Shown: in pieces, positions 1 through 64,000 of the stretch | How positions within the stretch are numbered: the stretch's first letter is position 1 | Layout of the letters: every line of letters starts with the position of its first letter | Origin: a virus | Length of the DNA: 64,000 nucleotides | Strand: one strand, 5' to 3' | Virus record (IMG/VR): IMGVR_UViG_3300009034_000014 | Span: 19,438-83,437 of that record | Made by a program: the position numbers and the translations under genes | The notes under the pieces: model-generated | Seen by the model: only the letters and a program-made list of their open reading frames with translations | Database searches by the model: none | What the model was told of the DNA's origin: nothing

Positions 1-179
1 CACTCCCAGCAGTTTTTCGTCTCTGCTGAACGCCGGCGGGGAGCGCGGGTGGTCGTACTCGATCCGGCGCAGTCTACGTGCCGAGCACCGCCGCTCTTGC
101 TCCACTCGATCCGGTCACCGACGCTGATCGCGCCGCCGCACACTCGGCAGGTCCCTCGATATTTCGCCGTGATCGTCAT
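1..179 (-). CDS. Small zinc-binding protein, cut by left window edge
   Basis: The start ATG at 179-177 overlaps the stop of the upstream gene (ATGA), and the frame stays open to base 1, so the C-terminus is missing. The visible 59 residues hold CRVCGG, about 20 residues, then GARHVDC, a C-x2-C...H-x2-C pattern of the kind seen in small treble-clef or zinc-ribbon domains. No enzymatic motif is visible and I do not assign a function. The coupling to the gene at 176-415 says the two are translated together. The open frame would continue in phase into the right-edge partial gene if the molecule were circular (see findings). Confidence 0.6.
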   Translation of the reverse strand, partial: MTITAKYRGTCRVCGGAISVGDRIEWSKSGGARHVDCAGSSTTTRAPRRRSAETKNCWE

Positions 180-415
180 GACTCCTCCTCGTCGTCGTCC
201 AGCCCGTCCTCGCGGTACAGATCCAGCTCGCACCGCGGAGCGCAGTCACCGCAGAGCCATCCCGCCGTACTCCCGTCTTCTCTAAGGATCCGGCGAAAAG
301 CCTCGCGGCGGCCTTCGGCCCGGCCGCACGACATGCAGACGACGACGGGGTGAGATGACACGTGAGTGTCCCCGCCGCCGCCTGCAATTTGAGTTTTTTT
401 GCTTGTCCGTGTCAT
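176..415 (-). CDS. Small zinc-binding hypothetical protein
   Basis: A 79-residue protein. A basic N-terminus leads into CMSCG, and after about 22 residues WLCGDC, so two C-x2-C pairs that could bind one zinc ion. The C-terminus is very acidic (DGLDDDEEES). The ATG at 415 has no strong ribosome site. It is the first gene after a 450-base non-coding stretch and so may head an operon running left off the window. Function unknown; small zinc proteins like this are common in phage early regions and often act as regulators or host-modifying factors, but nothing here proves it. Confidence 0.55.
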   Translation of the reverse strand: MTRTSKKTQIAGGGGDTHVSSHPVVVCMSCGRAEGRREAFRRILREDGSTAGWLCGDCAPRCELDLYREDGLDDDEEES

Positions 416-862
416 CTCGGTTTATTATTACTGCAAATAACGTGCCGTAGCAAATCTGTGTAGAATCAATGACTTATGCGGCGCTCACTGTCCCCATTTA
501 GACACACACCTATGCAAGCTTTTCACTTATGTAATGATTTCACTGAACTTAGCTGCTATGCAGTATTTTACCATATACGAAATTATTACATAGTTTTTCG
601 AAGCGTTTACAGGCCGCGTGAGCCTCTGTTTCGGATCGAGGCATAGTCTACTATTCATCGACCGAAACGCGCGCGCTGTGGGCGCCGCTATCGATTCAGT
701 ATGTACCTGATATCTGTAGCGTTTTTCGGCCTATCGCGAACAGAGGCATTCTGGTGCTTCTCTCTGGTGATCCGGCGAAATGAGGTGATTTGTAAACCAC
801 TAATATTACGTAGGTATTTCTGATGCGTAGGATTATGATTTGGAGGGGGATGGGGAGGGCTA
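416..862. other. Non-coding region, AT-richer than flanks
   Basis: About 450 bases with no convincing gene on either strand, AT-richer than its surroundings. It separates the end of the lysis cassette (stop at 863) from the start of the zinc-protein operon at 415, so it is where a leftward promoter and an upstream terminator would be expected. A weak minus-strand sigma70-like arrangement (TTGCTA, 17 bases, TAATAA) ends just before 415, but its -10 is poor and I do not call it. No tRNA or strong hairpin is evident. Confidence 0.5.
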
Positions 863-1243
863 TCAGGTCAAGGAGTCCAGCCTCGCCTGGTAGGCGTCGA
901 TCACGGCCTGGAGCATGAGCACGTTCCGGATGACCAAGGCCTGGCCTTGCTTGAAGCGCATAAATTCCTCGGTTGCTTCCAGTTGACTGCGGATCTTCCA
1001 CTCGGAAATTTTCCGATCCCGATCTAGCAGCGCGCTGGAATACACAGCTCGCCACTGTCGATACTCGGCATCGATCAGGATCTCCTGCTCGCGTGCTCCC
1101 GCGAGCGCGAGGCCGAAGGAGAGTATCTCGCCAGCCAACGCTTCCGGATTTTTCTCCCGCGCGATCTCCAGCGGGAACGGAATCCGGATATCCTTTTCTC
1201 CGATTCGGATAACGATTTCGGAGCTACTCTTGTCAGCCTTCAT
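863..1243 (-). CDS. Hypothetical protein, lysis-cassette end
   Basis: A 126-residue protein: a short beta-like start (SSEIVIRIGEKDIRIPFP), then long amphipathic helices and a C-terminal helix with many Leu, Val and Ala residues. There is no signal peptide or membrane span. The start overlaps the end of the previous gene by 11 bases (stop at 1233), so it belongs to the same transcription unit as the lysis genes. I do not recognise the family. It is the last gene before the 416-862 gap. Confidence 0.6.
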   Translation of the reverse strand: MKADKSSSEIVIRIGEKDIRIPFPLEIAREKNPEALAGEILSFGLALAGAREQEILIDAEYRQWRAVYSSALLDRDRKISEWKIRSQLEATEEFMRFKQGQALVIRNVLMLQAVIDAYQARLDSLT

Positions 1244-1496
1244 CCTCGCATACCTTTCTCTTATCGCGGTTATTGCGTGAGCAGATCTTGTTTTTCAAAG
1301 TTTTTAATTTCTGGATCTGCGCGTCGATGTCGTCGAGGCACATCTTGCTCTTGCTGTCATGGCGATGACACTGCTTCGCGCGCTCGCCCCGCACTTTCAT
1401 GCCGTGATTCTCGTAACGATCCGGGAAGTCTTCGGCGTCGCCGTCACCGTCGTCGCTATTGGAACGCTTACGCAGGAAACTCCAGGGCCACCACAT
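1233..1496 (-). CDS. Small charged hypothetical protein
   Basis: I chose the ATG at 1496 (protein begins MWWPWSFLRKR) because GGGGAG sits seven bases upstream, whereas an in-frame ATG at 1523 lies inside the preceding gene without a ribosome site. The 87-residue product has a Trp-rich N-terminus, an acidic stretch and a Cys/Lys-rich C-terminal helical part with four Cys. The Trp-rich, positively charged start could sit at a membrane interface. Its place among membrane-lysis genes makes an accessory lysis role possible, but this is only context. Confidence 0.5.
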   Translation of the reverse strand: MWWPWSFLRKRSNSDDGDGDAEDFPDRYENHGMKVRGERAKQCHRHDSKSKMCLDDIDAQIQKLKTLKNKICSRNNRDKRKVCEDEG

Positions 1497-1500
1497 TGGA

Positions 1501-1716
1501 TCACTCCCCTTCTCCGACGGCATCGGTCAGCGCCGCTATCGTCTCGTTCAGCTCGGTGGATAGCGAAGTGTACTTCGCCAGATACTTTTCTGTCTTTGCC
1601 TCTAGACGATCATATAGCCGGGTTACCTGCCGATCTTTTCGGATAGCGAACCAGATCGCGATTACGGCTATTCCCGCGAGCCCCGTCTGTCTGAGGATTT
1701 CAAGCAGAGTGTTCAT
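1501..1716 (-). CDS. Small single-span membrane protein, holin/lysis accessory candidate
   Basis: A 71-residue protein with one N-terminal hydrophobic helix (LAGIAVIAIWFAI, about residues 12-24) followed by a basic patch (RKDRQ) and an amphipathic coiled-coil-like helix. This layout resembles small phage lysis membrane proteins (inner-membrane holin-like or antiholin-like, or spanin-like). The start overlaps the stop of the upstream gene as ATGA. Its position in the cassette with the endolysin supports a lysis role; the exact role cannot be fixed from sequence. Confidence 0.55.
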   Translation of the reverse strand: MNTLLEILRQTGLAGIAVIAIWFAIRKDRQVTRLYDRLEAKTEKYLAKYTSLSTELNETIAALTDAVGEGE

Positions 1717-2099
1717 CTCAGCGCCTTGGTGAGCTCGGCGCCAGCGAAGAACACGGCGACCGTGACGCCAACACCAACGATGAAACCGAGAAGACGATTG
1801 AACTCAGACGTTGCATACCATTTCTCCGGTCGGGTTGCCGCCTCCAACTTCGTAGTATAAACCTTCTCCACTTCGAGAACAAGGTTCTCCTGAATGCGAA
1901 GTCGCGCCTCCAACTCTTCGATCTGTAGCTCTAGATCCAGATACTCGGTGAAGCGGCTCTCTGGCACGAGTATGCCAGAAAATGGCGCGGGCTGTTTCTT
2001 CAGTATCGGAGCGTTGTCCTGTGGTGGTGTGGCGAGGTCCTGCGCGAAGATCGGGGCGGAGAGCAGCAACGCGATCAGGATCATGGCGATCAACTTCAT
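1713..2099 (-). CDS. Exported coiled-coil membrane protein, lysis-associated
   Basis: A 128-residue protein with a Sec signal peptide (KLIAMILIALLLSAPIFA then QD), a linker, the segment APFSGILVPESRFTEYL, a coiled coil rich in Leu and Glu (about residues 53-85), and a C-terminal membrane span (GFIVGVGVTVAVFFAGA). The APF-SGIL motif followed by a coiled coil is common in phage proteins beside endolysins that bridge or sense the envelope. Both ends overlap neighbours as ATGA, so it is tightly coupled in the lysis operon. A spanin-type or holin-partner role is my inference. Confidence 0.6.
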   Translation of the reverse strand: MKLIAMILIALLLSAPIFAQDLATPPQDNAPILKKQPAPFSGILVPESRFTEYLDLELQIEELEARLRIQENLVLEVEKVYTTKLEAATRPEKWYATSEFNRLLGFIVGVGVTVAVFFAGAELTKALR

Positions 2100-2395
2100 C
2101 GCGCCCTCCGTCTGTTCGAGAACATGGACAAGGCATGAAGACGTGTTGCCTCATCGGGGATTGCTTTGATCCCATCCAACTCCTTTCGACGTTGCCGCAT
2201 TTCTCGGCTGAGCTTTTGGTACTTGGTCTCCGCCGCATCCTTGAGTCTGGCCGCTTCCCTCTTCGCTTGGACGAAGAGATCGCGCTTGCTCTTCCTCGGG
2301 AGAATCCTGGTTAGCAGGTAGAGCCCCGCAGCCAGGATCAAGAGGATCCACAAACCCCAGCGTCGTACCCAGTCGCAGAAGGAGTTGGCTGCCAT
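2096..2395 (-). CDS. i-spanin-like membrane protein
   Basis: Start ATG at 2395 overlaps the stop of the upstream gene (TGATG); a longer frame to 2593 would run inside that gene and is unlikely. The 99-residue product has one N-terminal span (WGLWILLILAAGLYLLTRIL, residues 13-32) followed by a long charged helix (KRDLFVQAKREAARLKDAAE and on), the topology of inner-membrane spanin subunits: cytoplasmic N-tail, one span, periplasmic coiled coil. It ends inside the next gene's start. No sequence-level match to Rz is claimed. Confidence 0.55.
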   Translation of the reverse strand: MAANSFCDWVRRWGLWILLILAAGLYLLTRILPRKSKRDLFVQAKREAARLKDAAETKYQKLSREMRQRRKELDGIKAIPDEATRLHALSMFSNRRRAR

Positions 2396-2988
2396 CAAAC
2401 CATCCCAGGCTTCTTCTTGTCCGCGTTTCCGGCCGTGAGAAGATTGTGCAGCCCGACCGACGCCAGCGCGGTGACCGCAGCGAAGACGCCGGCGATCACA
2501 GCCTTCCACCATTCGGTTCCTGCGGCGAGCGCGGTGAGGCAAGCCAGGATCCCGCCGAGTCCAGCCGCGACCCAGGGCTTGTACTTCTTCCACCCCTTCT
2601 TCTCAAGCCACGCGTTCAGGGGCTTGAACCGGAGCACGAGCATCAGCAGACCGATCAGGGAAATGAATCCAGCGAGCAGACCAACACCGCGGAAATCGGT
2701 CACGACCTTCTCCAGCGACTTGAACAGCTCGTCAAGTGTGACTTCTCCCTCTTCTGCCGAACTGCCCTCTCCGCTCGATTCCGAGCCCTCTGAGGCGTTC
2801 CCTTCTCCGGACGGTTCAGCCATCGCAGACGTAGCCTCCGGTTCATCCTGCGTGGCTAGAGCGAGCATGGCATGTGTTTCTGTGCCTGTGGCGTGCGCAA
2901 GATCTGTCGACTCCGCTAAAGCCAGACCGCCGAGAGCGAGAAGTGTGCATAATCCCAGGATCAGCGCTACGGTTTTTGATTGTCTCAT
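2395..2988 (-). CDS. Holin-like multi-span membrane protein with signal-like N-terminus
   Basis: A 197-residue protein. The N-terminus (KTVALILGLCTLLALGGLALA) looks like a signal peptide or first span. An acidic low-complexity linker rich in Ser, Glu and Gly follows (about residues 50-85). Two or three hydrophobic helices come next (VGLLAGFISLIGLLMLVL; WVAAGLGGILACLTALAAG; VIAGVFAAVTALASVGL) and a basic tail (DKKKPG). This is compatible with a holin. It directly follows the endolysin gene, with GGAGA upstream of the ATG. Alternative: a structural membrane anchor. Confidence 0.6.
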   Translation of the reverse strand: MRQSKTVALILGLCTLLALGGLALAESTDLAHATGTETHAMLALATQDEPEATSAMAEPSGEGNASEGSESSGEGSSAEEGEVTLDELFKSLEKVVTDFRGVGLLAGFISLIGLLMLVLRFKPLNAWLEKKGWKKYKPWVAAGLGGILACLTALAAGTEWWKAVIAGVFAAVTALASVGLHNLLTAGNADKKKPGMV

Positions 2989-3015
2989 GATATGTCTCCT
3001 TTTTTTTAAAAGAGG

Positions 3016-3711
3016 TTAAATTCCAGTCGCTAGCTGAAAATGCATGGGATCCAGAATCCGCCAGCGGCCCCCCCACTTCCAGCCGTGGCGCTCGAAGACA
3101 TCCACGATGCCGGGGTGGAGGTTGCCGCGTGTGCCCGGCTGGTTCGTCGCTTGGTTGATGTCCACAGCCACTCCATACGAGTGCAGGGACAGTCCCCATC
3201 GCGGGTCATGGAACTTATGGCGCGGGCACCAGGACCCGAACTGGAGGATATCGCGGTCGAGGCCCCGCTTCTCGATCTCCACCAGCACCGAGGTCAGGAC
3301 AGGCTCTAGTTTCTGGTGCAGGAGCTGCCGGCCAACGACCGGGAAGTTGAACTCAGATATGTAGTCCGCGAAGTTGTTCACGATGCGCACGTACCCGCCT
3401 TCGGTATCTTCGAACTCGATGTGGCCGAACTGCTTCTCCACCTCGGCCAGACCGTGAGGAACAGGTAGCAGTATGTTCTCGTCACGATTCGCCCACGCAG
3501 CTACAGCCTCGGTCACAGCACACTCCGTCTTCTCGTCAACGATCCCATCGCAAAAGTAACGCTCCTGGAACGCGAACACAGCATCACGCGTGCGCCACCC
3601 GAACTCGCCGTCCACCAGGTGAGGATAGAACCCTAGAGCCTTGAGGTTCTCCTGCAGCCTGCGGACGGGCTCGCCGCGACTGCCGATCGTCGCTGGCTTG
3701 ATCAGGCTCAC
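3016..3711 (-). CDS. Endolysin: peptidoglycan-binding domain plus M15 peptidase
   Basis: The 231-residue protein starts with a PG_binding_1 domain (about residues 10-70; GEPVRRLQENLKALGFYP, then DGEFGWRTRDAVFAFQ). Its C-terminal half is a D-Ala-D-Ala carboxypeptidase/L-Ala-D-Glu peptidase of the M15 (VanY) family: SLHSYGVAVDIN supplies the metal-binding H-x6-D, and HGWKWGGRW followed by DPMHFQL supplies the final His. It should cut peptide stems of the cell wall at lysis. No signal peptide is present, so release probably depends on the holin-like protein encoded next. It overlaps the upstream gene's stop (ATGA-type at 3708-3711). Confidence 0.9.
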   Translation of the reverse strand: MSLIKPATIGSRGEPVRRLQENLKALGFYPHLVDGEFGWRTRDAVFAFQERYFCDGIVDEKTECAVTEAVAAWANRDENILLPVPHGLAEVEKQFGHIEFEDTEGGYVRIVNNFADYISEFNFPVVGRQLLHQKLEPVLTSVLVEIEKRGLDRDILQFGSWCPRHKFHDPRWGLSLHSYGVAVDINQATNQPGTRGNLHPGIVDVFERHGWKWGGRWRILDPMHFQLATGI

Positions 3712-4124
3712 TCTTTCACCTCGCCTTTTTCTTCCGGCTCCGTGGTGTCCAGGAGATTACCATCGTTGTCCACAGCCTCGATCTTGTCCGCTTTGAACGA
3801 CTCTTTCAGCTCGTTCAGATTCATACCCACAGATTCGTCGCCTGGCACCACCTTCAGCTCCGGAGTCGTCGCGCGTGCTTCCTCAGCCGAGATCAGGATC
3901 TGTGCGAACGCGTCGCGCTGGCCACTCATGCGCAATAGCTGCGCCTTCAGCGCTTCAAGCTGCTGGGCCGATGTCTGTACCTTCTGCTGAGTCTGCGTGA
4001 CTTGCTGGTTTACCTCGTTGAATTTCTTCAACGCCATGGTCTCCAGCTCGGTCGGTAGCGCGCGCTTGCCAGCCAGCACTCCTTGCAGGTACTCGTTGAT
4101 TTCCTTCTCGTTCATTTTCCTCAT
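3708..4124 (-). CDS. Coiled-coil protein, tail-fibre chaperone/assembly candidate
   Basis: I chose ATG 4124 (MRKMNEKEINEYL), preceded by AGGAGG about ten bases upstream; an upstream in-frame ATG at 4238 would overlap the fibre gene. The 138-residue product begins with a helix, then a long coiled coil (QQVTQTQQKVQTSAQQLEAL, about residues 38-75), then an acidic tail. It lies between the fibre gene and the endolysin. Small coiled-coil proteins after fibre genes are often assembly chaperones; this is inferred from place and shape only. Confidence 0.55.
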   Translation of the reverse strand: MRKMNEKEINEYLQGVLAGKRALPTELETMALKKFNEVNQQVTQTQQKVQTSAQQLEALKAQLLRMSGQRDAFAQILISAEEARATTPELKVVPGDESVGMNLNELKESFKADKIEAVDNDGNLLDTTEPEEKGEVKE

Positions 4125-4185
4125 GGGCTTCGTGCCTCCTTTCTCTTGGACTAGATAGTAACAATCCTGGATCATGAAAGCAAGA

Positions 4186-6591
4186 TCAAGGCGCGTTCGT
4201 AGTCCAGAAAGGCATCCATCTCGTGTCCGTAGCGACAAAGATCTTCAGCCAGCCTATAGAATCCGCGTTGTTCGCCGTATCCATTTTCACAGTCCCGGTC
4301 CCTGATGACACTGCAGATGTTGTTACGCCGGTGAAGGTGACTGATGAACTTGAACCGCTACCGGGATCGGCAGATACTCGGGCTTGCGAAGCAATCATGT
4401 TCCCGGATAGATTCGCATTACCCCACCGATTGCCAGTGGTTCCGAGATCCCCACCGCCGTCACTGCCACAGTGCAGATTCCCATATACCAGGAGCGAGGC
4501 AAACGCAGTGCCAGAACCGCGGATGAATTTCAGAACGTCGGCGCCAGCTCCCGCAGCATCCGTCAGCGTTACTAACTTGAGATCCCCACCGCCATCGTCC
4601 GTGGTCGTCAACCTCCAGCGGCCCTCGTTTGTGCCTATCCCAGTTTCGAAAGTGATCATATCCAAGAAGAAGGTATTACCTGAAGATCCTTCTATTATTA
4701 GCGGTAGCGCTGAGATCGTCAGTAGCGGGACAAAAAACTGCACATCGTGCACCGTATAGACATCTCCTGTATCGCGATGAATGTGTATCGCTGGATTAGA
4801 ATCACTTTTGTCGTTGTTATATGCGGAGATGATTAGATCCCCAATTGACGCAGCAATGCCCCAGTTTTCTCTTGCATCCGACTGATCTAATTCCTCTAGG
4901 TAGACTCTTGGGACGCCAGAAGTTATGCGTGCGCGAATCTCCTGCCCGATTATCTCTCCCCACGGTCGATCGCTGGCTCCCAATGAATAGTTGCCTCCAC
5001 CAGCTACGCGTTCTACGATGGACTGCGCGAACAGCGAGTCGTTGAGGTAAGTCGGTTCGTAAATATCGATCTGCGTTACTGCTGTTGCCGTTCCGCGCGT
5101 AACTTTCATGAATACTGAACCAGTGGCACCGATGTCTGTGAGTGTCGTGAATTCCAGATCATCACCGGTATCCACGCGAATTGCCCAGAGCTTCTCATTG
5201 GATGCCGCGCCCGTATCGTAGATTTGAATCGTCGGCGCCGCGCTTCGTACGGATAACTTCTCGCCGTAAATCGCCTGGAAGAGATCTGTCGTTGATCCAA
5301 TATCCACTGAACCGATGGGCAGCAGATTTCCAGTCATACCCATGCTGCCCGTTACCTTCAGCGCATTGGTTCCATCATAAGCACCACCTATTCCGATCCG
5401 GCCCGTATCGCCGTCTATAGCGAAGGCCGTAGCGACTCCACCATCGGTGCTGTGCGTCCACTCGCCTTGAATAGCGTGCGTATCCGTGTCCGCATCGCCC
5501 GCCGTGAGGTTATCTGTGATGGTCTCGGACGAATTAACCTGTACCACGTCCTCCTGCGTGGTCGTGCCTTTTACCGTCAAGTCACCTTCCATGGTGACAT
5601 CCCCGGCTTCGTTGACCTTGAACATAACGCCGGTCCCGAGCTTCGTGACTCGGATCTGATCAACTCCGGACTCACCGGCAAGTGCTTGCACGTCAATTTT
5701 GAGCCTGTCTGGAGGAACGCTTTCATACCTTGTGATCTGTGTTAGATCGGAAAGCGGGATGGCCATGAGATTTTGTTCCGTGGTGTCGAATGTAGACGGT
5801 GGGTTGCCAGCCCCAGCCCCGGTCACATTCCCGACGTAACACCATGCGGGTAAAGTCCTCAGATCCGTGCCACGGCTTACGCGCGGGCCGATCAGAACCA
5901 CTACGTAGTCCCCCGTGGTTGTCGATGGTGAGTCCTGTCCGAAATCACCAGCGCCGCCCGTGGCCCACGTAGTGGTAGTAATCTTGTTATCCGTAGCGTC
6001 CCAGACCACGGTGCAGATCTCCAGGGCCTTGGCGTAGACTACCGCGGATTTCTCCAGCACTTTCTTGTACACCGCGACTTTCCGCCCCGCATTGGATATG
6101 TTTGGCGTACCATCCTCCGTAACGCGGTTGACCTTGAACGTCATCGTCCCGTTTAAGTTGTCTACAACACCGTCTGGCGTGCCCTCCCAGCCAACAACCT
6201 CCTCCATTCGATCCCAGTGCGGCACTCCGTCCGCTGGTGAGACAGCGAGGCTCTCGGGTAGTATCTCTGCCTTCATACCAACGTGGTAAGTCACAGTGAC
6301 TTGGTTCTCAAACTTGATATCCACGAAATCAGCGGAACGCGCATCGAGATCCAGGAAGTTGCCTGCACCATCGATCCCCACGATCCCCTTGCCCGAAAAT
6401 CCGGAGATATCGAATTCATCCGCCCCGCTCGCTATGAGAGTAAGCGCGTCGAAGACACCAGAGCTGGCGAAGACGGAAGCCACGATGTCTTTATCGTGGT
6501 TGCGCAGGAAGTCCAGGAACTCGGTTTTGAACCGGTCAACGCCAAGAATTCGATTGACCGAGAGGTTCACGTACTTGTCAGCGGTAGCCAT
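4186..6591 (-). CDS. Tail fibre / receptor-binding protein
   Basis: Start ATG at 6591 has GAGGAG eight bases upstream; an upstream GTG at 6600 is less likely. The 801-residue protein has an N-terminal region of baseplate-attachment type, then long stretches of repetitive beta-rich sequence typical of fibres: GDLTVKGTTTQEDVVQVNSS, GDTGRIGIGGAYDGTNALKV, and several copies of a motif with a polar turn such as DLGTTGNRWGNANL and YSLGASDRPWGEI. The last repeats resemble the exposed-loop segments of fibre shafts. No chaperone or autocleavage domain is seen. It follows tail protein I, the usual order, and would bind the host surface. Confidence 0.8.
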   Translation of the reverse strand: MATADKYVNLSVNRILGVDRFKTEFLDFLRNHDKDIVASVFASSGVFDALTLIASGADEFDISGFSGKGIVGIDGAGNFLDLDARSADFVDIKFENQVTVTYHVGMKAEILPESLAVSPADGVPHWDRMEEVVGWEGTPDGVVDNLNGTMTFKVNRVTEDGTPNISNAGRKVAVYKKVLEKSAVVYAKALEICTVVWDATDNKITTTTWATGGAGDFGQDSPSTTTGDYVVVLIGPRVSRGTDLRTLPAWCYVGNVTGAGAGNPPSTFDTTEQNLMAIPLSDLTQITRYESVPPDRLKIDVQALAGESGVDQIRVTKLGTGVMFKVNEAGDVTMEGDLTVKGTTTQEDVVQVNSSETITDNLTAGDADTDTHAIQGEWTHSTDGGVATAFAIDGDTGRIGIGGAYDGTNALKVTGSMGMTGNLLPIGSVDIGSTTDLFQAIYGEKLSVRSAAPTIQIYDTGAASNEKLWAIRVDTGDDLEFTTLTDIGATGSVFMKVTRGTATAVTQIDIYEPTYLNDSLFAQSIVERVAGGGNYSLGASDRPWGEIIGQEIRARITSGVPRVYLEELDQSDARENWGIAASIGDLIISAYNNDKSDSNPAIHIHRDTGDVYTVHDVQFFVPLLTISALPLIIEGSSGNTFFLDMITFETGIGTNEGRWRLTTTDDGGGDLKLVTLTDAAGAGADVLKFIRGSGTAFASLLVYGNLHCGSDGGGDLGTTGNRWGNANLSGNMIASQARVSADPGSGSSSSVTFTGVTTSAVSSGTGTVKMDTANNADSIGWLKIFVATDTRWMPFWTTNAP

Positions 6592-6609
6592 TATTCTCAC
6601 TCCTCAAAG

Positions 6610-7788
6610 CTAGTAGTTGATTTCCACCGTCTCGGTCTCCACCGGAAGACCAAGGACCTCGATCTCATCGAACTCTGCCTTTACAGTCCCGCCGTAGGGA
6701 CCCACTGAGCCCTTTGTCCACGTTGCGTCCGTCGTGTTGATCAATTCCATTCCGTTCCAATAGACCACGATCCTGTTCGTTGCGCCCCCGGGTGAGCCCT
6801 CGGGCGAGATCTGAATACGCAGGCCATACCAAACATTTTCTTGCAGTGCGTAGGGCATGCCGCTGAAGTCGTAGGTAACGAGCGTCGCTGGCGTTCCGCC
6901 AGTCAGCTTATAGAGACGTAGCCGATTCTGTGCAACATTCAGCGCGGCATAGTACCCATCTTTCAGCGTTGCGTCTAAGTAGAACAGAAGCCCGAAGTCT
7001 CCAGCGGTGCCAATACAGCGTGTCCGAGTGAACGCGACGTAACTGTCCCAGTCAGCACTACCAGCGACATTCGCTGCCAGATACTGCTCTTGCGTTGCGT
7101 TCTGCAGCTTCAGTGCGCCGTCTGCGACGATGGGCGAATCGCCTACCACGGAATCCCACTGGCTCCAATCGCCTAGGATGTTGAATAAATCCAGGAGTGC
7201 AAGATACACGATCCTGTAGCGCTCCCCGCACGGACGCATGAGGTTCAGGATGTCTTTAACCATCGTTCGGTCGGCAGTGCCTGTGTCCACGATGCGCACA
7301 TTAGACCAGTACTCCCGACCCTCGGTCGGACCCGGGAAGTACACCATCCACGGATCGCGGCCCTGATGTTCTTCCGAAAGTATCGTCTCGTTCGTCACCC
7401 ACCGGAAGTCAAACCAGTTCCAGATCCGGCTACGACCCGGCACAAGCAGGCTCACCACGCGGATGATCGAGTCCTCGGTACTCCGCGCTTTCCAGATGGG
7501 AATCGATGCGGCGATCAGTCTTCGCAGAGTCTCCGCGTCCATTTCGGCAGTTATCCCGTCCAGATCTGGCGTCCAGCCGACAATCAGCTTCAGGTACTTG
7601 AGGTAATCGTCCGGGCAGTCGGTCACGGACCACAGATTCTTTATCGACTCAATCTTGTCGATGATCGTCTGCCAGACTGCCTGCCCGCCTTGCAGGAGAC
7701 GGCGGACGAACTCGTTGCCCTTCTGCACGTCCTGATCCCTGATCGGTTTGATCAGGAAATCATACATATCGAGATCCAAGGTCGGCAT
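6610..7788 (-). CDS. Tail protein I-like baseplate protein with lectin-like C-terminal domain
   Basis: Residues 1-200 match the P2 tail protein I style of baseplate wedge protein: a helical start (DFLIKPIRDQD), then GWTPDLDGITAEMDAETLRR and IWKARSTEDSIIRVVSLL. The C-terminal half (about 205-392) is a beta-sandwich-like region of the LamG/concanavalin type: SADWDSYVAFTRTRCIG, YYAALNVAQNRLRLYKL, and ENVWYGLRIQIS followed by YWNGMELI. The fusion would put a carbohydrate-binding module on the baseplate next to the fibre. It sits between baseplate J and the fibre gene, as in P2-like and other contractile phages. Confidence 0.8.
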   Translation of the reverse strand: MPTLDLDMYDFLIKPIRDQDVQKGNEFVRRLLQGGQAVWQTIIDKIESIKNLWSVTDCPDDYLKYLKLIVGWTPDLDGITAEMDAETLRRLIAASIPIWKARSTEDSIIRVVSLLVPGRSRIWNWFDFRWVTNETILSEEHQGRDPWMVYFPGPTEGREYWSNVRIVDTGTADRTMVKDILNLMRPCGERYRIVYLALLDLFNILGDWSQWDSVVGDSPIVADGALKLQNATQEQYLAANVAGSADWDSYVAFTRTRCIGTAGDFGLLFYLDATLKDGYYAALNVAQNRLRLYKLTGGTPATLVTYDFSGMPYALQENVWYGLRIQISPEGSPGGATNRIVVYWNGMELINTTDATWTKGSVGPYGGTVKAEFDEIEVLGLPVETETVEINY

Positions 7789-7792
7789 CTTA

Positions 7793-10363
7793 TTAGCTCA
7801 CTATAGTGATGCTTACCGTTCCAAGCTTCGGCAGCTCTCTGGCCGCGAGAACAACATCCGAGGCCGGGGCAGTGAGAACAACTTTCGTTATATCTTCGTC
7901 CGCCTCGAATATCTCATGGCTTATGCGGGACACAGGCACATCGGCGCCGAACTCCCACTCCCAGCTTACCCCGTCTTCCTTAAGCGCCTCGGGCTGGATC
8001 ACCGTCGCCAGCCTCGCTTCGATAGCGGCAGCCGCGACCTCACCATAGACGGTAGCGGTTATATCGATCGTTTTCGGCACGAAGTTCACGGCCGTGACTT
8101 CCTGGTTCGCTACAAGATGCTTTTCCTTCACGGGATATGAATAGGGATCTCCGTTGAAGTGCTCTTCGATCTCCGCGAGCTGAGAAGCGGTAGCCTGCGC
8201 GCCGCCCTTCGCGACAACAACCAACTCAATCGTCTTCGGTCCGAAACCTTCTTCTATAGCTTTCGCGCGAGAGAACGGCTTTGACCCGGCCGCGTCGACG
8301 TAGCTCTTCGCCAAGGTCTCTACGTCACTTGGCCCAAGTGCGATGTCCTTGACCCTCAGTGTAGCCGGTCCAGCGATCTTCGCCTGCTCCAGGCTCGCCT
8401 CGTCCGCGCCTTCCGCCTTCGACCACCCAGAGGCGGGGCGCGGGTTCCAGATCCTGTTCACGTACGTGAGACTAGTTTTGTCCACGGTGATCGTATCCGC
8501 ACCGACATTGCCATCGAGGTCCGCACCATAACGATAGTCAGCCGCAACGTTGTCAACGCCCACGGGTGGGATCTTGCCCTTGATTCCGTCACCGGTCACG
8601 ACCGTAGCCCGATCATCTTCACCGATTTCCACGATGCAATGTTTGTCCGTTGGAGCAGAGAACAAGAAGTTGTCCACCTCCGCCCACAGCTCTCCTTCTA
8701 CCTCGAACTCCATTGTGCCCGAGATGTAGTTGTCCCTCGTGGTCTCGAATCGCTGGTCTGCTGTCCCGTCCGATGACGCTAGAGGATCGTCGCTCTGCGT
8801 GCGGCCCTGGGTAGAAGTTGCCAGAGCGTACTGCTTGCCCTGGTCAAGCCGGCCGTACTGGAAGGTGGGGAGATCCACAACTGCGTCCACGCTTATTACC
8901 CTATAGCGCAACCATTGGGCATCGACTCCGTTCACGGTACCGATTTTCCAATCGCGAGTTAGCGTCTGCGGGAGAGAGAACTCGACGTTACCGTCCTGGG
9001 AGAGCAGCGCCGATCCGTCAACAAGATCCTGAACCTCCTCCCAATCGCTTCCCACTGTGTAGTCAGAAGTAACAGTGCTCGGCGTTGTCTGCCCGAGATA
9101 GGAATCTACCACGCAGTAATTCTTCGCCACAGAAAAACCGCTACCGCTAGGAATACCGAAAGCACTTTCAACATCCGAGTATGCCGCTGAGACATTCAAG
9201 CGTACACGAATCTGCGTTCCGCTCTTAACAGCGCTGCCGAGATAGTCGGTAAGATCGAAAAGGAGCTTCCCCGCCGATGGCACATCGATCTTCACTTCCG
9301 TCGGTTCCGTTTTATCGAAGTTCCCGTCGTAGTACTCCCAGATACCCTTGATACCATCGGTACCACCGGACATGCCCGCTACTGTAAAATTCACATTAGT
9401 CACGTTCTCGGTGACCGCCTTGTTGCCCTCAGTGCCGAAATTGTCATGCGTCAGTGTAACCACGTTACCGGAACCGCTCGCTGTAATGAGTAGACTGGCA
9501 CCAACACCGTTGATTGCCGTCCTGACCGTGGTGGCAACCTCGCTCGAAGTGGTATCACCGGATATGTCCACCTCGATGTTCGTCGAATTGTAACCGCCCG
9601 GAGGTGTGTAAATGCCAGTCACATTGAACCAGAAATTAACAGCCGGGTTCGTGCCGTCGTCCAGCGTGAAGTAGTCGCCATCGCCCATCCAACTCTGGAT
9701 AATGCAGTTTATAGTTCCGGTTGGCTTCGTGCCAGCCATGGGCGTCGTGAACCACAGCCCGAGCTTATCCCACATGATGTGCTTGTGGCCGAAGTAGATC
9801 GCGTCCTTCGTAGCCACCGCACCGGTCCACGGTGTCCAGTCGTCGGCTGGTGTCGTCTGTGAGTTTGCCTTGTCCGTGTAGTCCGTGTACGTCGATCCCT
9901 CCAGACCGAATACGTAGGAGAATTGATCCGTGCGGTCGATTGTCACCGCCGTGGGCCGCTCGAAGATCACTGGATCAACGCCGGTCTCCCGCTCGGTGGA
10001 AGTGAGTGCGCCCTCTGGAATCAACTCGTATGCGGAGGTAAAGACCTTGCTGAGTTCGTAGACGATATCCGCTGAGGCCGGGCTCGCGGTTGCCAGCTCG
10101 TAGTCGATGAGACGGAGCATGTTCCTCACGCTTTCCGTTAACTGCGCGGTTGGAAGCGTGGCTTCATTGGCCACCAGATCCAGAAGGCAGTTGTTGATGT
10201 GCCCGACCAGAGCCTGCATGCGCAGGAACTGCATGAAGGGATCGTACTCGCTCTCATCCGTGTGCTCCGGTAAATTCTGTCTCTTATAGGTGGTCAGCGC
10301 ATCAAGGATTTTCGCGTAGTAGAAAGCGGAAAATTCAAAATCTGGGATCTGTATGGTTGTCAT
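7793..10363 (-). CDS. Baseplate J-like wedge protein with inserted beta domain
   Basis: An 856-residue protein. The N-terminus (EFSAFYYAKILDALTTYKR, then a helical block ending MLRLIDYELATASPASADI) and the C-terminus (repeated alpha/beta units such as GPSDVETLAKSYVDA, FGPKTIELVVVAKGGA, ATVYGEVAAAAIEARL) fit the Mu gp47/P2 J baseplate family. It is much longer than P2 J (about 300 residues) because of insertions. One, at residues 228-338 (DDGTNPAVNFWFN ... YTPPGGYNSTNIEVDISGD), also occurs in the connector protein at 24534-25634. It forms the wedge ring with the gp25-like protein encoded next. Confidence 0.85.
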   Translation of the reverse strand: MTTIQIPDFEFSAFYYAKILDALTTYKRQNLPEHTDESEYDPFMQFLRMQALVGHINNCLLDLVANEATLPTAQLTESVRNMLRLIDYELATASPASADIVYELSKVFTSAYELIPEGALTSTERETGVDPVIFERPTAVTIDRTDQFSYVFGLEGSTYTDYTDKANSQTTPADDWTPWTGAVATKDAIYFGHKHIMWDKLGLWFTTPMAGTKPTGTINCIIQSWMGDGDYFTLDDGTNPAVNFWFNVTGIYTPPGGYNSTNIEVDISGDTTSSEVATTVRTAINGVGASLLITASGSGNVVTLTHDNFGTEGNKAVTENVTNVNFTVAGMSGGTDGIKGIWEYYDGNFDKTEPTEVKIDVPSAGKLLFDLTDYLGSAVKSGTQIRVRLNVSAAYSDVESAFGIPSGSGFSVAKNYCVVDSYLGQTTPSTVTSDYTVGSDWEEVQDLVDGSALLSQDGNVEFSLPQTLTRDWKIGTVNGVDAQWLRYRVISVDAVVDLPTFQYGRLDQGKQYALATSTQGRTQSDDPLASSDGTADQRFETTRDNYISGTMEFEVEGELWAEVDNFLFSAPTDKHCIVEIGEDDRATVVTGDGIKGKIPPVGVDNVAADYRYGADLDGNVGADTITVDKTSLTYVNRIWNPRPASGWSKAEGADEASLEQAKIAGPATLRVKDIALGPSDVETLAKSYVDAAGSKPFSRAKAIEEGFGPKTIELVVVAKGGAQATASQLAEIEEHFNGDPYSYPVKEKHLVANQEVTAVNFVPKTIDITATVYGEVAAAAIEARLATVIQPEALKEDGVSWEWEFGADVPVSRISHEIFEADEDITKVVLTAPASDVVLAARELPKLGTVSITIVS

Positions 10364-10377
10364 GGGGATAGCTCCTT

Positions 10378-10749
10378 CTACTTGCTCGTAAACGTCCGCG
10401 CAAACGGGCGATCCTCATCGCTCTCGATATCGTGGTAAATGAATTCCAACGTCAGTTCGCCTTCGTCCGTAGTCCAGCGGAGAGTATCCGTCAGAAGCCG
10501 GAAGCGGTGCAGCGCTTCAAAGCGGTCGAAGATGGATCTAACTTTCCGCAGGATTCTGGCCCGTGAAATGGGATCGCTGATGTCGAATATCATATCCACG
10601 CCGAGCCCGATATCCTGCTGAAAAGCGTGGTCGTTGTCGCAGTCGGAGAGCGCTGCCATGATAACCTGCTTGTTATCGTCTTCTCCCTCCACCATCGCCG
10701 CCCCGCCCATCGAGTCAACACCCACCGGAAGTTTCAGACCCTTGGCCAT
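10378..10749 (-). CDS. gp25/W-like baseplate wedge protein
   Basis: A 123-residue protein in the normal size range of the GPW/gp25 family. The signature pattern is visible: QQDIGLGVDMIFDISDP, then SRARILRKVRSIFDRFEAL, then RFRLLTDTLRWTTDEGELTL and a final beta strand. In contractile tails this lysozyme-like fold links sheath and baseplate wedge. Gene order spike, proline-repeat protein, W, J, I, fibre supports the call. The start ATG at 10749 has an AGGTGC-type ribosome site. Confidence 0.85.
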   Translation of the reverse strand: MAKGLKLPVGVDSMGGAAMVEGEDDNKQVIMAALSDCDNDHAFQQDIGLGVDMIFDISDPISRARILRKVRSIFDRFEALHRFRLLTDTLRWTTDEGELTLEFIYHDIESDEDRPFARTFTSK

Positions 10750-10766
10750 TGATCAGCACCTCTCTC

Positions 10767-11093
10767 TCAATCCAGCGCACACGGTGGAATGAGTGGCAAT
10801 GCGGGCAGCGCGGGCACAGCCGGTACCCCGGGCGGTATCGGGATCGGAAGTTTCAAAGTCGGTAGTGGGGGCACCACCAGCACATCCGGAAGCTGGGGAA
10901 GTGCGGGCAACTTTGGTATCGCCGGAATACCTGGTGGTACAGGAAACGGAAGTTTCAGCGGAGGCAGTGGAGGCACTACCAGCACATCTGGAAGCTTGGG
11001 TAGCGGCGGTAGCTTCGGAATCGCGGGCACGCCCGGAGGTATGGGGAAAGGCAGCTTCGGAATCGGTATCTCTGGGAATATGCATTTGCTCAT
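10767..11093 (-). CDS. Proline-rich tandem-repeat baseplate-associated protein
   Basis: A 108-residue protein made almost wholly of a roughly 34-residue repeat present three times, the last copy shortened. Each copy runs through PIPPGVPAIPKLP then LPDVLVVPPLP. Proline is nearly every third residue, alternating with Leu, Val, Ile or Ala, and there are few charges. It is encoded between the spike and the gp25-like wedge gene, where many contractile phages encode a PAAR-type tip or hub accessory; no PAAR motif is present. A rigid polyproline-like rod or interaction scaffold at the hub is my inference. Family not recognised. Confidence 0.7.
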   Translation of the reverse strand: MSKCIFPEIPIPKLPFPIPPGVPAIPKLPPLPKLPDVLVVPPLPPLKLPFPVPPGIPAIPKLPALPQLPDVLVVPPLPTLKLPIPIPPGVPAVPALPALPLIPPCALD

Positions 11094-11097
11094 AGTC

Positions 11098-11973
11098 TCA
11101 TTTCGTTTTCACCACTGTACTCAATGAGGTCGGTGGTGGTGTAACTGTCGGAGGAGAAGACGGCGAACCAGAACCGCCAGAGGTGTGTATATGCGTCTCT
11201 GCCCAAGCGTACCATTCTGTTCCGCGAATTATCGGCTGATCCGCACCGTCGCCCAAGTTCACAGAACCGGCCTTTAAGTCGCAGTTCTTGCAACTAACGG
11301 TCACCGCTTTCTGTCCCAGAATCTGGATCGCGCCCTGCTTCATGTCGATAATATTTCCGTGCTTGTCGATCAGCCGAAGTCCTACTTCATCTGAAGCAAT
11401 CAGATTCCCGTTCTCGTCAACGATCGTTATCGCCCCGTTCTTCGCGTCAATATAGACTAGCGAGCCAGTCTTGTTCTGCATGACGACGGATCCATCGGCA
11501 TCGAACGCGATATAGGAATACTTATCCTCGTTGTCCTCCTTTGCGTGCCAGGTGAGACGGACTTGCTGCGCTCCATCAGTATCGTCGAACATTAGAATAT
11601 GACCATTGGGTGTGGCGAATCCACGGCGCTTGCCGTAGGTAGTCTCCTGTTTGAAATCATCATGTACAGGAGTCGGTGCCTCTTCAGCTTCGTGGTAAAA
11701 TCTTTTTCCTCTCCAAGTGATCTGCGGGTTCATGATCATGCTCTGTCCCGGCACCTCATCGTCGTCTGTAGAGACCACCCCCTCTATCTCCACATGCTCG
11801 TCCACATCTGGAACGTAGAACCAACCCCAGTCCAGAAGCGGCTCAATCCATCCCGGGAGCACGGCTTCTGGATCGCCTGTCAGATCGGCGCAGGTGACCT
11901 TAATTCTTCCTCTGAACTCGGAATCGTTGTTCGCTACGACTTTCGCGATGTACTTCTCTATGACATTCGGCAT
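11098..11973 (-). CDS. Baseplate spike protein (gpV/gp5 OB-fold family)
   Basis: Start ATG 11973 has GGAGGG nine bases upstream. The 291-residue protein has an N-terminal OB-fold segment (KVVANNDSEFRGRIKVTCAD, PEAVLPGWIEPL, VPDVDEHVEIEGV) as in P2 V, Mu gp45 and T4 gp5. It then has the central GHILMFDDTDG type segment and a C-terminal beta-helix made of short repeats (VYIDAKNGAITIVDENGNLI, LIDKHGNIIDMKQGAIQI). The terminus is Ser/Pro/Gly-rich after HIHTSGGSG. It forms the membrane-piercing spike under the tube and is encoded right after the hub protein. Confidence 0.88.
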   Translation of the reverse strand: MPNVIEKYIAKVVANNDSEFRGRIKVTCADLTGDPEAVLPGWIEPLLDWGWFYVPDVDEHVEIEGVVSTDDDEVPGQSMIMNPQITWRGKRFYHEAEEAPTPVHDDFKQETTYGKRRGFATPNGHILMFDDTDGAQQVRLTWHAKEDNEDKYSYIAFDADGSVVMQNKTGSLVYIDAKNGAITIVDENGNLIASDEVGLRLIDKHGNIIDMKQGAIQILGQKAVTVSCKNCDLKAGSVNLGDGADQPIIRGTEWYAWAETHIHTSGGSGSPSSPPTVTPPPTSLSTVVKTK

Positions 11974-11978
11974 CCGAA

Positions 11979-13220
11979 CTAACCCTCCAGTATCTTTCTG
12001 GCCGAAAACTGGCAACGATAACCAGACTCAGTTTCCATGATATGGCGAACCTTGGAAAAGTAGTACTTTCCGTCGTAGGGAATCCCCATCCCTTCAAGAC
12101 GATGCACTTGTCTTGCAAGCAGACTCTCCATACCGATGACTGTTCCGCTGCCGACTATGAATTGCTCTCGCATTCGCCGGTACCACTGGGACGCCCATAC
12201 TTCCAAATCCTTTTTGTTTCGGAATACCACATTTGTTTTTGTGGTAAAGCTAAAATTGCCGATGAAAAACTTTACAGCCTCGGCGCTTTCTGGTGCTTTT
12301 TCCATCTCCTCTATTGCGCCGGTGTGCTGGAGATCCGCTTCGAGACCAAGTTCTTCATGAATTTCCGCTTCCAAGGGCCAGCCAAAACGAAGGCCAGCGG
12401 GGTGTCTATTCGCAGTTTGAACCCGTATGCTCGTAAAGTGTTCCCGAAAAACCATCTCGGGTACAAAGTTCAGGAGAGTAGTTTTATCACCTTGATTATA
12501 TCGAAAAGTATATACACGATCCTGGACACCAAGGGGTTCTGTAGGATCCCTGAAGTGTAGTGTCCAACCAGTTTCGTAGTCGTAGTCCACCCAAAAAAGA
12601 TAACCTGTCAAGTTCGCTAGCCCTTGCACAAGCTGATAGTCCGACATCATTGAAGGTTGCTGGATCTCGCCCTTTATGAACGGCGTGGGGTCGATATCTG
12701 GATAAAACTGATACCCTGACGATCGTTCATCGACGACTTTATCGACCGTCGTGTCTCTGAAAACAATAGTACCTCGTGCCCGTTTGAGCACGGCCTTCCA
12801 TCTTAGTTTCTCTTCCCACTTCTTGGCTCGGCTGAGTCTCGCTTCGATCTCCTTGATTCGTTTTTTCCCACCTGGATCGGGTTTCTGCTCCTGCATCAGA
12901 TAGTCTTTGGTATAGCCGGTTACCTCCACAATAGGTATACCATCGGTAGGAAATGAGACTCTTGGAGTCATGAGAATAACACGCCCAACTCTGCTAACGA
13001 GTCCACCATAACCCATCCAAATATCCATCTCATTCCCGGGAGCAAGCACCTTGGATTTGGACAGCAAAAAATCCGGATTAAAAGCCGTAATCCTGGCCGT
13101 ATCGACAATTCCATCCGCACTCTCGTATTCTACTCGTTGAATGAACTGGGTGATATCGGATCGAAGTTCATGGCCCGCAACTTCCAAGCTATAATGCGGC
13201 GCTAAATCCTCACCTGCCAT
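11979..13220 (-). CDS. Baseplate hub protein (gpD/gp27 family)
   Basis: A 413-residue protein with the layout of late control gene D proteins. The N-terminal beta domain (HYSLEVAGHELRSDITQFIQ ... GIVDTARITAFN) carries the phrase GNEMDIWMGYGG. A central helical insert is rich in Lys and Arg. Then comes the second barrel (DYQLVQGLANLTGYLFWVDY, FTSIRVQTANRHPAG) and a C-terminal module ending YYFSKVRHIMETESGYRC. These hubs form the trimer linking tube and spike. It is followed six bases later by the spike gene. Confidence 0.85.
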   Translation of the reverse strand: MAGEDLAPHYSLEVAGHELRSDITQFIQRVEYESADGIVDTARITAFNPDFLLSKSKVLAPGNEMDIWMGYGGLVSRVGRVILMTPRVSFPTDGIPIVEVTGYTKDYLMQEQKPDPGGKKRIKEIEARLSRAKKWEEKLRWKAVLKRARGTIVFRDTTVDKVVDERSSGYQFYPDIDPTPFIKGEIQQPSMMSDYQLVQGLANLTGYLFWVDYDYETGWTLHFRDPTEPLGVQDRVYTFRYNQGDKTTLLNFVPEMVFREHFTSIRVQTANRHPAGLRFGWPLEAEIHEELGLEADLQHTGAIEEMEKAPESAEAVKFFIGNFSFTTKTNVVFRNKKDLEVWASQWYRRMREQFIVGSGTVIGMESLLARQVHRLEGMGIPYDGKYYFSKVRHIMETESGYRCQFSARKILEG

Positions 13221-13225
13221 CTTTT

Positions 13226-13984
13226 CTACTCCAGAACAACGTGCGAAGTGCTCTCCACATTCAGCCTGTCGAATGCTTCAACACGCAGATCCCTCTGAGG
13301 TGTAGCCTTTCTACCATAGGCGGTCCTCAGTGCAATTGATGTGGGCTGTGCCCTTTCTTTCCTCAGTGTTTCAGCGCTTGGAAGCTTCACGACATCACCA
13401 GCCTCAAGCAGCGCCTGATCCGGATGTCTGCTTCTGATCACGACGCCCATTAGCGGATTGTCGTACTCCCGCTGACATAGCCATTCGTAGTAGTCGTGAT
13501 CTCGCGCACGGTGGTACCGGGTCTCGCCCCCGGCTTCGACTAGAAGAGAGAACGGTACATATTCGCGGAGATGCACGGTGAAGCTAATATCCCTAGGGCT
13601 TCCATCACTGCGGAAGCTAGCATAGGAAATGTCTGATAGTGCTTCGAGAAGACACTGGTCCACTTTCAAGGTAGAGTCCCCAACCCAGAAATGCAGAATC
13701 GGTGGGCGGAACAGATCGGGATCTCGCTTTGTCCAGGATTGAAGTAACCTAAGTGGTTTGGTCAGATCGTCGGTTATGACCTCTGCGTAGAGCCTGCCAC
13801 GAAAGCTAACTGTCTCCGCATTGCCGTGCAGGAACTGCGTGATCGGGTGCTGGCGATTCAGTGGGCTTTCCGCTGCGTAGGCCGCGCTCAGCTCCTGAGT
13901 CGTGTCCTCGGGTGGGAACTGTCCCTCGATCTTATCGTCGGTATCCAGATTGTACAGGAACCATGAAACTTGCTTTCCAGCCAT
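13226..13984 (-). CDS. LysM-containing tail tube initiator / hub protein
   Basis: Start ATG 13984 (MAGKQVSWFLYNLD) lies just after the tape-measure stop, with GAGAGG upstream. The 252-residue protein has an N-terminal beta-rich domain of the contractile-injection-system hub type (FRGRLYAEVITDDLTKPLRL, then FWVGDSTLKVDQCLLE) and a C-terminal LysM-like module (YYEWLCQREYDNPLMGVVIR then EAGDVVKLP). This family (T4 gp53/phage gpX-like) joins tube, hub and wedge. Here LysM is structural and need not bind peptidoglycan. Confidence 0.8.
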   Translation of the reverse strand: MAGKQVSWFLYNLDTDDKIEGQFPPEDTTQELSAAYAAESPLNRQHPITQFLHGNAETVSFRGRLYAEVITDDLTKPLRLLQSWTKRDPDLFRPPILHFWVGDSTLKVDQCLLEALSDISYASFRSDGSPRDISFTVHLREYVPFSLLVEAGGETRYHRARDHDYYEWLCQREYDNPLMGVVIRSRHPDQALLEAGDVVKLPSAETLRKERAQPTSIALRTAYGRKATPQRDLRVEAFDRLNVESTSHVVLE

Positions 13985-13986
13985 TA

Positions 13987-16068
13987 TCAGGAACCTCTCA
14001 CCGTAGCGGGCATTGCGCCGTGTTCCAAAACCATTCTCCGCTGCCACGGCGTGGACTTGAAACCAGCGCGTTCTTTGACTTCTTGTTGGTGTCTGGACAT
14101 CCTCTGGCTCACCTCGCGGCCATCGATGTCAACACGATTACGGATGTCGATACTAAACTTGGGTCTAGGCGGTACAGCGGCGGCGGTTTCCTTCGCTGCT
14201 CTTGCTGCCTCTGTAGCCGCTTTGGCTGGAGCAACGCCGACCTCGGTCTGTGCCTGCCCTAGTTTGTTGATTTCTTCCAGCCTTGCATGGAATGCTTCTC
14301 GCTCCTTCCGCCTTTTTTCCTTAATAAGTCTATCAGCAAACGTCGCCGCTCTTACCTCACGGGCTGCAGTCTCCTCGCTAATGATCCCAAGCGCCGCTAG
14401 GCCTTTAGCCCCCGTTGCATGAGCCGAGGCAATTCCCCTCTCGAAAGAACTGCGCCACTCTTCCATCGCAGTGCGCAGAAGTTCAAAGACGAAGGCCAAA
14501 CCCTTGATTATAGTTGTCAGCATTTTTGCTACCATTGAACCAAAAGCTCTGAAATAACTCATCGACTCACCGGTTGCTGATTTGGTCGCGGGACCAAGCC
14601 AGCCAAAAAGCGTCTCGAATAGTTGACCAAGCGTGTTAACCAAAGTCTCAATAGCCGATCTCAACGGCGCAAAGTAATCCATGAATCCCCTGAAGTACTC
14701 GCCTATCGTAGCGTCCAGAAATGCAAACACCGTCCCGACTACAGTCTTCAATGCTGTCCACGCCGCTTTAATAATGTCGATCGCTCCTGATACCCATTGC
14801 GCAACTCTCACCGTGTCTTTACCGTACTTCTTGGTCAGTTCCGTAACCCTTCGTTGCGCTTGCTCCGCATCGCTCCAGTCCACATCCAAGACCTCATCCA
14901 AAGCCTGACGGAAGTTTGAGATACTGCCCGCGAGATCATCGAAGGTGCCATCAAAAGATTTCAGCAACCGCAGACCTAGCTGCTTGCCCAAATTCGCGAC
15001 CGAAGTGGTCATCCTCTTCCACTGATGCGTCGAGGTCTCTGACGCTTTTCGGAACGCTTCTTCTGTGGCTCCCGCGCCCTGCCGCATTCCTTCCATGGCC
15101 TCCGTAAAATTAGCGAAACCTTCCTGGCTAACCAGGTTGAGAATCGTGTTCCCCGCTTCCACTGAACCAAATAATTTATCGATAGCTACTTTGTCGCCTT
15201 TGGTTATTTCTACCAGATCAGCGAGGAACTTCGCCCAGCCCTTCGTCTGGACAGCGGCTGTGCTAAAATCTTTTTCAAGATCCCCGATCACCTCCTCAGC
15301 AGCTTTTGTCGGATGAGCTATTCCCGCAAGCACTGCCTTGAGCCCACTCATGGTTTCTGCCGTGACAACGCCACCCTTGGTAACAGCCACGATCGTGGAG
15401 AGCAGTTCGTCATAACTCAGTCCAGCTCCCTTGGCAACGGCTGCTGCGCGCCCCACGGAACGCGAGACCTCTTCGAATGTGGTTACGCCCTTTTTATTTG
15501 CGATGTTTATTGAATCAGCAACGCGCAATGCTTCTGGTGCCGTCTTCAAACCCCAGACATTCATGACCGTGGTGAGTCCGGATACAGCCGTCTTCACATC
15601 AGTGTAGCCTCCTACAGCGGCTTTCGACGCAACTTCCATGAAACCCAGTGACTCTTCCTGCTTCACACCTGCGGATATCGCCTGAAACGTCGCATCGGTC
15701 ATATCCTTCGTCGCCATGCCGTATTTGTCGGACAAGCGGAGAATATCCTTCGTCATCATCTGCATCTGACCAGGCACGACATCCAGCAAGGTGCTGATCC
15801 GCGCCATGCCGGTTTCCAACTCCCCAGCGGACGTTATCATCTTCTTGAACGCAGCTGCTATGCCGGTTACTACCGCAGCTATACCCAACGTCGGCAAAAG
15901 CTTTCCAAAACTGCTGAACGCGTTTCCGGTCCGCCGCATCGCTGGTTGGACTTTATCGCTCGACTCCACGAAGCGGTTAAATGAACCTTGGGCTTTCTTC
16001 AAGCCACCAACGGCAGGTTTCTCGTCGAACGTAAGAATTCCACCGAGACCAAGGCGTTCGAAAGCCAT
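13987..16068 (-). CDS. Tail tape measure protein
   Basis: A 693-residue protein with the tape-measure core: MTKDILRLSDKYGMATKDM, AISAGVKQEESLGFMEVASK, TAVSGLTTVMNVWGL, then TFEEVSRSVGRAAAVAKGAG and LLSTIVAVTKGGVVTAE. A hydrophobic region follows (KTVVGTVFAFLDATIG, AFVFELLRTAMEEW), and then a basic Ala-rich helical C-terminus. It sets tail length and may contact the host membrane. It follows the chaperone pair with the programmed frameshift, the conserved order. AGAGGTGA precedes its ATG. Confidence 0.9.
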   Translation of the reverse strand: MAFERLGLGGILTFDEKPAVGGLKKAQGSFNRFVESSDKVQPAMRRTGNAFSSFGKLLPTLGIAAVVTGIAAAFKKMITSAGELETGMARISTLLDVVPGQMQMMTKDILRLSDKYGMATKDMTDATFQAISAGVKQEESLGFMEVASKAAVGGYTDVKTAVSGLTTVMNVWGLKTAPEALRVADSINIANKKGVTTFEEVSRSVGRAAAVAKGAGLSYDELLSTIVAVTKGGVVTAETMSGLKAVLAGIAHPTKAAEEVIGDLEKDFSTAAVQTKGWAKFLADLVEITKGDKVAIDKLFGSVEAGNTILNLVSQEGFANFTEAMEGMRQGAGATEEAFRKASETSTHQWKRMTTSVANLGKQLGLRLLKSFDGTFDDLAGSISNFRQALDEVLDVDWSDAEQAQRRVTELTKKYGKDTVRVAQWVSGAIDIIKAAWTALKTVVGTVFAFLDATIGEYFRGFMDYFAPLRSAIETLVNTLGQLFETLFGWLGPATKSATGESMSYFRAFGSMVAKMLTTIIKGLAFVFELLRTAMEEWRSSFERGIASAHATGAKGLAALGIISEETAAREVRAATFADRLIKEKRRKEREAFHARLEEINKLGQAQTEVGVAPAKAATEAARAAKETAAAVPPRPKFSIDIRNRVDIDGREVSQRMSRHQQEVKERAGFKSTPWQRRMVLEHGAMPATVRGS

Positions 16069-16074
16069 CCGTCA

Positions 16075-16284
16075 TCACCTCTTGGGTTTAATTGCTGCCC
16101 TCTCCTTCTCGTACTGTTTGACCAATCGCTTCATAAGCCATGACCGATCACTCCAAGTCAGATCCTCGACCTCGCTCCAGGTGAGCCCGCCTTTCATCCC
16201 GTATGTCAATAAGAAAGCTTCCTCCCTTAAGATCGCATCGCTGTCGATCGGGAGGACACTCCGAAAAAATCTTCTGATGCCCAT
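16075..16284 (-). CDS. Tail assembly chaperone, frameshift extension
   Basis: A 69-codon frame overlapping the end of the chaperone gene in the -1 frame. It probably is not read from its own ATG (16284), which has no clear ribosome site, but by a -1 slip at the heptamer at 16263-16269. The fusion then continues RSVLPIDSDAILREEAFLLT, giving about 341 residues in all. This extension (acidic helices, TWSEVEDLTWSDRSWLMKRL) would be the part that recruits the tape measure, as gpT does in lambda gpGT. It ends just before the tape-measure gene. Confidence 0.75.
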   Translation of the reverse strand: MGIRRFFRSVLPIDSDAILREEAFLLTYGMKGGLTWSEVEDLTWSDRSWLMKRLVKQYEKERAAIKPKR

Positions 16285-17099
16285 TCTATGGAAGTTCGTA
16301 TTTGCCTACTGCAAGCAGAACAATCCAGTTCCACCATTAGATCCGGACCCACCGACTGGGCATCGATATCTGCGGTCAACGTCTCGAAATCCAACTTCGT
16401 TAGCTCATCGAATTCGTGCGGGGCTAACGGCAATGGCTCCATATCACCGGCTGCGTAGACCGAACTATGGATCATAGATGCCTTCAACTCGCCGAAGTTA
16501 CCACCGTCACTGCCAGCACTCTTCAACGCAGACCAGCGAGGCGGCCTGATTAGGAGATCTACTATCTCTTGATTCCGGATCTCGATCGGGGTTGCAAGCT
16601 TGTAACGCCATTCCGAGTCCTCAACTCTATCAACGGATCTAACTTCCAAGCTATCGAGGTCCGCTTTGAAGGGGATTTTCTCGCGACAGCGGGGACAGCT
16701 CAGTTGGATCGGTAATTCCGTACCCATGGACTGAACGCGAAGCCATAGGTAAGCGAACAGCACGTCGCCCATGTACATATCGTTGACAATCGCCAGTCTC
16801 TCCGAAAGAAGTTTCTTGTTGACGATCTTGTCCTTTACCACTTTGGATCCGAAATCATGGTGACCCAACTGTGTGCACATATGCGCGAGGACGATCGCTA
16901 CGTACTGCCCGAATCTGGCGCTCTGCTGATGTTTTACCAGCGTGCCAAGTTCGCGTTCCTCTCTCAATTTCCACGCCCGCACCAAAATATCTTTGTGATA
17001 TTTACCACTGGTATCGATCATACCAATGGGCAGGTGCGGACCCTGATCGATCAGAGGAACTTTTCGTAGTCCGTTATTTTTGGTTTCCGAGTCTTCCAC
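16227..17099 (-). CDS. Tail assembly chaperone / zinc-ribbon baseplate-assembly protein
   Basis: A 290-residue protein. The N-terminal half is helical (LVRAWKLREERELGTLVK, AIVLAHMCTQLG, LLSERLAIVNDMYMGDVLFA), followed by two Cys pairs, CPRC near residue 145 and CSAC near 265, which could form one split zinc site. The segment QLSCPRCREKIPFKADLDSL recalls T4 gp26-type baseplate assembly proteins. However, its place immediately before the tape measure, with a slippery heptamer at its end, fits the tail-chaperone G/GT role. It may combine both. Main product ends at 16227; a minority product reads into 16075. Confidence 0.7.
   Translation of the reverse strand: MEDSETKNNGLRKVPLIDQGPHLPIGMIDTSGKYHKDILVRAWKLREERELGTLVKHQQSARFGQYVAIVLAHMCTQLGHHDFGSKVVKDKIVNKKLLSERLAIVNDMYMGDVLFAYLWLRVQSMGTELPIQLSCPRCREKIPFKADLDSLEVRSVDRVEDSEWRYKLATPIEIRNQEIVDLLIRPPRWSALKSAGSDGGNFGELKASMIHSSVYAAGDMEPLPLAPHEFDELTKLDFETLTADIDAQSVGPDLMVELDCSACSRQIRTSIEWASEDFFGVSSRSTAMRS
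16263..16269 (-). other. Programmed -1 ribosomal frameshift site
   Basis: On the minus strand the sequence is T TTT TTC in the reading phase of the 16227-17099 gene (codons TTT TTC = Phe278-Phe279), a perfect X XXY YYZ heptamer. A -1 slip enters exactly the frame of the 16075-16284 extension, and the 0-frame stop comes about 35 bases later. Position and phase match the conserved G/GT frameshift of tailed phages. Confidence 0.8.
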
Positions 17100-17181
17100 G
17101 GTTCACCTCCAGTCGGTTCCGGTAACAATCGAAACCCTGTTAGGCCCAACCACTGGGCAGAGGTTAGAATTGCATTACTAC

Positions 17182-17619
17182 TCAACCAAGCCAGAGTATC
17201 TCGTCTGCCTTGAACGTCCACTCCATGACGGCCAGCTCGCCTTCGTTCTCCATCGAGAGATCGGGCAATCCGCGCTTGAAGGGGTAAGTGCCGAGGACAG
17301 AGTACGAACGCAGGATATTTCCCGAGATACTCTGCAAGAGGAGCGTGCCAACTTTCTTGGACAGTGGATCCCCGGCCTTACAAAGTTGAAACCAGAGTTC
17401 AAGCGCGGCGATCTGCACCGTTTCGTGTAACGGAATTTTAATGGAGTATTCCGTGGGCATGCTGTCGCCTGTGGTAGCAGTCGTCTTGTCCGGGAGTTCC
17501 GTGGTCTGCAGTTCCTCCTCGATTCCGGAGATCTCCGTGATCGTGAGCGGAGGCAGTCCAAGGAACAGGAGCTGGTACTCACTGACTGGGATGTGATCCG
17601 CTGATATAACGCCTTTCAT
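17182..17619 (-). CDS. Tail tube protein
   Basis: A 145-residue protein in the normal size range of contractile tail tube proteins (T4 gp19-like). It has the beta-barrel pattern FLGLPPLTITEISGIEEELQ, then TTELPDKTTATTGDSMP, YSIKIPLHETVQIAALELW, and a C-terminal FKADEILWLG strand. The phrase ending ELPDK after the first hairpin is typical of the inner-tube family. It is encoded between the chaperone and sheath genes. It forms the inner tube through which DNA passes. Confidence 0.85.
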   Translation of the reverse strand: MKGVISADHIPVSEYQLLFLGLPPLTITEISGIEEELQTTELPDKTTATTGDSMPTEYSIKIPLHETVQIAALELWFQLCKAGDPLSKKVGTLLLQSISGNILRSYSVLGTYPFKRGLPDLSMENEGELAVMEWTFKADEILWLG

Positions 17620-17664
17620 AGTTCACCTTCCTTTAGGTTCTACAGCGTCATCGAAAGCCGGATG

Positions 17665-18384
17665 CTAGTTGCCATACGCTTCCCACACGACGTAATCTGT
17701 GGCCGCTAGCGTGGAGGTGGCGTCGAAGTCGAACTCCAGATAGTCCCCGTTGATCACGCACTCCCCCTTGCCAGCGATGGGTAACCCAGATGCGTTGAAC
17801 GCAGACCAGGCAAGTACCGCTGGGGTGAACGGCAATTCTAGCGTGAACAATGACGCAAGGCTCTCGGCCGTGATCACGATAACGCCGCGAGCGACTTGTT
17901 TGTACGCCGGTGCCCCAGACTCGTTTAAGTTCGCGACGTTCCAAACATCTGCCGCATCGGCCAGCGTCTCGGAGACGGCAATGCTCGTTCCCGCCCCGAT
18001 CTGCGGTGTGCCGCCTGTCCGGTCGGCGGGCTGGATGCGGACGCTGGTCGCTGGCGTGGTTGGCTGATCAGCCACCACCAGCTCGGTGCCCTCGTTGTTG
18101 ATCGCGATGACGAGATTCGCCCGCGACTCGGCCGCGCTCGCGCCCTTCAGCACGTTGATGTTCGCGCCGACGCCCTCGAACTCATACACGTCCGATCCGA
18201 TGGTCACGGTGTTGGTGTCCGTCGGCAACGTCGCGAGGAACAGACACGCCTGCGCGACGTGCCCTGTGTCCTCCGGCAGCTTGTTCACCTGCGTCACGAT
18301 CGCGTTGATGCGATCGATGTTCCGCTTGTTGTGCGCATCGACGAGGTCCGTTCCCGGTTTCTGTTCCAATGCTAGTAAAGTCAT
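17665..18384 (-). CDS. Tail structural protein, unknown
   Basis: A 239-residue protein. A helical start (VDAHNKRNIDRINAIVTQVN) leads into an immunoglobulin-like or phage-decoration-like domain (NTVTIGSDVYEFEG, then ESRANLVIAINNEGTELVV, about residues 58-145) and a beta-rich C-terminus. The middle domain is distantly like the insert shared by the baseplate J and connector proteins of this phage. It lies between sheath and tube genes, separated from the sheath by a homing-type gene. A second tube or sheath-associated protein is possible. Function not assigned. Confidence 0.55.
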   Translation of the reverse strand: MTLLALEQKPGTDLVDAHNKRNIDRINAIVTQVNKLPEDTGHVAQACLFLATLPTDTNTVTIGSDVYEFEGVGANINVLKGASAAESRANLVIAINNEGTELVVADQPTTPATSVRIQPADRTGGTPQIGAGTSIAVSETLADAADVWNVANLNESGAPAYKQVARGVIVITAESLASLFTLELPFTPAVLAWSAFNASGLPIAGKGECVINGDYLEFDFDATSTLAATDYVVWEAYGN

Positions 18385-18396
18385 GTTTGCTACCTC

Positions 18397-19107
18397 CTAT
18401 GAGATTGAAAGGTTTGAATTACGTCTCTTGCAAGTATTTGCCCGCGTCAAAATGATGCGTTCGGCTTCGCCCTCTGCTAATTCATGCTCCCAAATTCGAA
18501 GCACACTCCAGCCCTCTTTCTCAGCAGCAGCGTCGTAGAGTCGGTGCTTATGGCCTAATCGTGCCCATCGCCGACGATTACGCTCCGCTTGCTTCTCTCG
18601 CTCACCCGGACGCTCGAAACGACGCTTCTGGGCCGCTCGCATTTTCTGCTTGGTCGCCTCGGAGCGTTTGCGGCCTTTGTTGTGCTTACCATGGCCGATG
18701 CGTTTCAGAGTCTCGGAACGCTTTCGACGGGTCTCGGCAGATTGTTTTCTTCCAAGACTTATCTCGCGGAGTTTCTGTCGGTGCGCCCTGCTTTTGGGTC
18801 TGCCCTTATGAGCCTTAGAAATTTTTGCCTTGTGCTCTTCCGAGAGCCAACCTCTCCTGCTAGATGCCATATCAAGACAGGCTAAGATCTTCTTCCGCTC
18901 TTCGGGATTCTGCATCCGGCGTTGAACAATCGTTGCGCGCTTTTCGCAAAGCTCATCAGATTCCTTTAGCCCGCGACGAGTCTCCCAAGCCTTTGCAGCA
19001 GCACGCCGAAGTTGCTTACGCCCCTCTGGTGTAGCCAGACGGCGATGCGCCGCTTCACACATCTTGCATTTCGTCGCTTCAGAAAGCTTACTGCCCTTTA
19101 TCGACAT
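18397..19107 (-). CDS. NUMOD3-repeat homing-type endonuclease, possibly degenerate
   Basis: A very basic 236-residue protein with several NUMOD3-type DNA-binding repeats: LSEATKCKMCEAAHRRL, LSEEHKAKISKAHKGRPKS, QSAETRRKRSETLKR, RSEATKQKMRAAQKRR. Its C-terminus (GWSVLRIWEHEL) matches the last strand of Vsr/EDxHD-type nuclease domains, and the Vsr at 33823-34251 has a near-identical phrase. The earlier nuclease motifs (PD...FWHGC) are missing, so it may be truncated or use another active site. It sits between the sheath gene and the 17665-18384 gene, a free-standing mobile insertion in a tail operon. Confidence 0.7.
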   Translation of the reverse strand: MSIKGSKLSEATKCKMCEAAHRRLATPEGRKQLRRAAAKAWETRRGLKESDELCEKRATIVQRRMQNPEERKKILACLDMASSRRGWLSEEHKAKISKAHKGRPKSRAHRQKLREISLGRKQSAETRRKRSETLKRIGHGKHNKGRKRSEATKQKMRAAQKRRFERPGEREKQAERNRRRWARLGHKHRLYDAAAEKEGWSVLRIWEHELAEGEAERIILTRANTCKRRNSNLSIS

Positions 19108-19115
19108 CGGTACTC

Positions 19116-21410
19116 CTATGCTGTGACCGACTCAAAAATTCCTCTTTTCGACATGACGATTATGAAACGTTCAATCGTGTCCGCGAGCCAGAGTGATAGC
19201 TGCGCGTACGCATCTCCTGCTGCCGTTGTGACCGGGGTGTTGATCTCCGAATCCACCTTGATTATGGCGGCTTCGTCTAACGACCTACCCTGGAGGGCGC
19301 GCTTTCTCCACTCGGGCAGGAAGTAAGCTTTCAGCGTTGTGAGCGCCTTCTTCCACTCGATTGGATCGTTGATTGCGTAGATGATCCAATCGAAGTTCTC
19401 ACGCAACACGTTCTCTGTATGGCACATGTACTCTCGCTGATGCTTCCACTTCCACTCCGGGCTCAGGTTCGCGGTGCGGTCTCCCCAGATCACGAAGTTG
19501 CCCTTCACCTTCTTGATGATCGCTACGCCCAGCGGGTTCAGTATCTCGTGGTCGAGAATGGCCTCGCCCGTCGGGATCTTCAGGATCGCTGGCAAGATCT
19601 GATCTTCGCCCGCCTCTGCTTTGTGGTATCCGCCCCAGTCATTTGCGGTACGGGCTTCGCGCCCGTGGATCATCCCCGTGTTGGATACCAGCTTCAGCCT
19701 GCCCTGGCCCTGGCCCTCTGGATCAGTCACGTAAGCATAGGACGGAAAAGCGTAGACCGAGAACTCGCTACGGCCGATCGTGTCGTTCACGTAAGTCTGA
19801 ACCGCGTCTTCTGTAACCGTAGCGCTCGGGATCTCAACGCGGTACTGATGGTTCTTGGCATCCGCGTACGCGATACCCGCCTTCTGCACCGCTGTCGACG
19901 TAACGCCCGGCGTGGCCATCTTGACCAGTCCGAGGTTGCGGCCGAGAATGCGGTCGAATGGCGAACTGCCTAAGTTCCAAGCCTGCTGGTTGTAGTCCGC
20001 ATCCGTGAGATCCGCGATACCGTCCTTTCCTTCCTCCATCTCCAGCGGAGCCTGGAGCATGAAGAAGTCGTCAATGGCACCGGCTGTGGTCAGATCCGAG
20101 CCCGGCGCTGCGGTCACTGTCTTGTGATCGTTGTCCACGATACGGTATTTCTCACGCGGAGAGTTCACCTTGTCTGGCCAGACGTAGCCGTTGATCAAGG
20201 CGTCTTTGACGAACGGGCGATAGACCAGCGTTGCCACGTCGCTGACCTCCCAAGCGGTGCTTCCGGCTGTGAGAGTGAACGGCGGAGACCAGTCGTTGTT
20301 CGGCGTATACAGCACCCCGACCGTACCATCCGCGCCCAACGATCCAAACTTGTCGCTGACGACGGTGAATGTCGTGGGTGCAGTGAACGTGAGAGTGATG
20401 GTCTGATCTACCATATCGTCGGTGGTGGTACCCAGCGCGCAGGTTCCGTTACCATCGCCCACTACATCCGGATCGAAGTCGTTGATGTAACAGGTTAGCA
20501 CCGTGGCGGTCACGGCCGAGATTTTCCCGTAGTAGTTCGCGGGCCGATCATCGGCGGTGAGCGCTCCGGACAGGAGGTCTTCTACTACTACCTCGTCGTT
20601 GTTGCCATCGTTGTTTATGATGTTTTCCCAGAATCGAGAGTCTGTCGGTTCAACGGAAAGATTCGTCCATGAATTAACCAGCGCGCCATCCACGTAAACG
20701 AAGATCCCGAACTCCGTGTCCGGCTTCTCCTCGCCGTCCCGCACTTCCACGGAAAGCGCCTTGCTCTCGTTCTCCAGATAGACGTAAAAGCGCTTGTTCG
20801 CGTAGGTGGGGTCCGCTGCCGTCCAGTCGTCTTTCATGGTGGAATTGGAAGCCACGGTGATCACGCCGAGAGCTGTATTGCTCACGATGGGGTACAGTGT
20901 GTTTGCGACGGCGTCGAGCCTGATCCACCCACCCTTCCATTGATCCTTCGTGAAGTCCGTGGTGTTCTCGGTATCAAGGGTTGTGTTCGTGACCTTGGTA
21001 TCCGATGTCACATCGTCGGTGTACTTCCGCTGCTTGCCGCCCCATCGACCGCCGTTCTTGGCCTTGATGGTTCCCATCGCTGCGCGGGGAACGCGGCGGC
21101 TGTACAGATTCATGACGGCCTGTTCCTCGTTCCCGTCCGTGATGCGCGTGAGCAGGAGCCCACCACGGCCCTGTGCCAGGCCGTAGTAATCGAGACACGC
21201 ATCCGGAAGCAGGCTGTCCGGGAGGTAGCTCCCGCACTTCTTCAGAAACCGCGTTCGGTTCTGAGCTACAATCAACTCACCGACTTCGCCCTTCTCCAGA
21301 ATCCCGGCGTAGCCAGCCCAGCCCAGTGCACCAGGTTCGATCTGTGGTTGACCTTCCAACTCCTCAATAACGGTTCCGGCTCCTCTCACCGGTCCTATTC
21401 TGCGTACCAT
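19116..21410 (-). CDS. Tail sheath protein
   Basis: A 764-residue protein with the sheath family pattern: an N-terminal beta region (LGWAGYAGILEKGEVGELI, then TRFLKKCGSYLP), a large variable insert rich in beta strands (about residues 130-400), then the conserved core (FDRILGRNLGLVKMATPGVT, AGIAYADAKNHQYRVEIPSA) and the C-terminal domain (YNQQAW..., YMCHTENVLRENFDWIIYAI, RFIIVMSKRGIFES). It contracts to drive the tube. Longer than T4 gp18 (659 residues) because of the insert. Encoded next to tube and connector genes. Confidence 0.88.
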   Translation of the reverse strand: MVRRIGPVRGAGTVIEELEGQPQIEPGALGWAGYAGILEKGEVGELIVAQNRTRFLKKCGSYLPDSLLPDACLDYYGLAQGRGGLLLTRITDGNEEQAVMNLYSRRVPRAAMGTIKAKNGGRWGGKQRKYTDDVTSDTKVTNTTLDTENTTDFTKDQWKGGWIRLDAVANTLYPIVSNTALGVITVASNSTMKDDWTAADPTYANKRFYVYLENESKALSVEVRDGEEKPDTEFGIFVYVDGALVNSWTNLSVEPTDSRFWENIINNDGNNDEVVVEDLLSGALTADDRPANYYGKISAVTATVLTCYINDFDPDVVGDGNGTCALGTTTDDMVDQTITLTFTAPTTFTVVSDKFGSLGADGTVGVLYTPNNDWSPPFTLTAGSTAWEVSDVATLVYRPFVKDALINGYVWPDKVNSPREKYRIVDNDHKTVTAAPGSDLTTAGAIDDFFMLQAPLEMEEGKDGIADLTDADYNQQAWNLGSSPFDRILGRNLGLVKMATPGVTSTAVQKAGIAYADAKNHQYRVEIPSATVTEDAVQTYVNDTIGRSEFSVYAFPSYAYVTDPEGQGQGRLKLVSNTGMIHGREARTANDWGGYHKAEAGEDQILPAILKIPTGEAILDHEILNPLGVAIIKKVKGNFVIWGDRTANLSPEWKWKHQREYMCHTENVLRENFDWIIYAINDPIEWKKALTTLKAYFLPEWRKRALQGRSLDEAAIIKVDSEINTPVTTAAGDAYAQLSLWLADTIERFIIVMSKRGIFESVTA

Positions 21411-21424
21411 TGGCTAACCTCCTC

Positions 21425-22669
21425 TTACGGTGGAACAATAACGTCCATATCTCCAGTTAGGTGGAACTTCTTGATCCCATATCCGTCCACGGCGTCCCGT
21501 AGGTAGTAGCGTACGCCCACGATGCTAAATCGAAGGCGGCCCGTGTGGATGTCTCCACGGTTCGCGGCGGTTGTCATATCGAATTCATCCAGCACCCATA
21601 GTCTGTACTCTTCGTCCGTGCCAACCGAACGTAGGAGCGGGTTGTTTGCGAAGAAGCGTTTTACCTCCGTCGCCAACCGCTGGAGATCCACGCCCTTATC
21701 TGTCAATAGATGCATGAGAATTTCCAGATCTCCAACAAGTGGGCGCTGGAGAGTTACCGCTGTGCCGTCATTGCGATTGACCACACTTTCCTTCTGACCG
21801 CGAACCGAAGCATCCACCAGATTTATGTCGTCGAGTACGATTGCCGGAACCTTCTCGACCTCGGAATAGTCCTGACTGGTTGTGACCGCCACTTCCGGTT
21901 CCCACAGGAAATCAACCCACACGGTCTTGCCCTGCGCGATGGTGGATGTGAGCGTGATCACCTTCGTGCTCGGGGTGTAGGTGTCCAGCAGATCCGTGAG
22001 GTGGTTCGGATCATCCGTGTCGTTGAACACGGCGTCCACATCTACGATATTGTACGGCGTCTCGATTCCAAGATCGTCGAGGTCGAAGGTATCCGTTGTG
22101 GTGGCTGCGGTGAACGGCACACGCGCTCTCGGTCGGACACCATCGCGCAGCGCTGGAACCAGAGAGCGATAGATGATATCCTCCTGGAACTCGATCGCCG
22201 AAGCGTAGAGTACCTTGATGGCCAGGACCTTCGGCGTAGCCACTTTATCGGTGGTCTTCAGATTCAGGATCACCTGCAACTTGCGTTCCGTAACCGGATA
22301 GGTCCCGATATTGGCTGCGACTTCCTCCTCCGTGTTCCAGTCGCTAGCTCCGGCAGCGACCCACGCAGCCCCGCTCCAGTACCGGTCTGTCGTCCCGTCA
22401 GATATCTGGTAGCCGACGCTAGTGACCTGCACCGTGTTCACTTTCGTGTGCAGTACTTCAGCCTCGAATCCGATCCACTGCTTGACGCTCTCCGGATTAG
22501 AAACCCATGTCTTCGCGTAGAGATCCGAGGTCAGCGGATACCCATCGGAGCCAGCTTTCAACTGTAGCCAGTGCTCGTCCGGGTTCAGGCGCACGTCTGT
22601 CCCGAGCGTGATCTTCGCCCTCACGTCCTCTGAGAAACGGAACTCCTTGATGAGCTTAAGCAACCTCAT
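21425..22669 (-). CDS. Tail/neck structural protein, unknown
   Basis: A 414-residue protein. The first 150 residues look like a tail-fibre or receptor-type beta domain (GYPLTSDLYAKTWVSN; YQISDGTTDRYWSGAAWV). The middle is beta-rich with a repeat resembling Ig-like inserts (TDTFDLDDLGIETPYNIVDV). The C-terminal part (DLEILMHLLTDKGVDLQRL, RLRFSIVGVRYYLRD) is mixed alpha/beta. The start overlaps the preceding gene by ATGA. Position between sheath and the tail-completion gene suggests a tail terminator or neck component. I do not recognise a family. Confidence 0.6.
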   Translation of the reverse strand: MRLLKLIKEFRFSEDVRAKITLGTDVRLNPDEHWLQLKAGSDGYPLTSDLYAKTWVSNPESVKQWIGFEAEVLHTKVNTVQVTSVGYQISDGTTDRYWSGAAWVAAGASDWNTEEEVAANIGTYPVTERKLQVILNLKTTDKVATPKVLAIKVLYASAIEFQEDIIYRSLVPALRDGVRPRARVPFTAATTTDTFDLDDLGIETPYNIVDVDAVFNDTDDPNHLTDLLDTYTPSTKVITLTSTIAQGKTVWVDFLWEPEVAVTTSQDYSEVEKVPAIVLDDINLVDASVRGQKESVVNRNDGTAVTLQRPLVGDLEILMHLLTDKGVDLQRLATEVKRFFANNPLLRSVGTDEEYRLWVLDEFDMTTAANRGDIHTGRLRFSIVGVRYYLRDAVDGYGIKKFHLTGDMDVIVPP

Positions 22670-23274
22670 CTCGCCAACTCCCGGAGTGTCTTTGCTATAG
22701 CCACTTCCCAGTTACGTTGCGCTTGCTTATGCAGCGCTGGATCGTCAAACGCGATCTCGATGAACGGCCGTTTCGGGTTGATGATCGCTGGCTTCTCAAG
22801 CCTTCGCCACGGACCCTTGAAACGCTCCCACAACTCGGCAGCGCGACCAGTAAGATTCAAATCCGGGCGGTGCTGTTTGAGCCAGAGATAGTAGAACATC
22901 GCACGCATCTTCTTAGTGACTGTGATGACTACCCGTTCGTGCACTGTCATCGCAATGTTGTACAGCTTGTCCATCTTGAGCACACCGACGAACGCTGTGA
23001 AATCGTCGATCAGTTTGTGCGTGATTGCCTGCCTCATGTCGCCGGTGTCGACAAGCGGTCTCTTACCCGCGCCCTTGATTGCCACGGATAGCTCGGCGTT
23101 CGGCTTGACATCGCCTTTTGTAATCGCTTGACGGATGCCACGCACGGCCAGCAGCGCGTTGATGCCCGTGGCACGACGCATGTGTTTGCGTGAGGTGGCA
23201 CGAAATACCCGTGGATCCAGTGCCCTCTTGAACTCCTTCCACTTACCAGTCTTTTTGAAACGAGTGCGCGCCAT
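22666..23274 (-). CDS. Tail completion / virion morphogenesis protein (Mu G or HK97 gp10-like)
   Basis: Start ATG 23274 follows the previous stop by one base (TGAGATG); the longer frame to 23406 would be inside that gene. The 202-residue basic protein has the phrase RPLVDTGDMRQAITHKL, then FVGVLKMDKLYNIAMTVHE, which is the hallmark of gp10/gpG-type tail completion proteins (V-D-T-G-x-M/L-R-x-S/A). It ends in a helix that could pack at the neck. It helps join head and tail. ATGA overlap with the next gene. Confidence 0.75.
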   Translation of the reverse strand: MARTRFKKTGKWKEFKRALDPRVFRATSRKHMRRATGINALLAVRGIRQAITKGDVKPNAELSVAIKGAGKRPLVDTGDMRQAITHKLIDDFTAFVGVLKMDKLYNIAMTVHERVVITVTKKMRAMFYYLWLKQHRPDLNLTGRAAELWERFKGPWRRLEKPAIINPKRPFIEIAFDDPALHKQAQRNWEVAIAKTLRELAR

Positions 23275-23275
23275 C

Positions 23276-23689
23276 TCAAGCCACCCCGCGCGTTTGCTTC
23301 GCTGGCTGCCTGTCCGAAAAGTGGGCCTTGACCAGAGTCGGTCCGCCCGCAGAGGGATAGTGTGAATTAAATTCCAAGCGATCAACGTACAAATCGCAGT
23401 CAACATCGCCGAGCTGCTTGAAGCAATCGTTATCCTGTAATGTCACACCAGCGGCTTCCAGATCAACACGCCGGAACAGCACGTAACCGACTGCGCCCTC
23501 GCGCGGTCCACCCTTAGACGGCTCCAAGCCCAACTGTGTTCCCCATTTCACCTGACCGGGTATGACTACGATGGTTTTCCTGGCGGCGCCCTGCGCGGGC
23601 TCTCTAGCGTCCTCGTCGTAGTACGTACCAGCCCTGTCTATTTTTTCTACGTACACATCCACGGGGTGTAGCAAGCGAGGCAGGGTCAT
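23276..23689 (-). CDS. Head-tail joining/closure protein candidate
   Basis: A 137-residue mostly beta protein (LLHPVDVYVEKIDRAG, ARKTIVVIPGQVKWG, VGYVLFRRVDLEAAG, DLYVDRLEFNSHYPSAGG). Size and beta composition fit small head-closure or stopper proteins that sit between connector and tail-completion genes. It overlaps the homing endonuclease upstream by ATGA. Family assignment is by context only. Confidence 0.5.
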   Translation of the reverse strand: MTLPRLLHPVDVYVEKIDRAGTYYDEDAREPAQGAARKTIVVIPGQVKWGTQLGLEPSKGGPREGAVGYVLFRRVDLEAAGVTLQDNDCFKQLGDVDCDLYVDRLEFNSHYPSAGGPTLVKAHFSDRQPAKQTRGVA

Positions 23690-24537
23690 GACTTTCTCCT
23701 CGCATTGTAACGCAGAAGCCCTTCTCGAATTTTTGTCTTGCTTTCCGCACTGTGCCGTTTCCCTCTGTGAGACAGGCTCATTTTCTTTCGCGTCGCGTCG
23801 CTGTGCTTCTTTCCTAAATGTGCTCTGCGGATTTTTTCCCGCGTCTCGGTGGAGGTCTCGTGAGTCAGGCCCATGTGAGCAGCAGCCATATTGGCCCGGG
23901 CTTCTTCTGAATGTTTCCTACCGAGATTGGATTGCCGCAGCTTTTCGATGGTCTCGGGGCTTACGATCTTGCCCCGATGAGCGTCGCCGATTTTTCTTTT
24001 GGTGGCATCCGTGTGTTTACGCCCACGATGAATTTTGCTTAGCTTCGCCTTTGTCTCCGCGCTGTATTTTTTACCCAGATTGGCTTGGCGCAACTTCTCG
24101 CGTGTGGCCGCAGTGACTTCATGACCCATCTGCGATGCACGAAGTTTTTCACAAGATTCCTTGGACCATTTGGTACCCTTGAATCTTCCCTTGATCTTAG
24201 CCTTTTGTTCCTTAGTCCACTTGTAGCCTCGACTCCCGATCTGCCCGCCCTCCACTGCGTTGGTCAATTTGTTACCGATCTCTTTTTTGAGATAGGCGAT
24301 CCATGCCCTTTCGGCATCTCCAAGTGTTGAGGGACTGAGATGTTCTTCGAGAACCTCAATCCCGTACTTCAACCCAGCATCGCGGAGGTTTTGGATCCAG
24401 CAGCTTTTGTGGTCCTGTCCCTTGCGGTACCAATGGGCACGGGCGCGTACGTGTCCAGTCGTGCTCATACCAATATACCGGATCAATCCGCTACGAGGAT
24501 CGGTCAGACCGTAAACTATGTATTTGCTCATGCTCAT
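23686..24537 (-). CDS. GIY-YIG homing endonuclease with NUMOD3 repeats
   Basis: Start ATG 24537 overlaps the upstream stop (ATGA); an ATG two codons later is also possible. The N-terminal GIY-YIG domain is visible as YIVYGLTDPRSGLIRYIGMS with H/R residues (ARAHWYRKGQ) and the Glu of ERAWIAYLKK. At least eight NUMOD3 DNA-binding repeats follow (WSKESCEKLRASQMGHEVTA, YSAETKAKLSKIHRGRKHTD, HSEEARANMAAAHMG). This free-standing nuclease sits exactly between two connector genes and is translationally coupled on both sides. It would cut a related phage and spread itself by repair. Confidence 0.85.
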   Translation of the reverse strand: MSMSKYIVYGLTDPRSGLIRYIGMSTTGHVRARAHWYRKGQDHKSCWIQNLRDAGLKYGIEVLEEHLSPSTLGDAERAWIAYLKKEIGNKLTNAVEGGQIGSRGYKWTKEQKAKIKGRFKGTKWSKESCEKLRASQMGHEVTAATREKLRQANLGKKYSAETKAKLSKIHRGRKHTDATKRKIGDAHRGKIVSPETIEKLRQSNLGRKHSEEARANMAAAHMGLTHETSTETREKIRRAHLGKKHSDATRKKMSLSHRGKRHSAESKTKIREGLLRYNARRKS

Positions 24538-25634
24538 GTGTACGACCATGCGACTGGCGACGCCACCCCGAGTGGCGCACGATATAGAGTAATGATGTCC
24601 AAAATCTCCGGATCGCTCGTGATGCCGCTCAGCCCCGGCTTGCGCTCTCCGAACCCGCCGCCAGCCGGCTGATAGCGGATTTCATGTCCGTCAGTTTTTT
24701 CGCTCAAGATTGCACCCAGCGCCGACGGGGATGGCGTTACAGCACCGCCACCATACATCGGGCTCGTCAGCTTCTCGATAACCAGTTTGATCAGGGCGCG
24801 TACGATTGCGTACGGAACGCCACCACCGACCATTCCATAAGCAGCGAATCCAGTATCGGCTACTGTCTCCGTGATCGCCTGGTTCCCGGTGGTGCCGCCC
24901 GCGTCGTTCTCCAAGCGAAGAAGCCCGCCGGTCTCGATGGTGCCCGCCGTGATGTCCAGCGCAGCGGCCCCGTTGATCGCGGTCTTAGCCGTGGCCGCGA
25001 CTTCGTCCGCCGTGGTATCGCCAGACACATCCACGCGCACGTTCGTTGCATCGTATCCGCTAGGCGGTACGTAAGATCCAGAGACATCGAAATAGAACGT
25101 GACTGCCGGATTCGTGCCGTCGGGGAGCACGAAGGTCTCGCCATCGACTAGTTCCGCCTTCGTAACGAACTGAACGGCACCATGCGCCGGGATACCGTCT
25201 TCCACGTAACCGAACGCGCCTTTCACTTCCTGGTTCTTTCGGCCGAGATGAAACTTCAGACGTCCGTAAGTGAGTGGAGCTGTATAGATGTCTCGCACAG
25301 CATCAGGGCTAACCAGCGAGATCTTGGGATTCCTACGATTGTCTGGGTAGGACTTTTCGGAGTAGACCTTGTACAGGCTGGCGTCAAGCGCGGCGGTAGA
25401 GCCGTTCAGTTTCAGATGCTCTACCGAGATGATCGGCACGCCGAAGAAGAGGGTATCAGAATCGTTGCCATCGAGCAGGAGAGTGAGCGTTCGTGACTCA
25501 AACCACTGCCGACATGCTCTGTCCAGCAATTCCTGCCAGGTTCGGATGTAGTCCACGACCTTCTTGTCCGGATACTTCGTGATATCCGTCAAGCCCTCGT
25601 CGCGAACGTCCTGCACTGTTACGTAGGCGCCCAA
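24534..25634 (-). CDS. Head-tail connector (adaptor) protein with inserted beta domain
   Basis: The start is TTG at 25634, right after the upstream stop; a GTG six codons on is the alternative. The N-terminal 130 residues (VQDVRDEGLTDITKYPDKKV, IRTWQELLDRACRQWFE) and the C-terminal helix (AIVRALIKLVIEKLTSPM) look like adaptor proteins of the gp6/gp13 connector type. Residues 160-272 are an insert (DGTNPAVTFYFDVSGSYVPP ... SGDTTADEVAATAKTAINGA) nearly identical in pattern to the insert of baseplate J. The insert probably decorates the neck. It lies next to the closure and completion genes. Confidence 0.65.
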   Translation of the reverse strand: MGAYVTVQDVRDEGLTDITKYPDKKVVDYIRTWQELLDRACRQWFESRTLTLLLDGNDSDTLFFGVPIISVEHLKLNGSTAALDASLYKVYSEKSYPDNRRNPKISLVSPDAVRDIYTAPLTYGRLKFHLGRKNQEVKGAFGYVEDGIPAHGAVQFVTKAELVDGETFVLPDGTNPAVTFYFDVSGSYVPPSGYDATNVRVDVSGDTTADEVAATAKTAINGAAALDITAGTIETGGLLRLENDAGGTTGNQAITETVADTGFAAYGMVGGGVPYAIVRALIKLVIEKLTSPMYGGGAVTPSPSALGAILSEKTDGHEIRYQPAGGGFGERKPGLSGITSDPEILDIITLYRAPLGVASPVAWSYT

Positions 25635-26030
25635 TCAGACGGCCCCCTTCCAAAAGTCGTCGGCCAGCCGCTTCCGCAACTCGGCTCTCTTGGTCCATGA
25701 TGTCTTTCGCTCGACCTCCGTCGCGCCGCCGAAGGTGAACACTCCGTTCGCACCTCGCGTGTACGAAAGCTGGTAGTGCGTGCTCGGATCGTGCAGCTCA
25801 TCCTCTTTCGTGAACCAGTTTATGCAGGCCACGATTCTATCGGCGTAGACTTCGTTGATCCAGAGATGCCGAGGCTTCTTCGGAAGTTCCAACCCCTTGA
25901 AGTGCTCTGTCAGAGCGCGGTCCATCTTCTCGTTGAACTCGCCGATCGATTCCTGATTTCGTAGAGGTAGGTCAGCCTTCTCGACCATTACCACCGTTCC
26001 GACCTGAGCTTTTTCGGTTTCGTCGTTCAC
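25635..26030 (-). CDS. Hypothetical neck-region protein
   Basis: A 131-residue protein starting with GTG at 26030 (GAGG upstream). It has an N-terminal acidic and helical part and a beta-rich middle (HLWINEVYADRIVACINWFT, STHYQLSYTRGANGVFTFGG), then an Arg/Lys-rich end (ERKTSWTKRAELRKRLADDF). I do not recognise the family. Its position in the neck/connector cluster suggests a minor structural or assembly protein. Confidence 0.55.
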   Translation of the reverse strand: MNDETEKAQVGTVVMVEKADLPLRNQESIGEFNEKMDRALTEHFKGLELPKKPRHLWINEVYADRIVACINWFTKEDELHDPSTHYQLSYTRGANGVFTFGGATEVERKTSWTKRAELRKRLADDFWKGAV

Positions 26031-26034
26031 TGCC

Positions 26035-26394
26035 TCACCTCTGTTCCGGATCGAATCTGCGTCGTCCCGGCTTTGAGAGTGCGATACGCACGTTTGCGAT
26101 CTGCTCCCGGTGGACCATTACCGACAGCCGCACGTCGTCCGCGAAGCACAGCAGCCTTTCTCCGCCCTTGTTCCTGCGCCCATTGTTGACGACTGGCTCG
26201 GCCGTCAAGACCACCTGACGAAAATCCCCTGGACGCGGAAGCGAGTACGTTATGCCGTTGTGAGAAACGGTCAGGCCCGTGATGGCCTCCCGAAATGCCG
26301 GGTCTTTCAACCTCTCCAACCATGAACGCGCTTGCTCCTCGTCCTCAAGATCGATCTCCACCGTTCGTCCGTCAGCGCTGTGAACCCGGAGCAC
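26035..26394 (-). CDS. Hypothetical protein
   Basis: A 119-residue protein probably starting at GTG 26394. It opens with a beta-hairpin (LRVHSADGRTVEIDLEDEEQ), followed by a short helix (ARSWLERLKDPAFREAITG) and further strands (HNGITYSLPRPGDFRQVVL, RLLCFADDVRLSVMVHREQ). It is compact and looks globular. No family recognised; it ends four bases before the next gene, so it shares its operon. Confidence 0.5.
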   Translation of the reverse strand: MLRVHSADGRTVEIDLEDEEQARSWLERLKDPAFREAITGLTVSHNGITYSLPRPGDFRQVVLTAEPVVNNGRRNKGGERLLCFADDVRLSVMVHREQIANVRIALSKPGRRRFDPEQR

Positions 26395-26438
26395 CTCCGA
26401 AGACCTCCAGCCCGTGCTTCAGGCTGTCAGAGCGAGAG

Positions 26439-26792
26439 TCAGTCTTCCTTCTCGCGGTTGCTGCGCCGACGCCGAGAACGCGGTCTCGCCTCTTCCGGTG
26501 TTGGTTCGACTGCCTTGGGCTCCGGATCCTCGGATAAATCCGGAGGTGCGGCTGGTTCGGGCTCGGACTTTGATGTGGGAACGTCCGCCAGCTTCTTGCT
26601 GAGTACTCGGAGGTTTCTGGCCGTGTCCGGACGCTGGTCAAGAATAAAGCGGAACTCGTCGTCGGTAATCCATGTCGCGGAACCAGGCCGGAAGTGCAGA
26701 GCGCCCTTCACGGAACGCTTCGCGCCCGCAGGGAAACCATCCACCTGTTGAGGGAAGGAAGTCTCTTTCAGTTGTACGAGAACTTCGCCCAT
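26439..26792 (-). CDS. Hypothetical protein with disordered acidic/basic tail
   Basis: Start ATG 26792 (MGEVLVQLKETSF) has GAGGTGA upstream. A short beta-rich domain (about residues 1-60; VLVQLKETSFPQQVDGFPAG, then ITDDEFRFILDQRPD) is followed by a low-complexity tail rich in Pro, Glu and Asp that ends in a run of Arg (PRSRRRRSNREKED). It lies just downstream of the capsid genes. A head accessory role is possible. Confidence 0.5.
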   Translation of the reverse strand: MGEVLVQLKETSFPQQVDGFPAGAKRSVKGALHFRPGSATWITDDEFRFILDQRPDTARNLRVLSKKLADVPTSKSEPEPAAPPDLSEDPEPKAVEPTPEEARPRSRRRRSNREKED

Positions 26793-26803
26793 TTCGCTCA
26801 CCT

Positions 26804-27070
26804 CTACGGCTTGGCCTTCCTTCTTGGTCTACCGCCCTTGTTCACCGACTCCGGCTTCGTTTCCGCAGCCTTGGCAGAGGCGGATTCAATCTCCGCTTTC
26901 CGCGCCGCCTCCTCCGCTTCAAGATCCGTCATGGTGAAGAACCCACAGTTGCGCACCAGCTTGATCAGCTCGGGATCGGTCAAGGTCTGGGGTGTGCCCC
27001 TCACGAACGATGGTCCGTTGCGAAAGGAGTACGACGAACCTTCTTTTAACTCTGCTCTCACTCGTGCCAT
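26804..27070 (-). CDS. Small head-associated protein
   Basis: An 88-residue protein with AGGAGG before ATG 27070. Its first half has ARVRAELKEGSSYSFRNGPS and RGTPQTLTDPELIKLVRNCG, a layout found in small proteins downstream of phage capsid genes. Its C-terminus is a charged Ala-rich helix with a basic tail (NKGGRPRRKAKP). It lies between the major capsid gene and the next small gene. Function inferred from place only. Confidence 0.55.
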   Translation of the reverse strand: MARVRAELKEGSSYSFRNGPSFVRGTPQTLTDPELIKLVRNCGFFTMTDLEAEEAARKAEIESASAKAAETKPESVNKGGRPRRKAKP

Positions 27071-27139
27071 CTTGAGAAACCTCCTGTTTCCAATCGATAG
27101 CGTTTCAGATTTTCAAAAGCATCCGGTAGCTACTACCTA

Positions 27140-28333
27140 CTAGATGCTGCTGCCGATGTTGATCCCCTTGACCAGCGCGGTGTCCTCCTCGAACTCGCAG
27201 GCAACCGACGCATGAATGGCGTATTGGTCAAGACGGGCGAAAATTCGGCGGTCACGTTCTATGGAAATGCTTGTATTTATTGCAGAAATGTAGTTCATAT
27301 AGTGTGTTAGCACGATCTGCGGGTTCGCCTTGTACGTGACCTTCACGGTCGCACCGGATCCGATAGTGCTTCCGCCTGCTCGTGCGATCGTACCTGCGGT
27401 GTAGTCCACCACGTAGTCGGTGTCCTCGGTATATGCGTCTTCCGGAGTCGCGCCCAGCGTCGAAGTCGTCACGACCACGCTGCTAATCGGGCCGTAGCGC
27501 AGGGCCGTGGCAGCGGTACCGGTCAGGACCACGTGCTCGACTACCGGCGGCAGGAGGTCCAGCAGCGGGACTTCCACCAGCGGGATGCCTAGGGGTGCGT
27601 GCGGTGCGCCGCCGGCCGTTGCATCGCCGAGCGCGGTCGACCGCGACGCCAGCTTCTCGTAGTAGAGGCTGGCCAGATCGGGCGAGATGAAAAACCGGAG
27701 ATCTCGTTTGTTGCGCCGGAACTTCGTCGGCATCTTTCGGACCATTCCGCCGAATACGGAAATGCCTATGTTGGCTCCCTGCGCGTCGAACGAGTTCCCG
27801 CCGTCGGCCAGACGGAACCAGCCGTCGAACAGCGCCATGAGCGAGTCTTTGCGGTACCTGGTGGCGTCTGCGCCGCCTGGGTAGTTGCTTTCGAGGATGG
27901 CGTGTCCGTTGGTATCGCCGTTGATGTAGAGTTCCTCCCAGTTGTTGGCGAAGGCCTTGGCCATCATTTTCACCACATGGTCCGCCACATTCTCCTCGAT
28001 GCTCCGCTCCTTGAAGAGATCGCCGATCTCGAAGGGCACCATAACCGCCTTGGGGGTCAGAGTGACCTTGGAAGTCGTGACGCCGATCCTTACGCCCGGA
28101 TCCGTCGCTTCCGTGAACGGGACCATGACGCGTGCGCCGACTCCGATCTTGTCGATGTCCAGTGCTTCGTTCCGGAAGCGCTCGATTCTCGCGTTGTTCT
28201 TCAGGATCGTCTCGTCCACCACGTAGTCGATGAATCGGTCGGCCTGCTTGGGGTTCAGCTTCCCAGACGTTGCAAGGGTGTCCAGCAGGATCGCTGCCTT
28301 GCGCAACAGTTCTTCGTTTGAAATACCGCCCAT
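27140..28333 (-). CDS. Major capsid protein
   Basis: A 397-residue protein with GGAGGAG before its ATG. It has an HK97-fold layout: a helical N-arm (EELLRKAAILLDTLATSG, DRFIDYVVDETILKNNARIE), the E-loop region (IGVGARVMVPFTEATDPGVR, KVTLTPKAVMVPFEIGDLF), a long spine helix (SIEENVADHVVKMMAKAFAN) and P-domain (NKRDLRFFISPDLASLYYEK). A beta insert (TDYVVDYTAGTIARAGG) resembles an Ig-like tower. It ends DRRIFARLDQYAIHASVACE. Most similar in style to P2 or phiKZ-independent myophage capsids with an inserted domain. It follows the scaffold-like gene. Confidence 0.85.
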   Translation of the reverse strand: MGGISNEELLRKAAILLDTLATSGKLNPKQADRFIDYVVDETILKNNARIERFRNEALDIDKIGVGARVMVPFTEATDPGVRIGVTTSKVTLTPKAVMVPFEIGDLFKERSIEENVADHVVKMMAKAFANNWEELYINGDTNGHAILESNYPGGADATRYRKDSLMALFDGWFRLADGGNSFDAQGANIGISVFGGMVRKMPTKFRRNKRDLRFFISPDLASLYYEKLASRSTALGDATAGGAPHAPLGIPLVEVPLLDLLPPVVEHVVLTGTAATALRYGPISSVVVTTSTLGATPEDAYTEDTDYVVDYTAGTIARAGGSTIGSGATVKVTYKANPQIVLTHYMNYISAINTSISIERDRRIFARLDQYAIHASVACEFEEDTALVKGINIGSSI

Positions 28334-28396
28334 GGTCTCCTCCTCCTATTCTTAGAGAAAGTTTGTTATCCTGTGCTACGAGGCCAGATGAGTCTT

Positions 28397-29584
28397 TCAG
28401 ATCACGCCGCCCCAGAACCCATCCTCCTCCTTCTTCTCAACTCGTGCGGCTGCGGTGCCGTCTTCGATACCTGATCCAGCCTTCCGCTCCTTCACCACTT
28501 CTTCTAGTTGCTTGGTCACATCGGCGAGCTGCTTGCGCAGCTCCTCGACTTCGGGTTCCAGCTCCGACTTCTGGGCACCAACGGCCTGGACCCCTTGGGC
28601 TGCGGGCTCTGCCGCACCCGTGAGCGCCTTCAGCGCATCACCGAGCGCCTTTCTGGTATCCTCGTCTCCGACTTCGCCCAGCAGCTTGATCATCTGCAGA
28701 GCCGTGTCCTTGATCGCGCCGATTCTTGAAGCGGTGAACTTCTTCCCCTTGCTCACGGCCTGGCCCTTGACGATCACGCTCCCATCATCCATGACTTGTA
28801 CCGCGGGGATCTCCGCATCCGCGCCCGGATCAGCCACATCGTCAGACTTCTTGGCAGGCGCTGGATACCCGCCAGCGCCACCGGCAGCGCCCGGCTTCGG
28901 GTACGGATATTGACCGCCCACGACTTTGTTCAGGAAGGACACGACGCGCTTGATCGCCGACGCGAGATCTGCGGGCACGGCCTTCGCGACCTCGTCCTTT
29001 TCCGCTTCCGGGATCGGAAGCTTGCCGTTGGCGGCCTTGGCCATGAACTCCGCGACGCTCTTGATCGCCTTCTCCAACTCCTCGGTCAGCGCCTTCTTCG
29101 CCTCCTCTTCCGTCGGGATGTCCTCGGCCTTGCCAACCGGCTTCGGGTACGGGTATTTTCCTCCGACCACCTTGCCCAGGAAAGTCAGAACCCGCGCGAT
29201 GGCCGGACCGGGCGCGCCCTTCATGCGCGAAAGGCGCTTCATCCACGCCGATACATCGCGGATCGCCTTGGCCAGATCGGCTGGTAGCGCTTTTGTGATC
29301 TCCTCGTTGTCCGACTCCCAGAACGATCCTGGATCGCCCTCGGTTTCGGGCAGTGCCTTTTCGACTTCGGCGATGCCCTCGAAGATAGGCTTGAAGTCTC
29401 CGCCATCCTCGTTCTTCAGCAGTGCGTCCACTTCCGCTTGAAATGCGCCCATTTCTTCCTCCTTGAGTCGTTTGATGATCAGAAATTTACGGAGGTTCGC
29501 TGCGCGATCTACCAGCGATACCTCCCGAACGTCTACGTCGAGAATCCTGCGTGGGTTGTCCTTATCGTTTTCCGTCTCGCCCAT
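28397..29584 (-). CDS. Scaffold-like protein with XkdF N-terminal motif and internal repeats
   Basis: A 395-residue protein. The N-terminus has VREVSLVDRAANLRKFLIIK, the phrase (x-VSLVD-xxAN...F-IIK) that usually opens XkdF-type prohead protease proteins, but no protease core follows. Three related units come next, at about residues 100-140, 160-200 and 205-240: LPADLAKAIRDVSAWMKRL, TEELEKAIKSVAEFMAKAA, VPADLASAIKRVVSFLNKVV, each ending in a YPYPKP-like or LPIPE-like segment. A C-terminal coiled coil follows (EVEELRKQLADVTKQLEEVV). Position directly before the capsid gene and helical repeats fit a scaffold. GGGGAG precedes ATG 29584. Confidence 0.7.
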   Translation of the reverse strand: MGETENDKDNPRRILDVDVREVSLVDRAANLRKFLIIKRLKEEEMGAFQAEVDALLKNEDGGDFKPIFEGIAEVEKALPETEGDPGSFWESDNEEITKALPADLAKAIRDVSAWMKRLSRMKGAPGPAIARVLTFLGKVVGGKYPYPKPVGKAEDIPTEEEAKKALTEELEKAIKSVAEFMAKAANGKLPIPEAEKDEVAKAVPADLASAIKRVVSFLNKVVGGQYPYPKPGAAGGAGGYPAPAKKSDDVADPGADAEIPAVQVMDDGSVIVKGQAVSKGKKFTASRIGAIKDTALQMIKLLGEVGDEDTRKALGDALKALTGAAEPAAQGVQAVGAQKSELEPEVEELRKQLADVTKQLEEVVKERKAGSGIEDGTAAARVEKKEEDGFWGGVI

Positions 29585-29608
29585 CCGACTAACTCCCCTT
29601 TGGAACGC

Positions 29609-29640
29609 AAAAACCCCGGACGGCTTATGCCATCCGGGGT
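29609..29640 (-). terminator. Rho-independent terminator before the capsid operon
   Basis: On the minus strand an 11-bp GC-rich stem (ACCCCGGATGG / CCGTCCGGGGT, one G-T pair) with a six-base loop is followed directly by a run of five T. It lies 25 bases upstream of the scaffold gene and 36 bases downstream of the small gene at 29676. It should at least partly separate transcription of the enzyme/protease block from scaffold and capsid genes. Confidence 0.8.
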
Positions 29641-29675
29641 CCGGTTTTCTCCGATACCTCGTTTTTTTGAGTCGT

Positions 29676-29906
29676 CTACTTGTTGCCTAACTCGCTCCCC
29701 AGCTCTTCTAGCCGCGTCCAACCGCGACTCTCGTTGACGTAGACGACTTTGCCTGCTTCAAATTTCAAAGTAACCTGACCGAAAAAACCACGCTGCTTCA
29801 GGCTCTCAAAGTACAAACCTAGAAGATTGCATTGGGTCTTTCCGTTCTCATGCCTCAATTGTGACAAACTGTTGTTCTTGCTGTCAAGAGATTTATTTTT
29901 GTTCAT
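29676..29906 (-). CDS. Small hypothetical protein (DUF2292-like layout)
   Basis: Start ATG 29906 overlaps the stop of the protease fusion (ATGA). The 76-residue product has a Lys/Asn/Ser-rich start, then a helix (CNLLGLYFESLKQRGFFG) and a short beta part (QVTLKFEAGKVVYVNESRG). The pattern F-G-x-V-T-L-x-F-x-x-G-K-V-V is like the DUF2292 small-protein family, whose role is unknown. It ends just before the terminator. Confidence 0.6.
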   Translation of the reverse strand: MNKNKSLDSKNNSLSQLRHENGKTQCNLLGLYFESLKQRGFFGQVTLKFEAGKVVYVNESRGWTRLEELGSELGNK

Positions 29907-32900
29907 ATTACGGTTGCCACTCCCTGAATAGAAAATCCGGTGATTTCCCCCTTCTTCACCTTCTTCCATAGCGTGTCGTCGTTAATCTTGTTCGACATGA
30001 GCCACGTACCCTTTGTCACCTTCTGATCGCCGAGTTTGAAACTCGTTTTTGCTATCCAGGACTCGACCAACTCCACGCCTATCTCTCCGAACATCGTGTG
30101 CAGCACCCCGAGCTGAGTCTCGCGGTTGTAGCTCGCCAGAAACTTGTGTGCTGCGCGCTCGATGGCCTCAGCATCGATTGTATCGCCCTGCGCGTCCACC
30201 TCGTCCGGTTCTAGGACTATGCCGGTGACGATTCGCTTTTCCTTGTCCACCTTCGCGATCACGGTCTCGTTGACGAACGCCGCTTTGAATACCTCTGCCA
30301 TTTCTCCAGCCTCCTTCTTCACCTCCGGACCCGGGACAGAAGGCTGCCACAACCAGTCGCCGTCCGAGCGCTTAGCCTCGTACAAGCCTTTCAGTAGCTC
30401 GCCCTTGATCTGCACCTTCAGAAACTTGTCGCTGTAGGACAGGACCGAGGCTTTTCCGGAATCCAGGATCTCGATGTTTGAAGGCGTGGCCTTCGTCGGG
30501 TTCAGATAGTGACTCGGCTTGATCTCGCCCTCGAATTTCATGCTCTCCTTGTGCGGATCGTCCTTCACGTCCGCCGCGAGCCGCTTGTTGTCCAGCGGGT
30601 TCAAGTACATCTCGACGACGATCAGTTCCGGTCGACCAACATCCAGCCGTAGGTGCCAGAGCGTTCGGGACGGACCGACGCGGATCTGGATCGGACCTCG
30701 CCAGGTCTGCTCTTGAAGCACGAATCGTGCGTCGAGCATGCTGGCCTTCGTGGTTCGCCGCTTGTACGGCGCGGTGTAGTCGATCTCCACGTCTTTCGCC
30801 TTGATCGCCAGTTGCAGCGCGTCACGAGTCTGCTTGGCCTTGGCAGCTGTCTTGCTTTTCCAGTAGCGGTACTCGACCGGCACCTGCTTGCGGATAGCCT
30901 TTGGCAGCGCTGAGATTCCCACCGGAGGCATCCAACCTTTTTTTACGGCGTCGCGGTCGAGCACATAGGGAGTCTGATCGTCTGGACGGATACACAGCCA
31001 AACAGGTCCAGGCAACTCAGACTCCTCTGAAGGTGGGAGTACCGCTTTACTCAGCACCTCGCCTTTCAGGTTTTCAGGTAGATCCTCATCGTCTGGAGTG
31101 CCGTCTTTCTTCAACCGAAGCTGGCGGAAGAAGATCCGGTAGTTGAGCGCCTTGCCGACCATTGCATACTCGTGGAGCCAAACTTTTTGAGCCAAGTATT
31201 CAGCCTCGCCCTGGTCCACGATCTGGAACACGCCAGGGAACTCTCGCGTCCCTCCCACGGGTGGCGGCTTGCCCTCCTCAGGCATCTTAGTGGCACCTTC
31301 GACATTGAGCCAATCGTACGGCTCCGCTGCCTTCCGAACCGAGTTGATTGAAGTGCGAACTGGCTCTTTCACACCGCGCTTGCGCCTCTTCGCCCACTCT
31401 CCGGTGTTCCAGTTGATCTTGGAAATCTCATCCATGCGCGTTCGGCTCAGCGCCCGAGCCTGCGATAGCTTGGTGACGGGTTCTTTGATCTCTCCCTTGA
31501 TGCCGGTGAGCAACGTCCAGCCGATTAGCAGACGCTTCGGTCGCAGTACAATGCGGAGATCCGAATGCATAGATTTTCCGCGAAAATGATGCTGCACAGA
31601 ATAGGCATAAGGCGCCTTGTCTTCGTCCGGGATCTCCATGTACGGATCGGCTTGTTTCTCTACCGCGCGGGTTGGGAGGTATTCGATGTTCCCTTCTTCG
31701 TCGATCTCCTTGACTTGGAGCACGAGGTTGCGCTTCGCGCGTGCCGCAGCCGAATCAACGGTATCAGTCTTGTCAGTCCACGGCCCGATCACACGCGGCA
31801 CCCAGACGGACATGCGCTCGCCCTCTGGCTTGCGCTCGATGTTGATCGTCTCTCCCTCGATCAGGATGGGATCGCCTTCCGCGAAGTCAAGCTTAGTCGC
31901 GAAAGTGTCGCCTACCGGAGTGACTGTCTTCCCCTTCACCTGAACGGTCTTGATCGGCTTCGCCTTCCCGGGTAGCACGCCATATTGGTAGACCCAGACT
32001 CCGCCCTTAGTCTTCTCCCGTCCGAGAACGATCCCGCGCACTATGCTGGAGTTGTGAAATTTGGTCCAGAGATCGAGCGTCACGACCTTGAGCGGGTATG
32101 GGCTGTCCGCCTGCTTCGCGACCACGCCTTCCGACCCTGGCAGCTCGCGGATCTTGCGGACGGCGCGTTCCAGTTCTTCCAGATCATGGGCCTTGGTTCC
32201 TGGTACAGCATTCAGCCTGTGTTTCAGATCCGGAGCACCCATGGTGCTCTGCTCGACTCCCAGCTTCCCAAGAAGCTCCAGTCTGCGGAACACCGGCCAC
32301 TTGTGAACGTCGCCGTCCTCGCCGTGGTAGAGCACGTCGAACACGTTGGTCACGACGTTTGAGTCGTCTGGCTCGTCCTTTGCATGCAGGTAGCCAGCTA
32401 TCGCCTCGCGCGGGAGGTGCTGGCGTCCCTTCCACAATTCGATCTCACAGTCGAAGACCAACTTGTCGACCTTGAGTTTTCGGATCTCCTCGACCGTCTG
32501 CGGAAGCCTCGCCGTGTTGTCCTCGCCGTCTTCAGAGAAGATCTTGACCGTGTCGCCGTCCTTGTGGACCTGGTGGCGGGCACCGTCAAATTTTTTCTGG
32601 ACATGGGTCGGGAGCCATTCATCGGCTCGTTCGCGGTAGAGCGAAAGAAAGCGCTCAATGGTCTGAAGTTCCTCCGGGAATGCTGGCCGCGTCGGCTTCG
32701 GCTGATAGAAGAACTCGCCAAGGGTGAGTTTGTCGTTCTTCTCGGCGCGCTCGGCCTGCACTAGGAACTTCCCAGTGGGGTCGCGTGACACAAGGGCGAC
32801 GGACTTCTTCACCGACCGCAGGCTGCTCAGGAAGGCCTTCGCGACGGCTGACGCGAGCGGCACCGGCACGCAGTCGCCGAGCAGCCCCCGGACCCCCGTC

Positions 32901-33775
32901 CATGTGCTCACGGCGAACTTGTATGAGTCAGGGATGCCCTGGATGCGGGCCGTCTCGCGGAGCGTGAGCCAGCGCTTCCCACCCCAGTGAATGAACGCGC
33001 CCTGCGCGATCAAGGTCGGCGCCGGCTTGTCCGGGCTCCGGATCAGGACGTCGCCCTGATGAATGGATGACAGGCGCCCAGCCCGGAGTTCCGCCTCTGG
33101 GCTTTTGCCCTCTCGTAGGATCTGGACGAAGAGCTTCAGCCTGTCTGACAGCGGAGGAGGTGCAGAGTGAAGTCCCTCGCCTCCGGGCGGACCGAGCCCG
33201 CTGAGCACGTCACGGACGGAGCGCGGCCGGGAGCGAGGCACCCCGTCCTGCTCTGGTAGCTGACCGCCCTTGACCCCAACGAAGAACGCGCGCTGCCTGA
33301 TCGTCGCGGCACCATGTTCGCTTGCCCTCAGGACCCAGACGGCGGTCTTGTAGCCCAGCCTCTCAGCGCGCGCCCTAGCCCGCTTCCAGCGCTCTGACTT
33401 CACCGCGCCCGGCACGTTCTCAAACACGAAGCCCCGCGCGCCGAGGGCGACCACGAGGTTGATCGCATAGTTGATAAGACCCCTCCTAGAGTCGTTCTCC
33501 TTCGGGCTGAAGCGGTTGATCGCTGAGAACGGCTCACAGGGCACGCCGCCGACTACGATGTCCACGCGCCCGATCGCCTTGCCGATCTCGGGGATGCTGA
33601 ACTTGCGGCAGTCCCCGAGAAGCACTGCGGCGTCGGGGCGGTTCATTGCGAAAGTGCCCGCGGCTGGCCTCTCCGATTCAACGCCGAGAACGGAGACGCA
33701 GCCCTCCTTCTCGAAGCCGATGGAGAGCGCCCCCATCCCGCAAAAAACGTCCAGCATCCTCAGTTTTTCTGGCAT
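29903..33775 (-). CDS. Fusion: C5-cytosine methyltransferase, ATP-dependent DNA ligase, two LigD-PE-like domains, XkdF prohead protease
   Basis: A 1290-residue protein. Residues 1-325 are a complete Dcm-type methyltransferase: LDVFCGMGALSIGF, catalytic GGVPC (Cys80), ENV (119-121), RQR (160-162), GDCVPVPLA. Residues 385-660 are an ATP-dependent DNA ligase: KFDGAR with adenylation Lys395, FDVLYHG, EGVVAK (549-554), WTKFH. Residues 720-900 have SVQHHFRGKSMHSDLRIVL, the metal-binding motif of LigD 3'-phosphoesterase domains. A second, motif-poor copy spans about 1013-1140 (FEGEIKPSHYLNPTKATPS). Residues 1160-1290 are XkdF-like prohead protease (TGIVLEPDEVDAQGDTIDAE ... GEITGFSIQGVATVI). It stands where the head protease gene is expected. 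The methyltransferase part and adjacent vsr are GC-richer by eye, suggesting later capture. Confidence 0.85.
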   Translation of the reverse strand: MPEKLRMLDVFCGMGALSIGFEKEGCVSVLGVESERPAAGTFAMNRPDAAVLLGDCRKFSIPEIGKAIGRVDIVVGGVPCEPFSAINRFSPKENDSRRGLINYAINLVVALGARGFVFENVPGAVKSERWKRARARAERLGYKTAVWVLRASEHGAATIRQRAFFVGVKGGQLPEQDGVPRSRPRSVRDVLSGLGPPGGEGLHSAPPPLSDRLKLFVQILREGKSPEAELRAGRLSSIHQGDVLIRSPDKPAPTLIAQGAFIHWGGKRWLTLRETARIQGIPDSYKFAVSTWTGVRGLLGDCVPVPLASAVAKAFLSSLRSVKKSVALVSRDPTGKFLVQAERAEKNDKLTLGEFFYQPKPTRPAFPEELQTIERFLSLYRERADEWLPTHVQKKFDGARHQVHKDGDTVKIFSEDGEDNTARLPQTVEEIRKLKVDKLVFDCEIELWKGRQHLPREAIAGYLHAKDEPDDSNVVTNVFDVLYHGEDGDVHKWPVFRRLELLGKLGVEQSTMGAPDLKHRLNAVPGTKAHDLEELERAVRKIRELPGSEGVVAKQADSPYPLKVVTLDLWTKFHNSSIVRGIVLGREKTKGGVWVYQYGVLPGKAKPIKTVQVKGKTVTPVGDTFATKLDFAEGDPILIEGETINIERKPEGERMSVWVPRVIGPWTDKTDTVDSAAARAKRNLVLQVKEIDEEGNIEYLPTRAVEKQADPYMEIPDEDKAPYAYSVQHHFRGKSMHSDLRIVLRPKRLLIGWTLLTGIKGEIKEPVTKLSQARALSRTRMDEISKINWNTGEWAKRRKRGVKEPVRTSINSVRKAAEPYDWLNVEGATKMPEEGKPPPVGGTREFPGVFQIVDQGEAEYLAQKVWLHEYAMVGKALNYRIFFRQLRLKKDGTPDDEDLPENLKGEVLSKAVLPPSEESELPGPVWLCIRPDDQTPYVLDRDAVKKGWMPPVGISALPKAIRKQVPVEYRYWKSKTAAKAKQTRDALQLAIKAKDVEIDYTAPYKRRTTKASMLDARFVLQEQTWRGPIQIRVGPSRTLWHLRLDVGRPELIVVEMYLNPLDNKRLAADVKDDPHKESMKFEGEIKPSHYLNPTKATPSNIEILDSGKASVLSYSDKFLKVQIKGELLKGLYEAKRSDGDWLWQPSVPGPEVKKEAGEMAEVFKAAFVNETVIAKVDKEKRIVTGIVLEPDEVDAQGDTIDAEAIERAAHKFLASYNRETQLGVLHTMFGEIGVELVESWIAKTSFKLGDQKVTKGTWLMSNKINDDTLWKKVKKGEITGFSIQGVATVI

Positions 33776-33822
33776 GACAAAAGTCCTTGACGCCGCGTCT
33801 CATGACGCGATAGGTTGCGATC

Positions 33823-34251
33823 ATGACCCGTGAGGAGAGATCGAAGCACATGGCAAAGATCAGGGGCGATGACCTCAGGCCCGAGACGGCGGTCGCCACC
33901 GCCTTCCAGAGGCTGCGACGTCGACCAGAACGGAACGTGGCCGACCTGCCTGGCCGCCCTGACTTCGTGCTCCGCCGGTCGCGCGTCGCGGTGTTCGTGC
34001 ACGGCTGCTTCTGGCACGGCTGCCGGGCGCACTACCGGGCACCCAAGTCGAACCGGCCCTTCTGGCGTCGCAAGCTGAACACGAACCGCCGGCGGGACGC
34101 GCGCGTCGAGCGCAGCCTCCGCCGCGCGGGATGGTCCGTGCTCACGGTGTGGGAGCACGACACTCGGCAGGGCGTGGGTCACCTGGTCAATCTCCTTTCC
34201 TACCGACTCCGCGCCGCTTCAGGAAGGCGCGAAGGTCGTCGACGGACGTGA
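33823..34251 (+). CDS. vsr: Very short patch repair (Vsr) endonuclease
   Basis: A 142-residue protein on the opposite strand to almost all neighbours. It has the full Vsr pattern: RSKHMAKIRGDDLRPETAV, DLPGRPDFVL (catalytic Asp), VAVFVHGCFWHGC (His residues), PKSNRPFWRRKLNTNRRRD and GWSVLTVWEHD. Vsr nicks at T:G mismatches left by deamination of 5-methylcytosine and normally accompanies dcm genes, matching the Dcm domain encoded divergently 47 bases away. Its 3' end overlaps the 3' end of the polyprotein at 34187 by 65 bases. High GC and reversed strand suggest a transferred vsr-dcm cassette. Confidence 0.9.
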   Translation: MTREERSKHMAKIRGDDLRPETAVATAFQRLRRRPERNVADLPGRPDFVLRRSRVAVFVHGCFWHGCRAHYRAPKSNRPFWRRKLNTNRRRDARVERSLRRAGWSVLTVWEHDTRQGVGHLVNLLSYRLRAASGRREGRRRT

Positions 34252-37093
34252 CCACGTTCGGCGGCAAATCTGCCGCCGCCATCTCCTTCACCTCGTTCTG
34301 AGGGTTCACCCGCTCGAAGGTCAGATCGTAGAGCGGCACGTTGTTGGTGAATGGCCCGTGGAAATTGTCGAAGTGGATTTCCAACCGCTCTGACAACTCA
34401 GGCGGAAGCGCTCGCCCGAGACGGAAGTGCACCACATGCTTGAAGTCCTCTGGCAGTTCCTCGGTGTCCTTCACAAGGATATCGATGTCCCCTTCCGTAG
34501 CGCCGCGGTTCGCGAGTCCGCCTACCAGATAGACGTATGGCTGGCGCAACTTGAACGTCTTGAAATACGGGAGCACATCGTCCAGCTTGATCTCCGGACC
34601 GCGCTTCACTCCAGACGAGTGTATGAAAGCGTAGTCTCGCTTGCTCACCTTCTCCCACGGTGGGACGTCGTAATCCGGTTGCTTCTCCTCGTGGCGCTCG
34701 AAATCCTCTGACACGTCGTCCAGTCCGTCGCCAGGCGGAGGCGGGTGCAGCACCTTTCGCTCGAACAGCTCGTCTGTGATCAGTGCGTGCAGATTGGAAA
34801 CGTCCTCTACGCTGAATCCAGCCCGGCGTCGGTCCTCGGCGGGTCCGCGCCAGAGCTTGTGCAGCCTCCAGTGGGCCTCGGTAAGGTCCGCCGTGGTCAT
34901 CTCTCCAGCGTCTAGGTCTGGTGCGAGTTCCACGCGCTTGAGCATGACTTCCGGGAGCTTCACTTCACGGGCAACGCGTTCCCAGAATTCGCGCACGCTC
35001 GGCTTCATGCCCTTGGGGTTGAAGCGAACAACCTCCGGGCCACGGCGAACGGCTTCCTTCAGGATCTTGCGCAGCAGCAGTTCAATGGTCTCAAGGTCGT
35101 ACTTGAAGCCCTTGGGATCTTTCTTCCAGTTGGCGTAGTACGCGAGAGTCAGCCGGTGGTCATCGCGGAGCACGGCGTCGGAAACCTTGCTCGCATCGTA
35201 GGTCTTCGGGTCGCGGATCTTCTTGGCTTCCTGGACCGTGTAGTTCTGGTAAAGAATCTGCGTACTCTCAAGGCCACCAAAGCCCGGCGTAGTGCGGGTA
35301 AGTTTGCGCTTAGTCCATCCCGAGCCGAGATCTAGATTGCCTTGGTACGAAAGCAGAACCCGGCCCTTTAGTTTCTTCACAGCATCAAGGAACTTATCCG
35401 CATCAAAATTTTTCCAGTGATCCGTTTTGCTTTCTGCCTTCCATGGCGGATCGAGGTAGAAGAAAGTTGCCGTCGAATCCAATTTTTTGATTAGTTTTAG
35501 CGCATCGCCCTCAACAATTTTCGTATTGCTCAGCCGCTCTCGGAATTTCTCAAGATTGTCGAGAAACCGCTTGCCGGTTACCGTCTGAGCGCCTGAGAAT
35601 TCAGTCGCCCGGCCGCGTTGGCTGTGCAGATTAAGATACTTATGGCGAAAGGCACGGGCTCTGAGAGAGTTTGGCTTCAATTCCAACAAGCGCGCAAATC
35701 GTTCAGGACTCCCCCTCCATTCCTGTTGCCGGATCCATTTAAAATCGGCATCGCTACCAGTTTTCAGGAAACGGTACACAGCAATGATCTCAGGATCGAT
35801 ATCGCAGAGAACTTCCTGCTCCGAGGGCTCTTTTGCCCAAAACAAGGTCGCTCCACCTGCATACGGCTCTACATAGACCTTATGCTTCGGTACACGCTTC
35901 AATAGGTCATCTGCCCAAGGATCCTTGCCACCAGGGGATCTAAATGGTTTCGCCACCCGCTTCTCGGTGCCGCGCAGGCCAAGCTCATTGATATCCGAGT
36001 GTACGAGTTCGATCTTCTCGATCTTGAACGCGGCATCGAGCACCGGTAACTTATCGATCCTGGCTCCGACAGGTAAGTAGGCGAGTGTGGCGTGCGGGAC
36101 GAAGCCGTGTGTCTGGTCCTCGATTTCCGTGAACCCGGCCTTGCTCAGCACCGCCTTGATCTCGGTGTGCAGTTCTGCGAGCCCAGGTGCGTCTACCAGC
36201 GCGACCAGAGCAGTCGCAGCCTCTCCATCCTTGCTTGCGCCGTCGAAGAAGCCCCACCCCTGGAACTTCGCGTCGATAGGCTTTGCCTTGTCGAGCACCT
36301 TCTGCACAGCACTTAGCGCGTCTTCCTTGTCGCTCTCCGAGTACTCGCCTTTGCTCGGCACGTATAAAACGGTGATGTGGTCCGCGTCGTCGGCCTCGGC
36401 GAAGTCTACGCCCTTCAGTAGCTCGCCGGATAGCTCCATCAACTTCTTCCTGATCTCATCTGGAAGCCTAGCGCAGAAAAACAGGTGCGTCGGGTCGGTG
36501 TGGATCTGTTTCTCTACCGATTTCAGCTCCACATCCCGGGCCAACACCTGCGGACCGGGACCGATGTTGGTCTCAGCCGGCGCATCGAACTTGCTTTCCA
36601 TTTTAACGGGCCAGGCGTAGAACGGTCCTTTCTTCCAGCCCTTCTGCGCCTTGGCCCACTCCGAACGCAGATCCTCGGAAATGAGATGTTGATCGATTGT
36701 GCGCTTCAGCTCGTCCAGATCCACATCCCGCAGCTTGCCAAGAGTCACGACGCCCAATGCCTTGCGCTCACTGATCAACAAGTAGCGCTTGCCCGCGATC
36801 TCAAATGGCCGCGTCTTCACGATCAGGGTCTTGCGGCCATCCAGCACGGCCTCGGCCATCCACGCCGGCGACACGATCAACCCGTCGGTCGGTAGCTCCG
36901 CCTCGCCGCTGTAGTCCTCGATGCGCGGCAGTCTTGGTTCCTTCTCGTCAAGTGGGATCCCGCTCTCTCCAAACCCGGCTGGGTAGAGTTTACCACCGTC
37001 CTCCAGTTCTGGAAGACCGATTGCTTTTCTGACCGGAGTGCTTTGCTCGCCCTTTGGAACCATACTGCATGGTGGTCTTTTACGTGGCATCAT
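34187..37093 (-). CDS. Fusion: ASCH-like, 2H phosphoesterase, Dam-type adenine methyltransferase, nucleotidyltransferase
   Basis: Start ATG 37093 (MMPRKRPP) has GGGAG two bases upstream; the longer frame to 37384 would overlap the MuF gene. The product is 968 residues. About 65-165 is a PUA/ASCH-like fold (PFEIAGKRYLLISERKALGV ... GPFYAWPVK). About 200-345 is a 2H phosphoesterase with HIT at 239-241 and HAT at 334-336. About 375-620 is a D12-class adenine methyltransferase: KPFRSPGGK, VEPYAGGATLFWAK (408-421), DPPW (548-551, where most have DPPY). About 850-960 is a Pol-beta-like nucleotidyltransferase (GGLANRGATEGDIDILV, Asp869/Asp871). It sits between MuF and the protease fusion. RNA/DNA end processing plus modification is inferred. 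Confidence 0.82.
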   Translation of the reverse strand: MMPRKRPPCSMVPKGEQSTPVRKAIGLPELEDGGKLYPAGFGESGIPLDEKEPRLPRIEDYSGEAELPTDGLIVSPAWMAEAVLDGRKTLIVKTRPFEIAGKRYLLISERKALGVVTLGKLRDVDLDELKRTIDQHLISEDLRSEWAKAQKGWKKGPFYAWPVKMESKFDAPAETNIGPGPQVLARDVELKSVEKQIHTDPTHLFFCARLPDEIRKKLMELSGELLKGVDFAEADDADHITVLYVPSKGEYSESDKEDALSAVQKVLDKAKPIDAKFQGWGFFDGASKDGEAATALVALVDAPGLAELHTEIKAVLSKAGFTEIEDQTHGFVPHATLAYLPVGARIDKLPVLDAAFKIEKIELVHSDINELGLRGTEKRVAKPFRSPGGKDPWADDLLKRVPKHKVYVEPYAGGATLFWAKEPSEQEVLCDIDPEIIAVYRFLKTGSDADFKWIRQQEWRGSPERFARLLELKPNSLRARAFRHKYLNLHSQRGRATEFSGAQTVTGKRFLDNLEKFRERLSNTKIVEGDALKLIKKLDSTATFFYLDPPWKAESKTDHWKNFDADKFLDAVKKLKGRVLLSYQGNLDLGSGWTKRKLTRTTPGFGGLESTQILYQNYTVQEAKKIRDPKTYDASKVSDAVLRDDHRLTLAYYANWKKDPKGFKYDLETIELLLRKILKEAVRRGPEVVRFNPKGMKPSVREFWERVAREVKLPEVMLKRVELAPDLDAGEMTTADLTEAHWRLHKLWRGPAEDRRRAGFSVEDVSNLHALITDELFERKVLHPPPPGDGLDDVSEDFERHEEKQPDYDVPPWEKVSKRDYAFIHSSGVKRGPEIKLDDVLPYFKTFKLRQPYVYLVGGLANRGATEGDIDILVKDTEELPEDFKHVVHFRLGRALPPELSERLEIHFDNFHGPFTNNVPLYDLTFERVNPQNEVKEMAAADLPPNVVTSVDDLRAFLKRRGVGRKGD

Positions 37094-37137
37094 ATCTCCC
37101 AGGAGCCCGCCTCGACCGAGACGTCGACAGTGCAACG

Positions 37138-38151
37138 TCAGCGGAAATGGTAACTCGGCAAAGCCACGCCAGCGCCTGCCAGCGCCGCTGACTCCTTCAT
37201 AGGTCCGCGTCCCTTGGTCGGCGATAGCGATCTCAACCAGCCGAGTCTTTCCTTTGATTCTCCAATGAACGGGTGCGCACGCTTTACGCCCTCTGGTGAT
37301 CGCGCTCTGAGTTCCCGTTGCATCACGCCCATCCCTTGCTCGACCGTGAACACTTTTCCATCCATATGCGAGCAGATCTGACACGTCCTAGCGTCCATCA
37401 CGGCTGAAATCTCGTATCGCACCGCACCGTAATCCGCCATGCTCCTGATCTGCCCGAACGCCCTCGCAGTCGTCGCAGCATTCGCAGCCACGCCCTCGAA
37501 GTACTGCGCAGCCGACCCGTGCCAGCCTCCGGGAGTGGAGAACACGCCGAGCGATTCAGTAAGACGTTCCCTAATTAGCGAACCAGCGAGTCGGCGATCC
37601 GTCCCCGCTTCAACCATGGTCTCCTTCGCTGTGTTCGCTATTGTGCTACCTATGTTCTCGTCGTAGTGTTCACCGATCCAGAAAGTCTGGTGATCGGCGA
37701 GTGTGGCTGCCGCCTCTTCGTCCACGAGATCAAAAGCGGGCATGACCTCGGAGAATACCGGCTCTGCCTTGGCCACCTCCGCTTGTAGGTTGGCCGTCGA
37801 GTACGCCAGTGGTGCGCGGGTGTGCTTGGTGGCCTTCTTCCACCCCGCGATGCGCGCTAATCGGTAGATCTTTTGCTGCGTCTCGATGTGACGGGGCAAG
37901 ACTTCTTTCGCCCATTTATCCATCTCGCGCTCGACGGCCTTGGCGATCACCGAAGCGGGCTTCAGTTGTGCGGCGAGTGCGGTAGCTTGCTTGACGGCCT
38001 TGCGGGAGTGCGCGTTCCACTTGGCCAGCAGGTAGCGTCTGAGTTGAGTTTCGAGCCGGGCGATGCGTGCGACTTCGGATAGCCGAAGGGCTTTGGTCAG
38101 CAGGTCATCGACGGCCATGACTCCGTCGTAGTATGTGTCCAGCGCAGTCAT
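37138..38151 (-). CDS. MuF-like head morphogenesis protein
   Basis: A 337-residue protein with a helical N-terminal two-thirds and the Mu F signature near residues 250-275 (AVMDARTCQICSHMDGKVFT), followed by REL...RAHPFIG. MuF-family proteins are minor head proteins placed after the portal and are often ejected or used in head maturation. It lies between portal and the giant enzyme fusion, the standard order except for the enzyme insertion. Its C-terminus (SLSPTKGRGPMKESAALAGA) is low complexity. Confidence 0.85.
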   Translation of the reverse strand: MTALDTYYDGVMAVDDLLTKALRLSEVARIARLETQLRRYLLAKWNAHSRKAVKQATALAAQLKPASVIAKAVEREMDKWAKEVLPRHIETQQKIYRLARIAGWKKATKHTRAPLAYSTANLQAEVAKAEPVFSEVMPAFDLVDEEAAATLADHQTFWIGEHYDENIGSTIANTAKETMVEAGTDRRLAGSLIRERLTESLGVFSTPGGWHGSAAQYFEGVAANAATTARAFGQIRSMADYGAVRYEISAVMDARTCQICSHMDGKVFTVEQGMGVMQRELRARSPEGVKRAHPFIGESKERLGWLRSLSPTKGRGPMKESAALAGAGVALPSYHFR

Positions 38152-38162
38152 CTAGTCTTGCC

Positions 38163-38468
38163 TCAGACTTCAGCCGATTCAAGCATTCCGATTTCCAACA
38201 GCGACTTGCCGAAATGTTTACGTGCCAAACCGTCAAGATGCCGCAATACCCGCTCGAGGCTCCCGAAGAGAATCCAGTAGCCCGGAAAGTGCTCAGCAAC
38301 GCCATGAGTGGTCATCCGGTCCTCCATCTCCCGCAGCAGATCGAACCGGTAAGACGCCGATTCCGTGAAGCGCACGATCTGTCTGATGCCGAGCCATTCG
38401 GATCGTGGTTCTTCTTCGGAGATTTCAACGCCGATCCGTGCCAGAGCTTTCGTTTCGATCTCGTCCAT
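38163..38468 (-). CDS. Small hypothetical protein after portal
   Basis: Start ATG 38468 directly follows the portal stop (TGAGATG). The 101-residue product is largely helical with a few conserved-looking aromatic residues (EMEDRMTTHGVAEHFPGYWI, then LFGSLERVLRHLDGLARKHF). Its location between portal and MuF genes suggests a minor head protein. I do not recognise a family. Confidence 0.55.
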   Translation of the reverse strand: MDEIETKALARIGVEISEEEPRSEWLGIRQIVRFTESASYRFDLLREMEDRMTTHGVAEHFPGYWILFGSLERVLRHLDGLARKHFGKSLLEIGMLESAEV

Positions 38469-38469
38469 C

Positions 38470-40257
38470 TCAGCCTTCCTCGGTCGCTTCCTCAACCTCT
38501 TTCCGCCAGCGCTCCTCCATCTCGTCGCGCATCTTCATCAGCCGTTCCACAAGCTCCTCATCGCTGGCTCCGCGATCGAATAGCGGGATGTCGGCGCTGG
38601 TCAACTTCTCTATAACCTCAAGAGCTTTCAGCGCAGTTACAGTTTGTCCCGGCTCAGATGCGTCACCTAAGTTTTTCACACGTTCTGCCATGGTCAGGCT
38701 GAATGGCACGTCCTGCGGGAAATCATCCGGGAATGGTGGGAGCTCAATACCGAAGATGTCCTCTAGAGCTTTGCGTGCGATCCTTGGCGTCATGCCTCCG
38801 GTTTTCTCCGCACCGGCCAGAATGCGTACCAGCTCCGTGTTGTCCGTGGTGTTCGGGCTGTTGCTCTTGAATAAGTGGTAGCGCACGTCCATTGCCGGAA
38901 AGATCCTCCGATTAATTAACCTATCGAACTCGTCTCGCTCGGGTGCGAAGACCTGTTCATCGGCCAACCTCCGTGATACTTCAGCCGTAGCGCGATTGAA
39001 AGTTTCCATTGCTCCGAGGAATAGTTGCGAAAGCCTGAATGCCCGCCGGATCTTCTCGCGGTTGTTCTTGCTGTACTCCTGGAACAAGGCGTCCTTAATC
39101 TGAGCCTGTGTGAGCGGCTTCGCTTCGAGCTTCACCTGGCCAGGCTGCTCGCCATCTGTATCTGGAGATTCGGCCTCGACCACGATGAACTTAGAATAAT
39201 TATCCGATCCCTGAACATGGCTCTGGGCGAAATCAGTGAGTCGATCTATGCTCGCCTGCGTCAACTGCCCACCTGAGACTAGGACAAACATGCTCGGCAT
39301 ATTGTTGTTCCGAATCGTCACGAAGTTAATTTCCTCCCCAGCGCGATCTCCGAAGATGGAAAGAAGATTCCCGATGGTATGCGGTAGCCCGTAGGGGCTG
39401 CGCGGGGAGTAGAGCTTCAGGTGAACTACCTCGTTCGCTCGGCGATCTTCAGGAATCGGTGTTTTGCCGCTTACCAGCTTGCCTGTCTCGTCCTGTATCA
39501 GCTCGCCGTTCTCGTTGTCGTAGATCCGGGGATCCCCGAATTCCTTGAACCAGCGCGTCTCCAGGCTTCCGGTAACAGAGAGGTTGCGCCGCGTAGTTAG
39601 CCGCGTCTGCACAAAGCGCCGGAAGCGCTTCCAGGTTGGAACGGTCTCGATATCCACAGCGCCGTTGCCGAGGATGCGGTAGATTGGGATCCTGACCTTT
39701 ATGGGATCTCGATCTTCCGGGCTAAGGTGCATCTGGTAGCTCGGGAGGTGGTTGAATGCCTGGATCTTGCCCGCTACGTTCCGTATGATCTCGAACTCCG
39801 CGTTGCCAGTGGTTTCGAGATCTACGCGTAGCTTCCTTCGGAACATGACGAAAGAGTCGTCACCGGCCGCGTACAGAAAGAAGTTCTCCAACTCAAGCCG
39901 TTCCTTCTCGATCTTCTTGGCAAGATCCTTGGCATCGCTGATCTGCTCCGGCTTCAGGCGCGACACCAGACGGTGACCGAAGCCCTCGATATTCACTTCC
40001 ATGGCGGAGATACACGGTCCTAGCTCCGTGTTCGTCTCCAGGAGCATGGCGAGCTGTAGCAAGTCGAAAGGCGGCTCTACGATCTGCCCGGCGTCTATCA
40101 GCGACTCGATGTAGTCCTCGGGCAACTCCTTGGTCTTGCCCGGCTCGGTTTCTCGTTCCTGCTTCACCATCGGGATCACCAGGGCGCGGATCTTCGTTAG
40201 ATTCTGCTCCGCGCTCTCGTTCACGAACTCTCGAACTTGCGCTTTGGATTCAGTCAT
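38470..40257 (-). CDS. Portal protein
   Basis: A 595-residue protein of the PBSX/SPP1-like portal type. It has QIVEPPFDLLQLAMLLETNT, the phrase NIEGFGHRLVSR, YAAGDDSFVMFRRKLRVDLE, the clip/wing region (SPRSPYGLPHTIGNLLSIFG, GEEINFVTIRNNNMPSMFVL) and a helical C-terminal crown (EEELVERLMKMRDEMEERWR). It forms the dodecameric ring at the packaging vertex. It lies next to the large terminase gene, as usual. Confidence 0.9.
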   Translation of the reverse strand: MTESKAQVREFVNESAEQNLTKIRALVIPMVKQERETEPGKTKELPEDYIESLIDAGQIVEPPFDLLQLAMLLETNTELGPCISAMEVNIEGFGHRLVSRLKPEQISDAKDLAKKIEKERLELENFFLYAAGDDSFVMFRRKLRVDLETTGNAEFEIIRNVAGKIQAFNHLPSYQMHLSPEDRDPIKVRIPIYRILGNGAVDIETVPTWKRFRRFVQTRLTTRRNLSVTGSLETRWFKEFGDPRIYDNENGELIQDETGKLVSGKTPIPEDRRANEVVHLKLYSPRSPYGLPHTIGNLLSIFGDRAGEEINFVTIRNNNMPSMFVLVSGGQLTQASIDRLTDFAQSHVQGSDNYSKFIVVEAESPDTDGEQPGQVKLEAKPLTQAQIKDALFQEYSKNNREKIRRAFRLSQLFLGAMETFNRATAEVSRRLADEQVFAPERDEFDRLINRRIFPAMDVRYHLFKSNSPNTTDNTELVRILAGAEKTGGMTPRIARKALEDIFGIELPPFPDDFPQDVPFSLTMAERVKNLGDASEPGQTVTALKALEVIEKLTSADIPLFDRGASDEELVERLMKMRDEMEERWRKEVEEATEEG

Positions 40258-40301
40258 TGCCGAACGCCTCCTCCTCGGCTATTGCAGTTGATCATACGAT
40301 A

Positions 40302-41783
40302 TCATATCAAGCCGGGTTCTGTCTCGCGAACTTTTTTTCTTCTTCCCTTCTTCTTTCTTGCCCGGTTGGCCAAGTCAAATGCGTCAAGCCCGTCCCGGTA
40401 ACGGTAGCCAGGAAACAAGACGAACTGGTCGATCAGTGGATCCATGTTCTTACGGAAGAAAACGCGCTTCTCATCGAACAACGGCGTGAGCTTCAGAGCG
40501 CGTGTCATCTTGTCCTTGTCGGTGTGGATCGGCACGAAACGGTAGTCCTTGTCCAAGTGCTTCACCTGCTGGTAGAACGCCTTCTGGTACGCGTTGGACT
40601 CCACGCCGGCGCGTATAGGATCGTGCTTCTCGTACATCTTGATCCCGCGTTCTATTTGCTTCGGGAATCCGATGTGCTTTAGGTAGTAGTCCAGTACGTA
40701 GATGTTCCCGGCCTTGTCCTCGCCGATAGTCACGTTCGCGTACTGCGCGTTGTCCCGTTGGTCTGTCTCGCTCACGGCCAGATCGTTGCCCTGGAAAATC
40801 ATCAGGTCGTCTGGTATCTGGGAATCATCGATCTGCTGGCAATCGTCATAGTGGAATACCTCGCCCTTCATTGCGTCGGTGTCGTTTTGATATTGGGAGT
40901 TGAATACGATCAAGCCAGACTTCCGACGCTTTTCATCAAACCATGTAGGTGGATGTTTCTCCGGCCACGGAGATCTTCCCTTCGCGTCAAGTCCTAGAAT
41001 AATCTGATGGTGAACAGCCAGTTCATTGCAGATCAGATGTCCATACAGATCGTCGTAGTGGTAGCGCGTGCCGAGTCGATGGTGCTCACCTCGATGAGGA
41101 ACGCTTGGGTCTGGAGGCTCCAGACAGGGATCTAGCGTCTTATAGTACCAGGTCCGAACTTTGTCCCGCATGTACTTCGTGCGACTATTCTCATCGTCCA
41201 CCAGATCGTCAGATATAATTACGTCGTAGTGCTTGGAAACGATGGTGCCGTCGACGCCCGCGCAGGTGATGGAAGCTTCTTTCGCCGCGATCGTACGCGG
41301 GACGACCTCTATTTCCGATTCGTCCCACTTCGCGACCTTCTGCGGATTATAGTATTCGCCGAAGACTTCCAGCAGCCGCTTGTTGTTCTCGAAGTGAGCC
41401 TTCACCTCCTTGAGAAAACCCTTGCTGTTAGTCGTGGTCTTGCTCGCGAAAAGAATTCTCAGATTGGGATTTTTCAAAAGGTAGTGAATTGTTTTCGCGA
41501 TCGTGCAAGTGGTGGTTTTTCCAGAGCCACGATACGAAAGTTGCAGGCTGTCTGGGTGCCTGAACTGGAACTTCTGCATCGCGAGGTGGAAGGGCTGCAC
41601 CTCGTAGCCCAGCACCTCGGTGGACAGCAGATCTATCCGGTTGTGATCGACGATCGCCCGGCGTAGGACCTCATTACCTATCGAACGGTAGTGCTGGTAG
41701 ATCTCGACTAGCTGTTCCCGGTCTGCATTCTGGAGAGCAGCCGGATCCCCGGAGATCAGCGGAGCGGCGGATTCCGATACCAC
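40302..41783 (-). CDS. terL: Large terminase subunit
   Basis: A 493-residue protein starting with GTG at 41783. It shows the ATPase Walker A (LSYRGSGKTTTCTIAKTI), Walker B (HYDVIISDDLVDDENSRT) and the coupling and arginine-finger regions, then a nuclease half with acidic clusters (FQGNDLAVSETDQRD ... YVLDYYLKHIGFPKQIERGI). It drives DNA packaging at the portal. It differs from many by having a basic C-terminus (RARKKKGRRKKVRE). The putative small subunit is not adjacent but about 9 kb away at 50204. Confidence 0.92.
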   Translation of the reverse strand: MVSESAAPLISGDPAALQNADREQLVEIYQHYRSIGNEVLRRAIVDHNRIDLLSTEVLGYEVQPFHLAMQKFQFRHPDSLQLSYRGSGKTTTCTIAKTIHYLLKNPNLRILFASKTTTNSKGFLKEVKAHFENNKRLLEVFGEYYNPQKVAKWDESEIEVVPRTIAAKEASITCAGVDGTIVSKHYDVIISDDLVDDENSRTKYMRDKVRTWYYKTLDPCLEPPDPSVPHRGEHHRLGTRYHYDDLYGHLICNELAVHHQIILGLDAKGRSPWPEKHPPTWFDEKRRKSGLIVFNSQYQNDTDAMKGEVFHYDDCQQIDDSQIPDDLMIFQGNDLAVSETDQRDNAQYANVTIGEDKAGNIYVLDYYLKHIGFPKQIERGIKMYEKHDPIRAGVESNAYQKAFYQQVKHLDKDYRFVPIHTDKDKMTRALKLTPLFDEKRVFFRKNMDPLIDQFVLFPGYRYRDGLDAFDLANRARKKKGRRKKVRETEPGLI

Positions 41784-41797
41784 AGGGAATAGACCTG

Positions 41798-42181
41798 CTA
41801 CTTACGCCGCTCATTGAAGCCCGATACGTAGATCCGGCAGTCCTGGGTCGCCGCCACTCCAGCGATCACGGAAACGAACATGACTCGCCCGTTGCATTCC
41901 ACCGTAACCTCGTAGGGCTCGCCCGCGCCCTTGCCCGCGAAGGCCAGAGCCGAGTGCTCGCTGACGAATGCCGCCGCCTTCTCGCTCCAGAAAAAGACTT
42001 CGATCGACGGATTAGGATCATTCGCGTCCGGGATGACTTGGATATTCGCGCTCTGGAATCCATGCATGTTGATTCCGTGAGCCTTGACCGTTTCCGGCGG
42101 GGTATCGTTCGCGTCCTTCACGTACCGATGGAGAGCGTAGTCCGGCGCGTGCGAAGGTGACCTCTTGGTTTCTTCTGACAT
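41798..42181 (-). CDS. Hypothetical structural/virion protein
   Basis: A 127-residue protein with AGGAGG before ATG 42181. It is beta-rich (NIQVIPDANDPNPSIEVFFW, EPYEVTVECNGRVMFVSVI, AGVAATQDCRIYVSGFNERR) and is likely a small globular virion protein. It lies between the terminase gene and two duplicated putative decoration genes. A link to head or tail is by context only. Confidence 0.5.
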   Translation of the reverse strand: MSEETKRSPSHAPDYALHRYVKDANDTPPETVKAHGINMHGFQSANIQVIPDANDPNPSIEVFFWSEKAAAFVSEHSALAFAGKGAGEPYEVTVECNGRVMFVSVIAGVAATQDCRIYVSGFNERRK

Positions 42182-42222
42182 GTCTTGAACCTCCTACCTA
42201 GTGAGTCACCGAGGCTCACCGA

Positions 42223-42280
42223 GACGGACTGGCGCGGGGAAGAGAAAGAAAGCCGCAAAGAAACCCCACGCCAGCCCGTC
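42223..42280 (-). other. Long inverted repeat between virion genes
   Basis: A 17-bp imperfect inverted repeat (42223-42239 and 42264-42280, 15 of 17 positions paired, GC-rich) with a 24-base A-rich loop lies between the genes at 41798 and 42301. No T-run follows it on the minus strand, so it is more likely an RNA-stability or attenuator hairpin than a strong terminator. Confidence 0.5.
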
Positions 42281-42300
42281 TCCCCGAGCCAGGGTCGCTG

Positions 42301-42609
42301 CTACTCGTGCGCCTCGTAGTGGCACAGTTCGCCAGCCACATTCAGATCCGTGTCTGCCCCGAACGTGAAGCCGTTGGCCCGCGGCGTGATGCCCAGCGAG
42401 GTCAGTACGCTGATGTCGCCGTCGACCGAGGTCTTGACGCCTGCTGCGTCGGCCATGCCGCGGAACCACTCGATCCGGACCTTGCCACCGGACGCCACAT
42501 TGACCACGCGCACCAACTTGGGCCTGAAGCCCACCTTGTCGATGTTGAGAGCGGCCCCCGTGCCGTGGAATGCGCCTTGCGCGACTCTGTTTATTCCGGA
42601 ACCCATCAT
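42301..42609 (-). CDS. Putative decoration protein, copy 2
   Basis: A 102-residue Gly/Val-rich beta protein (AALNIDKVGFRPKLVRVVNV, RIEWFRGMADAAGVKT, GITPRANGFTFGADTDLNVA, ending CHYEAHE). It is clearly a paralogue of the gene just upstream (42624-42929): the phrases VGFRPKLVRVVN, EWF-GMADAA-VKT and GITPRA-GFT-GAD are shared. Small paired beta proteins like these near head genes are often capsid decoration or neck proteins. The start has tandem ATGs (42607 and 42604) after AGGAGG. Confidence 0.65.
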   Translation of the reverse strand: MMGSGINRVAQGAFHGTGAALNIDKVGFRPKLVRVVNVASGGKVRIEWFRGMADAAGVKTSVDGDISVLTSLGITPRANGFTFGADTDLNVAGELCHYEAHE

Positions 42610-42623
42610 ACACCTCCTACGCC

Positions 42624-42929
42624 CTACTCGTGGGCCTCGTAGTAGATGATCTCACCGGAAATGTTCACGTTCGCATCCGCTCCGATCGTGAACCCCCGAG
42701 CCCTCGGCGTGATTCCGTCTGCGGCAATCACGCTGATGGTTCCGTTGGTGACTGTCTTCACCGCCGCGGCGTCGGCCATGCCCGCGAACCACTCGAAGCG
42801 CGACAGTCCGGTCGCTCCCGCGTTCACGACACGGACAAGCTTCGGGCGGAAACCCACCGTATCAACGTTCATGGCCGAACCAGTACCGATCACGGCACCC
42901 ACTACGATCCTGTTTACTCCTGAACCCAT
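42624..42929 (-). CDS. Putative decoration protein, copy 1
   Basis: A 101-residue paralogue of the 42301-42609 product, sharing roughly two thirds of its residues (AMNVDTVGFRPKLVRVVNAG, ITPRARGFTIGADANVNISG, ending YYEAHE). The tandem duplication keeps length and both termini (MGSG-NR, YEAHE), so both copies are likely functional. I infer capsid decoration or another multi-copy virion role from size, beta composition and position beside the terminase gene. Confidence 0.65.
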   Translation of the reverse strand: MGSGVNRIVVGAVIGTGSAMNVDTVGFRPKLVRVVNAGATGLSRFEWFAGMADAAAVKTVTNGTISVIAADGITPRARGFTIGADANVNISGEIIYYEAHE

Positions 42930-43032
42930 CGTTCACCTCCTATTAGTGAATCGCCCTCTTGACAGCGTTGACACTGGGTATCAGATGCCAAGCCTGTGCC
43001 CACATGAGCACTGGAGGACTGGTTAACAAACA

Positions 43033-45597
43033 TCAATACGGCCTCCCATTCTGATTACAATTACACGGAGGTTGCCCCGAGCTGAAGCCTTTATTCGGCC
43101 ACACGAAAGCGCCGGACGGATATGGACTCAGATGGATCTCTGAATTGTGTCCATCGATAGCCCCGCTATACCCGACTAGAATCTCGCTTCCAGCCCCATC
43201 CTGCACACTGGCACCTGCTACGCTCCAGTCGTACCAAGTGTCGTTGGCCCTGTTGTAGTGGTGCCCAATGGCGGTGCTCGCATTATCATGACAAACCTCT
43301 ATATATTTCCAATCACCAGCCGTAAATTCTGTATTTGTCACTGCTAGTACGGATTGCACCGATACGCCGAGGCTATTATACACACGAAACCTCAGAACAT
43401 TATCAGGTGCATCTCGGATAAACCACAGGTTGTTGTTCCCGGCAGTCCCTACCGCATATAAGAAATATGTGGTTGCTCCCGGCTCCCACCAATCAGTGTA
43501 CGCCCATATCGCTGCACAGAACCCGTTCTCCCACCCGTACTCTGCGTCGATATCCGACCAACGAGCCAGAGGATTATCAAACCGGTAGTCGCGAGCATTG
43601 TATGTCGTCGTCCCAGCACCTGTCGGGTTCTCGACCCAAGGGGTGTGATACAGCGCTGCCTTCAACGAAAAACTATCCACCAGTATGTCTGCCGCGCCGA
43701 CGGACAAGACTACCAGTCGGCAACCGACGGTGCTAGCGTCTGTCGTGAATCCGCCTCCGTAGTAGTTCCAGATCGCCTCGGGGATGTCTTTGTCTTGAAA
43801 AATGTAGTTCGTGGTCACCAACGTCGTGCACGATGCGCCGCTGTATTCCTGTACCGCGAAATCCACGCTGGAAACATTCTTCCTCATCTCCTTGAAATCC
43901 GCGTACGCGAAGTACGCCGTGGATCCCGAGCAAGCCACGCACTGATCTATTTGAGCGTTGGAAGTGGTGCCCGTGGTCTTCAATCGGAACGCGAGATCTC
44001 CGTGCTTCGTGTCGGCGCGGTACGCGGAGATCGCGCTCGTCCCGTCTCCCGCGACTTCCGTCTCCGTCCAGTCCGGCCAGTCTGGCGCGTCGTCTCCGCC
44101 AGATGGAGACTCCCCTGAGTTGTCCACGATGGTCTCGGTGTACTGCCCGTACGTCGCCATCGTGCCCGTGCCCTCGGCTTGGCAAGCTACGGGTGTTCCC
44201 GAGCGACATTTCTGCGTTGAGCAGGTAGAGTGAGATGCTGCCTGGGTGCAAGTGCTGACATAAAATCCATCGCCATGAGATGTGCCGGGAAAATACGGGT
44301 TGTTCCATTTGTTAGACTCAACGTCAGTAAGAGGTTTGTCCCAATAGGCGCATTCAAGATAATCGCCATATCCTGGATTAGCACCATTGCTTTCAGCACC
44401 AACCACGAGTGCGAGACTACTATCCCGTATAGGCCCCTGACCAACCAGGTCAGAACCTACCGCTGCGTTATTCATATACAAGTACACATTGCTCGATCCA
44501 TCCCCCAAAAACTTATAGGTGCCCACAAATGATGTTAGTGCATTTTGTACCAGAACATTACTAAAGGTTATGACATCAAGCGTTCCAGTAGTATCCCACC
44601 AGAAAAAACGAAGATCGTTTCCATCTTGAGTAGTGAACATCCAATCTCTGTTTATTCCAGTGTATTTTGTTAACACGAACAACTGCGAAGTTATGTCAGT
44701 TGAGACAAACTTACATCCAGCGGAGAAATGTCCGCTATTCTCGGCGGGATCGAACGTACCATCATGTGCCCTAAGTAGATAATCCTCATCAATCTCCATC
44801 CCGCTCTTATACGCAGGACCGGTCCCCGTCCTCGGCAGCAGCACCTCGGAGTATCCCCACAGCGGATCGGAATCGACAGGCACCGACAACTCGTTGCCCA
44901 ACTGTCCGACGACGGTGCACGAGTTCAGCGGTTCGATCTTGAAGTCGTCAACATAAATTATCTGGCTCGCACCAGCAAAGTTAAATCGCGCCTGGTAATC
45001 TGTCTTGGCCGTAGCTCCGGTGGACACGAACAACCTCACGCACGTCCACGCTTCCGTGATGTTACCGTATAGAGAATATACCGCATCCCCTTGCCATGCG
45101 TCTGTATCGAAGTTGTAGTAGTCCGTCTTGCCACTATCCAAAATAGTAAATATAATATCTTCAACACCTCCAGTATCTCCAGCATGACACCAGCTTATCT
45201 GGTAGCATGTATCAGCAGCGAAAGTCTGAACAGTGAGAAAATCGTGATCAAAGGCTATAGATTCTGTGTAGATTCCTACCGATGTATTCGACTTGAACAC
45301 ATGTGCGGTTTCTCGCTTAATGTCCCCAGTCAAACACCCACACGTCCACCCAGCCGGGCAATCAGTACATCCTCCTTCCGCTCCAGTCCAGTTCTCAAAA
45401 TCTCCAACACCACCGAGCGCGTCTCCCCGCACTCCAGGATCCATAGGTCTCCACCATTCCACGATCTTGTCCATTGGAATGATGTCACTACGATAGAAGA
45501 GAGCGCAGCCATAATCATCAGGACACTGGCCGCGAATCTCTGATGGAAGTAGGAGAGCGATGTGCAAACTGAAGACCAGAAAGATGCGTTTCAACAT
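43033..45597 (-). CDS. Large exported Cys-rich protein with lectin-like domains
   Basis: Start ATG 45597 overlaps the upstream stop (TGATG); a longer frame to 45792 is unlikely. The 854-residue protein has a Sec signal peptide (KRIFLVFSLHIALLLPSEIRG then QC). Its long beta-rich body has many Cys (CTDCPAGWTCGC, CTQAASHSTCSTQKC). It contains at least two LamG/concanavalin-like units, FDPAENSGHFSAGCKF ... YLYMNNAAVG and FCAAIWAYTDWW ... GDWKYIEVCHDN. It is the last of four exported proteins encoded together. A surface or virion-surface glycan-binding role is inferred. Confidence 0.75.
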   Translation of the reverse strand: MLKRIFLVFSLHIALLLPSEIRGQCPDDYGCALFYRSDIIPMDKIVEWWRPMDPGVRGDALGGVGDFENWTGAEGGCTDCPAGWTCGCLTGDIKRETAHVFKSNTSVGIYTESIAFDHDFLTVQTFAADTCYQISWCHAGDTGGVEDIIFTILDSGKTDYYNFDTDAWQGDAVYSLYGNITEAWTCVRLFVSTGATAKTDYQARFNFAGASQIIYVDDFKIEPLNSCTVVGQLGNELSVPVDSDPLWGYSEVLLPRTGTGPAYKSGMEIDEDYLLRAHDGTFDPAENSGHFSAGCKFVSTDITSQLFVLTKYTGINRDWMFTTQDGNDLRFFWWDTTGTLDVITFSNVLVQNALTSFVGTYKFLGDGSSNVYLYMNNAAVGSDLVGQGPIRDSSLALVVGAESNGANPGYGDYLECAYWDKPLTDVESNKWNNPYFPGTSHGDGFYVSTCTQAASHSTCSTQKCRSGTPVACQAEGTGTMATYGQYTETIVDNSGESPSGGDDAPDWPDWTETEVAGDGTSAISAYRADTKHGDLAFRLKTTGTTSNAQIDQCVACSGSTAYFAYADFKEMRKNVSSVDFAVQEYSGASCTTLVTTNYIFQDKDIPEAIWNYYGGGFTTDASTVGCRLVVLSVGAADILVDSFSLKAALYHTPWVENPTGAGTTTYNARDYRFDNPLARWSDIDAEYGWENGFCAAIWAYTDWWEPGATTYFLYAVGTAGNNNLWFIRDAPDNVLRFRVYNSLGVSVQSVLAVTNTEFTAGDWKYIEVCHDNASTAIGHHYNRANDTWYDWSVAGASVQDGAGSEILVGYSGAIDGHNSEIHLSPYPSGAFVWPNKGFSSGQPPCNCNQNGRPY

Positions 45598-46307
45598 CAC
45601 GGCACCACTTCGACTTTCGCTTTCGCGCCAGATCTCGGCTGTACTTCGCCGTCGACCGCTGAGGCGAAACCAAGATCGTGCCTGCGCTCGGCCCACGAGC
45701 CGGGGACGCGCACTGCTCGGCCCGTGATGGCGCGCGGATCCGAAACCGGCACGGAGCAGAAGTACTCCAGCGTTGTCCGCGAATCCACGCACCTCCCCGC
45801 CGTCCGCAGGAATCGCCCGCGCTCTTCGATGTCGCCAGAGTATAGTTCCAAAAACTCATGCATCGTAGATCCATGGTAGCCGTCGGCGTCCGCCGCCTTG
45901 AGGCAGTCGTCAGCGTTCAGCAGCGCGATATAGTAGCATCCATCGGCACGGCACGAGCCTGTCAGCTCCACGGGCCAGCTCGCTTTACCGAACGCGGTCA
46001 GCAACTCCGGGATGTACGGGACCATCCTGCCCGTTGACTCGTCCTTCACCGACAGGCCTTTCAGCAGCACATGACACAAAGACTCCGGAGTGAAATCCGT
46101 TTCTCCGACCTCCACCACGTTACCGAGAGCGCTGTCCTGAGGAATAGCATTGCGATCGTAGTGCACGCCGACTATCCGTATGAGCCTACCGCCGAGAGAA
46201 CGCGCAACTTTGTCTGCCTTGTCCGCTGGCGTAGCTTCAGTAGGCTGCGCGGAAGCGACTGAGGCGAAGAACAGAGCGACAAGATTCATGTAGATTTTTG
46301 CTAGCAT
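45597..46307 (-). CDS. Exported protein, unknown
   Basis: A 236-residue protein with a signal peptide (KIYMNLVALFFASVASA then QP). The rest is mixed alpha/beta with several Cys (ESLCHVLLKG, TGSCRADGCYYIALLNADDC, AGRCVDSRTTLEYFC), suggesting disulfides outside the cytoplasm. A phrase HGSTMHEFLELYSGDIEERG may form a helical segment. I do not recognise the family. GGAGG precedes ATG 46307 and TGATG couples it to the next exported protein. Confidence 0.65.
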   Translation of the reverse strand: MLAKIYMNLVALFFASVASAQPTEATPADKADKVARSLGGRLIRIVGVHYDRNAIPQDSALGNVVEVGETDFTPESLCHVLLKGLSVKDESTGRMVPYIPELLTAFGKASWPVELTGSCRADGCYYIALLNADDCLKAADADGYHGSTMHEFLELYSGDIEERGRFLRTAGRCVDSRTTLEYFCSVPVSDPRAITGRAVRVPGSWAERRHDLGFASAVDGEVQPRSGAKAKVEVVP

Positions 46308-46324
46308 CGATCCCCGCCTCCGAG

Positions 46325-47611
46325 CTAGTGCGCGATATAGCTCAGCGTTATATTCACGGTATCGACACCAGCGGTTGAGGACATGGCCTTCACTCCTATG
46401 ATCGAGTTTGCTGGAACCAGAACGCCGTCAATGTTCACGTTCATAGTCTCGTCCTTGCCGACGGTGAACTCCCATTTGCCCAACGAGTTATTGGCCACGC
46501 TTTCCCCGTATAACACCTCGAGTTTGTAGGTCTGTGCATCGCTAGTCTCCTGCACGTTGATGTTGAATAGCGTGAAAGGCTTGGTGATGGTGCTAGCCGG
46601 AATCAGAGTCACCGGCGCCGCCGTCCAGACCCAGATCCCGTCGCCTGTGCTTACGGTAGTTCCGGTTCCTGTTGGATAGATTTCTACCGTTGTGTGAGAC
46701 GCCTTGATATTCTGGAAGTGTACGCCGTCATAAACACCACCGGAAACAATATTCGTGCCGTTATGGATCAACAAACAGTCTGCGAATACTATGTCGTCAA
46801 CACTAGCTCCCGTGGTTGAAATTGCCGTGGTCAATTTCTGGATATCGATACTCCTGAAGCACATTTCGTTGTCGCTTGCGCCAGCAATGCTCACTCCAAT
46901 CCCGCCCTTCAGCATGTGAATATGCTCTGCGTGCAAGCAGCTTGCACCATCCGTTTTGATAGCCACGGTCTCGATGTCCTGGAATATCAACTCTCCCAGA
47001 TGGTAGTCCTTGGCATTTCCATCCAGTAGGATCCCGGTACCAGAAGTGGCTGTCGCGGACTGGCGGAACCTGCAATCGGATACGTTTCCCTGGTCGGAAC
47101 CGCTGATATGCAGGAAGGTAACGTTTTCGTCCGTCTGCCCGGAGTTGTCGAAGTCCACTGTTCGGATGTTGAAGCCGTCTCCGGTGACCTTCAGAACCGT
47201 CGCCGCCGTCGCGTAGCTATTGATTAGCTTGGCGTTCGCCGCCCATGGAGAGCCCATTCCTACAATGGTCACGCCGTTGGCGGAGATAGTGGTGCCGTTC
47301 GCGTCCGCCCCGTTGTCTGTGTCGTGCGAGCCCTCGCCCAGGTAGATGGTGTCGTGCACAGCAGAATTGCACTTGCTCACCGCGGTCCGAAAAGTGCAAG
47401 CGTGATTCCAGCTCTTGCAATCTCCAGTTCCAGTAGGCGTAGCGAACCAATGGCGTTCGCCCTCCGTCTCATACGGAAGCGACATCACAAGCCTGTCGCC
47501 GTCGGTGGTCGAAGCAGTCAGGAAAAGGAATAGCCCTCCTGTCACCGCCCAGAACGACAGGCAGCAGAGAAGTGCGGTAGTGGTATTGCCCAAACTTTTC
47601 AGAAATCTCAT
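46325..47611 (-). CDS. Exported beta-helix (pectin-lyase-like) protein
   Basis: Start ATG 47611 (MRFLKSLGN) has GGTGA upstream and follows the previous stop by four bases. The 428-residue product has an N-terminal signal peptide or anchor (TALLCCLSFWAVTGGLFLFL), then a right-handed beta-helix pattern (HDTIYLGEGSHDTDNGADAN, ISANGVTIVGMGSPWA, FNIRTVDFDNSGQTDENVTF, and further SDCRF / GTGILLDGN / IFQDIETVAI turns). A C-terminal beta domain follows. Such proteins bind or cut polysaccharides. No catalytic residues can be named. Confidence 0.7.
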   Translation of the reverse strand: MRFLKSLGNTTTALLCCLSFWAVTGGLFLFLTASTTDGDRLVMSLPYETEGERHWFATPTGTGDCKSWNHACTFRTAVSKCNSAVHDTIYLGEGSHDTDNGADANGTTISANGVTIVGMGSPWAANAKLINSYATAATVLKVTGDGFNIRTVDFDNSGQTDENVTFLHISGSDQGNVSDCRFRQSATATSGTGILLDGNAKDYHLGELIFQDIETVAIKTDGASCLHAEHIHMLKGGIGVSIAGASDNEMCFRSIDIQKLTTAISTTGASVDDIVFADCLLIHNGTNIVSGGVYDGVHFQNIKASHTTVEIYPTGTGTTVSTGDGIWVWTAAPVTLIPASTITKPFTLFNINVQETSDAQTYKLEVLYGESVANNSLGKWEFTVGKDETMNVNIDGVLVPANSIIGVKAMSSTAGVDTVNITLSYIAH

Positions 47612-47615
47612 GTCG

Positions 47616-49016
47616 TCACCTTTTTTCCTGTCTGAGCCAAGCATCCACGGTGGTGTTCTCGCCGGTTGCACACCTCGCTTTCACTTGGACCCATCCCCAT
47701 GCGTCGTTGGTGCAGTACTTGCACATCGCTTGTCCTGCAGCAAGTCCGTCGCAGTCCTTGAAAGTGTTCGTGTCAACCCAGCCGGAAGTGCCGTCCGGAC
47801 TGTCGTAGATTTCAGCGTCCGAGATATCATTGCCAGCGCCTCCGCCAACGTTCTTGACGTAGACGCAGAACCGTCCGTTGCCTAGCGTTTTCACCGGACC
47901 GAGGATCACGGTTCCGGTCGTAGCGCTGAGTGCTGTATCGTCAACGGCCGTGGGGCCGGTTTTTCCCGGCTCGGTTACTCCAAGATGGCTGATCTTCACT
48001 TCGCGCGCGTTGATGGTGGCGTTCTCGCCCGGACGAACAGATCCATCCTCCATCTCGATAAGACCGGTCGCTCCGATCTTGCCGGTATCGAGCGCTGTGC
48101 CGTCATCGAACTTCGCGACCGCCTCGACCTTGATCCCGGCCAGTGCCTTGGAGAGGTCGTCTGAGGTAGCTGCCACGACGTGAAAAGGCGTTGTAGCGTC
48201 GGAGAGAATCACGTAGATGGGATTGGCTAGGGTGTTCGCACTCGCATCTTTCGACACTTTCACGGCCGTCAACGACTGAGCCGCAATATCGACGGGCATA
48301 CCGCCGCCATTGCTTGGCGCTGGCACCTGAGAGGTAGTGTCCGAAGAGGTTTGGAGCCCGGAGATCACGGTCAGATTATCTATGCGGATGTCCGCAAGCG
48401 TGCTCGTTTCTAGATCGAAGGCGCAGGCAACCGCCTCGTATGCCACCGATGCCGCCGATATTCCGCTCCCGGTATTTCCAGCAGTGCTCGGGGAAAAGAA
48501 ATGGAACCGGATCTGATTCCAGCCGATGGAAAGCGAGTCGTCGTCCACGCGCCACTCGTTGTAGTTGCTAGCGTCCGTCCCCAAGCGAACGAGGCAGTAG
48601 TCGATGTCCGCGATCGAGGACAGATTCATGGACAGCACGATGTATCCGTTGTTGCTCATGTACTGTGCCACGTCAACGGCGGGGCTCAGCGTGCGCTGCA
48701 CGCCGCCGAACACGGTCGAGTCAGTGCCGTCAACCTTGTCGAACTCAAGCGACTTCGCGCCCTGGACGTGATCGAGGTCCACTTCGATCCCGGTGGTGTC
48801 GTTGCTAAGCGCCGTCCAGCCGTCGGTCGCCTCGCAACCGTCCAGGAGGCTCTGCGCCTGCACGATCTCGGGCTTGCCCTTCGTATCCATACGCAGAGTG
48901 CGCTTGAACTCGTCCTCGTCCTCGCCCTGGACTATCACCCGGTTTTGAGCCAAGGAATTGTTCGCGAACGCCAGCGCAAGAACAGCGAAAAGAAAACCAA
49001 GTATTCGTTTCTTCAT
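47616..49016 (-). CDS. Exported beta-rich protein
   Basis: A 466-residue protein with a clear Sec signal peptide (KKRILGFLFAVLALAFANNS then LAQ). Residues 50-220 look like a carbohydrate-binding jelly roll (DGWTALSNDTTGIEVDLDHV, NYNEWRVDDDSLSIGWNQIR, LADIRIDNLTVISG). The C-terminal half is beta-rich with Cys pairs (FKDCDGLAAGQAMCKYC). It is the first gene of the exported cluster and has a candidate promoter just upstream. Role unknown; cell-surface or virion surface is likely because the signal peptide directs export. Confidence 0.7.
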   Translation of the reverse strand: MKKRILGFLFAVLALAFANNSLAQNRVIVQGEDEDEFKRTLRMDTKGKPEIVQAQSLLDGCEATDGWTALSNDTTGIEVDLDHVQGAKSLEFDKVDGTDSTVFGGVQRTLSPAVDVAQYMSNNGYIVLSMNLSSIADIDYCLVRLGTDASNYNEWRVDDDSLSIGWNQIRFHFFSPSTAGNTGSGISAASVAYEAVACAFDLETSTLADIRIDNLTVISGLQTSSDTTSQVPAPSNGGGMPVDIAAQSLTAVKVSKDASANTLANPIYVILSDATTPFHVVAATSDDLSKALAGIKVEAVAKFDDGTALDTGKIGATGLIEMEDGSVRPGENATINAREVKISHLGVTEPGKTGPTAVDDTALSATTGTVILGPVKTLGNGRFCVYVKNVGGGAGNDISDAEIYDSPDGTSGWVDTNTFKDCDGLAAGQAMCKYCTNDAWGWVQVKARCATGENTTVDAWLRQEKR

Positions 49017-49066
49017 TGGTTCGGAGCCTCCTCTGTTCGGAAAGAGCCTGACTGCCTACGGATAAA

Positions 49067-49096
49067 ATAGTAAGCCAACAGAACGCCCTCTGTCCA
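49067..49096 (-). promoter_or_regulatory. Candidate sigma70 promoter upstream of exported-protein cluster
   Basis: On the minus strand TGGACA (49096-49091), an 18-base spacer, then TACTAT (49072-49067). The -35 is one base off consensus, the -10 two. It lies about 50 bases upstream of the ATG at 49016, which has GGAGGC before it. This would give the exported cluster its own promoter. Weak support: no second element confirms it. Confidence 0.4.
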
Positions 49097-49119
49097 GTAA
49101 AAACTTTTTAGCAGTAGGC

Positions 49120-49308
49120 TCAGATGTTCGAGAAGATCTTGCCGCGAGCGCTGGCATCAGCGATGTGCGCCAGCACCTCGGGACAGTCTGGGGGAATCAA
49201 AGTCGATCCCCGCCAGTCGGCGAGCACCGCACCCTCCCAGAACGCGATCAGGTCGGTACGCCGCACCCACTCGGCGATACCAGGCATGTTGCTCAAATCG
49301 TCTAGCAT
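49120..49308 (-). CDS. Small hypothetical protein
   Basis: I take ATG 49308 (MLDDLSNMPGIAEWVRRTDL) four bases after the upstream stop. The 62-residue product has a Trp-containing helical start (EWVRRTDLIAFWEGAVLADW) and ends with PPDCPEVLAHIADASARGKI. Function unknown. It follows the membrane HExxH protein in one operon. Confidence 0.5.
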   Translation of the reverse strand: MLDDLSNMPGIAEWVRRTDLIAFWEGAVLADWRGSTLIPPDCPEVLAHIADASARGKIFSNI

Positions 49309-49312
49309 GATC

Positions 49313-49795
49313 CTACCACCAGATCCACCGATCCCCAGGAGTTTTCCACTGACTCTTTGGGATGTACGCTTGCTGCCCCGCATACAGCCGCGCGTCGGTC
49401 TCGAAACCGTTATCGTAGTATGAGTGCATGAGCCTGAAGCAGCACCAGACGAGCACGGATGTTAGTATGTACAAGATCGGCTGCAGAACGCCGAGCATCA
49501 TCTGCTGCTGTACGTGTCTTTCTTCGTGCGCGAGAGTCCGGCCTTCGACTTCGCCCACCAGGCCTTCCTTGTCATAGCGCACGACCACGAACACGCCGCT
49601 CGCCCATCCGTTCCACCCGCGCATGCCCCGGCGGGCGAGCCAGGAGCCCTGGACGCTGGTCAGCACCACCGCCCATTCGCTCAAGCCGAGCGCCCGCACC
49701 CAACCGAGTGCCCAGAACACAGCGAGATAGATCGCGCTGATCAGCGTGTTCGGGAGCATCCAAGCGTTCCCGAGAATCAAGAACAGAATGCGCAT
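49313..49795 (-). CDS. Membrane protein with HExxH motif (putative metalloprotease)
   Basis: A 160-residue protein with membrane segments (MRILFLILGNAWMLP ... LISAIYLAVFWALGWV and GVLQPILYILTSVLVWCCFR). Between them lies LAHEERHVQQQ, an HExxH zinc-binding motif, and after the last span NGFETDARLYA, whose Glu could be the third ligand. This pattern resembles short membrane proteins with an embedded zinc-peptidase-like motif. A true protease activity is inferred only. GGGGAGG precedes ATG 49795. Confidence 0.6.
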   Translation of the reverse strand: MRILFLILGNAWMLPNTLISAIYLAVFWALGWVRALGLSEWAVVLTSVQGSWLARRGMRGWNGWASGVFVVVRYDKEGLVGEVEGRTLAHEERHVQQQMMLGVLQPILYILTSVLVWCCFRLMHSYYDNGFETDARLYAGQQAYIPKSQWKTPGDRWIWW

Positions 49796-49812
49796 GTGGG
49801 ATCCTCCCCTTG

Positions 49813-50031
49813 TCAGTTCAAGTTCTCCGGCAGACGATCTTCGTTCTCATCGCCATCGCCGCCCAGGACAAACTCCTTCCGTAACACGTCCGCCATGATA
49901 TCGAGAGAGATGGCCGTGTGCTGCACGGAACACCTGCCGAGCTCCTCGCCGTCCGATCCGCGCAAGGGAATCCACCAACCGCAGTCTTCACCAATGCAGT
50001 CGAGAAATTTTCTTTTCGGACAGCGAATCAT
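49813..50031 (-). CDS. Small Cys-rich protein
   Basis: A 72-residue protein with CP...FLDCIGEDCGWWIPL and GRCSVQHTAISLDI, four Cys that could bind zinc or an iron-sulphur cluster. The C-terminal half is acidic. Start ATG 50031 overlaps the upstream small gene's stop. Similar short C-x..C-x4-C proteins with GWW occur in phages and plasmids, but I do not assign a function. Confidence 0.55.
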   Translation of the reverse strand: MIRCPKRKFLDCIGEDCGWWIPLRGSDGEELGRCSVQHTAISLDIMADVLRKEFVLGGDGDENEDRLPENLN

Positions 50032-50207
50032 GCTCTCAGCTCCTCGCGAACGCGCTTCTTCATGCGCCGATCGATTCTCTTGATCGCGCGGCGGATCTTT
50101 CTTGCCTCCTCGCTGACCTCGCCCTGGGCTTCCAGCCTCCAGAAGTCTTTGAGTCGGCGTTCGAGAAGACGTTTCCTGGCCGCCAGTTGTTCCGGGTTCT
50201 CCCTCAC
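50028..50207 (-). CDS. Small basic helical protein
   Basis: Starting at GTG 50207, whose GTGA overlaps the upstream stop, is a 59-residue frame (ENPEQLAARKRLLERRLKDF, then EEARKIRRAIKRIDRRMKKR). It ends in TGA overlapping the next ATG (ATGA). The double coupling and highly charged helix make it a likely real gene. Highly basic helical small proteins may bind nucleic acid; this is only an impression. Confidence 0.6.
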   Translation of the reverse strand: MRENPEQLAARKRLLERRLKDFWRLEAQGEVSEEARKIRRAIKRIDRRMKKRVREELRA

Positions 50208-50884
50208 TTCTTCACCACCTTCCTGCCGCGATGCACTTTGTTCGCGCGCGAGCGGTTAGTCTTCGACTTCCTGGCGCCGTCGACCGGTTCCAGAAGACTT
50301 GTAGAAGCCTTCCTGCCTCGTGTCAAGCTCGGGAGCTTTCTGTGGAGCTTTCCCGGCTTCAAATCTAACAGATTCTTGTCCCCGAATTTCTTCATGAGCA
50401 CATCGATCCCGCACAGCTCACTCAGAATGCGTTGACGGAGTTCTTCATTCGAGAGCTTAGCCACGACGACGCCGAGCGCGATCTCCTTCCGCTCCGGTTT
50501 GCGTTCGATAATTCCGAAGTCCTGACCCATCTTGATGATCTTGTCCAGGATTTCGGATCTCGCGCGGACCGCGGAGATCAGCGCTGGCAGGTTGCTCTTC
50601 AGCCGCGAAGTCTTCGACAGGCTCGTCAGCTCCCGGATGCAAGCGGCCTGCTGGACGAGGTAGTCGGCGTAGACCTCCTCGGTGGTCTTCCGCCGGATGG
50701 CGCTGACTTGGGCCTTCATCGCGCCGCGCTTGAGATCCTGGTACTCGTCGGGACCAAGACCGAGCTTTTCGGCGATCCAGTTGTCGGTGCGGCCTTCTTC
50801 CAGATAGTCGAGCACGCGCTGCATGACCGTCAACCGCGTGGCGTGCTCGAAGCGCTCGGCGCTCTCGAGTCTATCCGCACTCAT
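50204..50884 (-). CDS. Putative small terminase subunit / HTH protein
   Basis: A 226-residue protein with an N-terminal helix-turn-helix (RLTVMQRVLDYLEEGRTDNW ... EKLGLGPDEYQDLKRGA, about residues 18-55), a long helical middle (YADYLVQQAACIRELTSL, LPALISAVRARSEILDKIIK, MGQDFGIIERKP) and a very basic tail. The arrangement of HTH plus oligomerising helices and basic end is that of small terminases. It is not next to the large terminase (41783); four exported proteins lie between. A transcription regulator is the alternative. Confidence 0.5.
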   Translation of the reverse strand: MSADRLESAERFEHATRLTVMQRVLDYLEEGRTDNWIAEKLGLGPDEYQDLKRGAMKAQVSAIRRKTTEEVYADYLVQQAACIRELTSLSKTSRLKSNLPALISAVRARSEILDKIIKMGQDFGIIERKPERKEIALGVVVAKLSNEELRQRILSELCGIDVLMKKFGDKNLLDLKPGKLHRKLPSLTRGRKASTSLLEPVDGARKSKTNRSRANKVHRGRKVVKK

Positions 50885-50931
50885 GTCCGCAAGGGTAGCA
50901 TTTCAGATCGAGGCAATGCAAGAGTGAAGTT

Positions 50932-51168
50932 TTAGAGCAACCATTCGACGGGGATCTCCGCGGCTTCGGCCAAGGCCCGGAGGTTGACACGCCGAGGGAC
51001 GACGCCGGCCCGCCAGCGGGCCAGGATGTTGCGAGACACACCGATGGCCGCGCAGGTTAGAGCATCGTTACCAAGGCGCTCGACGGCTAGCTCGATTGCT
51101 AGCATCACCGCTGTCGTCTCGATCGTGCGCTGGCGTCCGTCGCCGAAATCTCTTATCAGCTTAGGCAT
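50932..51168 (-). CDS. Cro/CI-like HTH regulator
   Basis: A 78-residue protein. Residues 25-75 have the helix-turn-helix of Cro/CI-type repressors (AVERLGNDALTCAAIGVSRN, ILARWRAGVVPRRVNLRALA, EAAEIPVEWLL). AAGGAG precedes the ATG at 51168. It probably binds operators in this region to control the early genes. No dimerisation or cleavage domain is present, so it is more like Cro than a lysogeny repressor. Confidence 0.65.
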   Translation of the reverse strand: MPKLIRDFGDGRQRTIETTAVMLAIELAVERLGNDALTCAAIGVSRNILARWRAGVVPRRVNLRALAEAAEIPVEWLL

Positions 51169-51200
51169 TTCGTCTCCTTCGCGTAATCTGGTTTCATAAC

Positions 51201-51284
51201 CTATTTCTCTGCATAAAGAGCCTCATGTTCCTCCTCAACATTCTTCCAATTGGGTAGGTACCCTTCTGGTATTTCTTTTGTCAT
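51201..51284 (-). CDS. Very small hypothetical protein (27 aa)
   Basis: ATG 51284 with GGAG seven bases upstream opens a 27-residue frame (TKEIPEGYLPNWKNVEEEHE ... ALYAEK) ending in TAG. A good ribosome site and a position exactly filling the gap between two coupled genes support it as a real small gene. No function can be given. Confidence 0.45.
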   Translation of the reverse strand: MTKEIPEGYLPNWKNVEEEHEALYAEK

Positions 51285-51295
51285 TTGGAATCTCC

Positions 51296-51514
51296 TCACG
51301 CAACAAATACGTAGTCACCATTGCGTTTCTGAAACCATTTCCGACCACAACTTGGGCAGTTACGAATAGCGTTTTCCGTGTTTGTGTATGTGCGGCAAAA
51401 TGGACATTTTATATCCTTACCACGTCCTGCCAGAAGTACGCGCCGGGCAACTTTACCTCTTACATACCCAATCCCTGGCCAATAATGTTTTCCCTTATTA
51501 TGCTCTGCAAACAT
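51296..51514 (-). CDS. Small zinc-ribbon protein
   Basis: Start ATG 51514 has AGGAG five bases upstream. The 72-residue product has a basic middle (YVRGKVARRVLLAGRGKD) and a C-terminal zinc ribbon: IKCPFCRTYTNTENAIRNCP, then SCGRKWF, C-x2-C...C-x2-C. Possibly a nucleic-acid-binding regulator of phage or host. Not recognised. Confidence 0.6.
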   Translation of the reverse strand: MFAEHNKGKHYWPGIGYVRGKVARRVLLAGRGKDIKCPFCRTYTNTENAIRNCPSCGRKWFQKRNGDYVFVA

Positions 51515-51612
51515 GTCGTCTCCTTCTTCTAGCCTGTTTTTCATTCAACCACTCGATGGCCTCCCACGCAGAAAAACCATGGTCGTATAGCTCATCTCGG
51601 TTTCCTTTCTCT

Positions 51613-52035
51613 TCAGATTAAAGGTTTATCGAAATAGTGCTCTCGACAGTAGCGCCCGCCCATGGTGTTGATCCCCTGCACTGGCCGCTCGCAACCCTGG
51701 TGCTGGCAGATGTAAACACGAACTCTCCCTGCGTGGAATGTTTCGTACCAGCCGATGGCCTCGCAGAGACGGCACCGGTAGCGATCTGCGGCCTTGCTGC
51801 GCTCCATAGGGAACCAATCATGTGCGCAGTCGCCGGGATCGGGCTTGCCTTCCAACGGTTTTGGTTCGGGAGGCGTTGCTGGTTTCGCTTCACGCCTCTT
51901 TTCCGGCGGTCCACATCCGGATCGCCTTTGGATCTCGTTCTCGATCGTGCGGACAGAGGCCCGATCCCCTCTTCGCTCGTAGAAACAGATCAGCGCGCGG
52001 AGTTGAGATTCAGTCTTGTAGCGGAGGCTGATCAT
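51613..52035 (-). CDS. Zinc-binding hypothetical protein
   Basis: A 140-residue protein with a helical N-terminus (ESQLRALICFYERRGDRASV), a Pro/Lys-rich linker and a Cys/His-rich C-terminal part: DCAHDWFPMER, YRCRLCEAIGW, YICQHQGCERPVQGINTMGG, RYCREHYF. Four or more Cys and several His could bind two zinc ions. Start ATG 52035 overlaps the upstream stop by 25 bases. Function unknown. Confidence 0.6.
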   Translation of the reverse strand: MISLRYKTESQLRALICFYERRGDRASVRTIENEIQRRSGCGPPEKRREAKPATPPEPKPLEGKPDPGDCAHDWFPMERSKAADRYRCRLCEAIGWYETFHAGRVRVYICQHQGCERPVQGINTMGGRYCREHYFDKPLI

Positions 52036-52501
52036 CGATAACCGTTCCCTTCACGATCAAAACGCCGCGGAAATCCTGTCCGACGCCGCGCACTATGCGG
52101 CGCATATCTTCCTCGGATCCGAAGCCGTGCTCCACCAGGAAGCGTACCAAGCCCTCGGAGCCCTCGCCTGCGTACCCGACGCCGAATCCGGTAGCGAGGT
52201 AGGTCTCCAGCGTCGGCCAGCAGATCAGCACGCCGCCATTCGGCCCGATCTCGATCCGCTCCGGGCGCTCGGGCGCCATCGCGAACAGATCACGCAGATT
52301 CTCGGTCGTGCACTCCGTGACGCCTGCCTCCTCGTGCTCCAGATCGTGCCCGCCAGCCGTGGGTTGGTAGTACTCCACCCCGGCTATGAAGGCGTCGAGC
52401 ATCTCAGCCGTTCCGATTTCGATCCTTGGCGGTAACGTTCCTTGAGCCAACCCACAACTAGGACACCCTGTATCCCCGCAAAAACAAGTCATTGGCTTCA
52501 T
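52010..52501 (-). CDS. Hypothetical protein with Cys pair
   Basis: A 163-residue protein with GGAGGG just before ATG 52501. The start FCGDTGCPSCG is a short zinc-like knuckle. The remainder looks globular alpha/beta (EIGTAEMLDAFIAGVEYYQP, LIVKGTVIDDQPPLQD). A segment EGSEGLVRFLVEHGFGSEED suggests a helix-turn. Family not recognised. It overlaps the next gene and is part of the small-gene operon. Confidence 0.55.
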   Translation of the reverse strand: MKPMTCFCGDTGCPSCGLAQGTLPPRIEIGTAEMLDAFIAGVEYYQPTAGGHDLEHEEAGVTECTTENLRDLFAMAPERPERIEIGPNGGVLICWPTLETYLATGFGVGYAGEGSEGLVRFLVEHGFGSEEDMRRIVRGVGQDFRGVLIVKGTVIDDQPPLQD

Positions 52502-52522
52502 CCCTCCTTCAAGAACAATTTT

Positions 52523-52783
52523 CTACGGCTTGGCCGGTTGTTCTTTGATCAACTTGTGCAAGAACGGCTCCAATCCGCATTCACCGTCTTCGCTGGAAAG
52601 ATCATCGCGCAGATTATCCACGTGAAAGGCGATAGTGTTTGCCGTGCCAAAATCGTGTACGCGATCATACAACTTCTGCAGTCGTTCGCACTCCACGATA
52701 GCTCGGCGTAGATGAAATAGCACGCTCTTCGCCAATGCTCGTGCGCGATCCTTGTCCTTCTCCGTTCTTAGGTACTGGATCAT
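52523..52783 (-). CDS. Helical hypothetical protein
   Basis: Start ATG 52783 overlaps the upstream stop (ATGA) and has AGGAG seven bases before it. The 86-residue product is mostly helical and charged (KDKDRARALAKSVLFHLRRA, IVECERLQKLYDRVHDF), ending LHKLIKEQPAKP. It may form a coiled coil. No function is suggested by sequence. Confidence 0.5.
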   Translation of the reverse strand: MIQYLRTEKDKDRARALAKSVLFHLRRAIVECERLQKLYDRVHDFGTANTIAFHVDNLRDDLSSEDGECGLEPFLHKLIKEQPAKP

Positions 52784-53214
52784 GGCTTTTCTCCTTTGGC
52801 TTTTTCGATCGCCTTGCGGCATTTCTCCGACACTCTGTAGGCCAAGGTCCCATGCTTTCCGGGCCGGTTCGTTTGGATAGTTGCAAGCTGGAAAGCAGCC
52901 TCGCAGGCGGAAAGAAGTTCCGGAGCTGCCGCATGAATATCCTGATATGAGTTCAGCGCGGCGGCGATTAGTTTTGCGACATCTCCCGCCCCGCTGTACG
53001 ACAGCCCCTCTCCCCAGGTCACCCGGGCCAGCTCGTGGCCGGTCTCAACGGTGGCCTCGGTGTCGGCCACCACATGGTAGCCCCGCTCGGGATCGTCCGA
53101 GTCGGCCTCGAATTCAACGATGTATCGGTCCGTAACTCCCGTTCTGGCCGCCGCCAGGGACATCTCGTTGCTGGCCGCCGCACCCGGGGCGGCATCGATA
53201 ATCTTTTTTTTCAT
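52780..53214 (-). CDS. Hypothetical protein
   Basis: Start ATG 53214 has AGGAGG six bases upstream; a longer frame to 53391 would overlap the upstream gene. The 144-residue product has an N-terminal Lys/Ala-rich part, a beta-rich middle (RYIVEFEADSDDPERGYHVV, TVETGHELARVTWGEG) and a helical C-terminus (AAPELLSACEAAFQLATIQT). The helical end resembles DUF-type phage proteins with a short A-x-x-E-L-L-x-A-C-E motif, common and of unknown role. A hairpin lies just upstream of its ribosome site. Confidence 0.55.
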   Translation of the reverse strand: MKKKIIDAAPGAAASNEMSLAAARTGVTDRYIVEFEADSDDPERGYHVVADTEATVETGHELARVTWGEGLSYSGAGDVAKLIAAALNSYQDIHAAAPELLSACEAAFQLATIQTNRPGKHGTLAYRVSEKCRKAIEKAKGEKP

Positions 53215-53215
53215 T

Positions 53216-53395
53216 TTACACCTCCTCCTCATGCGTGTATGACGCATGAGGGTCGGCCGGGCACTGGCACGGTGGCCAGCATTCGGCGCACAGGTGGACA
53301 GTCGCCTGTCCACCGCCCACACAAGTGTCTTCGTCGCCGTAGTAGGCAACCCGTGTTGCCTCACTATCACAGTATTCGCACAGGAACTCACTCAT
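53216..53395 (-). CDS. Small zinc-binding protein
   Basis: Start ATG 53395 (MSEFLCEYCDSEATR) has GGAGGT five bases upstream. The 59-residue product has CEYC, GGQATVHLCAECWPPCQC, a C4-type zinc site, and ends HASYTHEEEV. A longer frame to 53638 is rejected for lack of a ribosome site. Very small zinc proteins of this type are common in phages. Unknown role. Confidence 0.55.
   Translation of the reverse strand: MSEFLCEYCDSEATRVAYYGDEDTCVGGGQATVHLCAECWPPCQCPADPHASYTHEEEV
53227..53251 (-). promoter_or_regulatory. Hairpin upstream of the ribosome site of the 52780-53214 gene
   Basis: A perfect 10-bp inverted repeat (CCTCATGCGT / ACGCATGAGG on the plus strand) with a five-base loop lies at the 3' end of the 53216-53395 gene. 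It includes the first GAGG of the downstream gene's ribosome site, so it could regulate translation. Related hairpins precede the two next genes upstream. Confidence 0.55.
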
Positions 53396-53407
53396 CTTCC
53401 ACCTCCC

Positions 53408-53423
53408 GCGCCCTCCAGGGCGC
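53408..53423 (-). promoter_or_regulatory. GC-rich hairpin upstream of the ribosome site of the 53216-53395 gene
   Basis: GCGCCC and GGGCGC flank a four-base loop, directly upstream of the GGGAGGT ribosome site of the gene starting at 53395. The same block (CCTCCCGCGC...AGGGCGCAAA) recurs at 53671-53696 before the gene starting at 53664. Confidence 0.5.
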
Positions 53424-53463
53424 AAAGTCCGGGGCGCGGGGTTAGGCGCGCCCTCGGGAGGAG

Positions 53464-53664
53464 TTAACGATCGGGGCAATCGGACGTGGGGTCCCCGCCC
53501 CAACTCGGAGCAGTCCAATATGTCAGACTGCCCGCTAGCCACCGTCCACCATCGAGGACGGTGGCGAACCCCCGCTCTTCCCCGTCCGGGCGCCTTGCCC
53601 TGACGGCGCCCTGGAGAGTCCTCTCTAGAGTCCCACAAAATTTTCTGTTCTTGTATATTCGCAT
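53464..53664 (-). CDS. Small hypothetical protein
   Basis: Start ATG 53664 (MRIYKNRKFCGTLERTLQGA) has GGGAGG five bases upstream. The 66-residue product has an N-terminal basic part and a C-terminal segment VLDGGRWLAGSLTYWTAPSW. No family recognised. It is preceded by a hairpin of the same type as the gene starting at 53395, pointing to shared post-transcriptional control. Confidence 0.5.
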   Translation of the reverse strand: MRIYKNRKFCGTLERTLQGAVRARRPDGEERGFATVLDGGRWLAGSLTYWTAPSWGGDPTSDCPDR

Positions 53665-53677
53665 TTCCACCTCCCGC

Positions 53678-53692
53678 GCGCCCCCAGGGCGC
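53678..53692 (-). promoter_or_regulatory. GC-rich hairpin upstream of the ribosome site of the 53464-53664 gene
   Basis: GCGCCC and GGGCGC with a three-base loop, in the 44-base gap before the gene starting at 53664. Same block as at 53408-53423. Its position before the GGGAGG ribosome site is again only a few bases. Confidence 0.5.
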
Positions 53693-53707
53693 AAATTCAT
53701 CCGCGAG

Positions 53708-53959
53708 CTAATCCTGGCCAAGAAAATGGTAGTCGCATCCACCATGATCAAATTCGGCCCGCACATACCGACGTGCGTACGCCTGCCGGATGCAGCCGCT
53801 GCCGTAGTAGATCAGCAGCCCAACCGCCGGGTAGCACCCGACTTCAAGTTGCTGAAACTCGCCGGCTCTGTTGGCCAGCTCTACGATTTCTCTGGCCAGC
53901 CAAAGCGGGATCTCGGTCCCGCCCTCGTACTCGTCAATGGAGTTCCCCAGATATATCAT
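53708..53959 (-). CDS. Hypothetical protein coupled to the Csx16-like gene
   Basis: An 83-residue protein with AGGAG seven bases before ATG 53959; the ATG overlaps the Csx16-like stop (ATGA), so both are translated together. It is helical with a beta end (YEGGTEIPLWLAREIVELAN, LEVGCYPAVGLLIYYGSGC, RAEFDHGGCDYHFLGQD). Several Cys and His residues near the end may bind metal. Unknown family; the coupling suggests a partner function with the Csx16-like protein. Confidence 0.5.
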   Translation of the reverse strand: MIYLGNSIDEYEGGTEIPLWLAREIVELANRAGEFQQLEVGCYPAVGLLIYYGSGCIRQAYARRYVRAEFDHGGCDYHFLGQD

Positions 53960-54336
53960 TTCGGATCTCCTTCGCGTCCTGGCCAGAAGTGATCCAGCCC
54001 CCGAGCGCCCTCACAGGACTGGTAGAGGTACTCACGTACCGCATCCAACTTCTCCTCGTCGTACACCTGGTACGTCCGGGGAGCGCCAGCGATTTCACGG
54101 ACGCGGGCAAGGTCCAGCTCCTTGCCTCGATCCTCGGGCGTGAGCGCCAGAGGCACGTCCGTGACCATCGCAGCGTGCACCGCCAGGCTAAGCGGCAACA
54201 CACCGAAGACATGGCAGCCCTCGATCTCCGTGAAACTCTTCACGTGATCGATGACGGTCACGTCGTCCTCAATCAGGTTCTGCTCTCGCAAGTAATCCAC
54301 GAGAGCGGGGTGCCTAGTGACAACTATGCGTTTCAT
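53956..54336 (-). CDS. Csx16/VVA1548-like CRISPR-associated family protein
   Basis: A 126-residue protein with AGGAGG before ATG 54336. It follows the Csx16 (VVA1548) layout closely: RIVVTRHPALVDYLREQNL, VTVIDHVKSFTEIEG, VFGVLPLSLAVHAAMV, LALTPEDRGKELDLARV and a final TYQVYD. In bacteria Csx16 genes lie in type III CRISPR loci, where they are thought to act on cyclic oligoadenylate second messengers; that role is recalled, not shown here. A phage copy with no cas genes nearby would fit an anti-type-III-CRISPR function. It is the first gene of the leftward small-gene operon. Confidence 0.7.
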   Translation of the reverse strand: MKRIVVTRHPALVDYLREQNLIEDDVTVIDHVKSFTEIEGCHVFGVLPLSLAVHAAMVTDVPLALTPEDRGKELDLARVREIAGAPRTYQVYDEEKLDAVREYLYQSCEGARGLDHFWPGREGDPK

Positions 54337-54505
54337 TTCACACCTCCTATGGGTTTCGCAATCCTATGTCCCAGCATTTCCGACCTCCTCATGGTTAGCG
54401 TTGCATTCATGTCATTAGATCACTGCACATACTGTGCCAATGCACCCCTTACCACCAGAATCTAATAAAATCATAGCACTACAGATCGTCGGATCTCCCA
54501 AAAAG

Positions 54506-54630
54506 TGTGGAAACGCATACTTTATTGCGCAGTAAGTGTGTAAATGTATACTCATGTGGCAAAAGTCCCTGCAAAATCAAAGCACTAGGCGTAAGACCAC
54601 ACCACGATAAGTGTGCATTTGCGTACACAG
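54506..54630. repeat. Three iteron-like repeats (AAGTGTG...GTAC)
   Basis: A 19-base element occurs three times: 54506-54524 (AAGTGTGGAAACGCATACT), 54537-54555 (AAGTGTGTAAATGTATACT), 54612-54630 (AAGTGTGCATTTGCGTACA). Centres are 31 and 75 bases apart, close to whole helical turns, and each shows partial two-fold symmetry. This fits binding sites for a repeat-recognising protein such as an operator or origin protein. Confidence 0.6.
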
Positions 54631-54767
54631 CTCTCTAGTATCGTGAAAATAAAGCAAAATAAGGTTTTCAGAAAAAAAAGTCGCGCTGGGAACGTGAGGG
54701 GGACAGACGATCTGTAGTATCCGGGAATCGCAGAAGATCTGGAGTGGGGGGGGCTCTTTCCCGAAAG

Positions 54768-54947
54768 TGTCACCGATTAGTGACAGTCGTAAAGCTGGCT
54801 TGTCACTGAACACCAGATTTTTCCGGTGATCGGGAATCCTTTATTTTCAATGCCTTGCCGGAAAAGTTAACATAATGGAGGTTATCGGACCATCAGGCAG
54901 TTATCGGGGATAGTGGAACATCTGAGTGACAGTGTAAAGCTAGCTTG
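54768..54947. repeat. TGTCAC/GTGACA operator-like dyads and a direct repeat
   Basis: TGTCAC at 54768-54773, GTGACA at 54780-54785 and TGTCACT at 54801-54807 make overlapping dyads. The segment AGTGACAGT(C)GTAAAGCT(G/A)GCTTG occurs at 54779-54802 and again at 54925-54947 with only two differences. Such dyads are typical of repressor operators; the Cro-like protein at 50932 is a possible binder. Confidence 0.6.
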
Positions 54948-55323
54948 ACAGCGAGTCGCGCTGAGTTCGGCTTGGGGGCTTCTCTCCTCTATCCCTTTGC
55001 CAATTTTCTGACCGACCCTAAAATCCCCTAGTGTTTGTGGGTTACTTTTCCAGAGAACTACTATACTAGATGGGGTTTATTTGGCTAGCATTTATTTACG
55101 ACTTGGCCAGATGGGCTAGATATAGTGCGATACTTTGGTCGAAAAGAATATAGGCGCAATGGCACTATTTTCTCTTTCTTTTCTTTTTATTTTTTTCTTC
55201 TATTTTTTTTCCCTCTTCTGTTCTGTATGGAGAGAGACAAGATCAGACGAGACCAGACCCCATTAATTAAGGGCTTTAGGTTAAGTTGGGGGGTTGTAGT
55301 TTAAGATTTGAGTTTTAAGATTT

Positions 55324-56196
55324 TCAGGATTCCGATTCCAACTCGCCGATCAGTCCTCCAACAAACTCCGCGAAGGGAACTGTAATTGCATTTCCGAGCA
55401 TCTCTCTACGGCGCGAGCGAGAAAATCGAGCAGTCCAGCCTCGGGGGAACCCTTGGAGACCTTCGCACTCTTCAGGAGTGAGAACACGAAGTCTCCCGCT
55501 GTCTTCGCACAAGACGTTTCCTTGGCTCTCGAATCCGGAGTAGATTTCTCCCTTTTCTCCATCGGATGCCTTGAGGCAATAGACTGTCGGCTCCCAACAA
55601 TAACTGTCTTCCGCCGCCATCCTCGCGGGGTGCGCAGTAACACACGCTGCAATGGGCGTCGTCTCTTCAGGGCGCGACGGACTAATCTTAGAACCATGCT
55701 GGGCGTCAAGTAATGCTCGCTTGAATCGGGCGGCTCCTCCTCCAGAACTTCCGACAAGGATTTGCCGCCGACGACTCTGACTTGTGAAATCTCTAGCGTC
55801 GAGCTCGAAAGCAACGACTCCGTATCCGAGGGTTTCCAGGGCCGCTGCGAAGTGCACAACATCTGGTGCAGGAACATTCTCGCGGACCACCCATCGTGGT
55901 TGTAGTCTTCCGACCACGGCGAGGAAGTATCCGGCAAGGTCGGGGTGCTTGCTTGGGCGGTTGCCTCTCGCACGTGATCGGGAAGGACAGGGGTCACCTC
56001 CACAAATAAGGTCAACTGTTTCGAGAAGCGGCAACGCCTCCCGGATGTCTCCGTATCGCCGGACGGTAGGCCACTTCTCCCGGAGCAGTCGGTTGCAGAA
56101 CTTGTCGTTTTCGACTTGCCAGGAGATCTTGAATCCGATCCTCTCGAATCCGAGGTCGAATCCTCCGATTCCCGTGAATAACGATCCGACATTCAC
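55324..56196 (-). CDS. dcm: C5-cytosine DNA methyltransferase
   Basis: I take GTG 56196, five bases after AGGAGG, giving 290 residues; an upstream in-frame start at 56316 has no ribosome site. The protein has SLFTGIGGFDLGFERIGF (motif I), GGDPCPSRSRARG (catalytic Cys in motif IV, where most have PCQPFS), RENVPAP (motif VI), SQSRRRQILVG (motif VIII) and ECEGLQGFPRGW plus GNAITVPFAEF (motifs IX-X). It transfers methyl groups to cytosine C5, protecting phage DNA from restriction. This is a second Dcm-type enzyme besides the domain in 29903-33775. Confidence 0.88.
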   Translation of the reverse strand: MNVGSLFTGIGGFDLGFERIGFKISWQVENDKFCNRLLREKWPTVRRYGDIREALPLLETVDLICGGDPCPSRSRARGNRPSKHPDLAGYFLAVVGRLQPRWVVRENVPAPDVVHFAAALETLGYGVVAFELDARDFTSQSRRRQILVGSSGGGAARFKRALLDAQHGSKISPSRPEETTPIAACVTAHPARMAAEDSYCWEPTVYCLKASDGEKGEIYSGFESQGNVLCEDSGRLRVLTPEECEGLQGFPRGWTARFSRSRRREMLGNAITVPFAEFVGGLIGELESES

Positions 56197-56257
56197 AACC
56201 ACCTCCTCTTTACGTACGTTACGGTACCGGGGCAACGGCCCTCCATTCTCCCTCGAC

Positions 56258-56437
56258 CTACTGGGTTGACATGGCTGGGAACATCTGTTGTTCCATGTAC
56301 ATTCCCATAATAGCACCCCTGATCAGTTTTTCCATCTCATCTACGGTTATCCCAGGCGGAAGTGGTGCTATGATCTTGAATTCTTGTCTTTCCCATTCCG
56401 AAACATCGAGCTTATTCATTATTTCCACCTTTGCCAT
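56258..56437 (-). CDS. Small hypothetical protein (59 aa)
   Basis: ATG 56437 with AGGAG eight bases upstream opens a 59-residue frame ending in TAG at 56260-56258. The product (AKVEIMNKLDVSEWERQEFK, then PPGITVDEMEKLIRGAIMGM and a Met/Gln-rich end) is helical and acidic. Good ribosome site and fit between neighbouring genes support it. Unknown family. Confidence 0.55.
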   Translation of the reverse strand: MAKVEIMNKLDVSEWERQEFKIIAPLPPGITVDEMEKLIRGAIMGMYMEQQMFPAMSTQ

Positions 56438-56506
56438 TGGTCAATCTCCTTTTTTTTTCTTTGGCTTCCTTTCGGTCGTAGAGGTTGAGATGCATCTTGA
56501 CGTGTC

Positions 56507-56881
56507 CTAAACTTGCAGTTCACGATTCGCCTTGGCCCAAGACGGAAAATCCTCCAGGCAGAGAGAGACCTGGCCTCGTATCTCCGCGATCAGCCAGTCC
56601 AGATCGCAGCTATCGATCTTAGGAAACTCCATGAACGCGCGGACGCACTCGGCCACCACAGCCTGTAGGCGATTTTCGACCACGGCCTTCACCTGCAGCA
56701 GAATATAGGCGGTTCCCGCTCGCTTACGTGCTTCCAGTTCTGTTGGGAACCCGCACTCGATTATCTTCCGATCCCAGGTGCTGATAACCGCCCATCCGTC
56801 CTCCAGCTGGATAGGTAGGAACCCAGGTATTTCCAGAGTTATGCATGGATCCAATCTCACTAGTTTCTCTCCCTCGTTCAT
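56507..56881 (-). CDS. Hypothetical protein
   Basis: Start ATG 56881 (MNEGEKLVRLDPCITLEIPG) has AAAGGAG six bases upstream; a longer frame to 56953 would start inside the direct repeat and lacks a ribosome site. The 124-residue product has a beta start (FLPIQLEDGWAVISTWDRKI) and a helical middle (ELEARKRAGTAYILLQVKAV, VENRLQAVVAECVRAFMEFP). Unknown family. Confidence 0.55.
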   Translation of the reverse strand: MNEGEKLVRLDPCITLEIPGFLPIQLEDGWAVISTWDRKIIECGFPTELEARKRAGTAYILLQVKAVVENRLQAVVAECVRAFMEFPKIDSCDLDWLIAEIRGQVSLCLEDFPSWAKANRELQV

Positions 56882-56917
56882 GGTCTTCTCCTTTCCCGAG
56901 TGTTTGGCCTCGTTTTC

Positions 56918-56952
56918 GTGAATTCTTCCTCCGTCATCCCAAACTTCGCCCA
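56918..56952. repeat. 35-bp direct repeat, left copy
   Basis: The 35 bases from GTGAATTC to CGCCCA are identical to 57892-57926, 974 bases away. The copies flank almost exactly the 56934-57947 gene: one lies at its start codons (WAKFGMTEEEF), the other overlaps its stop in a different frame. This looks like a duplication junction. Confidence 0.8.
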
Positions 56953-57947
56953 AATACAGAAATCATAGACGCAGGATCAGTATGCTCTTCGCAACGAAGC
57001 AGCGGGGCGCCGCCATCCGCTTTGATCCACTCCCGTCCCGGTTTTTCACACCCCCAGACCCCGCAACGCACGCCGCCCACCGGTGCGTTCGCGGCCGCGA
57101 TCTCCGCTTCGAGCACTCCCCTCACACCATCGAGGATCTGGGGCAGCACACGCGCGGCATGAATCCTTGTCAGCCGATCCGCCTGTTCCAGTTTTTGTGT
57201 TTTTTTCTTTGATTCAGACCAGCAGATCCAGAGACCCCATTCGCGCTTTGGGGAGGGTAGATCCTTTTCGCGTCCGAGTCCGTAGTACAGATAGGCTACT
57301 TCATCCGGGGTTACCTGCCGTACGGGGATCAGCGGGGACTCCACTCCGCATTCCAGATCGCGGAACAGCACCTCCATCTCCTGGATTTTGATTTTTGCAT
57401 CCGCCGCCGCCGCATTCAACTCCGTGGTCAGGGCGCGAATGACACCGATCTCCGGGTTGTCCGCGCTCTCAGTCATCTTCCGTGACATTGGGAACTCCTC
57501 CTCGCTCTCTCCCGCCATCTGCTCTCCTAGGACATGATCACCTAGAACCCACGACCACCCGGACACACCCCGGCCCGTACCGGAGCGATCCTGGACAGCC
57601 TGGACTCTCAGCGCCGCCTTTGCTCGTCGAAGCGTTGCTTCTGAAATCCTAGCCTCCGTGGCCTGCTTCTTAATCTCGCCCACAACCATCGGGCCGCCTT
57701 CGAGAACTTGTCTGAGAAAGTCCTTGCCCTCTTCCAATGCCGAGCGATGCGTGCTCTGCTCCTTGGTTGTCTTGCCGTCTCGCGCATAGATCACGCACGG
57801 ATTCATTTTCATCCCCTTTCTCGGATGTGGTTCGCGGACAAAGTATCGACAACCATTAGAACACACGCGTCTCACATCCGCCGACAGCTTAGTGAATTCT
57901 TCCTCCGTCATCCCAAACTTCGCCCAGATATCCTTGGTGCCAGCCAT
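56934..57947 (-). CDS. Hypothetical protein with HTH-like middle and Cys/His motifs
   Basis: A 337-residue protein with AAAGGAGG before ATG 57947. The N-terminus has CSNGCRYFVREPHPRKG, a Cys pair. Residues 85-125 (VVGEIKKQATEARISEATLR, RAKAALRVQAVQDRSG) look like the winged helix of the AAA/RepA-type phage proteins (GP-like primase-associated DNA-binding domain). The C-terminus has GVWGCEKPGREWI and LLRCEEHTDPAS, a second zinc-like site. Its first codons and last codons both fall in copies of a 35-bp direct repeat. A replication or regulatory role is possible but unproven. Confidence 0.6.
   Translation of the reverse strand: MAGTKDIWAKFGMTEEEFTKLSADVRRVCSNGCRYFVREPHPRKGMKMNPCVIYARDGKTTKEQSTHRSALEEGKDFLRQVLEGGPMVVGEIKKQATEARISEATLRRAKAALRVQAVQDRSGTGRGVSGWSWVLGDHVLGEQMAGESEEEFPMSRKMTESADNPEIGVIRALTTELNAAAADAKIKIQEMEVLFRDLECGVESPLIPVRQVTPDEVAYLYYGLGREKDLPSPKREWGLWICWSESKKKTQKLEQADRLTRIHAARVLPQILDGVRGVLEAEIAAANAPVGGVRCGVWGCEKPGREWIKADGGAPLLRCEEHTDPASMISVFGRSLG
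57892..57926. repeat. 35-bp direct repeat, right copy
   Basis: Right copy of the repeat at 56918-56952. It encodes, on the minus strand, the start of the 56934-57947 protein. Recombination between copies would delete the 974-base unit and fuse the gene start to the downstream sequence. Confidence 0.8.
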
Positions 57948-57968
57948 TCGAGCAGGACCTCCTTTCTT

Positions 57969-58499
57969 TTATATTCTATCACAACCGATACCAGAATCTT
58001 GCACGGACTCAACCAGTAGAATACAGATGGTCGAAAACGCTACGGCGATCAGAAAACAAAAACGTAGGATCCGCAACAACCAAGGACTGATATCTGATGC
58101 AGATGCTTCCCTACGCAGATCAGAGAGCGACGAATATCCGATCAATCCAACGGCCAAATCGACGAGGCCAGCGCCCCACACCACCAACCAGGCCGTATTC
58201 ACGTAGGGATTTTCAAAACAACCGACGTACAGTACCAGGAATGTCCCAGCTATGTAATTCGGAATGCGGGGAGCAAACGATATCCAAACCTGATCGTCGG
58301 GTTTGATGTCTCTCTTGGTAGTGTGGGTGACAGCCCCAAAGCGGAAACCGCTCTTGCCGACATGGGGATACAGCTTCGCTTTCCATTCGAGCACGCCCGC
58401 CGTCCGGTGGATAACCAGAAGGTGCGAGAACTCGTGGATCGCCACCCACAGGAAATAAACCGGGACAGCCAGCACGAACACCAGCCACCAGACGACCAT
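57969..58499 (-). CDS. M50-like membrane protein with HExxH motif
   Basis: Start ATG 58499 has AGGAGG five bases upstream. The 176-residue protein has a first span with VYFLWVAIHEFSHLLVIH, where HEFSH is an HExxH site in a membrane helix as in site-2 (M50) proteases. Further spans follow (YIAGTFLVLYVGC, TAWLVVWGAGLVDLAVGLIG, LLRILRFCFLIAVAFSTICI). The third ligand, an Asp in a later helix (possibly in GAGLVDLAVG), is a guess. Possible role: intramembrane cleavage of a host or phage regulator, or a non-catalytic relative. Confidence 0.65.
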   Translation of the reverse strand: MVVWWLVFVLAVPVYFLWVAIHEFSHLLVIHRTAGVLEWKAKLYPHVGKSGFRFGAVTHTTKRDIKPDDQVWISFAPRIPNYIAGTFLVLYVGCFENPYVNTAWLVVWGAGLVDLAVGLIGYSSLSDLRREASASDISPWLLRILRFCFLIAVAFSTICILLVESVQDSGIGCDRI

Positions 58500-58500
58500 T

Positions 58501-58572
58501 CTATTCCTCCTCGATGTCTCCCTCAACCTCGATCAGATCATCGCTGCTTCCGTACACAGTAATACTCGACAT
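58501..58572 (-). CDS. Very small conserved-looking protein (23 aa)
   Basis: ATG 58572 overlaps the stop of the upstream mini-gene (TGATG), with GGAGGAG just before it. The 23-residue product SSITVYGSSDDLIEVEGDIE then EE, the phrase I-T-V-Y-G-S-S-D-D-L-I-E, recurs in short bacterial and phage proteins of unknown role. Coupled by TAGAATG to the M50-like gene. Confidence 0.55.
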   Translation of the reverse strand: MSSITVYGSSDDLIEVEGDIEEE

Positions 58573-58628
58573 CACTCCTCCTTTGCTTTGGCAAGAGCTT
58601 CCTTTGCCAGTATGAACGCATCGTTCAT
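58572..58628 (-). CDS. Micro-gene (18 aa)
   Basis: ATG 58628 overlaps the upstream stop (ATGA) and the frame (NDAFILAKEALAKAKEE) ends at TGA overlapping the next ATG. A peptide this short may only serve to couple translation along the operon. Reported because both junctions are perfect overlaps. Confidence 0.4.
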   Translation of the reverse strand: MNDAFILAKEALAKAKEE

Positions 58629-59275
58629 TTCCGTTTCTCCTTACGCTTCCTGTATCGCTCTTTGGCTTTCTGTCTGAGTTCCTCTTGCTTCTTTTCGTAC
58701 CTCTTCATGTCATCAAGCTTGTAATCGATTCGCCGGAATTTGTCGGCGAATTCGAGGAGCACTTGAACAGGGTCAAGTTGTACTCCGCACTTCTCGCATT
58801 GCACTGTACGTAACCGTTCATCCACCACAACGGGAAAATGGCTACACTCGTGTTTCCCGCGAAGTTCGTTGTTCCAGAATTTACGATCCTTGATCTCCAC
58901 GGGCCTGCGTTCGGGATCGAATTTTATGATCTTGTCAGTCATCTCGTCAGTAACCCCCGAGCAAAATATCCAACACGATCGTTCGTAAGTCAGAGTGTAT
59001 CTCACGCGCCTGCCGACCTGCTCTCGTCGTATCGGAAATGCCCTGATGTAGAGAATCTTCCGGATCCGATCCTGTAAACGAACGTCCAGCTCGAATGCCG
59101 AGGTGTCCACGCTGGCTCTGGCGGCGCCATACCAGGCGTCCATCTCGCGCACCCAGCGCCGGTGGCGCACCTCGACGGTGAAAACCGCCCTGCTATCCTC
59201 GTGGCCGATGCATGGCACCCATCGCACCGGGATCTTCGCGCCCGTGGAGACGAGAATCAGTTTCGATCCGAACAT
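58625..59275 (-). CDS. Zinc-ribbon hypothetical protein
   Basis: A 216-residue protein whose ATG 59275 follows the methyltransferase stop (TGAAATG). The first half is beta-rich and basic (LILVSTGAKIPVRWVPCIGH, AVFTVEVRHRRWVREMDAWY). Then comes HECSHFPVVVDERLRTVQCE then KCGVQLDPV, a Cys/His zinc ribbon, and a long basic helix (KKQEELRQKAKERYRKRKEK). Likely a nucleic-acid-associated protein. No family recognised. Confidence 0.55.
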   Translation of the reverse strand: MFGSKLILVSTGAKIPVRWVPCIGHEDSRAVFTVEVRHRRWVREMDAWYGAARASVDTSAFELDVRLQDRIRKILYIRAFPIRREQVGRRVRYTLTYERSCWIFCSGVTDEMTDKIIKFDPERRPVEIKDRKFWNNELRGKHECSHFPVVVDERLRTVQCEKCGVQLDPVQVLLEFADKFRRIDYKLDDMKRYEKKQEELRQKAKERYRKRKEKRK

Positions 59276-59276
59276 T

Positions 59277-61103
59277 TCAGAGGCCCTCCCTCCTAGAAAA
59301 CAAACCCTGCTGCCTCGTACGCTTCTCGATCAGCGGGGCGTTCCCGTCGTTCAGTTCAAAGCCGATCCAACTGCGCCCGAGGTCTTGGCAGACTTGGCCG
59401 GTGGTTCCAGAGCCAAGAAAGGGATCGAGTACTGTACAAGGTATCGGCGAGTCCGCACCACATTGGCAACCGGGTTCCCAACCAACCGTAACCTTGCTAT
59501 GCACGACGCCCGTGTAGAATGCGCTCGTCTCACCGTGGCGGCCTTGGGAATGGTCTACTTGATGTCCCTTGCGCGCGCAGTTCTTAACCTTCACGGGCTC
59601 GCCCTCTTCCGTGGCTCGCGACCACGGCGCACCGCAACGCGGACAGCAGCCCCGTTCCGAAGTCCCTGCCATGATACAAGGTTTAATCAGGTTCGGAGGA
59701 AACACCGCGTAATGCGCCTCCGAATATGGTTGGGTTGGTATCGTCCAGACGGAACGTTTGTTACGCATTGGGTATAATTTGCCAACTGCATGATTACCAA
59801 CCCTAGTTTGAAAATATGGATCCCCTTTTCTTTTGTCAGAACTCCTACTTCTTCGTGGTCTATAACTTTCAGCGTCTATACTCGGCTCCTTTGCCGCATC
59901 AACATCATAAAAATACCTCTCCGATTTCGACAAAAGGAACACGTATTCGTGGCTTTTGGTGGTTCTGTCTGTCACGGATTCTGGTAGGGGATTCGGCTTG
60001 GACCAGATTATTGTCTGGCGGCATATCCACCCGTCTTCTTGCATGGCTACTTTTACCATATTCGGTGTGTCTATTTCCTGTTTAGCGCATTCTCGCTTTG
60101 ACATCCGGCTGGCTTCGTCGTATACTCTACTATATGGTATAAACGAGCCATCGGATAAGGAGAACCACAAATGCCCTACGTCGGAAACCACAAAGACAAA
60201 GCAGTTGCCTATGCTCTCGAACGTAACCTGCTGCTTGCTGGCCTTAGTTACGCGGAAATCGCGAAAAAGACAGGTGAACGGCAAAGAACCATCTCGGAGC
60301 GAAACAGATTGGTTCACAAGATCAGCATCTGGGATGCCTTTACTTCCCGCTGCGAGAGAGAAGGAGTCCCAACTAGGATGCCAGCGAACCGCCAGTTTTG
60401 CGACTGGTTCACCGGATTTTTTGACGGCGAGGGAAGTATTACTGTATTTACCCGCCTCTGCACTGGCCGTCCGCAATACAGCGAATTTCGCCTTGGAGTC
60501 CGTATTCAGATTCGGGAAGACGATGCCCCCACTATCAAGTACCTGCACAGCAACATTGGTTGCGGTCGCGTTGCCGAACATGCTGCACAGGGCACTACCA
60601 GGAAATCTATTTCTTGGGCATGTGAGGCAATCCAAGATCTCCGAGAAGTTATCATCCCCCTCTTCGATACCTCTGCCCTCCGCACCAAAAAAAGGCAGGA
60701 GTATGCCATTTGGCGTCCGCTCGTCGTGCGTCGCTACATCGATACCCTCGGTGGTCGTAGCAATAGGAAAGGCGTCAAGCCCGAATACAAGGCAACTTTT
60801 GAGAACGCGATTCATCGCTTGCGGCAAATCCGTGGTACCGCTTGAATACGATGAGCCCAGATTCAGCCACAGTGTTCCATCCGCCCGCAGTACCCGGCGC
60901 AACTCATGGAGGATGGCTACCAGTTTGTCGACGTATTCCTCCGGTGTCCTTTCAAGCCCGAGTTGCCCTTCGACTTTGTAATCCCTCAACTGCCAGTACG
61001 GCGGGCTGGTCACAATGCAGTGAACGGACTCGTCCGGTAGCTGGCGGGCTAGTTCAAGCGCATCACCGAAAGCGGGGCGGTTTATTTCAAAAGGTCCGAT
61101 CAC
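59277..61103 (-). CDS. N4-cytosine/N6-adenine DNA methyltransferase interrupted by antisense homing gene
   Basis: Start GTG 61103 overlaps the upstream stop (GTGA). The 608-residue frame has TSPPYWQLRDYKVEGQLGL (catalytic TSPPY at 32-36), HELRRVLRADGTLWLNLGSS, then a break. The family resumes with TPNMVKVAMQEDGWICRQTI, IWSKPNPLPESVTDRTTKSH, EYVFLLSKSERYFYDVDAAK and the SAM-binding FLGSGTTGQVCQDLGRSWIG near the C-terminus. A zinc-like insert (CCPRCGAPW ... CQCG) lies late. Residues about 87-335 match nothing in the family: they are the complement of the LAGLIDADG gene at 60171. The frame stays open through it. Whether the product is active is uncertain; this looks like a recent invasion. Confidence 0.75.
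   Translation of the reverse strand: MIGPFEINRPAFGDALELARQLPDESVHCIVTSPPYWQLRDYKVEGQLGLERTPEEYVDKLVAILHELRRVLRADGTLWLNLGSSYSSGTTDLPQAMNRVLKSCLVFGLDAFPIATTTEGIDVATHDERTPNGILLPFFGAEGRGIEEGDDNFSEILDCLTCPRNRFPGSALCSMFGNATATNVAVQVLDSGGIVFPNLNTDSKAKFAVLRTASAEAGKYSNTSLAVKKSGEPVAKLAVRWHPSWDSFSLAAGSKGIPDADLVNQSVSLRDGSLPFTCLFRDFRVTKASKQQVTFESIGNCFVFVVSDVGHLWFSLSDGSFIPYSRVYDEASRMSKRECAKQEIDTPNMVKVAMQEDGWICRQTIIWSKPNPLPESVTDRTTKSHEYVFLLSKSERYFYDVDAAKEPSIDAESYRPRRSRSSDKRKGDPYFQTRVGNHAVGKLYPMRNKRSVWTIPTQPYSEAHYAVFPPNLIKPCIMAGTSERGCCPRCGAPWSRATEEGEPVKVKNCARKGHQVDHSQGRHGETSAFYTGVVHSKVTVGWEPGCQCGADSPIPCTVLDPFLGSGTTGQVCQDLGRSWIGFELNDGNAPLIEKRTRQQGLFSRREGL
60098..60126 (+). promoter_or_regulatory. Strong sigma70 promoter for the homing endonuclease
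   Basis: TTGACA (60098-60103), exactly 17 bases, then TATACT (60121-60126), one base off the ideal -10. The homing endonuclease ATG at 60171 follows, with AAGGAG at 60157-60162. This is the best two-box promoter seen in the window. Confidence 0.75.
60171..60845 (+). CDS. LAGLIDADG homing endonuclease, antisense in methyltransferase gene
   Basis: A 224-residue protein with AAGGAG before its ATG. Residues 1-60 are a helical DNA-binding-like part (LERNLLLAGLSYAEIAKKTG, ERQRTISERNRL) resembling HTH repeats. Then comes WFTGFFDGEGSITVF, the LAGLIDADG motif with catalytic Asp/Glu. The later fold is RIQIREDDAPTIKYLHSNIG, CGRVAEHAAQGTTRK, REVIIPLFDTSALRTKKRQE. One such motif means it works as a homodimer. 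It sits in reverse orientation in the methyltransferase gene with its own promoter; its stop lies at the Tyr86/Ser87 junction of that gene. It spreads by cutting genomes that lack it. Confidence 0.85.
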   Translation: MPYVGNHKDKAVAYALERNLLLAGLSYAEIAKKTGERQRTISERNRLVHKISIWDAFTSRCEREGVPTRMPANRQFCDWFTGFFDGEGSITVFTRLCTGRPQYSEFRLGVRIQIREDDAPTIKYLHSNIGCGRVAEHAAQGTTRKSISWACEAIQDLREVIIPLFDTSALRTKKRQEYAIWRPLVVRRYIDTLGGRSNRKGVKPEYKATFENAIHRLRQIRGTA

Positions 61104-61654
61104 GTGCTATCCAGGTAATCGTCTTCCTCGCCGTGCGCCACGGTCATCGGCGGCCTTCTCCATTTCCGTGGATCTCCTTGCCTGCGATCCAACGTCTTCG
61201 ATCTCTTGGAATGGTGCGGCTTGGATCGACTGGATTTCATCTTCACACGCTTCCGCTTCGGTTCGCATTCCGAGGCCCGCGGCTTCTTCCTCCTCGAGGG
61301 CCGCAAGCAGCGCCCCTTGTTCTTCCGGTACCAGTCGTGCTTCCATAGCTGGTGCTTCCAGTCGAAGCCGCGGCCGCAACGCTCACAGCGAAAACGGCCT
61401 TGTTTTTCCTCGTCCGAGAGTTCCGGAAACTGCTTCCTTCCCCGCTCATGCCGCACCCCGCGGCGATGCTCCTCCTCCATCCAGGCGCGTAGCACCGACT
61501 CGCGGAATACTGGACGGCGCCCGACGTACTCGTAGGCTAGGAACGCATGGCCGGTCTCCACGTCGCGACGCTGACTGGAAATGATGTTCCTCAGCGTCTT
61601 GGGCTTGACACCGATGAATCCGGCGGCTTCGCTGGTTGTGTACCTGCGCTCCAC
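61100..61654 (-). CDS. HTH protein with C2H2-like zinc finger
   Basis: Starts with GTG 61654, overlapping the upstream TAG (TAGTG). The 184-residue product has an N-terminal MerR/excisionase-type helix-turn-helix (YTTSEAAGFIGVKPKTLRNI ... RRPVFRESVLRAWMEEE). Then comes a zinc finger (RFRCERCGRGFDWKHQLWKH ... YRKNKGRC), and a long basic tail rich in Lys/Arg/Ser. Likely a DNA-binding regulator that controls this operon. GTGA overlap with the next gene. Confidence 0.65.
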   Translation of the reverse strand: MERRYTTSEAAGFIGVKPKTLRNIISSQRRDVETGHAFLAYEYVGRRPVFRESVLRAWMEEEHRRGVRHERGRKQFPELSDEEKQGRFRCERCGRGFDWKHQLWKHDWYRKNKGRCLRPSRRKKPRASECEPKRKRVKMKSSRSKPHHSKRSKTLDRRQGDPRKWRRPPMTVAHGEEDDYLDST

Positions 61655-61824
61655 TAGACGATCCCGCCCCTACGCTTCACCTGCTGGCGGAGCGGGAACC
61701 TCCTGCGCGCGTCGTCTCCCGGACCCGTTATTAATCCGTTCTCTCGGAGTACGAAGTGTACTTTTGGCTGCGTCTTCCTGTGTACGGAAGTCTTGCGTCT
61801 GCGCTCTGCCTTACTCTTTGGCAT
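61654..61824 (-). CDS. Small basic protein (56 aa)
   Basis: ATG 61824 with AGGAGG six bases upstream opens a 56-residue frame (PKSKAERRRKTSVHRKTQPK, then VLRENGLITGPGDDARRRFP and LRQQVKRRGGIV) ending in TAG that overlaps the next GTG. Very basic, so possibly nucleic-acid binding. The ribosome site and overlap make it likely real. Confidence 0.55.
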   Translation of the reverse strand: MPKSKAERRRKTSVHRKTQPKVHFVLRENGLITGPGDDARRRFPLRQQVKRRGGIV

Positions 61825-61845
61825 TTTGACCCTCCTGGTTGGTAA

Positions 61846-62658
61846 TCATAGTCGATTCCCCGCGTCCCGGTGTGTCAGGATCCGTGCACTACGGATGACC
61901 ATCGCGCTGGCCTCCTCGCTTGGCGTAGCCCGCACGTCGTCGAAGCACTCGCGGAAAGCCGTTCTGATCTCCGGCCAACTGATACTCTGTTCAGCTTCCA
62001 TATCCATGCTGCGTCCGATCCACTTGTACCACCAGACACGGAGTCCGATTCCCTTCGCGTGGAAATTGGGAAAGCCGTCTCCGCTACACGAACGGCACAA
62101 ATTGACAACTTCAATGCGTGTCCGGAGACTGCACTCCTTGATCTTTTCTTTCCATTCCTTTTCGCGGTCTTCGAATTCAGAAGTGCCGAACTTATTGATT
62201 TCGGAAGGCGATGGTCCAATAATGTCTTTTCGAAGTTTTGTGTAATCCTCGACAGAGACTTCCCTTCCGTCCACATAGTATCTCCGGTCTCTCGCTAAAT
62301 CACACGTGCAGCGGTCGTGTAACGGACAGCCGTCGTCAGTGCAGCAACAATACGGGTGCATCGAGAACACGACTGAGTTCCAAATCGCTCCGTAGCCCCA
62401 TGTCCCGCCGAGCCCGTTAAACGATGGAGTTCCGAGTTTGCAGTGAATCGCCCACGTCAGCTTTCGTAAAACCTTGCTCATGGTATCCTGAGATTTCTTC
62501 GGGAAAACAAATATAAATTTCGGCTTCATCGGATACCCCGCTTCAACCGCCTGCTTTAGCGGGCGGTAGTTGACTTCGGAACCATCCTGCGTAATAGGCG
62601 ACCCGCAGCGGCGTTGAGCCGGCGGGCATTTCCAGTTGCTGTTCGTCATCCAGCTCAA
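61846..62658 (-). CDS. Hypothetical protein, Cys/Trp-rich
   Basis: A 270-residue frame; start is either TTG 62658 (GGAAG seven bases upstream) or ATG 62649. The product has Cys-rich parts (HPYCCCTDDGCPLHDRCTCD, VVNLCRSCSGDGFPNF) likely to bind zinc. Another region has GTSEFEDREKEWKEKIKECS and the C-terminus has ISWPEIRTAFRECFDDV. A helical start resembles no family I know. Two zinc-like sites suggest a nucleic-acid-associated or regulatory role. Confidence 0.55.
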   Translation of the reverse strand: MSWMTNSNWKCPPAQRRCGSPITQDGSEVNYRPLKQAVEAGYPMKPKFIFVFPKKSQDTMSKVLRKLTWAIHCKLGTPSFNGLGGTWGYGAIWNSVVFSMHPYCCCTDDGCPLHDRCTCDLARDRRYYVDGREVSVEDYTKLRKDIIGPSPSEINKFGTSEFEDREKEWKEKIKECSLRTRIEVVNLCRSCSGDGFPNFHAKGIGLRVWWYKWIGRSMDMEAEQSISWPEIRTAFRECFDDVRATPSEEASAMVIRSARILTHRDAGNRL

Positions 62659-63020
62659 TCTTGAACTTCCAGATCGTGTTCATGATGTTTGGTTGTAACC
62701 TCTCTATAGTAGTTCAGAAATCTTGTGGAAGGAAATCGTGAAGCAACTTTTTCTGCAAATACCCTCGGGTTGAGCACGTCGACAATGGTTCGCAGGCGCG
62801 CGTACCCGGTGAAATTTCGCGCAAGAGGTGAACGAATACGATTTTCTTCCGGCACAAGACCTTCAACTTCTTCGTGTTCCTTCCCCGTTGCCTCGTCTCT
62901 GTAGCGAACTAACGCCCAACACACAACTTCCAGGCACTCTATTTTTTTTGGACCCTCTAGATCTGAATACTCGGCAACCCAGTCCATCGCTGGAATGATC
63001 TGTAATATTCTCTTTGACAT
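62655..63020 (-). CDS. Hypothetical protein
   Basis: A 121-residue protein with GGTGA before ATG 63020. It has a beta/alpha start (RILQIIPAMDWVAEYSDLEG, IECLEVVCWALVRYRDEATG), then VEGLVPEENRIRSPLARNFT and a helical end (RTIVDVLNPRVFAEKVASRF). I do not recognise it. It overlaps the next gene by its stop. Confidence 0.5.
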   Translation of the reverse strand: MSKRILQIIPAMDWVAEYSDLEGPKKIECLEVVCWALVRYRDEATGKEHEEVEGLVPEENRIRSPLARNFTGYARLRTIVDVLNPRVFAEKVASRFPSTRFLNYYREVTTKHHEHDLEVQD

Positions 63021-63023
63021 CTT

Positions 63024-63227
63024 TCACCTCACTTTAGAAACCCAACCACGGCATTGTGGTGGACGCCGGAACGCTCGATCAACTGCTGGAAAAGAACACG
63101 CATCGTAAGCCATGGACTCGCCTCGATGCTCGCGCTGTTTATTCTCTGCAACCATGCCCATGGCCTCGATCAGCGCGCAGACCGATTGGCTGATAACGTA
63201 CGCCGCTCTCTCTTCAGGAGTGTTCAT
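63024..63227 (-). CDS. Small hypothetical protein
   Basis: A 67-residue protein with a helical N-terminus (PEERAAYVISQSVCALIEAM ... GMVAENKQREHRGES) of the kind common in small phage proteins. It overlaps the upstream stop by 14 bases. Unknown function. Confidence 0.5.
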   Translation of the reverse strand: MNTPEERAAYVISQSVCALIEAMGMVAENKQREHRGESMAYDACSFPAVDRAFRRPPQCRGWVSKVR

Positions 63228-63429
63228 CTTCGACCTCCGTTTTACTGTGGTTTGGACACCATGATCTTACGCGCACGGTGCAAGCCCAGCGCCCGTCGGG
63301 TTGCAGCTCAAGCGGCTTGACTCTGTACATCTCGTACGGAGTACCATACTCCTCAGCCAGAAACTTGGCTACATTCAGCGCCGCCTCGTGGGCGTTAGCT
63401 CCGCGCACTCTAAGATCCAGTTCGTCCAT
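63214..63429 (-). CDS. Small hypothetical protein
   Basis: A 71-residue protein (ELDLRVRGANAHEAALNVAK, FLAEEYGTPYEMYRVKPLEL, ACTVRVRSWCPNHS). It looks like a small alpha/beta fold and is encoded in the overlapping small-gene chain. Unknown function. Confidence 0.45.
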   Translation of the reverse strand: MDELDLRVRGANAHEAALNVAKFLAEEYGTPYEMYRVKPLELQPDGRWACTVRVRSWCPNHSKTEVEDEHS

Positions 63430-63461
63430 GTTTACTTATCCTCCTATTCCAACTCCTTCGT

Positions 63462-63746
63462 CTACAGGAACTCTTTTCCACCAACTCGAAAATCCGGACC
63501 AAGGTACACAGTGAGCGTTAGATCCGGAGTCATTCTGATCAGCATCGTGCCAGGCCCAGCGAATTTTGGAAATTCATTCTTGGGCAACCACAGCGATCGT
63601 GGCATGTCTCTGTACTTTGAACGGTGCTTACGGATCAGAACGGCGAGACGCGCCTCGTAGTTCCCTCTCTTCCAGAGTCTGGCAACCACAAGCTGCTCCA
63701 GAGCGTCAAGCCCCGAAGTCCAGATTTTAAATATGCTAGGTGCCAA
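63462..63746 (-). CDS. Hypothetical protein
   Basis: A 94-residue frame probably starting at TTG 63746; no ATG with a ribosome site is nearby. The start (IFKIWTSGLDALEQLVVARL) is helical and the end beta-rich (LIRMTPDLTLTVYLGPDFRV). It overlaps the end of the upstream gene by 11 bases. Unknown. Confidence 0.4.
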   Translation of the reverse strand: MAPSIFKIWTSGLDALEQLVVARLWKRGNYEARLAVLIRKHRSKYRDMPRSLWLPKNEFPKFAGPGTMLIRMTPDLTLTVYLGPDFRVGGKEFL

Positions 63747-64000
63747 GAAACCCTCGCTCCCGCATTTTCGCCATCAACTGTTCAAGCCGTATCCACGCCA
63801 TTTCGATCCGTTTCGCTATCTGAAAAAGCCCCTCGCGCGCGGGATCGACTCTTATCCCGAGTCGCACGCATTCATGAAACAGAGGCAGTAGCGTTCGAAG
63901 GTATTTCTCCGCCCGATCCCGCTCAGTCTGCCCGGTGGTGAATCGATGGATCTTGCCGTCTGCCTGGACCCGCACCCACCAAACCGAGCCTCTGAGGTAC
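63736..64000 (-). CDS. Hypothetical protein, cut by right window edge
   Basis: The frame is open to base 64000, so the N-terminus is outside. A GTG at 63975 is possible, but the preceding codons (YLRGSVWW) read naturally into VRVQADGKIHRFTTGQTERD, so it probably starts upstream. The visible part continues helical (RAEKYLRTLLPLFHECVRLG, RLEQLMAKMRERGF). Codon phase at this edge matches that of the left-edge gene, so the two could be one gene if the genome is circular. Confidence 0.5.
   Translation of the reverse strand, partial: YLRGSVWWVRVQADGKIHRFTTGQTERDRAEKYLRTLLPLFHECVRLGIRVDPAREGLFQIAKRIEMAWIRLEQLMAKMRERGFLGT

Follow-up and report, generated by a model that had tools for sequence, protein, structure and literature searches.

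A myovirus genome carries, at the head of a leftward gene block, what its sequence identifies as a genuine, divergent, mobile-element-borne Csx16-like gene, and the protein it encodes is probably a type III anti-CRISPR that degrades cyclic tetra-adenylate (cA4). The stretch of DNA analysed (the window, 64,000 nucleotides) comprises bases 19438-83437 of a linear IMG/VR record of 83,438 bp. This kind of protein is already known; its mobile-element branch appears to be undescribed in the literature consulted on the family.

The csx16-like open reading frame has 126 codons and lies at 53956-54336 (minus strand), exactly where a sequence-only reading had placed it, and the motifs quoted in that reading (TRHP, GVLPLSLA and PEDRGKEL) are all present in the 126-residue protein. 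It is the only PF09652 copy in the 83,438-bp record. A strong ribosome-binding site, AGGAGGTG, is located just before its ATG (54341-54348, minus strand). The downstream gene, encoding 83 residues (53708-53959, minus strand), overlaps csx16 by 4 nt (ATGA, 53956-53959) and is probably translationally coupled to it. No Pfam match was obtained for this second protein, and a search of IMG/VR for its relatives found none.

The assignment of the protein to the Csx16/VVA1548 family, also made in the sequence-only reading, held for the Pfam family but not for the HMM that the reading had named. PF09652 (Cas_VVA1548/Csx16) matched residues 5-91 with E = 3.7e-16 and 59.5 bits, covering profile positions 2-90 of 91 and exceeding the curated gathering cut-off of 25 bits. 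TIGR02620, the NCBI equivalog for Csx16 (CRISPR-locus subfamily), gave 18 bits (E = 0.0025), under its curated cut-off of 46.35 bits. As controls, cas-adjacent Csx16 proteins, encoded beside cas1/cas2/csm6 or a Cmr operon, scored 114 bits (Allochromatium vinosum) and 94 bits (Aeromonas media), whereas the mobile-element relatives tested reached 13-45 bits, with ~45 bits for the Methanobacterium viruses Drs3 and PhiF3 and 13-27 bits for the window protein and its kin. These controls explain why the window protein falls short of TIGR02620: the mobile-element relatives tested all score far below cas-locus Csx16. Judged by this profile, it groups as a divergent mobile-element branch and not with the CRISPR-locus subfamily. 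Searches of the window protein against PHROGs, the PDB and, by tblastn, INPHARED phages returned no match.

The motifs conserved across the family are retained in the window protein: T7-R8-H9 (T/S-R-H), H31, G45-x-L47-P48 and R70-G71-x-E73-L74. Among 33 viral relatives and three cas-locus Csx16 proteins, all or nearly all keep these putative site residues. The branch lacks ~4 residues found in the cas-locus copies (EVCARGARY region), and its ligand or activity could therefore differ from that of cas-locus Csx16. The C-terminus of the window protein consists of a short variable helix and a tail. Loss of a catalytic histidine at the S of GVLPLSLA, which is H in some relatives, was considered and rejected, as family members have S, H, R, E, D, Y or N at this position.

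AlphaFold2 predicted residues 1-92 with a pLDDT of ~96, as five strands with flanking helices, and DSSP assigned strands to 3-6, 27-29 and 42-45 and a helix to 76-82; the conserved motifs occupy the loops that come after these strands and before this helix. Judging by these elements and by what is generally known of the fold, we take this edge to be the one that holds the ligand in CARF proteins. Foldseek found no significant match to the predicted fold in the PDB or BFVD (best E = 0.066) and listed CARF proteins and AcrIII-2 only at E ~0.3-1. Matches of the profile to DARPins in the PDB were short and repeat-like and were discarded. DALI matches a published Csx16 model to a viral Crn2 structure (Z 4.8; PMC12409355).

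The record encodes TerL (large terminase), portal, tape measure, tail sheath and baseplate proteins, and the phage is therefore a myovirus. Nearly all genes in the window point leftward, and csx16 is, as had been proposed, the first gene of a leftward block, with a largely non-coding region of ~1 kb behind it (54337-55323, no strand assigned) that is the probable control region of the block. This region contains three copies of an operator-like repeat (AAGTGTGnAAAyGyrTAC, 18-22 bp), which a repeat search located on the plus strand at 54502-54523, 54533-54554 and 54608-54629; two copies are perfect and one has two mismatches, against a chance expectation of 0.42 matches in the whole window. A promoter scan upstream of csx16 showed no clear excess above chance. 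A second repeat pair, GTAAAGCTnGCTTGnCA, with a palindromic core, is also present upstream of csx16, at 54789 and 54934.

The nearest upstream gene encodes a C-5 cytosine DNA methyltransferase (55324-56235, minus strand), a possible anti-restriction neighbour that we regard as context only. Another DNA methyltransferase is encoded nearby at 59277-61103, and the two together suggest a wider counter-defence region. A 62-kb relative (L028/G019) with a 68% identical terminase is syntenic over positions 863-50884 of the window, beyond which no match is seen, and it extends ~11 kb past the last shared gene; it has no PF09652 match. Since the synteny ends at 50884 and this relative lacks csx16, the gene lies in an accessory region.

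A PLSDB search identified plasmid-borne Csx16 proteins in Allomeiothermus silvanus (43%) and Deinococcus proteolyticus; csx16 is the sole annotated cas gene in the plasmid stretches viewed. Scanning IMG/VR with the window protein alone gave no confirmed relative, and the scans therefore relied on alignment-based motifs. The window protein aligned with the two Deinococcota plasmid copies retrieved 15 viral contigs, every one of them over the PF09652 cut-off; a deeper alignment retrieved 38, and the union of both scans amounts to 40 contigs, some with identical proteins. An alignment of 6 sequences was too diverse as a scan query and was dropped. A scan of ~85,000 prokaryote genomes with motifs of the same kind yielded two loci only, in a MAG and in Meiothermus luteus. 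These motifs are typical of the mobile-element branch, so that the scans capture other Csx16 types less well and give only a rough idea of the virus-to-genome ratio. The MAG copy has a large serine recombinase as its neighbour and, with an IPP transferase (miaA-like) gene alongside, looks like part of a prophage.

Of the Csx16 contigs tested, five had phage portal genes that exceeded the cut-off; the viral status of the others follows the IMG/VR classification and phage-type neighbours (integrases, DNA ligases, exonucleases, helicases). Among the loci compared, the window phage and the other carriers have essentially no gene in common besides Csx16, and the gene has therefore moved among unrelated elements. 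Three related Csx16 pairs gave dN/dS values of 0.13-0.22; they are under purifying selection, and the genes are therefore maintained.

Maximum-likelihood trees, in which the three cas-locus sequences included do not fix the position of the root, united the window, viral, prophage and Deinococcota copies in one branch, with support of 98/97 (25 sequences) and 99/95 (45 sequences). Within this branch, the sister of the window protein is L009/L072 (96/87), and the viral copies form no clade by themselves; the cas-locus and methanogen-virus Csx16 proteins fall outside. With few exceptions, scans with branch-typical motifs have so far placed the branch on viruses, prophages and plasmids.

A phage location without cas genes, as claimed earlier, was borne out by the lack of any Cas10 palm-domain match in the 83,438-bp record, which is linear and may be incomplete. 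Cas10 was likewise absent from all 35 Csx16 contigs tested. Both cellular genomes with the branch (the MAG and M. luteus) contain Cas10 on a different contig. In Deinococcota such a co-occurrence is weak evidence, because Cas10 is common in that group (over the cut-off in 50 of 111 genomes). The PF08960 profile of AcrIII-1 had no match in the window record (G000) or in 24 related records.

We favour the reading that the phage makes a small CARF-like ring nuclease, probably a dimer, of the Csx16 (PF09652) superfamily against type III CRISPR. A host Cas10 complex would recognise phage RNA and make cA4. A pocket lined by the TRH, H31, GxLP and RGxEL loops would let the phage protein bind the cA4 and cut it, without metal, to linear products; effectors such as Csx1 or Can1/2 would thereby be kept off. 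As the phage has no Cas10 of its own to regulate, removal of host cA4 would be the most economical role of its copy. We infer both the cleavage of cA4 by the window protein and its benefit to the phage. This reading has in its favour the family assignment by Pfam, the conserved putative site, the phage location, the accessory position, the purifying selection in relatives and the Cas10-free spread; against it stand the missed TIGR02620 cut-off, the ~4 residues by which the branch is shorter than the cas-locus copies, and the Foldseek searches without a significant match. A characterised Csx16 cleaves cA4, but not cA3 or cA6, in a buffer with EDTA and is thus a cA4-specific ring nuclease (PMC12409355).

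Other roles must be weighed against this one. The protein could act as a cA4 sponge, binding cOA tightly with slow or no cleavage and blocking signalling by sequestration, as might be expected from Csx15, another CARF-like family that binds cA4 well and cleaves it slowly (PMC13148439), and from the divergence of the mobile-element branch from cas-locus Csx16. However, every residue conserved family-wide, cas-locus copies included, is retained, one assayed Csx16 turns over a 100-fold excess of cA4 (PMC12409355), and sequestration fits poorly with the large cOA amounts made by type III systems, as argued in PMC13148439, all of which makes a sponge quite unlikely. It is very unlikely that the target is another nucleotide signal (cA3 or other CBASS cOA, or non-cA4 type III signals), given that the assayed Csx16 stays cA4-specific even at high enzyme concentration (PMC12409355) and that no positive evidence points to another ligand. 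The separateness of the branch, its lack of a segment present in cas-locus copies and the existence of signals common to type III systems and CBASS (PMC12409355) would nevertheless agree with such an anti-defence protein.

An unrelated or housekeeping nucleotide-binding role, in which only the fold is shared, would suit the replication and recombination genes often found next to the relatives and the structure searches without a significant match. The patchy, accessory distribution and the sequence homology to a family living in type III loci argue the other way and leave this role a small chance. Although Csx16 normally works within type III loci (PMC12409355), there is next to no chance that the protein regulates or limits a type III system of the phage's own, in view of the Cas10-free record and the 35 other contigs without a palm-domain match. 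A more far-reaching reading, which we regard as rather unlikely, can also be proposed: the mobile-element branch may form an anti-CRISPR family in its own right that deserves a separate AcrIII name, with a ligand range or mechanism shifted from cas-locus Csx16 (other cyclic oligoadenylates, or sequestration), largely missed by published phage surveys through its rarity in cultured phages and its scores below the Csx16 equivalog cut-off.

The window protein resembles the cas-locus Csx16 proteins of A. vinosum and A. media in the PF09652 match, the [ST]RH start, H31, GxLP, RGxEL and a core of ~100 residues. It differs from them in its 27-31% identity, its TIGR02620 score (18 versus 94-114 bits), its separate branch, the missing 4-residue segment, the extra C-terminal helix and tail, and the lack of cas genes nearby. 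The Methanobacterium viruses Drs3 (AXN53384.1) and PhiF3 (QGZ14607.1), found with a hand-composed Csx16-like query and represented by their own sequences in the later comparisons, are likewise tailed viruses with Csx16 near a genome end and no cas genes in the stretches viewed, and their proteins had already been labelled Csx16 / Cas_VVA1548 by the depositors. These viruses are archaeal, however, and their proteins, ~26% identical to the window protein, are near the cas-locus type by HMM (45 bits) and belong to another branch. Csx16 has been reported in two of 28,114 curated phage genomes (PMC12409355), plausibly those of Drs3 and PhiF3.

AcrIII-1 (viral Crn2, DUF1874, PF08960) belongs to a different sequence family; it is a ring nuclease with which viruses degrade cA4 and so block type III immunity. 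Viral ring nucleases further include AcrIII-2 and Crn4b (PMC12751052, PMC12830947); these signal degraders, of which Crn4b also occurs on plasmids, are a two-CARF SAVED protein and a protein of unrelated fold, respectively, both unlike the window protein. The sequence-only reading had considered a second phage ring-nuclease family credible. As an anti-type-III factor the protein remains so, but it is less new than was thought, with Csx16 already present in two phage genomes and AcrIII-2 and Crn4b known.

How phages disarm cyclic-nucleotide immunity can be seen directly in viral ring nucleases. The 40 uncultivated viral contigs, the prophage and the plasmids, set against two curated phage genomes, suggest that Csx16-type signal removal is commoner outside cultured phages. 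The branch supplies a compact panel of proteins for testing, in which the candidate active-site residues are conserved. It also leads one to ask who owned the Csx16 family first, cells or mobile elements.

Csx16 domains also occur in multidomain or tandem form on mobile elements (L003, which is A. silvanus pMESIL02, L059, L024, L016/G009 and L023). The variants include two domains in a 261-residue protein, a domain opening a protein of ~590 residues, and paired genes in which a 321-residue protein with a second Csx16 domain lies beside one of 94 residues. In two viral contigs (L013 and L022; 241 and 252 residues), the domain is fused to a conserved C-terminal part of ~140 residues, with a dN/dS of 0.13.

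Elsewhere in the window, the head-gene region (29903-33775 and 34187-37063) contains unusual fused or interleaved open reading frames. One, of 1290 residues, has a C5 DNA methyltransferase at 1-329, resembles a DNA ligase at 388-560 and carries a head maturation protease at 1171-1289; the other, of 958 residues, includes another methyltransferase segment. The 62-kb relative matches only parts 330-912 and 613-929 of the two. The unusual frames could be due to domain insertion or inteins. Finally, two small genes at 42301-42609 and 42624-42929, encoding 102 and 101 residues, are tandemly duplicated, and both match one single locus of the same relative.
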